Shown: positions 1 to 33,579 of the stretch, piece by piece
How positions within the stretch are numbered: position 1 is the stretch's first letter
How the letters are laid out: each line of letters begins with the position of its first letter
From: Burkholderiales bacterium
GTDB taxonomy: Bacteria; Pseudomonadota; Gammaproteobacteria; Burkholderiales; JABEVD01
DNA length: 33,579 nucleotides
NCBI GenBank assembly: GCA_013044025.1
Contig: JABEVD010000014.1
Location: forward strand, 1-33,579
Direction of reading: 5' to 3'
Notes under the pieces: generated by a model
What the model was told of the DNA's origin: nothing
Databases searched by the model: none
The model's input: the letters and a program-made list of their open reading frames with translations, nothing else
Translations under genes and position numbers: made by a program

Positions 1-1509
1 AACGGCCGGGAATTATTCGAGGAGATGTCGGAGGCGCTATTGGCCCGTGGAAACTGGCAGGGGGAAATCCGGGATTATCGCAAGGATGGATCGCAGCAAA
101 CCCTGCTTTGCAACATCGGCGTCCTCAAGGATGGGGACGGGAATGTCTTCAGACATGTCGCGCAGTTCCGTGACATCACCCACAGGGTCAAGCGAGAAGG
201 GTTGATCTGGAAACAGGCGAATTATGACGTCCTGACCGATCTCCCCAACCGGCGTCTTTTCCTGGACCGCCTCAAGCAGCAGATGAGGATTGCGGATCGG
301 GCGGGCATGCCGCTTGCGCTGCTTTTCATCGATCTCGACCATTTCAAGGAGATCAACGATACACTGGGGCATGCCAAGGGAGATATCCTGCTGAAGGAAG
401 CGGCCCAGCGCATCATCCGCTGCATAAGGGAATCGGACACGGTGGCCCGTATAGGTGGCGACGAATTCACGGTCATTGTGCAGAAATTCTCGGACCGGGG
501 AAAAATCAAAAAGATTGCCCACGCCATACTCCATTCCCTGTCTCATCGTTTCACAATGGGAGAAAATATCGAAGGATTCATTTCCGCCAGCATCGGGATC
601 GCAATCTATCCGGCCGACGCCGACAACACCGAAGATTTGATGAAACATGCGGATCAGGCCATGTATGCCGCCAAGCAGCACGGGCGCAACCGGCTAAGCT
701 TCTACCACACATCCATGCAGACGAAGGTGCGAGAGAAAATGTTGCTCGGCAACGAGTTGAGACAGGCTCTTTCCAGAGGGGAACTGGAGGTTTACTACCA
801 ACCCATCATCGGAATTCCGGATGATGGCACCGTCAAGGCGGAGGCACTTTTACGCTGGGCGCATCCATCCAGGGGCATGGTCAGTCCCGACATCTTCATT
901 CCGCTGGCTGAAGAATCCGGGTTTATTGTGGAAATCGGGAACTGGGTGATGCGGGAAGTCATCTCTTCCATCCAGCAATGGCGGAAAAAATTCGGCGCTG
1001 TCATTCACGTCGGGGTCAACATTTCTCCGACACAGTTCGACCGGGAAGAGGGATTCGACTGGGTCGGCGATTTGATTGATTCGAGTCTTCCTCCCGGCAG
1101 CATCAATATCGAAATTTCGGAAGGCCTTTTGATCCGGAATGCAGACATCGTCAAAAACAGACTCTGCATGTGCCATGCCGCAGGTGTCGAGATATCGATC
1201 GACGATTTCGGAACGGGCCTTTCCGCGCTCTCCTGTCTGAACGAGTTCCCGATCGATTTCATCAAAATAGACCGATCCTTCGTGAACAGGATCGACAGCG
1301 ATGGCACCAGGGAGCTCGTTGAAGCGATCATCCTGATGGCGGGAAAGCTCGGCATGAAAATCGTCACAGAGGGAGTCGAAACGAAAGATCAGCTCGATCT
1401 CATGCAAGCCTTCGGAAGCGATTACATTCAGGGATTCTATTTTTCCCCTCCCGTGACAAGGAATGAGTTCGAAAGGAAGCTGGATATGCCGGGGCAAGGA
1501 TCCCGATAG
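1..1509 (+). CDS. PAS-GGDEF-EAL cyclic-di-GMP signalling protein (5' end outside window)
   Basis: Bifunctional diguanylate cyclase/phosphodiesterase type protein. The frame is open from base 1 through the first internal ATG at 25, so the gene begins upstream and the N-terminus is missing. The first ~55 visible residues end a PAS/PAC domain (KDGSQQTLL ... FRDIT). The GGDEF domain has an intact GGDEF motif at about 454-468 and a product-inhibition RxxD site (RESD) five residues before it. The EAL domain begins near 770 and has EALLRW at about 841, then NISPTQF, EISEG, DDFGTG, KIDRSFV and TEGVET, so the metal and catalytic residues of an active EAL phosphodiesterase all appear present. Both domains therefore look competent. 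No membrane segment is visible in the part shown. The stop TAG is at 1507-1509. Family assignment is very safe; the sensed signal and the net activity are not known. Confidence 0.95.
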   Translation, partial: NGRELFEEMSEALLARGNWQGEIRDYRKDGSQQTLLCNIGVLKDGDGNVFRHVAQFRDITHRVKREGLIWKQANYDVLTDLPNRRLFLDRLKQQMRIADRAGMPLALLFIDLDHFKEINDTLGHAKGDILLKEAAQRIIRCIRESDTVARIGGDEFTVIVQKFSDRGKIKKIAHAILHSLSHRFTMGENIEGFISASIGIAIYPADADNTEDLMKHADQAMYAAKQHGRNRLSFYHTSMQTKVREKMLLGNELRQALSRGELEVYYQPIIGIPDDGTVKAEALLRWAHPSRGMVSPDIFIPLAEESGFIVEIGNWVMREVISSIQQWRKKFGAVIHVGVNISPTQFDREEGFDWVGDLIDSSLPPGSINIEISEGLLIRNADIVKNRLCMCHAAGVEISIDDFGTGLSALSCLNEFPIDFIKIDRSFVNRIDSDGTRELVEAIILMAGKLGMKIVTEGVETKDQLDLMQAFGSDYIQGFYFSPPVTRNEFERKLDMPGQGSR

Positions 1510-1930
1510 CCCGGATTTACCCCATCTTTGACAAAAACCAGTTGCTTTGCGGTTTTTGGCCCCTATTTTTTGCGTAACCATCTGATTATTTGATGGTGCA
1601 TTTTTGGAATCGTTTTGTTGTGCCATTTTAGCTGCATGCAACCCGATTTTCTCTGTATCCCACCTCAATACCGATTACGGCGAGATCTTTCCTGTGCGGA
1701 TTGCAGAGGTCTGCAAGCCCGGGAATTCTCTCCCTGCACGGCGCGCACCAGATCGCCCAGAAATACAGCAACACCAATTTAACGCGCTACTCTGAAAGGC
1801 TCAGCGTATGCCCGTTGTCGCCGCGAAAAGAAAAGCATGCAGTCCGAGCGGAGAATTCAAAAAATGGAAATCAATCAGGAAGAAACCAGGATCGATTACA
1901 GCGAAAAGAATCCAAACGATGAAGCAGGTT
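1510..1930. other. Gene-free, AT-richer spacer with short inverted repeats
   Basis: No credible coding region is seen on either strand between the GGDEF-EAL stop and tRNA-Gly. The base composition is visibly more AT-rich than its surroundings, especially 1528-1620. Three inverted repeats stand out: CAAAAACC/GGTTTTTG (1532-1539/1551-1558), ACCATC/GATGGT (1577-1582/1592-1597, followed by a T run), and a 16-bp near-perfect palindrome TTGCAGA-GG-TCTGCAA (1701-1716). Short open frames here have no recognisable protein character. It may be a decayed region or a terminator region. Confidence 0.5.
1532..1606 (+). terminator. Possible terminator hairpins after the GGDEF-EAL gene
   Basis: Two hairpins follow the stop codon. 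The first has 8-bp arms CAAAAACC/GGTTTTTG with an 11-nt loop. The second has 6-bp arms ACCATC/GATGGT with a 9-nt loop and is followed by GCATTTTTGG. Both are AT-rich or short, and the T-tracts are imperfect, so an intrinsic terminator is plausible but not secure. Confidence 0.35.
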
Positions 1931-2005
1931 TGGAGCGGGAAACGAGGTTCGAACTCGCGACCCCAACCTTGGCAAGGTTGTGCTCTACCACTGAGCTATT
2001 CCCGC
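1931..2005 (-). tRNA. tRNA-Gly (anticodon GCC)
   Basis: Reading the minus strand, the acceptor arm GCGGGAA pairs with TTCCCGC. The D arm is GCTC..GAGC, the anticodon arm CAACC-TTGCCAA-GGTTG carries anticodon GCC, and the T arm has GTTCGAA. The discriminator base is U, usual for bacterial tRNA-Gly, and the CCA end is encoded (1931-1933). Mature length is 75 nt with CCA. It follows pgsA on the same strand but has its own consensus promoter, which overlaps the pgsA stop. Confidence 0.97.
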
Positions 2006-2024
2006 GTCGCTGCAAGAAGTCGCC

Positions 2025-2052
2025 ATTATAAGGATTTCTGGAGCATTGTCAA
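2025..2052 (-). promoter_or_regulatory. Sigma-70 promoter of tRNA-Gly overlapping the pgsA stop codon
   Basis: On the minus strand a perfect -35 TTGACA (2052-2047) is followed after 16 nt by a perfect -10 TATAAT (2030-2025). The expected start is near 2018, giving a leader of about 12 nt before the mature 5' end at 2005. The TGA stop of pgsA (2051-2049) lies inside the -35 hexamer. Full consensus hexamers fit a strongly expressed stable-RNA gene. Confidence 0.85.
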
Positions 2053-2612
2053 CTCCCCCTGCTGCCGAAAGCCATTTTGAGGTAATACGCCATCGAAATC
2101 AGCGTGAGAATGGCGGCCAGATAAATGAGCCAGGTGCCGAGCCACTCGCTGTCGATCCCCACCGCATTTCCGTCGTAGAGCAGAAGCAGGATCGCCACCA
2201 TCTGGGAAGCGGTCTTCACCTTGCCGAGCATGGAAACCGCGACGCTTGCCGCATCCCCCACCTTCGCCATCCATTCCCGAAGCGCGGAAATGGCGATTTC
2301 CCTGCCGATGATGATGAAGGCGACGATTTCATTGGCGCGCCCGAGTTTCACCAGCACGATGAGGGCCGCCGCCACCATCAGCTTGTCCGCGACCGGGTCG
2401 AGGAAAGCGCCAAATGCGGAAGTCTGCTTCAGGGCGCGTGCGAGATAACCGTCCAGCCAGTCGGTCACCGCAGCGAACAGGAACAGCAGCGCCGAAAACA
2501 GGTTCTTTTGCGCCGAAGACATCAGCGTATCCGGAAAATAGAACATGCCCACGACCAGCGGAATCAGGAGAATCCTGAGCCAGGTGAGAAGATTGGGAAT
2601 GGTGTAGGGCAC
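2049..2612 (-). CDS. pgsA: CDP-diacylglycerol--glycerol-3-phosphate 3-phosphatidyltransferase
   Basis: Inner-membrane enzyme that makes phosphatidylglycerophosphate from CDP-diacylglycerol and glycerol-3-phosphate, the committed step to phosphatidylglycerol and cardiolipin. The 187-residue protein has the CDP-alcohol phosphatidyltransferase signature DGxxAR...GxxxDxxxD in the stretch DWLDGYLARAL / FGAFLDPVADK, and several hydrophobic segments; the length is normal. The start is GTG at 2612, one base after the uvrC stop, and the product begins MPYTIPNLLT as expected for the family. It is the last protein gene of the long minus-strand block. The uvrC-pgsA-tRNA-Gly order is widespread in proteobacteria. 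Confidence 0.95.
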   Translation of the reverse strand: MPYTIPNLLTWLRILLIPLVVGMFYFPDTLMSSAQKNLFSALLFLFAAVTDWLDGYLARALKQTSAFGAFLDPVADKLMVAAALIVLVKLGRANEIVAFIIIGREIAISALREWMAKVGDAASVAVSMLGKVKTASQMVAILLLLYDGNAVGIDSEWLGTWLIYLAAILTLISMAYYLKMAFGSRGS

Positions 2613-2613
2613 G

Positions 2614-4404
2614 TCAGTGTAAGTGTCTGTATATTTTTTCAGCCAGCGCGCGGCTGATTCCGTCGGCCTGTTCGAGATCCTCGATGCTCGCCGCGAGCAC
2701 CCCTTTCAGTCCGCCGAAACGGGTGAGCAGGCTCTGCCTCCTCTTCGCTCCCACGCCCTCGATTTCCTCGAGGCGGGAAGTCGTTCTGGCTTTCCCCCTT
2801 TTCGCGCGATGTCCCGAGATCGCAAAGCGGTGCGCTTCGTCCCTGATTCTCTGGACGAGCAGCAGGCCTGGATGGTCTCTTCCCAATTGTAACGGTTTTT
2901 CACGGTCCGGGAAAACCAGCATGTCGTTTTCGGGCTTTCTGCCCTCCCCCTTCGAGATCCCGATCATGGCAGACTCGATTCCGAGATCGGCCAGCACTTC
3001 GCGCGCCACCGCAACCTGCCCTCTTCCGCCGTCGATGAGGATGAGATCGGGCAGGATCCCTTCCCCTTTCGCGATCTTGCGGTAGCGCTTCTCCAGCGCC
3101 ATCCGCATCGCGCCGTAATCGTCTCCGGGCGTTCCTTCGATGTTGTAGCGACGGTATTCCGAATTCTGCAGATCCAGTCTGTCGTAGACCACGCAGGAAG
3201 CGACGGTCGCCTCCCCCATGGTGTGGCTGATGTCGAAGCATTCGATCCGGGAAGGGATTTCCTCCAGATCGAGCGCATCGCGCAGGGCTTCCAGCCTCGC
3301 CTCCTGGGTGAGTTTCTCGCCGATCCTCCTGGACAGCGCAAGGCGCGCGTTTTCCTTCGCCATGTCGAGCCATACCCTTCTTTCCCCGACCGGATCGCAC
3401 TGGATCAGCACTTCGTGTCCCGCTTCCCGCCCCAGGGCTTCCGCAAGCGCTTCGTACTCTCCTTCGATGCCGATCAGGAGCCTTGGCGGCACCGGAGAGG
3501 AAAGGTAATGCTGGGCGAGAAAAGCCTCCATCACCTCGTCCAGCTCCCTTCCTTCCGCGTTCTTCGGAAAATGACTCTTGTCCCCGAGATGCTGCCCGCC
3601 GCGAATCATCGCCACGTTCACGCAGATCGCCCCCCCTTCCCCTTCTGCCGCGATCACGTCGACATCGACCTCGCTTGCGCTCGAAACATACTGTTTCTCC
3701 TGCACCCTTCTGAGGGACTGCATCTGGTCGCGGTAGAGGGCCGCCTTTTCGTATTCGAATGCCTCCGATGCCCGGTTCATTTTTTCCGCGAGTTCCTGGA
3801 GGAGTTCGTTCTGCCTGCCGGACAGGAAGGATGAAGCTGCCTTCACGTCATCGGCGTAGGATTCCTTCGAAACCAGGTCCACGCAGGGCGCGCTGCAACG
3901 CCCGATCTGGTGCAGCAAACAGGGGCGGGAACGGTTGGAAAACACGCTGTCCTCGCAGGTCCTGAGCTTGAAAATCTTCTGCAGGAGGTGGATCGCCTCT
4001 TTCGCGGCCCATGCGTTCGGATAGGGACCGAAAAAGCGATGCTTCCTGTCGAGGGCGCCGCGATAATAAGCGAGCCTCGGAAACTCGTGTCCGGTGAGCT
4101 GGATGTAGGGATAGGATTTGTCGTCCCGGAACAGGATGTTGAAGCGTGGCGAGAGCGACTTGATGAGGTTGTTCTCGAGGATCAGCGCCTCCGCCTCGGT
4201 TCTCGTCACGGTGGTCTCGATCGAGGCGATCTGGGAGACCATCAGCCTGATTCTCGGCGAATGGTCGTTCTTCTGGAAATAGGAGGAAACCCTGCGCCTG
4301 AGTTCCCTCGCCTTGCCCACATAAATGACGACGCCGCTCGCATCGATCATCCTGTAGACGCCCGGCTTGAGCGGAAGGGAAGCTGCCGAGGCCTTCAGGT
4401 CCAA
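2614..4404 (-). CDS. uvrC: Excinuclease ABC subunit C
   Basis: Makes the 3' and 5' incisions of nucleotide excision repair with UvrB on damaged DNA. The protein is 596 residues, normal for UvrC. The GIY-YIG nuclease domain is N-terminal (PGVYRM at 14-19, IYVGKA at 27-32). A UVR/UvrB-binding region follows near residues 200-235 ([13 protein letters not shown]), then the RNase H-like second nuclease ([21 protein letters not shown]), and tandem helix-hairpin-helix motifs at the C-terminus ([13 protein letters not shown]). The start is a TTG at 4404, chosen because it is preceded by GAGGA and leaves the usual short N-terminus before LPLKPGVY. The frame stays open further upstream, but that stretch overlaps other genes and has no UvrC similarity. 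It lies 2 bp after the tautomerase and 1 bp before pgsA. Confidence 0.95.
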
Positions 4405-4406
4405 GG

Positions 4407-4592
4407 TTATTCCTCGTCGAGCAGCTTCCCCGCGATCGCCCAGTTCTCGTCGGCGAGTTCGTCGAAGGAAATATAGGTATAGGAGGCGGGCTTTCCCGCG
4501 ATGCGCTCCAGCGTATCGGTGAATTCCTCGGCGATCCTTTTTTTCTGCTCGCGGGTGAGCTGGCCCGCGAGCCTGACATTCACATAGGGCAT
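4407..4592 (-). CDS. 4-oxalocrotonate tautomerase family protein
   Basis: Small 61-residue protein of the tautomerase (4-OT) superfamily. It begins Met-Pro, and after Met removal Pro1 would be the catalytic base typical of the family. The pattern PYVNVRLAG...[17 protein letters not shown] fits one beta-alpha-beta unit of a hexameric 4-OT. The usual Arg pair is only partly recognisable, so the substrate cannot be assigned, and no aromatic degradation genes lie nearby. The ATG at 4592 lies inside the 3' end of the uracil-DNA glycosylase gene (13-nt overlap), and the stop is 2 nt before the uvrC start, so expression is probably coupled to those DNA-repair genes. Function in this context is unknown. 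Confidence 0.85.
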
Positions 4593-5218
4593 GCCTGTTT
4601 CTCCAGATGATTCCTGATGGACGCGAACACTTCCCCGAACATTTCGGCGGTGAGCCGCTTGGTCTGGGTATTATAACGGCTGCAATGGTAGCTGTCGTAG
4701 AGCATCCATCGTCCGATTTCATGCACCCTGCCGTGACCGAATGGATGATCCTTCGCCTTTTTTCCGATCGCAGTCAGCACCGCGTTGTGGGCGATGGTGC
4801 CGAGCGCGAGGATCGCAGCCCCATCCTTCAGGTCCGAGATTTCGGCACAGAGATAGGCATTGCAGGTCCGGATTTCGGAGGTTTCCGGCTTGTTGGCAGG
4901 AGGCAGGCATTTCACCGCATTGGTGATCCTGCAATCGACAAGGCGAAGGTCGTCTCCCGGCCCGGAAACCGGGCTCGAGGAAAATCCATGCCGATGGAGC
5001 GTCTCGTAGAGCAGGATTCCGGCATGGTCCCCGGTGAAAGGGCGGCCGGTTCGATTGGCGCCATGCATTCCGGGCGCGAGCCCGACCACGAGCAGGGAAG
5101 GATGATCGTCCCCGAAAGGCGCGACCGGCCTTGCATGGTAGTCGGGATGATTCTTGCCCACCTCGTCGAGAAAAGTGGAAAGGCGCGGGCATTTCCTGCA
5201 GTGAAGATCGAATTTCAT
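4580..5218 (-). CDS. Uracil-DNA glycosylase, family 5 type, with [4Fe-4S] ligands
   Basis: Base-excision repair glycosylase removing uracil (and in family 5 often hypoxanthine) from DNA. The 212-residue protein has the family 5 active-site loop [19 protein letters not shown] at 46-64 and the C-terminal loop [10 protein letters not shown] around His178. Four cysteines with the expected spacing (C7, C10, C104, C119: CX2C and CX14C) would bind a [4Fe-4S] cluster. In the third motif the common HPS is HCS. I believe this is a known proteobacterial variant, but it should be checked. It overlaps the CDF gene by 4 nt (ATGA) and the tautomerase gene by 13 nt, and lies two genes before uvrC, making a small DNA-repair group. 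Confidence 0.88.
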
Positions 5219-6129
5219 ACGAGATGCTCCGGCGCGAGCTGACAGGGGTGGGCGGGATCGCCCATCTCGACCTGCAGCGTCGCATGCCCGATGTGGAAGG
5301 CTTCGTGAAGATAACCTGAAATGCCCGAGAGGAATGCATCTCCAGGATGGCCCTGCGGCATCACGAGATGCGCGGTGAGCGCGATTTCGGTGGTGCTCAT
5401 TCCCCAGATGTGCAGGTCATGCACTTCCGATACGCCGGGAAGCGCTGCAAGATATTTGCGCACGGCCGCAGGATCGATGTCTTCCGGCACCGCATCCAGG
5501 GCGAGCCCGATCGAATCCTTGAGGAGATCCCAGGTGCCGTAGATGACGACAATGGAAACCAGAAGGCTCATCGCCGGATCGATCCAGCCCGCGCCCGTAT
5601 AGACCACGAGCACGCCGGAGCAGGCGACCCCGAGGGAGACCGCGGCATCCGCCGCCATGTGCAGGAAGGCTGCGCGGATATTGAGATCATGGCTTCCGTG
5701 GCGCAGCAGCAGCGCGGTCGAGACGTTGACCACGAAGCCGAACAGCGCCACCCAGGCGACCACGCTGCCGTTCACGGCTTCAGGATGCCCGATCCTGGAA
5801 GCGGCCTCGAACATGATCCCTCCGGTGACGACGAGCAGCAGGATCGCATTGAACAGGCCGGCGAGAATCGAGGAACTCCTGAATCCGTACGTATAGCGCG
5901 CCGAAGGAATGCGCTTCGAGAGGATCGCAGCCCCCCATGCCAGAAGCAATGCCAGCACGTCGCCGAAATTGTGACCTGCGTCCGCGAGAAGCGCGAGAGA
6001 ATGGCTTGTCCATCCCCAGAAGGCTTCGGCGAAGACGAAGGCGAGATTGAGCGCGATGCCGATTCCGAAAGCGCGCGAATGGTCATGATGATGGTGATGA
6101 TGACCGTGATCGTGATGATGATGCCCCAT
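5215..6129 (-). CDS. Cation diffusion facilitator family transporter (zinc type)
   Basis: Inner-membrane metal/proton antiporter of the CDF family, CzcD/ZitB-like. The 304-residue protein opens with a histidine-rich cytoplasmic tail (MGHHHHDHGHHHHHHDH), then about six membrane segments and a soluble C-terminal domain (VRKYLAALPGVSEVHDLHIWGM). Two HxxxD metal motifs are visible, HNFGD in the second membrane segment and HMAAD in the fifth; this His/Asp pairing indicates Zn(II) (or Cd/Co) export rather than iron or manganese. The ATG at 6129 overlaps the nagZ stop by one base (TAATG) and the end overlaps the glycosylase start by 4 nt. It is not a usual member of the nagZ-uvrC neighbourhood. Confidence 0.93.
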   Translation of the reverse strand: MGHHHHDHGHHHHHHDHSRAFGIGIALNLAFVFAEAFWGWTSHSLALLADAGHNFGDVLALLLAWGAAILSKRIPSARYTYGFRSSSILAGLFNAILLLVVTGGIMFEAASRIGHPEAVNGSVVAWVALFGFVVNVSTALLLRHGSHDLNIRAAFLHMAADAAVSLGVACSGVLVVYTGAGWIDPAMSLLVSIVVIYGTWDLLKDSIGLALDAVPEDIDPAAVRKYLAALPGVSEVHDLHIWGMSTTEIALTAHLVMPQGHPGDAFLSGISGYLHEAFHIGHATLQVEMGDPAHPCQLAPEHLV

Positions 6130-7178
6130 TACAGAAGTAGCTCCCCGGCCTGGACCCCGATTTGCGCGACATGATGCAGCGCATCCAGATAATCTCCGTC
6201 TTCCCTCAATTCGTTCCAGGACTTCGGATGCGGCCTGCCGTGCATCCTGGCGAGCCTCGCCATCGAAACCGCTGGAATTTCGCGCTTTAGCGCCATGAGC
6301 AATTCCTCCGCCGAATCAGGGTCGTTGCAGACGAGGGCCATGTCGCAACCTGCCGCAAATGCGGCTTGCGCGCGGGCGACGATCCCGCCCGCGACCGATG
6401 CGCCTTCCATGCTGAGGTCGTCGCTGAACACCACCCCTTCGAAGCCGAGTCGATTGCGGAGGATTTCCTGCAGCCAGATTTTCGAAAATCCGGCCGGCGC
6501 CGAATCGACCGCAGGATAGATCACATGCGCGGGCATCACAGCCGCAAGTCCGTAGGAAATCATGCGACGGAAAGGCAACAGGTCCTTTTCATCGATCTCC
6601 TCGAAAGATCGTTCGTCCACCGGAATCGCCACATGGGAATCCGCCGCGACATGACCGTGACCGGGAAAATGCTTGCCCACTGCGGCCATCCCGCCTTCCT
6701 TCAGGCCCGTCATCAGGCTGTGGGCGAGCGTTGCGATCGCTTCCGGATCGCCATGGAAGGATCGGTCCCCGATCACCCCGCTCCTGCCGTGATCGACATC
6801 CAGCACCGGAGTGAAGCTGAAATCCACCCCGCAGGCGCGAAGTTCGGACGCGAGCACGAAGCCGGTCTGCTTCGCCAGATGCTTCGCGCGGGTTGGGTGA
6901 TGATCCCATATTTTCCCGAGTTCACGCATCGCCGGAATCCTGGTGAATCCTTCCCTGAAGCGCTGCACCCTCCCCCCCTCGTGATCGACCGCGATCAGGA
7001 GCGGCGGGGAACGCAAGGCATGGATCGAGGAGCAAAGCGCCTTCAGTTGCTCCACGGACTGAAAATTTCGCGAAAACAGGATCACTCCGCCCACCAGCGG
7101 ATGCAGGAGCCTGTTTCTTTCCGCCGCGGAAAGCTCGAAACCTGCCACATCCACCATCACAGGACCCAGCGCCATCAT
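6129..7178 (-). CDS. nagZ: Beta-N-acetylhexosaminidase of peptidoglycan recycling
   Basis: Cytoplasmic GH3 enzyme that cleaves GlcNAc from 1,6-anhydro-muropeptides during cell-wall recycling. The 349-residue product starts [16 protein letters not shown] and contains VDHEGGRVQRFREGFTRIP, the His/Asp catalytic loop KHFPGHGHVAADSH, and SDDLSMEGA with the nucleophile Asp. The start is placed at the ATG at 7178, which overlaps the acpS stop (ATGA) and is preceded by GGAGGGG; the ATG at 7175 is equally possible. The longer open frame upstream is acpS sequence in another frame. Confidence 0.95.
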   Translation of the reverse strand: MMALGPVMVDVAGFELSAAERNRLLHPLVGGVILFSRNFQSVEQLKALCSSIHALRSPPLLIAVDHEGGRVQRFREGFTRIPAMRELGKIWDHHPTRAKHLAKQTGFVLASELRACGVDFSFTPVLDVDHGRSGVIGDRSFHGDPEAIATLAHSLMTGLKEGGMAAVGKHFPGHGHVAADSHVAIPVDERSFEEIDEKDLLPFRRMISYGLAAVMPAHVIYPAVDSAPAGFSKIWLQEILRNRLGFEGVVFSDDLSMEGASVAGGIVARAQAAFAAGCDMALVCNDPDSAEELLMALKREIPAVSMARLARMHGRPHPKSWNELREDGDYLDALHHVAQIGVQAGELLL

Positions 7179-7555
7179 TTCCCCTCCAGAACCACGAAGG
7201 CGCAGGCTACGCTCTTCTCGTCGCTGATGCTGAGATGGTGATTCGAGATGCCGCGAAATTCCAGAAAGGCGGAAAGCTCCTCGTCGAAAGCGAAGGAAGG
7301 CTTGCCGAGTTCGTCCTTCACCACGGAAATCCTGCCGAAAGTGACGGGATGGCGCAATCCGGTTCCGACCGCCTTGGAAAATGCTTCCTTGGCGGCAAAG
7401 CGCTTGGAGAGGAAGCGCATCCTGTCCGCGCTCTTCATGTAATCCCCCCATTCCAGATCGGTGAGGATGCGCCTTGCCAGTCGCTCGCCGAATTTTTCCA
7501 GGAGCGCCTCCATTCTGGATGTCTCCACGATGTCCGCGCCGATTCCGTGGATCAT
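7175..7555 (-). CDS. acpS: Holo-[acyl-carrier-protein] synthase
   Basis: Transfers 4'-phosphopantetheine from CoA to the serine of acyl carrier protein, needed for fatty acid synthesis. The 126-residue protein has the Mg-binding Asp in GIGADIVE near the N-terminus and the second family signature [15 protein letters not shown]; the length is normal. It sits between pdxJ and nagZ with 4-nt ATGA overlaps on both sides. The pdxJ-acpS pair is a conserved proteobacterial arrangement that links vitamin B6 synthesis and lipid synthesis genes transcriptionally. Confidence 0.96.
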
Positions 7556-8271
7556 CTCGCAGCCAGCATGAGATGCTTCATGGTGCGGATCGCCTCCGGC
7601 AGTCCTTCGAAAATCGCACGTGCGACGATGGCATGGCCGATGTTGAGTTCGCCAATTTCGGGGATCGCCGCGATCGGCTGAACATTGTGATAATCGAGGC
7701 CGTGCCCGGCATTGACTTCGAGACCGGCCGACTTCGCATGTCTTGCCGCTTTCACGATTCTTGCGAATTCGGCATCCCGCGCTTCCCCCCTGAAATCGGC
7801 ATAATGCCCGGTATGGATTTCGATGACCGGAGCGCCTGCGGCAAGCGCTGCGTCGATCTGTTCGAAGCTCGGATCGATGAAAAGGGAAACCCGGATTCCC
7901 GCATCGGCAAGCCTCGCACAGGCCTCCTTCACCCGGTCGAAATGGGCAACCACATCGAGCCCCCCTTCCGTGGTGAGTTCCTCGCGGCGCTCCGGCACGA
8001 GACAGATGTCCTGCGGGCGGATCCTGGTCGCGATGCCGATCATTTCTTCGGTCACCGCCGATTCGAGGTTCATCCTGGTCTGCAGGATTTCGCGCAGGAT
8101 CTCGACATCCCGGTCCTGGATATGGCGCCGATCCTCCCGCAGATGCAGGGTGATGGAATCGGCGCCATGCTGTTCCGCGAGCAATGCGGCATGGATCGGA
8201 CTGGGATAGGTCGTCCCGCGCGCCTCGCGCACCGTGGCGACATGATCGATATTGAAGCCGAGCTGAATCAT
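7552..8271 (-). CDS. pdxJ: Pyridoxine 5'-phosphate synthase
   Basis: Condenses 1-deoxyxylulose-5-phosphate with 3-amino-2-oxopropyl phosphate to form pyridoxine 5'-phosphate. The 239-residue TIM-barrel protein has the family's N-terminus ([18 protein letters not shown]), [15 protein letters not shown], and C-terminal [11 protein letters not shown]. The ATG at 8271 is chosen since it overlaps the recO TGA (ATGA) and gives the standard N-terminus; upstream frame extension is only recO read out of frame. The gene overlaps acpS by 4 nt. Confidence 0.96.
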
Positions 8272-8987
8272 AATGTTTGCAGATCCTGAAGCAGACGGCG
8301 CGTATGCAGTGGCTGCGCGCCGAGATGGTGATTGATCAAAATTCGCATGAGCGCCTTGCTCTGCTGCTGCGTCACCGGATCGGAATAATCTCCGGACGCC
8401 ATGTCGAGCAGCGTTTTTCCCCTGAACTTCGGCGAAATGTCGCCTGCGGCAAGGCTCGGTCCATGCTCCGTTTCGTAAGTATAATCCCGATCCGGCCTCA
8501 CCGGCTCCCCGCTTTGCGCATCGGTTTCGAGGTTGGGCGCGTAACCCAGTTCCCGCAGCATTTCGATTTCGAAACGTCTCAGGATCCCCTGGAGATCGGC
8601 GCTCTGGCCAAGCGCGCGCAGCGTCTGACCATAGCGCCCATAGAGTCCGGGATGCGCATCTTCCCTTGCCAGCAGCTTCATCAGCAGTTCGTTGAGATAA
8701 AGACCGCAGATGAGCGCCATTCCCTGCAAGGGGGGCTGGCCTCCCTGCCATTCCGCCTTGTGCAGCGTCCTCACCTCGGATTTTCCGAACCAGCCGAGCA
8801 GCAGCGGCTGGAAGGGCCGGATGAGACCACGGAGGCTGGAGGCGGGCCTTCTCGCGCCGCGCGCGGCGAGCGCCACCCGGCCGTGATCGCGGGAAAAGAT
8901 CTCGACGATCAGACTGGTCTCGCGATAGGGATAGGAATGCAGCACGAAAGCCTCCTGCGCATCCAGCCTGGTTTCAGCCTTCCTCAT
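8268..8987 (-). CDS. recO: DNA repair protein RecO
   Basis: Recombination mediator that with RecR helps RecA load on SSB-coated single-stranded DNA. The 239-residue protein has the N-terminal OB-fold ([27 protein letters not shown]) and the alpha-helical C-terminal domain ([22 protein letters not shown]). The usual zinc-ligand cysteines are not present in this copy, as in many proteobacterial RecO proteins. It overlaps the 3' end of era by 14 nt and pdxJ by 4 nt; era-recO-pdxJ is a conserved order. Confidence 0.95.
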
Positions 8988-9855
8988 ACCCCAGGCTCTT
9001 GATCACGCGCTCGTCGTCGCTCCAGCCGGTTTTCACCTTGACCCAGACTTCGAGGAAGACCTTGCCGTCGAAGAGCTTCTCCATGTCCGTCCTGGCCCGG
9101 GTGGCGATTTCCTTCAATTTCGCCCCTCCCTTGCCGATCACGATCGCCTTCTTGTTCGGCTTGTCGACCAGGATCAATGCATGGATCCTGCGGAGATTCC
9201 CTTCCTGGGTGAATTTCTCGATTTCTACCGCGATCGAATAGGGGATTTCGTCTCCGAGCAGCCTGAACACCTTTTCGCGGACGATTTCTGCCGCATGGAA
9301 GCGTTCGCTGCGCTCGGTGAATTCGTCTTCGCCATACAATGCCTCGCCTTCCGGAAGGCGGGAGGATACGGTCTTCAGGAGTTCCTCGATCTGCACGCCT
9401 TTTTCCGCGCTCACCGGAACCACGTCGGCGAAGGGAAATTTCGCCGCCACTTCCTGGATGAAGGGAAGCAGCCTCGCCTTGTCCTCGGTTCTATCCACCT
9501 TGTTGATGACGAGCAGCACCGGGCGATCTTGCGGCAACAGCTTCAGCACCATTTCGTCGCGAAAATCGAAATGCATCGATTCGATGACATACAGCACCAC
9601 ATCGACTTCCTGCAGGCTTCTCTTCACGCTGCGATTCATCGCGCGGTTCAGCGCATTCACATGCGGGTTCTGGAAGCCGGGCGTGTCGACGAAAACATAC
9701 TGGCAATCATCGGTGGTGAGGATGCCGGTAATGCGGTGGCGGGTTGTCTGGGCACGGCTCGAGGTGATGCTCACCTTCTGACCGACCAGGCGATTGAGCA
9801 AAGTCGATTTGCCCACATTGGGGCGCCCCACGATGGCGACATAGCCCGCCTTCAT
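8974..9855 (-). CDS. era: GTPase Era
   Basis: Essential GTPase of 30S subunit maturation that binds the 3' end of 16S rRNA. The 293-residue protein has the GTPase motifs GRPNVGKST (G1), DTPG (G3) and NKVD (G4) and a C-terminal KH RNA-binding domain with the [12 protein letters not shown] signature. The start at 9855 was selected because ATG overlaps the rnc stop (ATGA) and gives the standard [13 protein letters not shown]. The open frame continues upstream inside rnc and is not real. The rnc-era pair is nearly universal in proteobacteria. Confidence 0.97.
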
Positions 9856-10523
9856 CGTGCCGACCCGACTGCGAGTTCGTAGGCGCGGGATGCTGCGAGC
9901 TGCTCCGCGCCGCGGCGGTTTTCCCCTTCTCCCGAGCAGCAGATGTCCAGCTCCGGGATTCTGCATTCCACGCGGAAATGCTGCCTGTGCGCTTCCCCGC
10001 TGGTTTCGATCAGGTCATAGCTGGGAAGGCGGATCTTCCTCCCCTGCAGGTATTCCTGGAGCCGGGTCTTCGGATCCTTGATCCTCGCATTGGGATCGAT
10101 TTCTCCGATCGTCTTGCGGTAGAGTCCGGTCACCACGGAAGAAGCCGCATCGAATCCTCCGTCGAGGAAGATCGCGCCGAATATGGCTTCCATCGCATCC
10201 GCCAGAATGGAAGGACGGTTCTGTCCATTGCTTTTCATCTCGCCTTCACCTAGCTGCAGCCATTTCCCGATCCCGAGGCTTCTGGCCAGATCGCAGAGAC
10301 TGCCCTGATTCACGAGATTGGCCCGGATCCTGGAAAGATCCCCTTCGGGAAGCATCGGAAAGGAGGAAAAAAGCGCATTGGCGATCGAGCAGTTCAGCAC
10401 GCTGTCGCCGAGAAATTCCAGCCGCTCGTTGTTGGGAATGCCGTGGCTCCTGTGGGTGAGCGCCTGCACGAGCAGCGCCCTGTCCGAAAATTCGTAGCCG
10501 ATCCTGGAACAAAGTTCATCCAT
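9852..10523 (-). CDS. rnc: Ribonuclease III
   Basis: Double-strand-specific endoribonuclease that processes rRNA precursors and structured mRNAs. The 223-residue protein has the catalytic signature [12 protein letters not shown] near residues 32-43, a second acidic cluster [10 protein letters not shown], and a C-terminal double-stranded RNA-binding domain ([11 protein letters not shown] ... AAS). The ATG at 10523 gives the usual [12 protein letters not shown] start. An in-frame ATG 18 codons further upstream would extend into the preceding gene and is unlikely. It begins 1 nt after the DUF4845 stop (TAGGATG). Confidence 0.96.
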
Positions 10524-10524
10524 C

Positions 10525-10884
10525 CTATTTTTTTCCGCTGACCGCGGATGCGTCGAAATCGATGTAGTCCCCGACATTCGCGACCAAAGGCACCTTCACC
10601 GTGTATTTCACATGCAACCGCAACGGATTGTTGTCGATATCGAGATCGTTCGCAGTGATGGAAGTCACGCCGCCCACTTCGGCGCGCTTGGAGAAAGCCT
10701 GGCGGATTTCCGGTCCGGATGAATTCGCAAGATCCGGATCGTTGACGGTGTCGACAAGCTCATGCCTGATTTCCTCATATTCCGTGAATGCGGGAATCAG
10801 CTTGAAAGCGAGGATCGCGATGGCGATTCCGCATGCCACCATGAACATCACGCCCAGTACCGAAGCGCCACGCTGATGCCTCAT
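10525..10884 (-). CDS. DUF4845 family membrane-anchored protein
   Basis: 119-residue protein commonly found between lepB and rnc in betaproteobacteria. It has a short basic N-terminus, one hydrophobic segment (about residues 9-27, LGVMFMVACGIAIAILAFKLIP) and an exported-looking C-terminal domain. The N-terminus resembles a type IV pilin-like or tight-adherence anchor (RGASVLGVMF). No catalytic motif is visible. Position next to signal peptidase I and tight spacing (10 nt after lepB, 1 nt before rnc) indicate cotranscription. Function is not known. Confidence 0.85.
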   Translation of the reverse strand: MRHQRGASVLGVMFMVACGIAIAILAFKLIPAFTEYEEIRHELVDTVNDPDLANSSGPEIRQAFSKRAEVGGVTSITANDLDIDNNPLRLHVKYTVKVPLVANVGDYIDFDASAVSGKK

Positions 10885-10894
10885 AGCCTTCTCC

Positions 10895-11704
10895 TCAGTT
10901 GACGAGTGTGCCGATTCTCTTCAGGTTGCCGAAATTCCACCAGACCAGGACCGCCTTGCCGACGATGTTCCTGTCGGGAACGAATCCCCAATAGCGTCCG
11001 TCGCTGCTGCCGTCCCGATTGTCGCCCAGCATGAAATAATTTCCCTGAGGCACCTTGCAGGTGAATTCGCGCTCGCCGTAGGTGCAATTCTCACGGTGCG
11101 GAAAATCCCTCACCCCTTCCAGGCGCGCATTCGGCGCATCCGGGTTGATCAGGATGTCATGGGTGTGCGTGCCGAGGGTTTCCTTCATTCTCGGCAGATT
11201 CACGAAATCGAGCCCGCCTTCCACATAACTATAGCTGCCATCGGGCTGCTGCGGCATTTCCTGCCCATTCACGATGAGATGCTTGTCGCGATAGGTCACG
11301 GTGTCCCCGGGCAGGCCCACCACGCGCTTGATGTAATCGACCGATGGATCTCCGGGATAGCGGAACACCATGACGTCTCCGCGCTGCGGTTCGCTGACAT
11401 TGATCACCTTGACGTCTGCAACGGGAAGCCGGATGCCGTAAGTGTACTTGTTGACGAGGATGAAGTCGCCCACCAGCAGGGTCGGGATCATCGATCCGGA
11501 CGGAATCTTGAAAGGCTCGAACAGGAAGGAGCGCAACAGGAACACCGCGAGGATGACCGGAAAGAAGCTCTTCGGATATTCGACCCACCAGGGTTCCTTT
11601 TCCCCCTTCGGCCTTTTCTTTCCGATGGTGAAGATATCCAGAAGCCAGATTCCACACGTCACCACGAGCAGGATCAGCATCACCAGCGCAAAATCGATAT
11701 CCAT
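10895..11704 (-). CDS. lepB: Signal peptidase I
   Basis: Inner-membrane serine protease that removes signal peptides from exported proteins. The 269-residue protein has two N-terminal hydrophobic segments (residues ~5-25 and 47-63), the catalytic serine in PSGSMIPTL (S71), the lysine general base in DYIKRVVGLPGD (K126), and the late box GDNRDGSSDGRYWGFV. It starts 8 nt after the lepA stop. The lepA-lepB pair is conserved; here lepB is followed by the DUF4845 gene and rnc. Confidence 0.96.
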   Translation of the reverse strand: MDIDFALVMLILLVVTCGIWLLDIFTIGKKRPKGEKEPWWVEYPKSFFPVILAVFLLRSFLFEPFKIPSGSMIPTLLVGDFILVNKYTYGIRLPVADVKVINVSEPQRGDVMVFRYPGDPSVDYIKRVVGLPGDTVTYRDKHLIVNGQEMPQQPDGSYSYVEGGLDFVNLPRMKETLGTHTHDILINPDAPNARLEGVRDFPHRENCTYGEREFTCKVPQGNYFMLGDNRDGSSDGRYWGFVPDRNIVGKAVLVWWNFGNLKRIGTLVN

Positions 11705-11712
11705 TCAGTCCT

Positions 11713-13509
11713 CTACTTGTTGTCTATCTGCAGCACGGCCAGGAAGGCTTCCTGTGGAATTTCCACGCTGCCGACCTGCTTCATTCTTTTCTTGCCCGCC
11801 TTCTGCTTCTCCAGGAGCTTGCGCTTTCTGCTGATGTCGCCGCCGTAACACTTCGCCAGCACGTTCTTTCGCAATGCCTTGATGGTTTCGCGGGCGATGA
11901 TTTGCGCGCCGATCGCAGCCTGCACCGCCACGTCGAACATCTGTCTCGGAATGAGTTCCCGCATCTTCTCGGCGAGCTGTCTTCCCCTGTACTGGCTGCT
12001 CGAGCGGTGCACGATGAGCGAGAGCGCATCCACCTTTTCGCCGTTGATCATGATGTCGAGCTTGACGAGATCGGAGCTCTGGTATTCCTTGAATTCATAA
12101 TCGAGCGAAGCATAGCCGCGACTGGTGGATTTCAGCTTGTCGAAGAAGTCCATCACCACTTCGTTGAGCGGCATGTCGTAGTTCAGCATGACCTGCCTGC
12201 CCATGTATTGCATGTTGCGCTGCACCCCGCGCTTTTGCACGCAAAGCGTCATCACGGAACCTACATATTCCTGTGGAACCAGGATCGTGGCATTGATGAT
12301 GGGCTCCCTGATCTCCTCGATCCTGGAAGGATCGGGCATCCTGGAAGGATTCTCGATTTCGGAAACGATCCCGTCCTTGGTCACCACCTGGTACACCACG
12401 GTTGGTGCGGTGGTGATGAGATCCATGTCGTATTCGCGCTCCAGGCGTTCCTGCACGATCTCCATGTGCAGCAGGCCGAGAAAGCCGCAACGGAAGCCGA
12501 AACCAAGCGCCTGGGAAGTTTCAGGCTCGTAATTGAGCGAGGCGTCGTTCAGCTTCAGCTTTTCCAGCGCGTCGCGCAGCGCATCGTATTCGTTCGGCTC
12601 CACGGGATACAGCCCGGCGAAAACCTGGGGCTGCACTTCCTTGAAGCCGGGAAGCGGCGCCTGGGCAGGTTTTGCGGCGAGCGTGATGGTGTCGCCCACT
12701 TTTGCCGAATGCAGCTCCTTGATCCCGGCGATCACATAACCCACGTCGCCTGCAGCAAGGCTTTCGCGCGAAACCGATTTCGGCGTGAACACGCCCACGT
12801 CCTCGCAAAGATAGGTGAGTCCGTTGGCCATCAGGAGGATCTTGTCCTTGGGTTTCAGAATTCCGTCCACCACCCGGACCAGCATCACCACGCCGACATA
12901 ATTGTCGAACCAGGAATCGATGATGAGCGCCTTGAGCGGCGCATCCCGATCCCCTTGCGGAGCGGGGACTCTTGCCACGATCTCTTCCAGCACGTCTTCC
13001 ACCCCGAGCCCGGTCTTGGCGCTCGCACGCACCGCATTTTTCGCCTCGATGCCGATGATGTCCTCGATCTCGCCGATGACCCGGTCGGGCTCCGCTGCCG
13101 GAAGGTCGATCTTGTTGAGCACCGGAATCACTTCCACGTTCTGGTCGAGCGCGGTATAGCAGTTGGCGACCGTCTGCGCCTCCACTCCCTGGGATGCGTC
13201 CACCACGAGCAACGCGCCTTCGCAAGCTGCGAGCGAGCGGGATACCTCGTAGGAAAAGTCCACGTGTCCGGGCGTGTCGATGAGATTCAGCTCGTAAACC
13301 TGCCCGTCCCTAGCCGCATAGCGGAGCGCCGCGGTCTGCGCCTTGATGGTGATGCCTCTCTCCCGTTCGAGATCCATGGAGTCGAGCACCTGGGATTCCA
13401 TTTCGCGGTCTTCGAGTCCTCCGCAATACTGGATGATCCTGTCCGCCAGGGTCGATTTGCCGTGGTCGATATGGGCGATGATAGAAAAGTTGCGGATACG
13501 CTGCATCAT
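11713..13509 (-). CDS. lepA: Elongation factor 4 (ribosomal back-translocase LepA)
   Basis: Ribosome-associated GTPase with a role in translation fidelity and initiation or biogenesis. The 598-residue protein has the GTPase motifs [21 protein letters not shown] and NKIDLP, EF-G-like domains, and the LepA-specific C-terminal domain ([27 protein letters not shown]). Two ATG codons lie at the start (13509 and 13506); the first is used here, either would do. It is separated from degP by about 80 nt holding a terminator-like hairpin, so it may begin a new transcription unit. Confidence 0.97.
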
Positions 13510-13517
13510 GATCGGGG

Positions 13518-13540
13518 AAAAGGGGCACGTGAGTGCCCCT
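13518..13540 (-). terminator. Hairpin with short T tract after degP
   Basis: On the minus strand, arms AGGGGCAC and GTGCCCCT (8 bp, GC-rich, loop TCAC) are followed by TTTT. It lies 50-70 nt beyond the degP stop and ends 9 nt before the lepA start, so it could end the sigma-E operon or attenuate read-through into lepA. The T-tract is short, so efficiency is uncertain. Confidence 0.55.
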
Positions 13541-13590
13541 GGAAAGTCAATACGCGATTTTAGCGGATTTCGACCCGGATTGGTAATTCC

Positions 13591-14976
13591 CTATTTCCCG
13601 TCCACCTTCATGGTGATGAAGACGGAGTTGCCGCCGCGCCACACCAGGCGCGCGATGTCCTTGCCCTTGGGCACCTGCGAAAGCAGTTTTTCGAACTGGC
13701 CCACGCTGCGAAGGTCGTGATTGTTGAGCGAAAGGATCGCATCGCCGCGGGCGATGCCGGCATAGGCTGCCGGGCCGTCCGCAACGCCTGCGACGAGCAG
13801 TCCGTGATCGGCCTGCACCTGCTGCATCTGGTCTGCCGTGAGCGGAACGAGGAGCAGTCCGAGCCGGTCGGCACGAGCCACGCTTTCCTTGCCGGAAGCG
13901 GCGGCCGCTGTCTGCGCATCCGTAGGCGCTTCCCCGACCACGATGGGGAGATCGACCTCGTGCCCCTTGCGCCATACCGCCATGTCCACTTTCGATCCCG
14001 GCTTGGTTTGGGCCACATCCTTGGAAAGATCGCGCGCATCGTTGATCTTCTTGCCATCATATTTCAGGATGATGTCGGAAGTCTGCAGACCCGCCTTCGC
14101 GGCCGGCCCGTCCGCCGCGACATGGCTCACCAGCGCGCCGTGCGCATCGGGCAGCCCGAAAGATTCGGCAAGCTCGCTGCTCACGCTCTGGATCATCACG
14201 CCGATCCTGCCGCGCGTGACATGTCCGGTGCTTTTCAACTGGTCGACCACGCTCATTGCGACATCGATCGGAATGGCGAAGGAAAGACCCATGAATCCGC
14301 CGGTTCGGCTATAGATTTGCGAATTGATGCCGACCACCTGCCCCTGCATGTTGAAGAGCGGACCGCCGGAATTGCCCGGATTGATCGCGACATCGGTCTG
14401 GATGAAGGGAACGTAATCCTCCTGGGGAAGCGCCCTGCCCTTTGCGCTCACGATGCCGGCGGTGACGGTGTTGTCGAAACCGAACGGGGATCCGATTGCG
14501 ACCACCCATTCCCCCACCTTGAGCTTGTTGGGATCCCCCCTGGTGACGACAGGAAGATTTTTCGCATCGATCTTGATGAGCGCAACGTCCGAGCGTTTGT
14601 CCTCGCCGATCACTTTCGCCTTTAACTGGCGCTTGTCCAGCAGTTTTACCGTCACTTCGTCCGCGGAATCGATCACATGGGCGTTGGTGAGGATATAGCC
14701 GTCCTGGCTGATGATGAAGCCCGACCCCAGCGACCGGGTCTCGTAATCGCGGGGCGCCTGCTGACCGAAATAGCGGAAGAACTGATAGAAGGGATCATTC
14801 GGGGAAATATTGGGCATTCCCGGGACGCCCTGGCTGTGCACGATATGGGTGGTGCTGATGTTGACCACGGCGGACCCTTCCTTCTGCACGATCCCGGTAA
14901 AATCGGGAAGCGATCCTTCGGCATGGACCGCTGCAGAACAGAACAGGACAACGATGTAAAGGAAATATTTTGCCAT
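13591..14976 (-). CDS. degP: Periplasmic serine protease/chaperone of the DegP/MucD (HtrA) family
   Basis: Do-type protease degrading misfolded envelope proteins. The 461-residue precursor has a signal peptide (about 1-19, ending SAAVHA). The trypsin-like domain has catalytic H100 (TNAHVI), D130 (KRSDVAL) and S203 (PGNSGGP). Two PDZ domains follow at roughly 255-345 and 375-455. A Q/F-rich loop near 60-75 (DPFYQFFRYFGQQ) resembles the LA loop of HtrA proteins. It lies 20 nt after rseC in the sigma-E operon, the place of mucD in pseudomonads, so it is probably a direct output of the envelope stress response. Confidence 0.95.
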   Translation of the reverse strand: MAKYFLYIVVLFCSAAVHAEGSLPDFTGIVQKEGSAVVNISTTHIVHSQGVPGMPNISPNDPFYQFFRYFGQQAPRDYETRSLGSGFIISQDGYILTNAHVIDSADEVTVKLLDKRQLKAKVIGEDKRSDVALIKIDAKNLPVVTRGDPNKLKVGEWVVAIGSPFGFDNTVTAGIVSAKGRALPQEDYVPFIQTDVAINPGNSGGPLFNMQGQVVGINSQIYSRTGGFMGLSFAIPIDVAMSVVDQLKSTGHVTRGRIGVMIQSVSSELAESFGLPDAHGALVSHVAADGPAAKAGLQTSDIILKYDGKKINDARDLSKDVAQTKPGSKVDMAVWRKGHEVDLPIVVGEAPTDAQTAAAASGKESVARADRLGLLLVPLTADQMQQVQADHGLLVAGVADGPAAYAGIARGDAILSLNNHDLRSVGQFEKLLSQVPKGKDIARLVWRGGNSVFITMKVDGK

Positions 14977-14996
14977 CTGCGCTCCTCAGTCTTGCT

Positions 14997-15422
14997 TCAA
15001 TAAAGTTTTTTCACGATGTAAGGGCGAAACTGGAGATTTTCCCGGTTTGCCGAACTGTATCTTCTCGACCAGAAGAATCCTGCGAAAAGACCCGCTGCTC
15101 CGCCCAGAACGGATGCGCCATCGCCGTGACTCGATCCCAATGCCGCACCTGCGAGCAACCCCGCCATGGGAACCAGGTAGACCGCCAGGGAACTCCTGAG
15201 GATCGCGCCATCCTGCACTCCGATGGTCACCTCGTCCCCCACCCTGGTTCCGATCTTATCGATCACTTCGAAACGCTGCGTTCCGGAACAAAGCAGCTTC
15301 GAAACCGAGGATTTCCCGCAGCCTTTCACCGGATCGCAATTTCCGCATCCGGACTGTTTTTCCGCTTCGACCACGGCGAATCCCGCACCGGTCTCGATCA
15401 CCCTGGCACGCGCCTCGATCAT
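14997..15422 (-). CDS. rseC: RseC/MucC family regulator
   Basis: 141-residue inner-membrane protein of the SoxR-reducing/RseC family. It has an N-terminal cysteine cluster (C26, C29, C35 in SGCGNCDPVKGCG, and C45), then two hydrophobic segments (about 78-95 and 100-115). In E. coli RseC is linked to positive modulation of sigma-E and to SoxR reduction; the biochemical role is poorly defined. The ATG at 15422 overlaps the rseB stop by 4 nt, so it is translationally coupled within the sigma-E operon. Confidence 0.9.
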   Translation of the reverse strand: MIEARARVIETGAGFAVVEAEKQSGCGNCDPVKGCGKSSVSKLLCSGTQRFEVIDKIGTRVGDEVTIGVQDGAILRSSLAVYLVPMAGLLAGAALGSSHGDGASVLGGAAGLFAGFFWSRRYSSANRENLQFRPYIVKKLY

Positions 15423-16387
15423 GGATTTCCCCTGTAGACCACCGAATCCCCGATCTGCTTCACGGTCACGGCAGGCGTTTCACCCACCACCGTGATCTGG
15501 TAGTTGCTCGCAGGATGCGCGTACAGATTGACCGCCCCCTGCCTGGCCACTCCGTCCATCGGGCGCACGCCGGGCTGGATCGGCTCGATGAACACGGAAA
15601 CTGCGACGATTCCGTCCGAATAGACGAGATGAGTCACCGGATAGGTCTTGCCCCGGAACATTCTTCTCATTTCCGCGATCTTCCGGAAGCCCGGCGGAAG
15701 TTTGCCCACATCCCATCCGCTCCTGATCACGTCCTCGCCCTGGGGCTGATCGTTGAGAATCGCGGGGGCCTTGACCGGCAGGGTGGGTTTGAGCAGATCC
15801 CGGTCGATCTTGCCGCCGATCTTCACATAAGTGAATGCGAACTGCTCCACGACCTTGTCCTGGTCGCTGATCATGGCCGCTTTCAACAACAGATTGCTTG
15901 CAGCGTCGATCCAGAGCTTGTGTCCGTAACGGAAGCCATCCTTCGGGGTGAGCAGCAGGATGCGGGTTTCATAGCCTGCGAGCCGCTCATGCCCCGCTTC
16001 CTCGAGCTGGTAGTTTTCGGCAAGCGTTTGCAACTGGTCCGGAAGCAGCGCGGGAAACCCTCTCCTCGCCACCGCATGGCGCTCGCGCTCCATGGCTTGC
16101 TGGTCCGGATAATAGAACCGCATTTCCCTGCCATTGCAGATGATTTCCCGGGGAGGGCCGTCGAGCCTGACGATTTTCTGGTGTTCTCCAGACTGATCGA
16201 CCAGATGGTAGATGCGCGTGCTCTCGATCTGGGATTCGCGCTGGAAGATGAAGGTTCCCTGGTAATTCAACTGGTGCGCTGCAGAAGAAATCTTCTGCAG
16301 CAGCAGCATGGAATCCTGTGAACTGAGCGGGGTGGCCGCCAAAGCGGCGTTCGAAAGCAGCGCAAACAGAAAAACCACTGCTCTCAT
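15419..16387 (-). CDS. rseB: Sigma-E regulatory protein RseB/MucB
   Basis: Periplasmic protein that binds the anti-sigma factor RseA and protects it from proteolysis until lipopolysaccharide or mislocalised lipoprotein signals release it. The 322-residue precursor begins with a signal peptide (MRAVVFLFALLSNAALA). It has the MucB/RseB N-terminal LolA-like domain (LNYQGTFIFQRESQIESTRIYHLV) and the smaller C-terminal domain (DGIVAVSVFIEPIQPG). It overlaps rseA and rseC by 4 nt each (ATGA), consistent with stoichiometric expression. Confidence 0.94.
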   Translation of the reverse strand: MRAVVFLFALLSNAALAATPLSSQDSMLLLQKISSAAHQLNYQGTFIFQRESQIESTRIYHLVDQSGEHQKIVRLDGPPREIICNGREMRFYYPDQQAMERERHAVARRGFPALLPDQLQTLAENYQLEEAGHERLAGYETRILLLTPKDGFRYGHKLWIDAASNLLLKAAMISDQDKVVEQFAFTYVKIGGKIDRDLLKPTLPVKAPAILNDQPQGEDVIRSGWDVGKLPPGFRKIAEMRRMFRGKTYPVTHLVYSDGIVAVSVFIEPIQPGVRPMDGVARQGAVNLYAHPASNYQITVVGETPAVTVKQIGDSVVYRGNP

Positions 16388-16863
16388 CGGCCGCTATCCT
16401 GATAGGTATCCGAAACGGTCCTGATATTGGAAGACAGCATGTCCGAGCGCGGCGAGAACTCCTGGTGCGCGAGCAGGTATTCGTTCAGCCCGGATTTCAT
16501 CACGTTGAGGTGAACCGCCTGGGCAACCTGCTTCGGCACGGGCGATGTCGAAGGGCTCTGCAGCGCAACCCAGCCCACCAGGGACACCGCGGCAAAGGAT
16601 GCTGCAGCGGAAAGCGCATAAAACCGGGCCTTTTGCACAGCGGACTTGCGCGGAGGCGAAAGCACCGTGGGCTCTTCGGCGAGCGCAGAAGAGAAATCGA
16701 GATGGAGATCCGCCCTGAATCCTTCCGGGTCGCGGATCGCATCGCCGATCATGTGATAGAGCAGCCAGTTCTGGCCCTCATCGTCCTTCAGCCTGGAGAT
16801 CACCCGGACCGCATCCTGTTCGTCCAGCTCGGCATCCATCAGCATCGAAATGTCTTGTTTCAT
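16384..16863 (-). CDS. rseA: Anti-sigma-E factor RseA/MucA
   Basis: Single-pass inner-membrane anti-sigma factor that holds sigma-E inactive and is destroyed by regulated proteolysis. The 159-residue protein has the N-terminal sigma-binding domain (ISMLMDAELDEQDAVRVISRL, WLLYHMIGDAIR), a transmembrane segment at about 81-101 (FYALSAAASFAAVSLVGWVA) and a periplasmic C-terminus ending in QDSGR. It begins 1 nt after the rpoE stop and overlaps rseB by 4 nt. Confidence 0.93.
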   Translation of the reverse strand: MKQDISMLMDAELDEQDAVRVISRLKDDEGQNWLLYHMIGDAIRDPEGFRADLHLDFSSALAEEPTVLSPPRKSAVQKARFYALSAAASFAAVSLVGWVALQSPSTSPVPKQVAQAVHLNVMKSGLNEYLLAHQEFSPRSDMLSSNIRTVSDTYQDSGR

Positions 16864-16864
16864 C

Positions 16865-17464
16865 TCACCACCTCTTGTTCTTCCGGGGTTCCAGCATCGG
16901 CCTCAGCCTTTCTGCAATCACTTCCCTTGCGCGAAAAATCCTCGACCGCACCGTTCCAATCGGGCAGTCCATGATGCTCGCAATCTCATCATAACTCAGC
17001 CCTTCGATTTCCCTCAGCGTGATCGCCGTCCGGAGTTCTTCCGGCAACCCCTGCAGGGTTTCGTTCACTGTTCGGGCAATCTGCTTGCTCATGAGCTCGT
17101 TCTCGGGAGTCGTCACTTCCCAAAGGCTCGCGCCTTCTTCCGAACTCTCGGCCTCCTCGTTGTCGAGGCTGGTCGTCGTGGGAGCCCGACGTCCCTGAGC
17201 GACCAGATAATTCTTTGCCGTGTTGATGCCGATCCTGTACAACCAGGTGTAAAAAGCGCTGTCTCCCCTGAAGGAGGGCAATGCGCGATAGGCCTTGATG
17301 AAGGCTTCCTGCGTCACATCCTCCACTTCGACCGGGTCGCGAATCAGGCGCGACAACAGTCTGGCGAGCTTGCGCTGATACTTCGTCACCAGTAATCCGA
17401 ACGCCTGCTTGTCCCCGCGCTGCGCCCGTTCAACCAGTTGCTGGTCGATATTCCTGTCCTCCAT
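16865..17464 (-). CDS. rpoE: RNA polymerase sigma-E factor (RpoE/AlgU)
   Basis: ECF sigma factor of the envelope stress response. The 199-residue protein has region 2 (DKQAFGLLVTKYQRKL ... VEDVTQEAFIKAYRAL ... FYTWLYRIGINTAKN) and region 4 (GLPEELRTAITLREIEGLSYDEIA, GTVRSRIFRAREVI), the pattern typical of RpoE/AlgU. It heads the operon rpoE-rseA-rseB-rseC-degP and is divergent from nadB, the classic arrangement in beta- and gammaproteobacteria. A sigma-E-like promoter 60-90 nt upstream suggests autoregulation. Confidence 0.96.
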   Translation of the reverse strand: MEDRNIDQQLVERAQRGDKQAFGLLVTKYQRKLARLLSRLIRDPVEVEDVTQEAFIKAYRALPSFRGDSAFYTWLYRIGINTAKNYLVAQGRRAPTTTSLDNEEAESSEEGASLWEVTTPENELMSKQIARTVNETLQGLPEELRTAITLREIEGLSYDEIASIMDCPIGTVRSRIFRAREVIAERLRPMLEPRKNKRW

Positions 17465-17518
17465 GAGATTCCCTGTGAGTAGATTCGATCCCTGCCGGCA
17501 TTCCAGCGGGATTATTTG

Positions 17519-17556
17519 AGTATAACCTTCAGGGCCAGATTCATGAAACAGGTTCC
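17519..17556 (-). promoter_or_regulatory. Candidate rpoE promoter(s): sigma-E-like and sigma-70-like
   Basis: On the minus strand GGAACCT (17556-17550) is followed after 16 nt by CCTGA (17533-17529), close to the sigma-E consensus GGAACTT with a TCTGA-like -10. A second possible promoter uses TATACT (17524-17519) with a weak TTCATG 17 nt upstream. Start sites would lie about 50-60 nt before the rpoE ATG. Spacing and -10 match are imperfect. Confidence 0.45.
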
Positions 17557-17620
17557 GTCAATTTTAAACAACAGACAAGAGGGTGTGGTTATTAGTTCAT
17601 TCGATCTCGCCTCGATTTGA

Positions 17621-17648
17621 TTAAAAGCAAAGAAATGCATGATATATT
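17621..17648 (+). promoter_or_regulatory. Candidate nadB promoter
   Basis: TTAAAA (17621-17626) and TATATT (17643-17648) are separated by 16 nt and lie about 30 nt before the nadB ATG. TTGATT at 17617-17622 is an alternative -35. Match to the consensus is moderate. Confidence 0.4.
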
Positions 17649-17678
17649 GACCAACATCGACCACAACGGAACCTCGCA

Positions 17679-19247
17679 ATGCGTTTTGACACGATCATCG
17701 TCGGCTCGGGACTCGCCGGGCTTTCTCTTGCGCTGCATCTTGCCGCAAGCCGAAAAGTTGGCGTGATCACGAAGAAATCGCTCATCACCGGAGCGAGCTA
17801 CCTCGCGCAGGGCGGCATCGCCGCCGTCCTGTCCGAAGACGATTCGATCGATTCGCATGTGCGCGACACGCTGGTGGCCGGCGCAGGCCCTTGCAACGAG
17901 GAAGTGGTGAGATCGGTGGTGAATGCGGGGAAGGACGCCATCCAGTGGCTGATCGACATGCAGGTTCCCTTCACCACCGACCCACTGGACGCCAACCATT
18001 TCCACCTCACTCGCGAAGGCGGCCACAGTTTCCGTCGCATCATCCATGCCGCGGACACCACGGGTCGCGCGGTGCAGCAGACCCTGATCGATCTCATCCA
18101 CAGGAACCCCAACATCACGGTGTTCGAAAACCACATGGCGATCGACCTCATCACCGGGGCGAAACTGGGTCTTCAGGACAACCGCTGCCTGGGGCTTTAT
18201 GCGCTCGACACCGTGGAAAACCGGGTGAAGAGCATCGCGGCAGACAACGTGGTGCTCGCCACGGGCGGCGCGGGAAAAGTCTACCTGTATACGACCAACC
18301 CCGACACCGCGACCGGGGACGTCATCGCCATGGGCTGGAGGGCGGGATGCGAAGTCGCCAACATGGAATTCATCCAGTTCCATCCGACCTGCCTCTATCA
18401 CCCCAGGGAAAAATCCTTCCTGATTTCGGAAGCATTGCGCGGCGAAGGAGGCATCCTGCGCCTTCCGGACGGCACCCGATTCATGCCCGCCCACGACGAG
18501 CGAGCCGAACTCGCCCCGCGCGACATCGTGGCCCGGGCCATCGATTTCGAAATGAAAAAGCGCGGACTGGAATATGTGGTTCTCGACATGACCCACAAGA
18601 GTCCCGAATTCTTGCGCACCCATTTCCCCAACATCTATTCCAGGTGCCTCGAACTCGGCATCAACATCTCGCGCGAGCCGATCCCGGTGGTGCCCGCCGC
18701 ACATTATCTTTGCGGGGGAATCGTCACCGATCTTGCCGGAAGGACCAACATCCCCGGACTCTATGCGATCGGCGAGACGGCCTCCACCGGACTGCACGGC
18801 GCGAACCGGCTCGCCAGCAATTCGCTGCTGGAATGCCTGGTTTTCTCCATGGAAGCTGCGAAAGACATCCTGGCATCCGCCCCCGGGCCTTGCCCCGAAC
18901 TTCCGCAATGGGACGAAAGCCGGGTCACAGACGCCGACGAGGAAATCGTGATCCATCACAACTGGTCGGAGCTGCGCCGCTTCATGTGGAATTATGTCGG
19001 CATCGTCCGAACCAACAAGAGACTGGAAAGAGCCCACAACCGGATCAGGCTGCTCGCAGCCGAAATCGAGGAATATTACTCCAACTTCCGGGTGAGCCAG
19101 GATCTGCTCGAACTCAGGAATCTCGTGCTCACCGCCGAGCTCATCGTGAAAAGCGCAATGCTGCGACGCGAGAGCCGCGGACTCCATTACAGCCGCGACT
19201 TCCCGGAGCGACTCGAAATCGCCTACGATTCCGTTCTGAGGCACTGA
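17679..19247 (+). CDS. nadB: L-aspartate oxidase
   Basis: FAD enzyme oxidising L-aspartate to iminoaspartate, the first step of de novo NAD synthesis. The 522-residue protein has the N-terminal dinucleotide fold (TIIVGSGLAGLSLALHLA), the LAQGGIAAVL loop, the substrate-site segment REGGHSFRRIIHAADTTGRA, and the C-terminal helical domain typical of the fumarate reductase/aspartate oxidase family (VGIVRTNKRLERAHNRIRLL). Divergent from rpoE, as in E. coli. Neither nadA nor nadC is in the window. A GC-rich hairpin without T-tract follows the stop. Confidence 0.96.
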   Translation: MRFDTIIVGSGLAGLSLALHLAASRKVGVITKKSLITGASYLAQGGIAAVLSEDDSIDSHVRDTLVAGAGPCNEEVVRSVVNAGKDAIQWLIDMQVPFTTDPLDANHFHLTREGGHSFRRIIHAADTTGRAVQQTLIDLIHRNPNITVFENHMAIDLITGAKLGLQDNRCLGLYALDTVENRVKSIAADNVVLATGGAGKVYLYTTNPDTATGDVIAMGWRAGCEVANMEFIQFHPTCLYHPREKSFLISEALRGEGGILRLPDGTRFMPAHDERAELAPRDIVARAIDFEMKKRGLEYVVLDMTHKSPEFLRTHFPNIYSRCLELGINISREPIPVVPAAHYLCGGIVTDLAGRTNIPGLYAIGETASTGLHGANRLASNSLLECLVFSMEAAKDILASAPGPCPELPQWDESRVTDADEEIVIHHNWSELRRFMWNYVGIVRTNKRLERAHNRIRLLAAEIEEYYSNFRVSQDLLELRNLVLTAELIVKSAMLRRESRGLHYSRDFPERLEIAYDSVLRH

Positions 19248-19323
19248 TTACAATGCCGCGCAGTGCGGGCAGGAGCGCGCGGCCGGATCACCATCACCTG
19301 CCGGAATCAATCAAGGAGCAAAC

Positions 19324-19836
19324 ATGAAAAAAATCGCTTTTGCACTTCTCTTTCTCGGAATGAGCGCTGCACACGCCGAAAAAACCGTGATCGACATGCA
19401 TCTCGTCGATGCAAAGGGAGTCGGCAAAATGATCGGACACATCCAGGCTGAAGACAGCCCGTACGGGCTGCTGCTCACCCCGGATCTTTCCGACCTCACC
19501 CCGGGAATCCACGGCTTCCACGTCCACCAGAATCCGGATTGCGGATCCAGGGAGATGGAAGGAAAGATGGTCCCGGGACTTGCCGCGGGCGGACATTACG
19601 ATCCATCCCATGCGGAACATCATGAGGGCCCCTATGCTTCCGGACATCTGGGCGACCTGCCCGCCCTCACGGTCGACGCGGAAGGCCATGCGAAGCTTGC
19701 GGTGCTGGCTCCGCGCCTCAAGGTATCCGACCTCAAGGGAAGATCGCTCATGATCCATGCCGGAGGCGACAACTATTCCGACAAGCCCGCGCTCGGTGGA
19801 GGCGGCCCGCGCATGGCCTGCGGCGTGGCGCAGTGA
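19324..19836 (+). CDS. sodC: Superoxide dismutase [Cu-Zn], periplasmic
   Basis: Converts superoxide to peroxide and oxygen in the periplasm. The 170-residue precursor has a signal peptide (MKKIAFALLFLGMSAAHA). Metal ligands visible by family pattern are H66 and H68 (GFHVHQN), H91 (HYDPSH), H100 (HEGPY), D111 (HLGDLP) and H145 (MIHAGGDN). C73 and C166 would form the conserved disulfide. A good ribosome binding site AAGGAG lies 5 nt before the ATG. It follows nadB by 76 nt and converges on the reductase gene with a single base between the two stop codons. Location beside an NO-detoxification module suggests a role in limiting superoxide/NO chemistry, which is inference. Confidence 0.95.
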   Translation: MKKIAFALLFLGMSAAHAEKTVIDMHLVDAKGVGKMIGHIQAEDSPYGLLLTPDLSDLTPGIHGFHVHQNPDCGSREMEGKMVPGLAAGGHYDPSHAEHHEGPYASGHLGDLPALTVDAEGHAKLAVLAPRLKVSDLKGRSLMIHAGGDNYSDKPALGGGGPRMACGVAQ

Positions 19837-19837
19837 T

Positions 19838-20806
19838 TCAACTGGCGGGAACGAAGGGATCCGCGTAAATGTCCCGCATCGACGCCCCCGCCAGGAAAGC
19901 CTTTTTCTTTGCGGCATTCACCATGGCCGGATTGCCGCAAAGATATACCCTCCATCCGGAAATCCTGGGCACTTCCGCCAGAGCGACATCCAGCACCGTG
20001 CCGAAAGCATATCCCTGCGGAGCCTCCCCTTCGGAAATGCAAGGCGTATAGCTGAAATTCGGATATTTCTCCGCCATCTCGCGCAATTCATCGACGAGAT
20101 ACAATCCGTCGACGTTCAGGCTGCCGTGAAATAGGTGGATCGGTCCCTTGTGCCCGTTGTGTAGCGCATCCCGGATGATTCCGTACAGGGGCGCAAGACC
20201 GGATCCGGTTCCGATCAGAAGCAAGCCCTGATCCGGATTGCCGTGCGCATAAAAGCAGTCTCCGGCAGCTTCGGACATTTCGATCTGATCCCCAGGACCC
20301 AGCACATCGTGGATCCAGGTGCTGACTTTGCCCTGCGGAATCTTCCTCACATGCAGTTCCAGATATCCGTCGAGTTCGGCCACGCTGGCGAGCGAATAGC
20401 TGCGCACCGTGGACTCGTCCTTGAACAGATTGACGTACTGCCCCGCCCGGTATTCGAATGGCCCGGCAGGGTAAAGCTTGACCCGACTGATTTCCGGGTT
20501 GAGCGGCTCGATCCCGATCACCGAAGCGGAAAGTTTTCCGGTCCCTTCCTCGGGGAAGGCGACTTCCAGCTCCTCGTTCGGCCGACAGGAACAGGCCATG
20601 AAATAATTCTGCTCCACCAGAGTGGGCTTCAGCCCCTTCTGCGCTTCGGGAGGAACCTTTCCCTTCACCGCGCGCATCAGGCAGGTCTGGCAAACCCCCG
20701 CCCTGCAGGAGGAAGGCACCGGCACACCACTTGAAGTCAGGCAGTCGAGCACCGACTGCTTCTCCCCGCAGTCGTAGGACTGCCCATGAAAAACGATCCT
20801 GGTCAT
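19838..20806 (-). CDS. [2Fe-2S] ferredoxin / FAD / NAD(P)H oxidoreductase
   Basis: Electron-transfer flavoprotein of the ferredoxin-NADP reductase superfamily, 322 residues from ATG 20806. An N-terminal plant-type ferredoxin domain has C34, C39, C42 and C72 (SSCRAGVCQTC ... YFMACSC). The FAD domain has RSYSLAS. The NAD(P) domain has GTGSGLAPLYG and the C-terminal YLCGNPAMV. Similar three-part reductases serve ring-hydroxylating oxygenases, phenol/methane monooxygenases and CDP-6-deoxyhexulose reductase, but no oxygenase or sugar-modification gene is nearby. It starts 16 nt downstream of a truncated haemoglobin gene on the same strand, so it probably reduces that globin. Partner assignment is inference. 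The longer open frame upstream lacks a fitting N-terminus. Confidence 0.85.
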   Translation of the reverse strand: MTRIVFHGQSYDCGEKQSVLDCLTSSGVPVPSSCRAGVCQTCLMRAVKGKVPPEAQKGLKPTLVEQNYFMACSCRPNEELEVAFPEEGTGKLSASVIGIEPLNPEISRVKLYPAGPFEYRAGQYVNLFKDESTVRSYSLASVAELDGYLELHVRKIPQGKVSTWIHDVLGPGDQIEMSEAAGDCFYAHGNPDQGLLLIGTGSGLAPLYGIIRDALHNGHKGPIHLFHGSLNVDGLYLVDELREMAEKYPNFSYTPCISEGEAPQGYAFGTVLDVALAEVPRISGWRVYLCGNPAMVNAAKKKAFLAGASMRDIYADPFVPAS

Positions 20807-20822
20807 GATGTGCCGGCTCCGA

Positions 20823-21191
20823 TCACTTGCCCAGAACGTCGTTGCGGGTGCTTTCTGCAATCGCCGCAGCCTGGGCGATCAGATCGCCAGGAACATTGAG
20901 TTCGGTAAGGGTGGCCGCGATGTTTTCCATCACTGCGTCGAAATGGGAGTCATTGAGTCCCTGGGCAACGAGGTGGGCATGGCCGCGCCTCATGTCTTCG
21001 CCGGTATAGTTGTTCGGGCCGCCGAACGCCATCGTCAGGAATGCCTTCTGCTTGGCAGCCTGCCTGTCCATGTCGACGCCGTCGAAGAAACGGCTGATCC
21101 GGTCGTCGGCAAGAACCTTGCGATAGAAAATGTCGACGGCCACATTGACGGCAGCTTCGCCTCCGATCTTGTCATACAGACTTTCGCTCAT
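20823..21191 (-). CDS. Group 1 truncated haemoglobin (TrHbN type)
   Basis: 122-residue 2-on-2 globin beginning SESLYDKIGGEAAVNVAVDIFY, with a B10-like tyrosine (Y23), the glycine motif FGGPNNYTG of group 1, and the proximal heme histidine at H71 (MRRGHAHLV). Group 1 proteins of this sort can act as NO dioxygenases when supplied with electrons. The ATG at 21191 has AAGGA 6 nt upstream; an upstream in-frame ATG at 21245 would add 18 residues not seen in the family and sits in the mRNA leader. It is followed by the reductase gene and is divergent from nsrR, with an NsrR-like operator on its promoter. Confidence 0.92.
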   Translation of the reverse strand: MSESLYDKIGGEAAVNVAVDIFYRKVLADDRISRFFDGVDMDRQAAKQKAFLTMAFGGPNNYTGEDMRRGHAHLVAQGLNDSHFDAVMENIAATLTELNVPGDLIAQAAAIAESTRNDVLGK

Positions 21192-21279
21192 AACTTTTCC
21201 TTTCAGTAGTTGGCAGTTCAGCAGCTTGCGGTTTTCCGAATGCAAGATTAAGATCAGAGGAAGATCCCAACCGGTTTAT

Positions 21280-21302
21280 AACATGCATTCGAGATACATG
21301 TT
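21280..21302. promoter_or_regulatory. NsrR-type operator (23-bp palindrome)
   Basis: Left half AACATGCATTC (21280-21290), central G at 21291, right half AGATACATGTT (21292-21302). It has the exact 11-1-11 geometry of the published NsrR motif (AAGATGCATTT, N, and its complement). The halves match each other at 8 of 11 positions, and symmetry extends two more bases each side (21278-21304). The site covers the -10 box and start region of the globin promoter, so bound NsrR should block it; NO damage to the NsrR cluster would release it. Confidence 0.8.
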
Positions 21303-21326
21303 ATTTCCCGCAGATCCATTTGTCAA
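21298..21326 (-). promoter_or_regulatory. Sigma-70 promoter of the globin-reductase operon
   Basis: On the minus strand a perfect -35 TTGACA (21326-21321) is followed after 17 nt by -10 TAACAT (21303-21298). The start would be near 21291, giving a leader of about 100 nt before the globin ATG. The -10 box lies inside the right half of the NsrR palindrome. Confidence 0.75.
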
Positions 21327-21356
21327 CAAGTAATCCGACTTTTTACTGGAAAAATT

Positions 21357-21800
21357 TTGAGGCTCACGCTTTATTCCGATTATTCGCTCCGCGTACTGCT
21401 CTACCTGACCTACAAGGGCGAAGAGACGGTGACGATCACGGAGCTGGCCGAATTCTACAAGAGCTCGCGCAACCACCTGGTGAAGGTGGTGCACAACCTC
21501 GGGATCACCGGATTCATTTCCACTTCCCGCGGAAAACACGGCGGGATCCGGCTGGCGAAACCTCCCGAAGAGATCACGGTGGGGGAAGTGGTCCGGCACA
21601 CCGAACCCGATTTCGAGCTCCTGGAATGCTTCAATCCGGAAACAGACCGATGCGTGATCACGCGAACGTGCCGCCTGAAATCCGTTCTTTTCGATGCACA
21701 GAACGCTTTCATGGCCATTCTCGACCGCTACACGCTGGCCGAAGTGGCCGCCAAGGCGAGGACGCCCGCTGACTTCAAAAAGATCCCGATCGTGCAGTGA
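21357..21800 (+). CDS. nsrR: NO-sensing Rrf2 family repressor NsrR
   Basis: [Fe-S] transcriptional repressor that loses DNA binding on reaction with nitric oxide. The 147-residue protein begins MRLTLYSDYSLRVLLYL, has a winged helix with TITELAEFYKSSRNHLVKVVHNLG and the wing SRGKHGGIRLAKPP, and three cluster cysteines C91, C99 and C105 (ECFNPETDRCVITRTCRLK; CX7CX5C spacing as in B. subtilis NsrR). D8, a cluster ligand in some NsrR proteins, is present. The start is TTG at 21357, chosen as it gives the canonical N-terminus with a GGA 9 nt upstream. It is divergent from the globin gene. Its last 26 nt overlap the 3' end of the opposing ROK kinase gene. Confidence 0.92.
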   Translation: MRLTLYSDYSLRVLLYLTYKGEETVTITELAEFYKSSRNHLVKVVHNLGITGFISTSRGKHGGIRLAKPPEEITVGEVVRHTEPDFELLECFNPETDRCVITRTCRLKSVLFDAQNAFMAILDRYTLAEVAAKARTPADFKKIPIVQ

Positions 21801-22689
21801 GCAGGGCTGCGCCCAGCATTCCGGCGCGATCGCCTGAATTCGAGACTGCCACGCCGATTTTGCCGCGCAGCACCGGGATCAGATCTTCTTCGAGCTTCGC
21901 ATCGAAACTCCGCTTCATGAGATGCCACGATTGTGAAAGCCCGCCTCCCACGATCACCTGCGGAACATCCACCACTTTCAGGACATGGGCGAGCGCGGCA
22001 GCCAGGTTTTGTCCGGCCTCCCCAAAGCAGGCAATGGCTTCCCGATCCCCGCTTTCTGCGAGCGATGCGATTTCCCTGGCATTGAGCGCCTTTCCGGTTT
22101 TTTCCAGATAGGATTTGGCCACGCCGCTCGCCGAAGCATACTGCTCGAGGCAGCCACGGTTTCCGCATCCGCAGGGCCTTCCGCCCGGCTCGACGATGAG
22201 ATGGCCGATTTCCATCGCCACGCCGCGCTCTCCGGGATAAGGCATCCCCTTCAGGACGAGACCGCCGCCCACCCCGGTTCCCAGCCCCACGTAGATCAGG
22301 CTGGATCGCCCCGAGAGGGCATGCTCCCCATAGGCCGCTGCAAGCGCATCGTTCTCGACGCGAAAAGGGATTTCGAAACGGGAGGAAAACGGCGTGGCAA
22401 GATCCACGTCGCATAATCCAGGCAGATTGGGAGAACTGGCAAGTCGCCCTGTCTGCGGATCGATGAAACCGGGAAACCCCATCCCTGCAGCGGAAATATC
22501 CGGAAATTCGGCGATCGCCTGCGAAACAGCTTCGAAAATGATCTCCAGTATCTTTTCGAGAGGATGGTGATTTTCGGCGCAGATCCCTGCAAAATCCGCC
22601 TCGAAACGCCTTTCCCAGACCAGATCGAGTCCATCGAAAACCCCCACCCTGAGATTGGTCCCGCCCACATCCATCCCGACGAGATGCAT
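21775..22689 (-). CDS. ROK family sugar kinase (probable glucokinase)
   Basis: 304-residue ATP-dependent sugar kinase of the ROK family. It has the phosphate-binding DVGGTNLRVGV at 7-17, the catalytic Asp in VENDALAAAYGE (D114), the second ATP motif GLGTGVGGGLV, and the ROK zinc site with H163, C173, C175 and C180 (GHLIVEPGGRPCGCGNRGC). There is no N-terminal DNA-binding domain, so it is a kinase rather than a Mlc/NagC-type repressor. The ATG at 22689 shares one base with the GH57 stop (TGATG), indicating translational coupling in the glycogen operon; glucose freed from glycogen is therefore the likely substrate. N-acetylglucosamine, fructose or mannose cannot be excluded by sequence alone. 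Confidence 0.88.
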   Translation of the reverse strand: MHLVGMDVGGTNLRVGVFDGLDLVWERRFEADFAGICAENHHPLEKILEIIFEAVSQAIAEFPDISAAGMGFPGFIDPQTGRLASSPNLPGLCDVDLATPFSSRFEIPFRVENDALAAAYGEHALSGRSSLIYVGLGTGVGGGLVLKGMPYPGERGVAMEIGHLIVEPGGRPCGCGNRGCLEQYASASGVAKSYLEKTGKALNAREIASLAESGDREAIACFGEAGQNLAAALAHVLKVVDVPQVIVGGGLSQSWHLMKRSFDAKLEEDLIPVLRGKIGVAVSNSGDRAGMLGAALLTARSGSF

Positions 22690-24680
22690 CACATCACTTC
22701 CAGGGAAATGGATACGTTTCCGCCGGTTTCTTCCGGCCTGAAGGAAAGGGTGATCGACACCGCCTGCATGATCTTCTCGAATCCCGCCTCCGATTGCGAA
22801 ACGCTGAAAAATGGCTTCGCATGGAATTCCATTCCTGGAGAAAGCGCGATCCGCACTTTTCCGCCCATCACGTCGTCTTCCAGCAGGAGGGATTTCAGGT
22901 TGCGAACCGCAAGGGCTTCGCCGAATCCGCCCAGGATATCCTCCCCGATCCGGTATCTTCCCGCAGGACCGTCGCAGCTCGGCATGGCCAGATGAATTTC
23001 GATCGAAAAAACCCCTCCGGAAATTTCGCCTGTAAAGGCATATTCCGCGACGAGGCGGGCATCTTCCAGCCTGAAATTCTTCCGGACCGATCCGCCCGGA
23101 TAATCCGCCTGGAAGGATGCGCCGTTCTCTGCGCCCGCCTCCTGCCGATAAGCGAGTGAAGTCCACCACTTGTCCATGAAGAGACGCTTGCCGCCCTCCT
23201 CGATCTTCAGGTCCTCCGGCAGGATCCTGTGCTTGAATCCCATATTTTCATGGGGATTGGCGATGCCGCTTCCCTTGTATTCGGTTTCTTCCTGGAAATG
23301 GATCTTCTTGTGATAATGTTCTGCGGGCGCTGCCAGGGTATCGCCGAAATTGTGGGAAAGATCATACGAATCCCATTCGCAGATCGAAGCGCTCCCGTCC
23401 AGCCTGAGGGCGATCTGCTGCTTTTCGTTGTGGACGAAGAGCTCGTCGCATCCGTCGAGATCGAGGTCCTGCGCTTCCTTCGACGGTCGCGGAGAAACCT
23501 CGTCCAGCATCTTTTCCAGCCTGACGATGGCATGATAAATGGCGCGCCTCAGATGGGGAAGATAGAGCCCGCCGAACAGGCCGTGCCAGTAAGCGTCGTT
23601 GGCCTGCGCCTCGAACAGGGCTTCCTGCATCCCGGTCTTCCTGGATTTTTTGGGAAGCGCATCGTACCTTGCGGAAAGCGCGAGCATCCTCTTGTGCATC
23701 CAGTTCGATTCCGGATAGCGGCTCAGGAAATTCTTCCAGATCCCGCCGCGCAAGAATGCCTTGTTCCGGTCGAAATTCCCGGAATTCTTCGATTCCTGAA
23801 CGAGGTCCGCATAATGGTGCGCGGCCGGAACCGGCAGCGTCCATTCGTTCATCTCGATATAGGAGGTGGTGGGAAGATAGATCACTCCCCGGGTCTTCGC
23901 CTCCTTCCGGTAGTCCGAATAGCGCATGGTGCGGATGATTTTCGAGGAAAGCACCCCTTCCACGAAATCCTTCAGCCATCCCTGTTCATACACCCAGTGG
24001 TAGGTTTCCGGCCAGATGCCGAATTTCTCGATGTCGTCGAAATAGATCGCTGCGGGATTGCCCTCTTCTTTCGCGAGGCTCTCGAGATAGGCGACCGCCT
24101 CATGCGCCGGCGCAAAGGGCAGCCGGTAGCGCAGCGCTTCCGAAATCGGAAAAAGGTCGAGCCTCCTGCCGTCTTCCTCGGTGGTGAAATAGCCGTCGAG
24201 TTCTGCAGCGGTTTTCCCGGTGCAGAGAAAGTGATAGTCGTCGACGGTGGTGTAGGTAATTCCGGCATCGGCAAGCGCGGGCACCACGGTCGCCTCCCAC
24301 ACCCGCTCGGTGAGCCATGCACCCTGCGGGGTCTGCCCCAGGGTTTTCTCCAGGCGCTTCGAAAGCCTCGTCACCTGGGAAACCCGGTCGCGGTACGGAA
24401 TGACGGCGAGCACCGGTTCGGTATAGCCTGCGCCGAAAATCTCGGCCTGACCTCTTTCCACCATTTCCTTCAGCAGCCTGATCTCCGCAGGATAACGCTT
24501 GTAGAGATAATCATAAAGCCAGCCGCTGAAATGGATCGAGAACCTGAATTCAGGATAGGCGTGCATCGCACGCAGGAAGGGACCGTAACAGCGCGCCTGC
24601 GCATCGTCTATGACATGATCGAAATTTCCGACAGGCTGGTGGGCATGAACGCCGAGAAGCAGGGATACCGTTTTTTCCAT
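22689..24680 (-). CDS. GH57 4-alpha-glucanotransferase / alpha-amylase
   Basis: 663-residue GH57 enzyme closely resembling the Thermococcus litoralis 4-alpha-glucanotransferase type in length and motifs. Visible are the N-terminal GVHAHQPVGNFD, IFGAGYTEPVLAVIP, the nucleophile in WLTERVWE (E125), the acid/base region YFDDIEKFGIWP (D215 or D216), and then the beta-rich C-terminal DUF1925/DUF1926 domains. It would rearrange or shorten alpha-1,4-glucans. No signal peptide is seen, so it is cytoplasmic and acts on internal glycogen or maltodextrin. It starts 22 nt after the second GH57 gene and is coupled to the ROK kinase downstream. Transferase versus hydrolase activity cannot be settled from sequence. 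Confidence 0.92.
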   Translation of the reverse strand: MEKTVSLLLGVHAHQPVGNFDHVIDDAQARCYGPFLRAMHAYPEFRFSIHFSGWLYDYLYKRYPAEIRLLKEMVERGQAEIFGAGYTEPVLAVIPYRDRVSQVTRLSKRLEKTLGQTPQGAWLTERVWEATVVPALADAGITYTTVDDYHFLCTGKTAAELDGYFTTEEDGRRLDLFPISEALRYRLPFAPAHEAVAYLESLAKEEGNPAAIYFDDIEKFGIWPETYHWVYEQGWLKDFVEGVLSSKIIRTMRYSDYRKEAKTRGVIYLPTTSYIEMNEWTLPVPAAHHYADLVQESKNSGNFDRNKAFLRGGIWKNFLSRYPESNWMHKRMLALSARYDALPKKSRKTGMQEALFEAQANDAYWHGLFGGLYLPHLRRAIYHAIVRLEKMLDEVSPRPSKEAQDLDLDGCDELFVHNEKQQIALRLDGSASICEWDSYDLSHNFGDTLAAPAEHYHKKIHFQEETEYKGSGIANPHENMGFKHRILPEDLKIEEGGKRLFMDKWWTSLAYRQEAGAENGASFQADYPGGSVRKNFRLEDARLVAEYAFTGEISGGVFSIEIHLAMPSCDGPAGRYRIGEDILGGFGEALAVRNLKSLLLEDDVMGGKVRIALSPGMEFHAKPFFSVSQSEAGFEKIMQAVSITLSFRPEETGGNVSISLEVM

Positions 24681-24702
24681 TGCAGTTTTTTTCTTTGGTT
24701 AT

Positions 24703-26388
24703 TCAGGCAGAACGCCTCATGCTTCCGCCCATGCCCTGGCCCACGCTGATCGGGCGCTCCAGGGTATGCGGCACCGGCAGCTTCAGCATACTGTACAGGT
24801 TGGCGAGATTGCGACGGAAAAGCGCATCGAAGGAGGAGACGCTGTCTGCGGCATTGTAGTCTCCGAACCACCAGAACCAGTCCGATCCCTCGCAATCCGC
24901 AAGCTGTTTTTCCGCAAGCCTTTTCTCTTCCTCGGTGAGCCTTCCGCTCGCCATCACATGATCGTAGCTTTTCTTTGCCTCGCAAAGCAGATCCCAGCCG
25001 CGATTCTTGTCTTCGGACCCGATCCAGGTGCTGAAGGTTCCGTACACCCAGCTTCCGGCGACGACGGAATCGAGATCCCCATGCTCCACGCAGCGGTCGA
25101 TGCATTCGGAAAAGGTGCTCATGCGGATATCAGGATGGGCGGCCAGCTCGGTATAGAGGTCGGCGAGAAAATAGTATCCGTTGTAGGGATAGGATTCCCA
25201 TGCATTCTCGCCGTCCAGAATCACGCTCACCACCGGGTTCGATCCTTCCGGGCACCTCTTCAGCACTTCCTCGAGATAATGGACGAAATCGCTCGCCGCA
25301 TCCCTTCCGTTCCATTTGGAATATTCGAAGCCGATCTTGTCGGAGAGATAATCGTCCCGGAAGAAGCAGTAGATCCCCCCCGGCCCCTTCCATGGCTTGT
25401 ACAGATAGGCCGCCTTGTCGGCAGGAAGGTCTCCGTTCTGCCTTTTCAGGCTGTTGGCCAGCACCGTCTCCCCGGTTGCCGCCCAGCAGAATCCGTTTTC
25501 CGCCAGGATCCCGAGCGCAGCATCCGAAATGCTTCCTTCGGCCGGCCAGACGCCGCGGGGTTCATGTCCGAAACGGGCCTGATGGCTTTCGATCGCTGTG
25601 ACGACATGGCGATGACTCCTCAATCTCCCCCCCGGATAGGAAGGAGACTTCGGCAATGGCGCATCCGGCATGGCATCCCGCGCGGAGGAAAGATCGAGCA
25701 GCAGCGGCAGGATGGGATGGCAATAGGGCGTCGTGGATATCTCGATCTTCCCGGATTCGGCAAGCGCACGATAGCGCGGAATGAGTTCCCGGATGAGTTG
25801 TCCGATGAGATCGAAAAGGGCGAGCCGGTCTTCGCGACTGAACTGACTCCCCTTCGCCATCAGGCTCGCCACGGTGGCATGGCTTCTCCTCACCGTCTCG
25901 CCGGTCCAGGCAAGATGGTACCAGACGAGCAGATCGGTCATGTATTGCGAGGAAAGATAGGAGATCGCGCCATTGCCCTTGGATTCGAAAAACAGGAAGG
26001 CGTCGAAGAGATGGCTATAGGCCGGGTAGGGCCGGATCATCTTGTGATGATTGCTGCGGAAGCAGCTTTGCAGGATGTGCTCCCGATCCCCCCGACCCAG
26101 CGTATCCATGTCTTCCCGCGCGAGAAGCGCAAGCAGCGGATCGCGAATCTTGCCCGAATCGAACTGCTCGCAATAATCGGTGAGCTGCTCGAGCAGGATC
26201 GGAACGAAATTGAAAACGGCCTTCGCGCCCGGGTTGTTCTCCAGGTGGAAGGCCATGTCGGTATAGTCCTTGATCGCGTGCAGATAGGTCCAGGGCTGCA
26301 CATATTCGCCGGAGAAGTAATCCCGGTAGTCCGGCTGATGCATGTGCCAGCAAAGGACCAGATCGAGCTTCTTTTCCATGATGCTCAT
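24703..26388 (-). CDS. GH57 family glycoside hydrolase (amylase/amylopullulanase type)
   Basis: 561-residue GH57 enzyme of a different subgroup from its neighbour. It has [11 protein letters not shown] at the N-terminus, the nucleophile region [10 protein letters not shown] (E284), and the acid/base region [11 protein letters not shown] (D392), the order of the long amylopullulanase-like GH57 proteins. There is no signal peptide, so it is cytoplasmic. The ATG at 26388 overlaps the glgC stop by 4 nt (ATGA); a second ATG 9 nt downstream is an alternative. Its linkage preference is unknown; an alpha-1,6 debranching or mixed activity would complement the adjacent GH57 and the absence of glgX in the window. 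Confidence 0.9.
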
Positions 26389-27665
26389 CGACTCTGGTGG
26401 ATGCGCTGTCCCAGCATGTCCGGCGTGATCAGCGTCACGCCGTTCGAAGTGACATAAAAACGCTTGGCGTCTTCTTCCGGATTGAACCCGACCTCGAGTC
26501 CGTCCGGAATGATGCAGCGCTTGTCAACGACCACCTTGTTGAGGCGCACATAGCGGCCGATCTCGACCGAAGGCAGGATCACCGAGTCGCTGATTTCGCT
26601 GTAACTGTTCACCCGCACGTCCGAGAAAAGCAGGGAACGTTCGATCCTCGCGCCGCTGATGATGCAGCCGCCCGAGACCATCGAATCGATCGCCACTCCG
26701 CGCCGTTCGTCGTCATCGAACACGAATTTCGCAGGAGGAAGCTGCTCCTGGTGGGTCCAGATCGGCCAGGTCTTGTCGTACAGATTGAGATCCGGCAGCA
26801 CCTTGGTGAGTTCCATGTTGGCTTCCCAGTAGGCATCGACCGTCCCCACATCTCGCCAGTAAGCGAGTTTTCCGCCCATTCCGACGCAACTGTCCTCGAA
26901 GCGGTGCGCGTAGACGCGGTAGCGGCTCACCAGATAGGGAATGAGGTCATGACCGAAATCGTGCGTGGAATTGGGGTCGTCCGCATCCCGGGAAAGCTGC
27001 TCGTACAGGAAACGGGTGTTGAATACATAAATCCCCATGCTCGCCAGGGCCTTGTCGGGCTTCCCCGGAATGTGCGGCGGATTGGCGGGCTTTTCGACGA
27101 ATTCGACCACGCGCTCGTTCGCGTCGATGCCCATCACGCCGAACGCAGTGGCTTCGGACACAGGAACCTCGAAGCATCCCACCGTCATGTCCGCCTTGGA
27201 GGTGACATGGAAGGCGAGCATTTTCCCGTAGTCCATCTTGTAGATGTGGTCCCCGGCGAGGATCACCACGAATTCAGGGTCGTAGGAGCGCAGGATGTCG
27301 ATATTCTGGAACACCGCGTCAGCGGTTCCCTTGTACCATTCCTCCTGGATGCGCTGCTGCGCCGGAAGAAGCTCGACGAACTCGTTGAACTCGCCCCGCA
27401 GGAAACCCCAGCCGCGCTGGATGTGCTGAATCAGGCTGTGCGCCTTGTACTGCGTGACGACGCCGATGCGGCGGATCCCTGAATTGATGCAGTTGGAGAG
27501 CGGGAAATCGATGATCCTGAATTTCCCTCCGAACGGAACGCTCGGTTTCGCACGCCAGTCCGTCAGTTGCTTGAGCCGGGAGCCACGCCCTCCCGCAAGA
27601 ATCAAAGCCACCGTATTCTTCGTCAAGACACTGATAAAACGTGGGGAGGTTACTTCCTGCTGCAT
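26385..27665 (-). CDS. glgC: Glucose-1-phosphate adenylyltransferase
   Basis: Makes ADP-glucose from ATP and glucose-1-phosphate, the regulated step of bacterial glycogen synthesis. The 426-residue protein has the pyrophosphorylase motif [27 protein letters not shown] with the regulatory/allosteric Arg/Lys region, [22 protein letters not shown], and a left-handed beta-helix C-terminal domain ([18 protein letters not shown]). It leads the operon glgC-GH57-GH57-ROK. The ATG at 27665 follows AGGGGGA; a strong promoter lies 45-75 nt upstream. Confidence 0.97.
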
Positions 27666-27710
27666 GTTCTATCCCCCTTATTTGGTGTTAGGTATGGCGT
27701 TTGCGGTTTA

Positions 27711-27739
27711 AGTATAATAACCTTCAAATAAACTATCAA
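27711..27739 (-). promoter_or_regulatory. Sigma-70 promoter of the glgC operon
   Basis: On the minus strand -35 TTGATA (27739-27734) and -10 TATACT (27716-27711) are separated by exactly 17 nt, each matching 5 of 6 consensus bases. The predicted start is near 27704, about 40 nt before the glgC ATG. The shared spacer to glgB (27666-27798) holds no equally clear promoter in the other direction. Confidence 0.75.
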
Positions 27740-27798
27740 ACCGATGCAACAGAACTTTCATAAAACTTCATAACTGTCCCAGAGGGCAGGACAACGCC

Positions 27799-29976
27799 AT
27801 GCCGACCAGAAACCTGAATCCGGAAGTACGCGCCATCATCGAAGCCCGCCATCACGATCCCTTTTCCTGCCTGGGTTTACACAGGGAAAAAGGCAAATGG
27901 ATCCATCGCGTTTTCAATCCCCATGCGACCAGAATCCTGGTCCATTCCGCCGGGCAATGGGCGGAAATGCGAAAAATCCACGAAGCGGGATTTTTCGTCC
28001 GGGAAGAGGAGGAAAAGCCGCCCCTCCCCTGCAGGATCCGTTGCGAATACGCTGGGCATGCCGTCGAAACCTTCGACCCCTACACGTTCCCCTCCTCGAT
28101 CGGAGCGCTGGACCTCCATCTTTTCGGGGAAGGAAGGCTCAAACTTTCCTACCGCACATTGGGTGCGCATCCGATGGAAATGGAAGGCGTGAAAGGCGTC
28201 CGGTTCGCGGTCTGGGCGCCCAATGCGGAAAGGGTGAGCCTGATCGGGGACTTCAATTCCTGGGACGGGCGGGTGCACCCGATGCGCGTGCATCCTTCCA
28301 ACGGCATCTGGGAAATCTTTTTGCCCGACTTGCCGGAAGGAGCCCTCTACAAATTCGAGCTGAGGACCAGAAGCGGCAACATCATGGTGAAGACCGATCC
28401 CTACGGATTCCTTTTCGAGCCGCGCCCGGGCAATGCGGCGAAGGTATGCCACGAACCGGCCCATTCCTGGAATGACGAAAAATGGATGGAATCCAGGGGC
28501 AGCCGCGAGTGGCTGCACGAGCCCATGAACGTCTACGAGATCCATGCGGGATCCTGGAAGAGGCGCGAAGATGGAGAACCGCTCTCCTATCTCGAACTCG
28601 CGCACACCCTGGTTCCCTATCTTCTGGAAATGGGCTACACGCACGTCGAACTGATGCCGATCAGCGAGCATCCCCTGGATGAATCCTGGGGTTACCAGAC
28701 AACCGGCTATTTCGGCGTCACCAACCGCTACGGGAATCCGGACGATTTCCGCTCCTTCGTCGATGCCTGCCATCAGGCAGGCATCGGCGTGCTGCTCGAC
28801 TGGGTTCCGGCGCATTTTCCGAAGGACGATTTCGCGCTCGCCCGCTTCGACGGAACCGCCCTTTACGAACACGAGGACCCGAGGCTCGGAGAACATCAGG
28901 ACTGGGGAACCTACATCTTCAACTATGGAAGGAACGAAGTCCGCAACTTCCTGATTTCCAATGCGCATTACTGGCTCTCCGAATTCCACATCGACGGACT
29001 GCGGGTGGATGCGGTTGCTTCCATGCTCTACCTAGACTATTCGAGAAAGGCGGGAGAATGGATCCCCAACCAGTATGGCGGACGCGAGAACCTGGATGCG
29101 ATCGATTTCATCCGTGAACTCAACGCCATGGTGCACGAGGACTTTCCCGGCGCGATCACGGTGGCGGAGGAATCCACTTCCTGGCCGATGGTCTCCCGCC
29201 CGGTGCATCTCGGCGGCCTCGGATTCTCGATGAAATGGAGCATGGGATGGATGAACGACACCCTTTCCTACATCGAGCACGAACCCATCCACAGGCGCTA
29301 TCATCACAACCAACTGACTTTCGGCCAGCTCTACAGCTATACGGAAAATTTCGTGCTTCCCTTCTCGCACGACGAGGTGGTGCACGGCAAGCGCTCCCTT
29401 CTCGACAAGATGCCTGGCGATGCCTGGCAGCGCTTTGCCAACCTCAGACTGCTGTTTTCCTACCAGATGACCTATCCGGGAAAGAAGCTCAACTTCATGG
29501 GCAACGAATTCGCACAGGGGCGCGAATGGCAGGTGAAAGCCCAGCTCGACTGGGATCTGCTGGAGATCCCGGCCCACAGCGAGACGCAGCGACTGGTGAA
29601 GGACCTCAACCGCATCTACCGGGAGCATCGCGCGCTCCACGAACTGGATTTCTCGGGAAACGGATTTGCCTGGATCGACTGCCATGATTCGGGGCAATCG
29701 GTGCTGAGTTACCGCAGGATCGCGAAGGACGGATCTTGCCTGCTCGTGCTTTTGAACTTCACCCCGGTCCCGAGGCGCAATTACCGGATCGGAGTGCCTC
29801 AGGCAGGCGTTTATCGGGAAATCTTCAACAGCGATTCGCGCTATTACGGCGGATCGGACATGGGGAACGGACAGGGGCTTTGCTCGGTCGAAACGCCGTG
29901 GATGGGGGAGAAACATTCCATCGAGATCGATCTTCCTCCCCTTGCAGGCATCATCATCGAAAGGACGGGCGAATAA
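27799..29976 (+). CDS. glgB: 1,4-alpha-glucan branching enzyme
   Basis: GH13 enzyme creating alpha-1,6 branches in glycogen. The 725-residue protein has an N-terminal extra domain (~1-110), a CBM48 domain ([23 protein letters not shown], ~135-230) and the catalytic barrel with DWVPAHF, the nucleophile in [11 protein letters not shown] (D404), the acid in VAEESTSWP (E457) and [10 protein letters not shown] (H524-D525), then the C-terminal beta domain ([15 protein letters not shown]). The length is standard for proteobacterial GlgB. It is divergent from glgC, and its TAA is directly followed by the pgi ATG with no gap. Confidence 0.97.
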
Positions 29977-31623
29977 ATGTCTGCACTGACAGAATCGCGC
30001 GAATGGCTTGCCCTTTCCGCGCACAGGAAGAAGCTGGGTGAATTCTCCCTTCGGGCTGCCTTCGAAGCGGATCCTTCGAGATTCGACAGGTTCTCCGCCT
30101 CCTTCAAGGACATCCTGCTCGATTATTCGAAGAATCTCGTCACGCACGAAACCATGGATCTGCTCTTCGATCTCGCCAATGCAGCCGAACTGGAGAAATG
30201 GCGCGAAGCGATGTTCACCGGTGAGAAGATCAATTTCACGGAAAGACGCGCCGTCCTGCATACCGCGCTGCGTTCCGCAATCGACCCTTCAGCCGATCCG
30301 GTGATCGTAGACGATAAAGACGTTTTGCCGATGATCAGGGCTGTTCTCGAGAAGATGAGGGAATTTTCGGATGCGGTGAGAAGCGGACGATGGACCGGCT
30401 ACACGGGAAGAAGGATCACGGATGTGGTCAACATCGGCATCGGGGGATCCCATCTCGGGCCTTACATGGTGACCGAAGCATTGAAGCCCTATTCCAGGGA
30501 GGACCTTGGAGTCCATTATGTTTCCAACGTGGACGGGGCGGATCTTCACGGCAAGCTGTCGCGGCTCGACCCGGAGACCACCCTGTTCATCGTGGCATCC
30601 AAGACCTTCACCACCCAGGAAACGCTGACCAATGCGAAAGCGGCGAGAGGCTGGTTCCTGGAAAAGGCGCAAGATCCGGTTCATGTGAGGAAGCATTTCG
30701 TTGCGCTTTCCACCAATGCAGGGGAAGTGGAGAGATTCGGCATCGATCCTGCCAACATGTTCGAATTCTGGGACTGGGTGGGCGGGCGCTATTCCCTCTG
30801 GTCTTCCATCGGCCTTTCGATCGCCATTCATGTGGGGATGGATTCTTTCCTGGATTTGCTGCGCGGCGCGCACGAAATGGATGTGCATTTCCGCTACGCC
30901 ACGATGGAAAGGAACCTTCCGGTATTGATGGGCATGCTCGGAATCTGGTACATCAATTTCTTCGACGCGGAAACGCATGCCATCCTTCCCTATGACGAAT
31001 CGCTGCACCGTTTTCCCGCCTACCTGCAGCAGGGAGACATGGAAAGCAACGGCAAGAGGGTGGACCGCGAAGGAAATCCGGTCGATCATGCGACCGGCCC
31101 GGTGATCTGGGGCGAGCCAGGAACGAACGGCCAGCACGCCTTCTACCAGCTCATCCACCAGGGAACCAGGCTGATCCCTGCCGATTTCATCGCGCCCATG
31201 GAGCCCCATCATCCCTATCGCGAACATCACGCCATCCTGCTTTCCAACTTTTTCGCGCAGACCGAAGCGCTGATGAAGGGAAAGACCGCCATCGAGGCGA
31301 GGGAAGAACTCGGAAAAATGGACGAGGACAAGCTCGAAGCGCTTCTGCCACACAAGGTATTTCCCGGCAACCGCCCCACCAATTCGATCCTGTTCAGAAA
31401 GCTCGATCCGGCCACGCTGGGCTCGCTCATCGCGCTCTACGAGCACAAGATCTTCGTCCAGGGGATCGTCTGGAGAATCAACTCATTCGACCAGTGGGGC
31501 GTGGAACTCGGAAAGCAGCTCGCTTCCAAAATTCTGCCGGAGCTTGCCGTTCAGTCGCCCAGTCTGTCCCACGACTCCTCCACCAATCATCTCGTCAACC
31601 ATTACAAGTCCAACCTGATCTGA
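29977..31623 (+). CDS. pgi: Glucose-6-phosphate isomerase
   Basis: Interconverts glucose-6-phosphate and fructose-6-phosphate. The 548-residue protein matches the E. coli-type enzyme in length and has [46 protein letters not shown], and the second signature [20 protein letters not shown]. It is placed between glgB and glgA, with 0 nt and 2 nt gaps, so it links gluconeogenic fructose-6-phosphate to glycogen synthesis and returns glucose-6-phosphate from breakdown to central metabolism. Confidence 0.97.
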
Positions 31624-31625
31624 AC

Positions 31626-33029
31626 ATGCGTATTCTTTTCGTGACTTCCGAAATCCATCCCCTCATCAAGACGGGAGGGCTCGCAGACGTGAGCGGATCC
31701 CTGCCTGCGGCGCTCAAAGCGCTGGGCGCGGACGTCCGCATCCTGGTTCCCGGATATCCCGGAGTATTGCGCAGGCTGGGCAATGCGGAAGAAATCGCCC
31801 GCCTCCCGGAAGGAAGGCTGCTGTATTCCACCATGCCCGACTCGGGCGTGCCGGTGATGGCGATCGATCATCCTCCATTTTTCTGGCGGGAGGGAAACCC
31901 CTATCTCGACGACCGGGGCTCGGACTGGTGGGACAATCCCGCCCGGTTCGGCCTGCTTTCGAGGACCGCGGCGCATCTCGCATCGAGCGATTCGCCCATC
32001 GACTGGAATCCGGACATCGTGCATTGCAACGACTGGCAGAGCGGGCTGGCTCCGGCTTTCATGAAGTTCCGCGGTTCTGCCGCGAAGACGGTGATGACCA
32101 TCCACAACATCGCATTCCAGGGCAATTTTTCTCCGGAATGGGTGGAAAAGGTCGGCCTTCCCGCAGAGAGCTACACCATGCATGGCGCCGAATTCCACGG
32201 GCATTTCTCCTTCCTCAAGGCCGGGCTTTTCTATTCTGACGCCATCACCACGGTGAGCCCGAGCTATGCCAGGGAAATCCAGACTTCCGCGATGGGATGC
32301 GGAATGGAAGGCCTGCTTTTTTCGAGGAGCCGGGACGTGCGCGGAATCCTCAACGGGATCGATCTGGAAGAATGGAATCCCGCTGCGGACCGGCATCTTC
32401 CCGCCCATTACGATGCTTCCTCGCTGGATGCCAAGCTGGAAGTGAAGCGCGAATTGCAGAGGAGCATGGGGCTCGACCAGGAAGATCATGCCCCGCTTTT
32501 CGGCGTGGTGAGTCGCCTCACCTACCAGAAGGGACTGGATCTCGTAGCAGAATGCGCGCAGGGGCTGTTCGACCAGGGCGCACAGCTCGTGGTGCTGGGC
32601 AGCGGGGATCACGAATTCGAGCGGATCTTCCTGCAGCTCTCGGAAAGCCATCCCGGAAGATGTTCGGCCAGGATCGGCTTCGACGAGGGGCTATCCCACA
32701 GGATCATGGCGGGTGCGGACATCTTCCTGATGCCTTCCCGATTCGAACCCTGCGGCCTCAACCAGATGTATGGAATGCATTACGGCACCCCGCCCGTGGT
32801 GAGGACGACGGGTGGGCTTGCCGACTCGGTATCCGACGGCGCAACCGGCTTCAGTTTCGGCGCGGCGAATTCGCACGAGCTTTATCTTGCCGCGAACCGC
32901 GCGCTTTCAGCCTACAGACAGGGGGATTCCTTCAGGAAGATCCAGCGAAACGGCATGGAGAGCGATTTCGGCTGGGGAAAAAGCGCGAGGGAATATCTCG
33001 ACTTGTACGAATCGCTGACCGGACGATGA
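31626..33029 (+). CDS. glgA: Glycogen synthase (ADP-glucose type)
   Basis: GT5 enzyme adding glucose from ADP-glucose to the growing alpha-1,4-glucan. The 467-residue protein has the ADP-glucose-binding KTGGLADVSGSLP at the N-terminus, HCNDWQSGLAPAF, TIHNIAFQGNF, and the C-terminal catalytic segment PSRFEPCGLNQMYGMHYGTPPVVRTTGGLADSV (given here only as landmarks near 32735-32840). The ATG at 31626, 2 nt after the pgi stop, gives the standard MRILFVTSEIHPL; the open frame upstream is pgi sequence out of frame. It is the last gene of glgB-pgi-glgA. Confidence 0.96.
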   Translation: MRILFVTSEIHPLIKTGGLADVSGSLPAALKALGADVRILVPGYPGVLRRLGNAEEIARLPEGRLLYSTMPDSGVPVMAIDHPPFFWREGNPYLDDRGSDWWDNPARFGLLSRTAAHLASSDSPIDWNPDIVHCNDWQSGLAPAFMKFRGSAAKTVMTIHNIAFQGNFSPEWVEKVGLPAESYTMHGAEFHGHFSFLKAGLFYSDAITTVSPSYAREIQTSAMGCGMEGLLFSRSRDVRGILNGIDLEEWNPAADRHLPAHYDASSLDAKLEVKRELQRSMGLDQEDHAPLFGVVSRLTYQKGLDLVAECAQGLFDQGAQLVVLGSGDHEFERIFLQLSESHPGRCSARIGFDEGLSHRIMAGADIFLMPSRFEPCGLNQMYGMHYGTPPVVRTTGGLADSVSDGATGFSFGAANSHELYLAANRALSAYRQGDSFRKIQRNGMESDFGWGKSAREYLDLYESLTGR

Positions 33030-33035
33030 TATAAT
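33030..33035 (+). promoter_or_regulatory. Perfect -10 box directly after the glgA stop, ahead of tRNA-Ser
   Basis: TATAAT at 33030-33035 follows the glgA TGA with no gap and ends 9 nt before the mature tRNA 5' end, so any transcript would start at or just before the tRNA. A good -35 at 16-18 nt is not evident inside the end of glgA, so strength is uncertain. The tRNA could also be made by glgA read-through. Confidence 0.5.
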
Positions 33036-33044
33036 CCCTGATCC

Positions 33045-33132
33045 GGAGGTGTGGCAGAGTGGTCGATTGCACCGGTCTTGAAAACCGGCAACCCGCAAGG
33101 GTTCGTGAGTTCGAATCTCACCGCCTCCGCCA
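33045..33132 (+). tRNA. tRNA-Ser (anticodon UGA)
   Basis: The acceptor arm GGAGGTG pairs with CGCCTCC (33122-33128), discriminator G and encoded CCA (33130-33132). The anticodon arm CCGGT-CTTGAAA-ACCGG carries anticodon TGA. The long variable arm AACCC-GCAA-GGGTT is diagnostic of serine tRNA. The T arm has GTTCGAATC. Length is 88 nt with CCA. An intrinsic terminator follows 8 nt downstream. Confidence 0.97.
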
Positions 33133-33140
33133 AATCCAGA

Positions 33141-33165
33141 AAGCCCCTCGATGAGGGGCTTTTTT
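33141..33165 (+). terminator. Intrinsic terminator after tRNA-Ser
   Basis: Arms AAGCCCCTC (33141-33149) and GAGGGGCTT (33153-33161), loop GAT, continuing into a run of T to 33165. This is a textbook Rho-independent terminator ending the glgA/tRNA-Ser transcript. Confidence 0.9.
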
Positions 33166-33207
33166 CATCATACTATCCGGTGAAGTGAGAACTCACCTGA
33201 GTTCGGA

Positions 33208-33240
33208 AATGCAGAATGCAGGGCCATAATGCAGGGCCAG
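33208..33240. repeat. Short tandem repeat AATGCAG(GGCCA)
   Basis: Three consecutive units: AATGCAG (33208-33214), AATGCAGGGCCAT (33215-33227) and AATGCAGGGCCAG (33228-33240). The last unit runs into the left arm of the adjacent palindrome, so the two probably belong to one element or arose by slippage at its edge. Confidence 0.75.
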
Positions 33241-33283
33241 GTCTCACAATCCAACAAATTGTTGGATTGTGAGACCTGGCCCT
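33233..33283. repeat. Perfect 51-bp palindrome inserted in an IS110 remnant
   Basis: Two perfectly complementary 25-nt arms (33233-33257 and 33259-33283) flank a single central A at 33258. The left arm begins AGGGCCAGGTCTCAC and ends CCAACAA. The right boundary falls exactly where the reading frame stops resembling IS110 transposase (after codon 94, base 33285). It resembles the palindromic, non-autonomous elements mobilised by REP-associated (RAYT) transposases, but that link is a guess. No transposase for it is in the window. Confidence 0.85.
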
Positions 33284-33284
33284 T

Positions 33285-33566
33285 CCGCCCGTCGTCTCCA
33301 TACTTCAGCCCTTCATACTGCTTGACCGCCGCCGTATTCACCAAGTGCACCGGATAGCCCGCTTCCATCAGCCCATCCACCAGCCAATACCAGTTGAAGG
33401 TCGATTCCACTGCAATCCCGCTCACTTCGCCCCGCCAGCGCTCGATAGCCTGCAAAATTTCCTCAAGACGGTTCGGCAGACGCTTGCGATACACCAGCTC
33501 ATCCTGCTCATCCAGAATCGCAACGAAACTGTTGTCTGAATGCAGGTCAATCCCGATATACTTCAT
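33285..33566 (-). pseudogene. IS110-family transposase, 5' fragment
   Basis: The first 94 codons match the DEDD domain start of IS110-family transposases: KYIGIDLHSDNSFVAILDE with the first catalytic Asp (D7), then AVESTFNWYWLVDGL with the acidic Glu (E54), and NTAAVKQYEGLKYGDD, where the next Asp pair lies. The normal continuation (a DARWLA-like segment, then the C-terminal Ser domain) is absent. The frame instead runs through the palindrome and ends at 33168 in unrelated residues. A good ribosome binding site AAGGAGGG precedes the ATG at 33566. The 3' two-thirds of the gene and one IS end are missing, so it is an inactive remnant; the upstream IS end lies outside the window. Confidence 0.88.
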
Positions 33567-33579
33567 GATGCCCTCCTTG

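Follow-up and report, generated by a model that had tools for sequence, protein, structure and literature searches.

A truncated haemoglobin and a ferredoxin-type reductase as a conserved gene pair: a predicted two-protein NO dioxygenase under putative NsrR control

The window, the whole stretch of 33,579 nucleotides that was analysed, is contig 161 of a metagenome-assembled genome (MAG) of 2.56 Mb that is 88% complete (genome label G000). On its minus strand lie a gene for a group 1 truncated haemoglobin (20823..21191) and, behind it, a gene for a [2Fe-2S]-FAD-NAD(P)H reductase (19838..20806). By direct reading, only 16 nt separate the globin stop from the reductase start (20807..20822, minus strand); the two genes form a two-gene operon, and most relatives likewise have little space between them. 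Divergent from the pair, on the plus strand, is an nsrR-type gene for a regulator of the Rrf2 family (21357..21800), with a palindrome in between. The coordinates, strands and gene identities given in an earlier note on this DNA were all correct when checked to the base. An annotation artefact or a mis-binned contig was considered but dismissed: the module recurs in a MAG that was deposited separately, with a reductase of 98% identity, and further members of the genus of the window carry it with reductases that are 70-74% identical. Tail to tail with the reductase gene, and ending 1 nt from its stop codon, is a gene for a Cu/Zn superoxide dismutase (sodC, 19324-19836). It was discarded as a part of the module, which it adjoins at 2 of 80 loci, and the neighbourhood is not conserved.

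The globin consists of 122 amino acids with a Bac_globin domain (Pfam PF01152, E 7.4e-19). Its nearest solved chains, those of cyanoglobin (1s69) and of a Tetrahymena protein (3aq5), both belong to group 1 (best E 9e-36), whereas the match to the group 2 protein HbO is far weaker (E 1.6e-05). Residues Y23, F36, Q44, K47, Q48 and H71 are invariant in all 79 aligned sequences, comprising that of the window and 78 relatives. From an alignment with cyanoglobin, and with the helix numbering of that protein, we take Tyr23 to be residue B10, Gln44 E7, Lys47 E10, Gln48 E11 and His71 the proximal residue F8. By its domain, its nearest chains, His F8, Tyr B10 and the glutamines E7 and E11, the predicted protein is a group 1 truncated haemoglobin (TrHbN). 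The Gln-x-x-Lys spacing of Gln44 and Lys47 is the same as that of Gln50 and Lys53 in Chlamydomonas THB1, and as Lys53 was proposed to be the sixth haem ligand there (PMC4439042), a His-Lys ligation of the haem is possible in the window globin.

The reductase, with 322 amino acids, combines the Pfam domains Fer2, FAD_binding_6 and NAD_binding_1. The cluster ligands C34, C39, C42 and C72 and the RxYS flavin motif (R135-x-Y137-S138) are invariant in 81 of 81 sequences. Its nearest solved chain is a cytochrome P450 reductase (5ogx), the partner of which, a P450, is a haem protein. The protein falls below the cut-off of every curated equivalog (PRK05713, MmoC, BenC, Hcr), the best score being 194 against a required 338 bits. 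As judged by the order Fer2-FAD-NAD and by the four cluster cysteines, it has the BenC/GcoB-type architecture and is none of the named equivalogs. Oxygenase reductases of the BenC/MmoC/GcoB type share with it the three-domain order and the cofactor motifs, but their partner is an oxygenase, whereas the partner in the window is a truncated globin. The reductase is most likely the electron donor to this globin, a prediction that is weighed against others below.

The regulator has 147 amino acids, a TTG start and a Pfam Rrf2 domain. NsrR is the best of all NCBIfam models for it, at 127.6 bits versus an equivalog cut-off of 182 bits, and S. coelicolor NsrR (5n07) is its nearest solved chain. The predicted ligands of an [Fe-S] cluster are Cys91, Cys99, Cys105 and Asp8; the three cysteines are present in 58 of 58 sequences and Asp8 in 57 of 58, and all four align with S. 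coelicolor NsrR. In its predicted Rrf2 fold, its three spaced cysteines and Asp8 the protein fits NsrR, and an operator of the cognate type adjoins its gene. This operator is the palindrome AACATGCATTCGAGATACATGTT (21280..21302), which fits the NsrR consensus gATGyAT-N5-ATrCATc (PMC1274295) perfectly except for the outermost letters. It shows 0 mismatches, and even when 3 are allowed the window holds no other match, with 0.17 expected at such a tolerance. At up to 2 mismatches the entire genome holds 3 NsrR-type sites, versus 0 for a reversed control pattern. A weaker NsrR-type site with 2 mismatches is located 5' of an ORF resembling a TehA-type transporter (L006, G000:C215:8229-8251), a possible second member of the regulon.

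The sole promoter-like site found for the operon is a predicted sigma-70 promoter on the minus strand (21298..21326, TTGACA-17-TAACAT), and many relatives show a TTGACA-like box in the corresponding position. Its -10 element lies under the palindrome, a geometry that fits repression. The core of the operator, with 0-1 mismatch, is found upstream of the globin gene at 59 of the 80 loci described below, versus 9 of 1600 shuffles, and we infer that the operon is controlled by NsrR.

For the analysis of gene linkage, bacterial and archaeal genomes were searched with an alignment of the reductase, blind to the neighbouring genes. The best 80 loci (51-98% identity) stem mostly from Gallionellaceae, Sulfuriferula, a Ferrovaceae MAG and Methylococcaceae (Methylococcus capsulatus, Methylobacter, Methylomonas). 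At all 80 of them the globin gene is found directly upstream on the same strand, mostly with a gap of less than 50 nt, and a divergent nsrR is present at most. The regulator was nevertheless rejected as an obligatory part of the module, as about one quarter of the 80 loci, some of them cut by contig ends, have no nsrR match. Among 250 genomes of the order, orthologues of the globin and orthologues of the reductase, the latter taken beyond a clear gap in scores, occur in the identical 22 genomes (Fisher 5e-32) and are adjacent at the loci fetched; in one additional genome a fusion takes the place of the pair. The linkage in related genomes that the earlier note had asked for thus holds, both at the 80 loci and in the same 22 of 250 genomes.

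A second sample of 321 genomes, including that of the window, was spread over the families of the class. Here the globin was found in 61 genomes and the adjacent pair in 45 besides the genome of the window, with 2 more in which the pair is apparently split by contig ends. The module is present in about 15% of this family-spread sample and is therefore not rare. The claim that the arrangement is unusual was consequently given up: it is common in the sampled gammaproteobacterial families, and an operon of this kind from Legionella pneumophila was published in 2005. Some genomes contain the globin without an adjacent reductase, and orphan relatives of the reductase (37-56% identity) also exist, so that beyond the closest relatives the two genes are not always paired. 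Distance correlations in a mirror-tree analysis were 0.53 for globin and reductase and 0.91 for reductase and nsrR, values that we judge uninformative because the three genes have a common descent and conserved sites nearly saturate the globin.

The distribution of the pair was further compared to that of the flavohaemoglobin Hmp. In the order sample, full-length hmp is present in 0 of the 22 pair genomes and in about 36 of the other 228 (Fisher p 0.028), and in the class sample in 0 of 48 pair genomes versus 23 others among the total of 321 (Fisher p 0.021). As these nominally significant values ignore relatedness, and a few genomes belong to both samples, the mutual exclusion of pair and hmp is only suggestive. 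It does agree with the absence of hmp that the earlier note had proposed as a test. Exchanges between the two also occur at short range, as within genus g169, where G436 has the pair and G298 and G540 have hmp, and within the families f20, f35 and f140. Full-length hmp was found neither in G000, with its 88% completeness, nor in other genomes of the genus, which are up to 99% complete, and an hmp hidden elsewhere in the MAG was rejected on these grounds. As to where NO might come from in this organism, no NirK above the cut-off turned up in the genus sample, and NnrS was found in 2 of 9 genus genomes and not in G000.

In three genomes the domains are joined in a single ORF of the order Fer2-FAD-NAD-truncated globin (L026:1411-3060, 549 amino acids; L172:776-2257 and L173:998-2446, both on the minus strand). 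In these fusions the globin part carries an NAHHWMVI motif and belongs to another, divergent truncated type, so that the joining of globin and reductase probably arose independently of the two-gene operon. The fusions are the strongest non-experimental argument for a reductase that feeds a globin. Relatives of the reductase with 38-40% identity are moreover encoded on two plasmids of Methylocystis rosea and one of M. heyeri. The records of the M. rosea and M. heyeri plasmids were opened, and in them the reductase gene stands directly behind that of a group 1 truncated haemoglobin. The plasmid pairs (L198:3628-4945, L199:3630-4957) adjoin a gene for an RNA polymerase sigma factor; no nsrR is found among their annotated neighbours, and no NsrR operator within 400 nt. 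The constant unit is thus the pair, not its regulator, and the plasmid copies are possibly under different control.

Taken together, gene content, operon geometry, operator, linkage, fusions, intact residues for cofactors and haem pocket and the non-overlap with hmp make it probable in our assessment that the operon encodes a two-protein NO dioxygenase under the control of NsrR. The earlier note had arrived at this reading from the locus itself, and the conserved pair, the operator, the fusions and the absence of hmp alongside have strengthened it, with the exception of the supposed rarity discussed above. Without NO, NsrR loaded with its Fe-S cluster would sit on the palindrome over the -10 element and block the promoter. 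NO would damage the cluster and thus lift the repression, so that globin and reductase would be produced from one message. The ferrous-oxy globin would then convert NO and O2 to nitrate and be left in the ferric state, and the reductase would accept a hydride from NAD(P)H onto its FAD and pass single electrons, probably via the [2Fe-2S] cluster, to the ferric haem. The binding of NsrR, the response to NO, the electron transfer, its route from the Fe-S cluster to the haem and NO as the substrate are here drawn from the biochemistry of NsrR, of truncated haemoglobins and of Fe-S flavoproteins.

The main rival to this scheme sees the pair as a haem reductase system that works at low oxygen, where the reduced globin would reduce NO, nitrite or hydroxylamine, or would denitrosylate, instead of oxidizing NO with O2. 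Such a role would suit many of the carriers, the Gallionellaceae and methanotrophs, which live at the oxic-anoxic boundary, and NsrR responds to NO whether or not O2 is present. The invariant pocket of Tyr-B10, Gln-E7 and Gln-E11 is, however, of the type associated with NO detoxification and a stable binding of O2 in work on the Tetrahymena truncated haemoglobin that is cited in PMC3820574, and the pair is found in the place of Hmp, a dioxygenase, so that we hold the low-oxygen role to be unlikely. It appears less likely again that the reductase serves another acceptor, in general flavin or ferric-iron reduction or as a partner in Fe-S repair, and is merely co-regulated with the globin. The enzyme does belong to a broad superfamily of oxygenase reductases, and its orphan relatives manage without a neighbouring globin, but a separate function is hard to reconcile with the adjacency at 80 of 80 loci, the identical distribution in 250 genomes, the fusions of reductase and globin and a plasmid-borne pair that persists beside a different regulator.

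The least probable of the alternatives, to which we would give very little weight, has the globin act mainly on O2 or peroxide, in delivery, scavenging or as a peroxidase, with the control by NsrR reflecting a general redox stress. Delivery of O2 to methane monooxygenase has been assigned to truncated globins of groups II and III (PMC11102522), and peroxidase roles are likewise reported for other truncated globins (PMC4319818). The convergent sodC in the window would be in line with such a function, but the gene accompanies the module at only 2 of 80 loci, and the operator is of the NsrR type. The module is also present in iron-oxidizing Gallionellaceae, which are not known to have a methane monooxygenase.

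The two-protein NO dioxygenase that we favour is not an Hmp as far as its sequence goes, but it is predicted to work like one. Both systems combine a globin with the chemistry of an FAD/NAD reductase, are placed under NsrR and serve, in the case of the pair by our proposal, NO dioxygenation. Hmp, as in E. coli, is a single polypeptide with a 3/3 globin, whereas the system in the window consists of two polypeptides with a 2/2 group 1 globin, and its reductase has an additional [2Fe-2S] domain. A closer counterpart, likened here by its published description, is the glbN-lpg2536 operon of Legionella pneumophila, an organism without hmp. Rodionov et al. (2005) described this operon, encoding a cyanoglobin and a ferredoxin reductase, as the sole target of NsrR and suggested an oxidation of NO "similar to Hmp" (PMC1274295), and Gardner (2012) cited it in support of ferredoxin reductases as the electron donors of truncated globins (PMC3820574). 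The shared features are an operon of truncated haemoglobin and ferredoxin-type reductase, an NsrR site and the lack of hmp. The Legionella case was, however, a prediction for one gammaproteobacterial genome, while the window represents another lineage with nsrR adjacent and divergent, and the pair of the window type extends to dozens of families, to fusions and to plasmid copies.

An experimental precedent for a two-protein system comes from Chlamydomonas, where nitrate reductase reduces THB1, a truncated haemoglobin of group 1 that functions as an NO dioxygenase, and raphidophyte algae possess a fusion of nitrate reductase with a truncated haemoglobin (PMC4620153). In these systems a group 1 globin is reduced by the flavin part of a reductase that is either a separate protein or fused to it. 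The THB1 system is nevertheless eukaryotic, its partner is nitrate reductase and no NsrR is involved, while the window encodes a dedicated Fe-S flavoprotein. In the open-access literature we found no experimental study of a bacterial globin-reductase pair. The kind of system is thus already known as a prediction, to which the present analysis adds its breadth, the strict linkage, the conservation of the operator, the fusions, the non-overlap with hmp and the plasmid copies.

What supplies bacterial truncated haemoglobins with electrons is a question of long standing, and Smagghe et al. argued that more would be gained from finding the cognate reductases than from additional ligand studies (PMC2323109). 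The operon offers a ready test system: the globin has a fixed partner, the operator is conserved, fusions exist in nature, and carriers are in culture (Methylococcus capsulatus, Methylobacter, Methylomonas, Sulfuriferula, Methylocystis). In a Methyloprofundus methanotroph, a group I truncated haemoglobin gene ranked in the top ten by transcription (PMC8788690). Our data suggest that counts of hmp underestimate the NO-dioxygenase capacity of iron and methane oxidizers.

G000 contains a second group 1 globin (L002:1399-1863, G000:C112) that is 83% identical to the one in the operon. It starts with a hydrophobic stretch, MNNSLPFLILFSPFLFVALRALTAGKPP, that is conserved in the genus and is possibly a membrane anchor. 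At all four loci with the second globin (L002, L118, L121, L139) an NsrR-type site with 0-1 mismatch is located about 90-100 nt upstream; a thioredoxin gene adjoins it at L002, L118 and L121, and a reductase is found beside it at none of its loci. A more far-reaching reading would make the pair a general, horizontally mobile NO dioxygenase that replaces Hmp in iron-, sulfur- and methane-oxidizers, with one reductase in this genus serving two NsrR-controlled globins, the soluble partner and a membrane-anchored paralogue, tandem in one species, that would remove NO at the membrane. We put this forward tentatively and with considerable doubt.

Related globins also occur in other arrangements. Several families have tandem two-domain group 1 truncated haemoglobins in one ORF of about 270-290 amino acids (L139, L143, L145, L146, L148, L153, L193), some of them with an NsrR-like site upstream. 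A membrane protein of the TM_HPP family stands beside the module or beside the globin alone at L015, L016, L190 and L196. At L186:1654-2379 the gene of a related group 1 globin (58%) is followed immediately by that of a NirD-like Rieske protein, a candidate for another electron partner or for a link to nitrite assimilation. In family f95 (class level) a related globin gene lies face to face with an nsrR-like gene and has no reductase (L192:1170-2564, L188:1231-2106), and at L192 it is followed, in place of the reductase, by a single-domain 3/3 globin.
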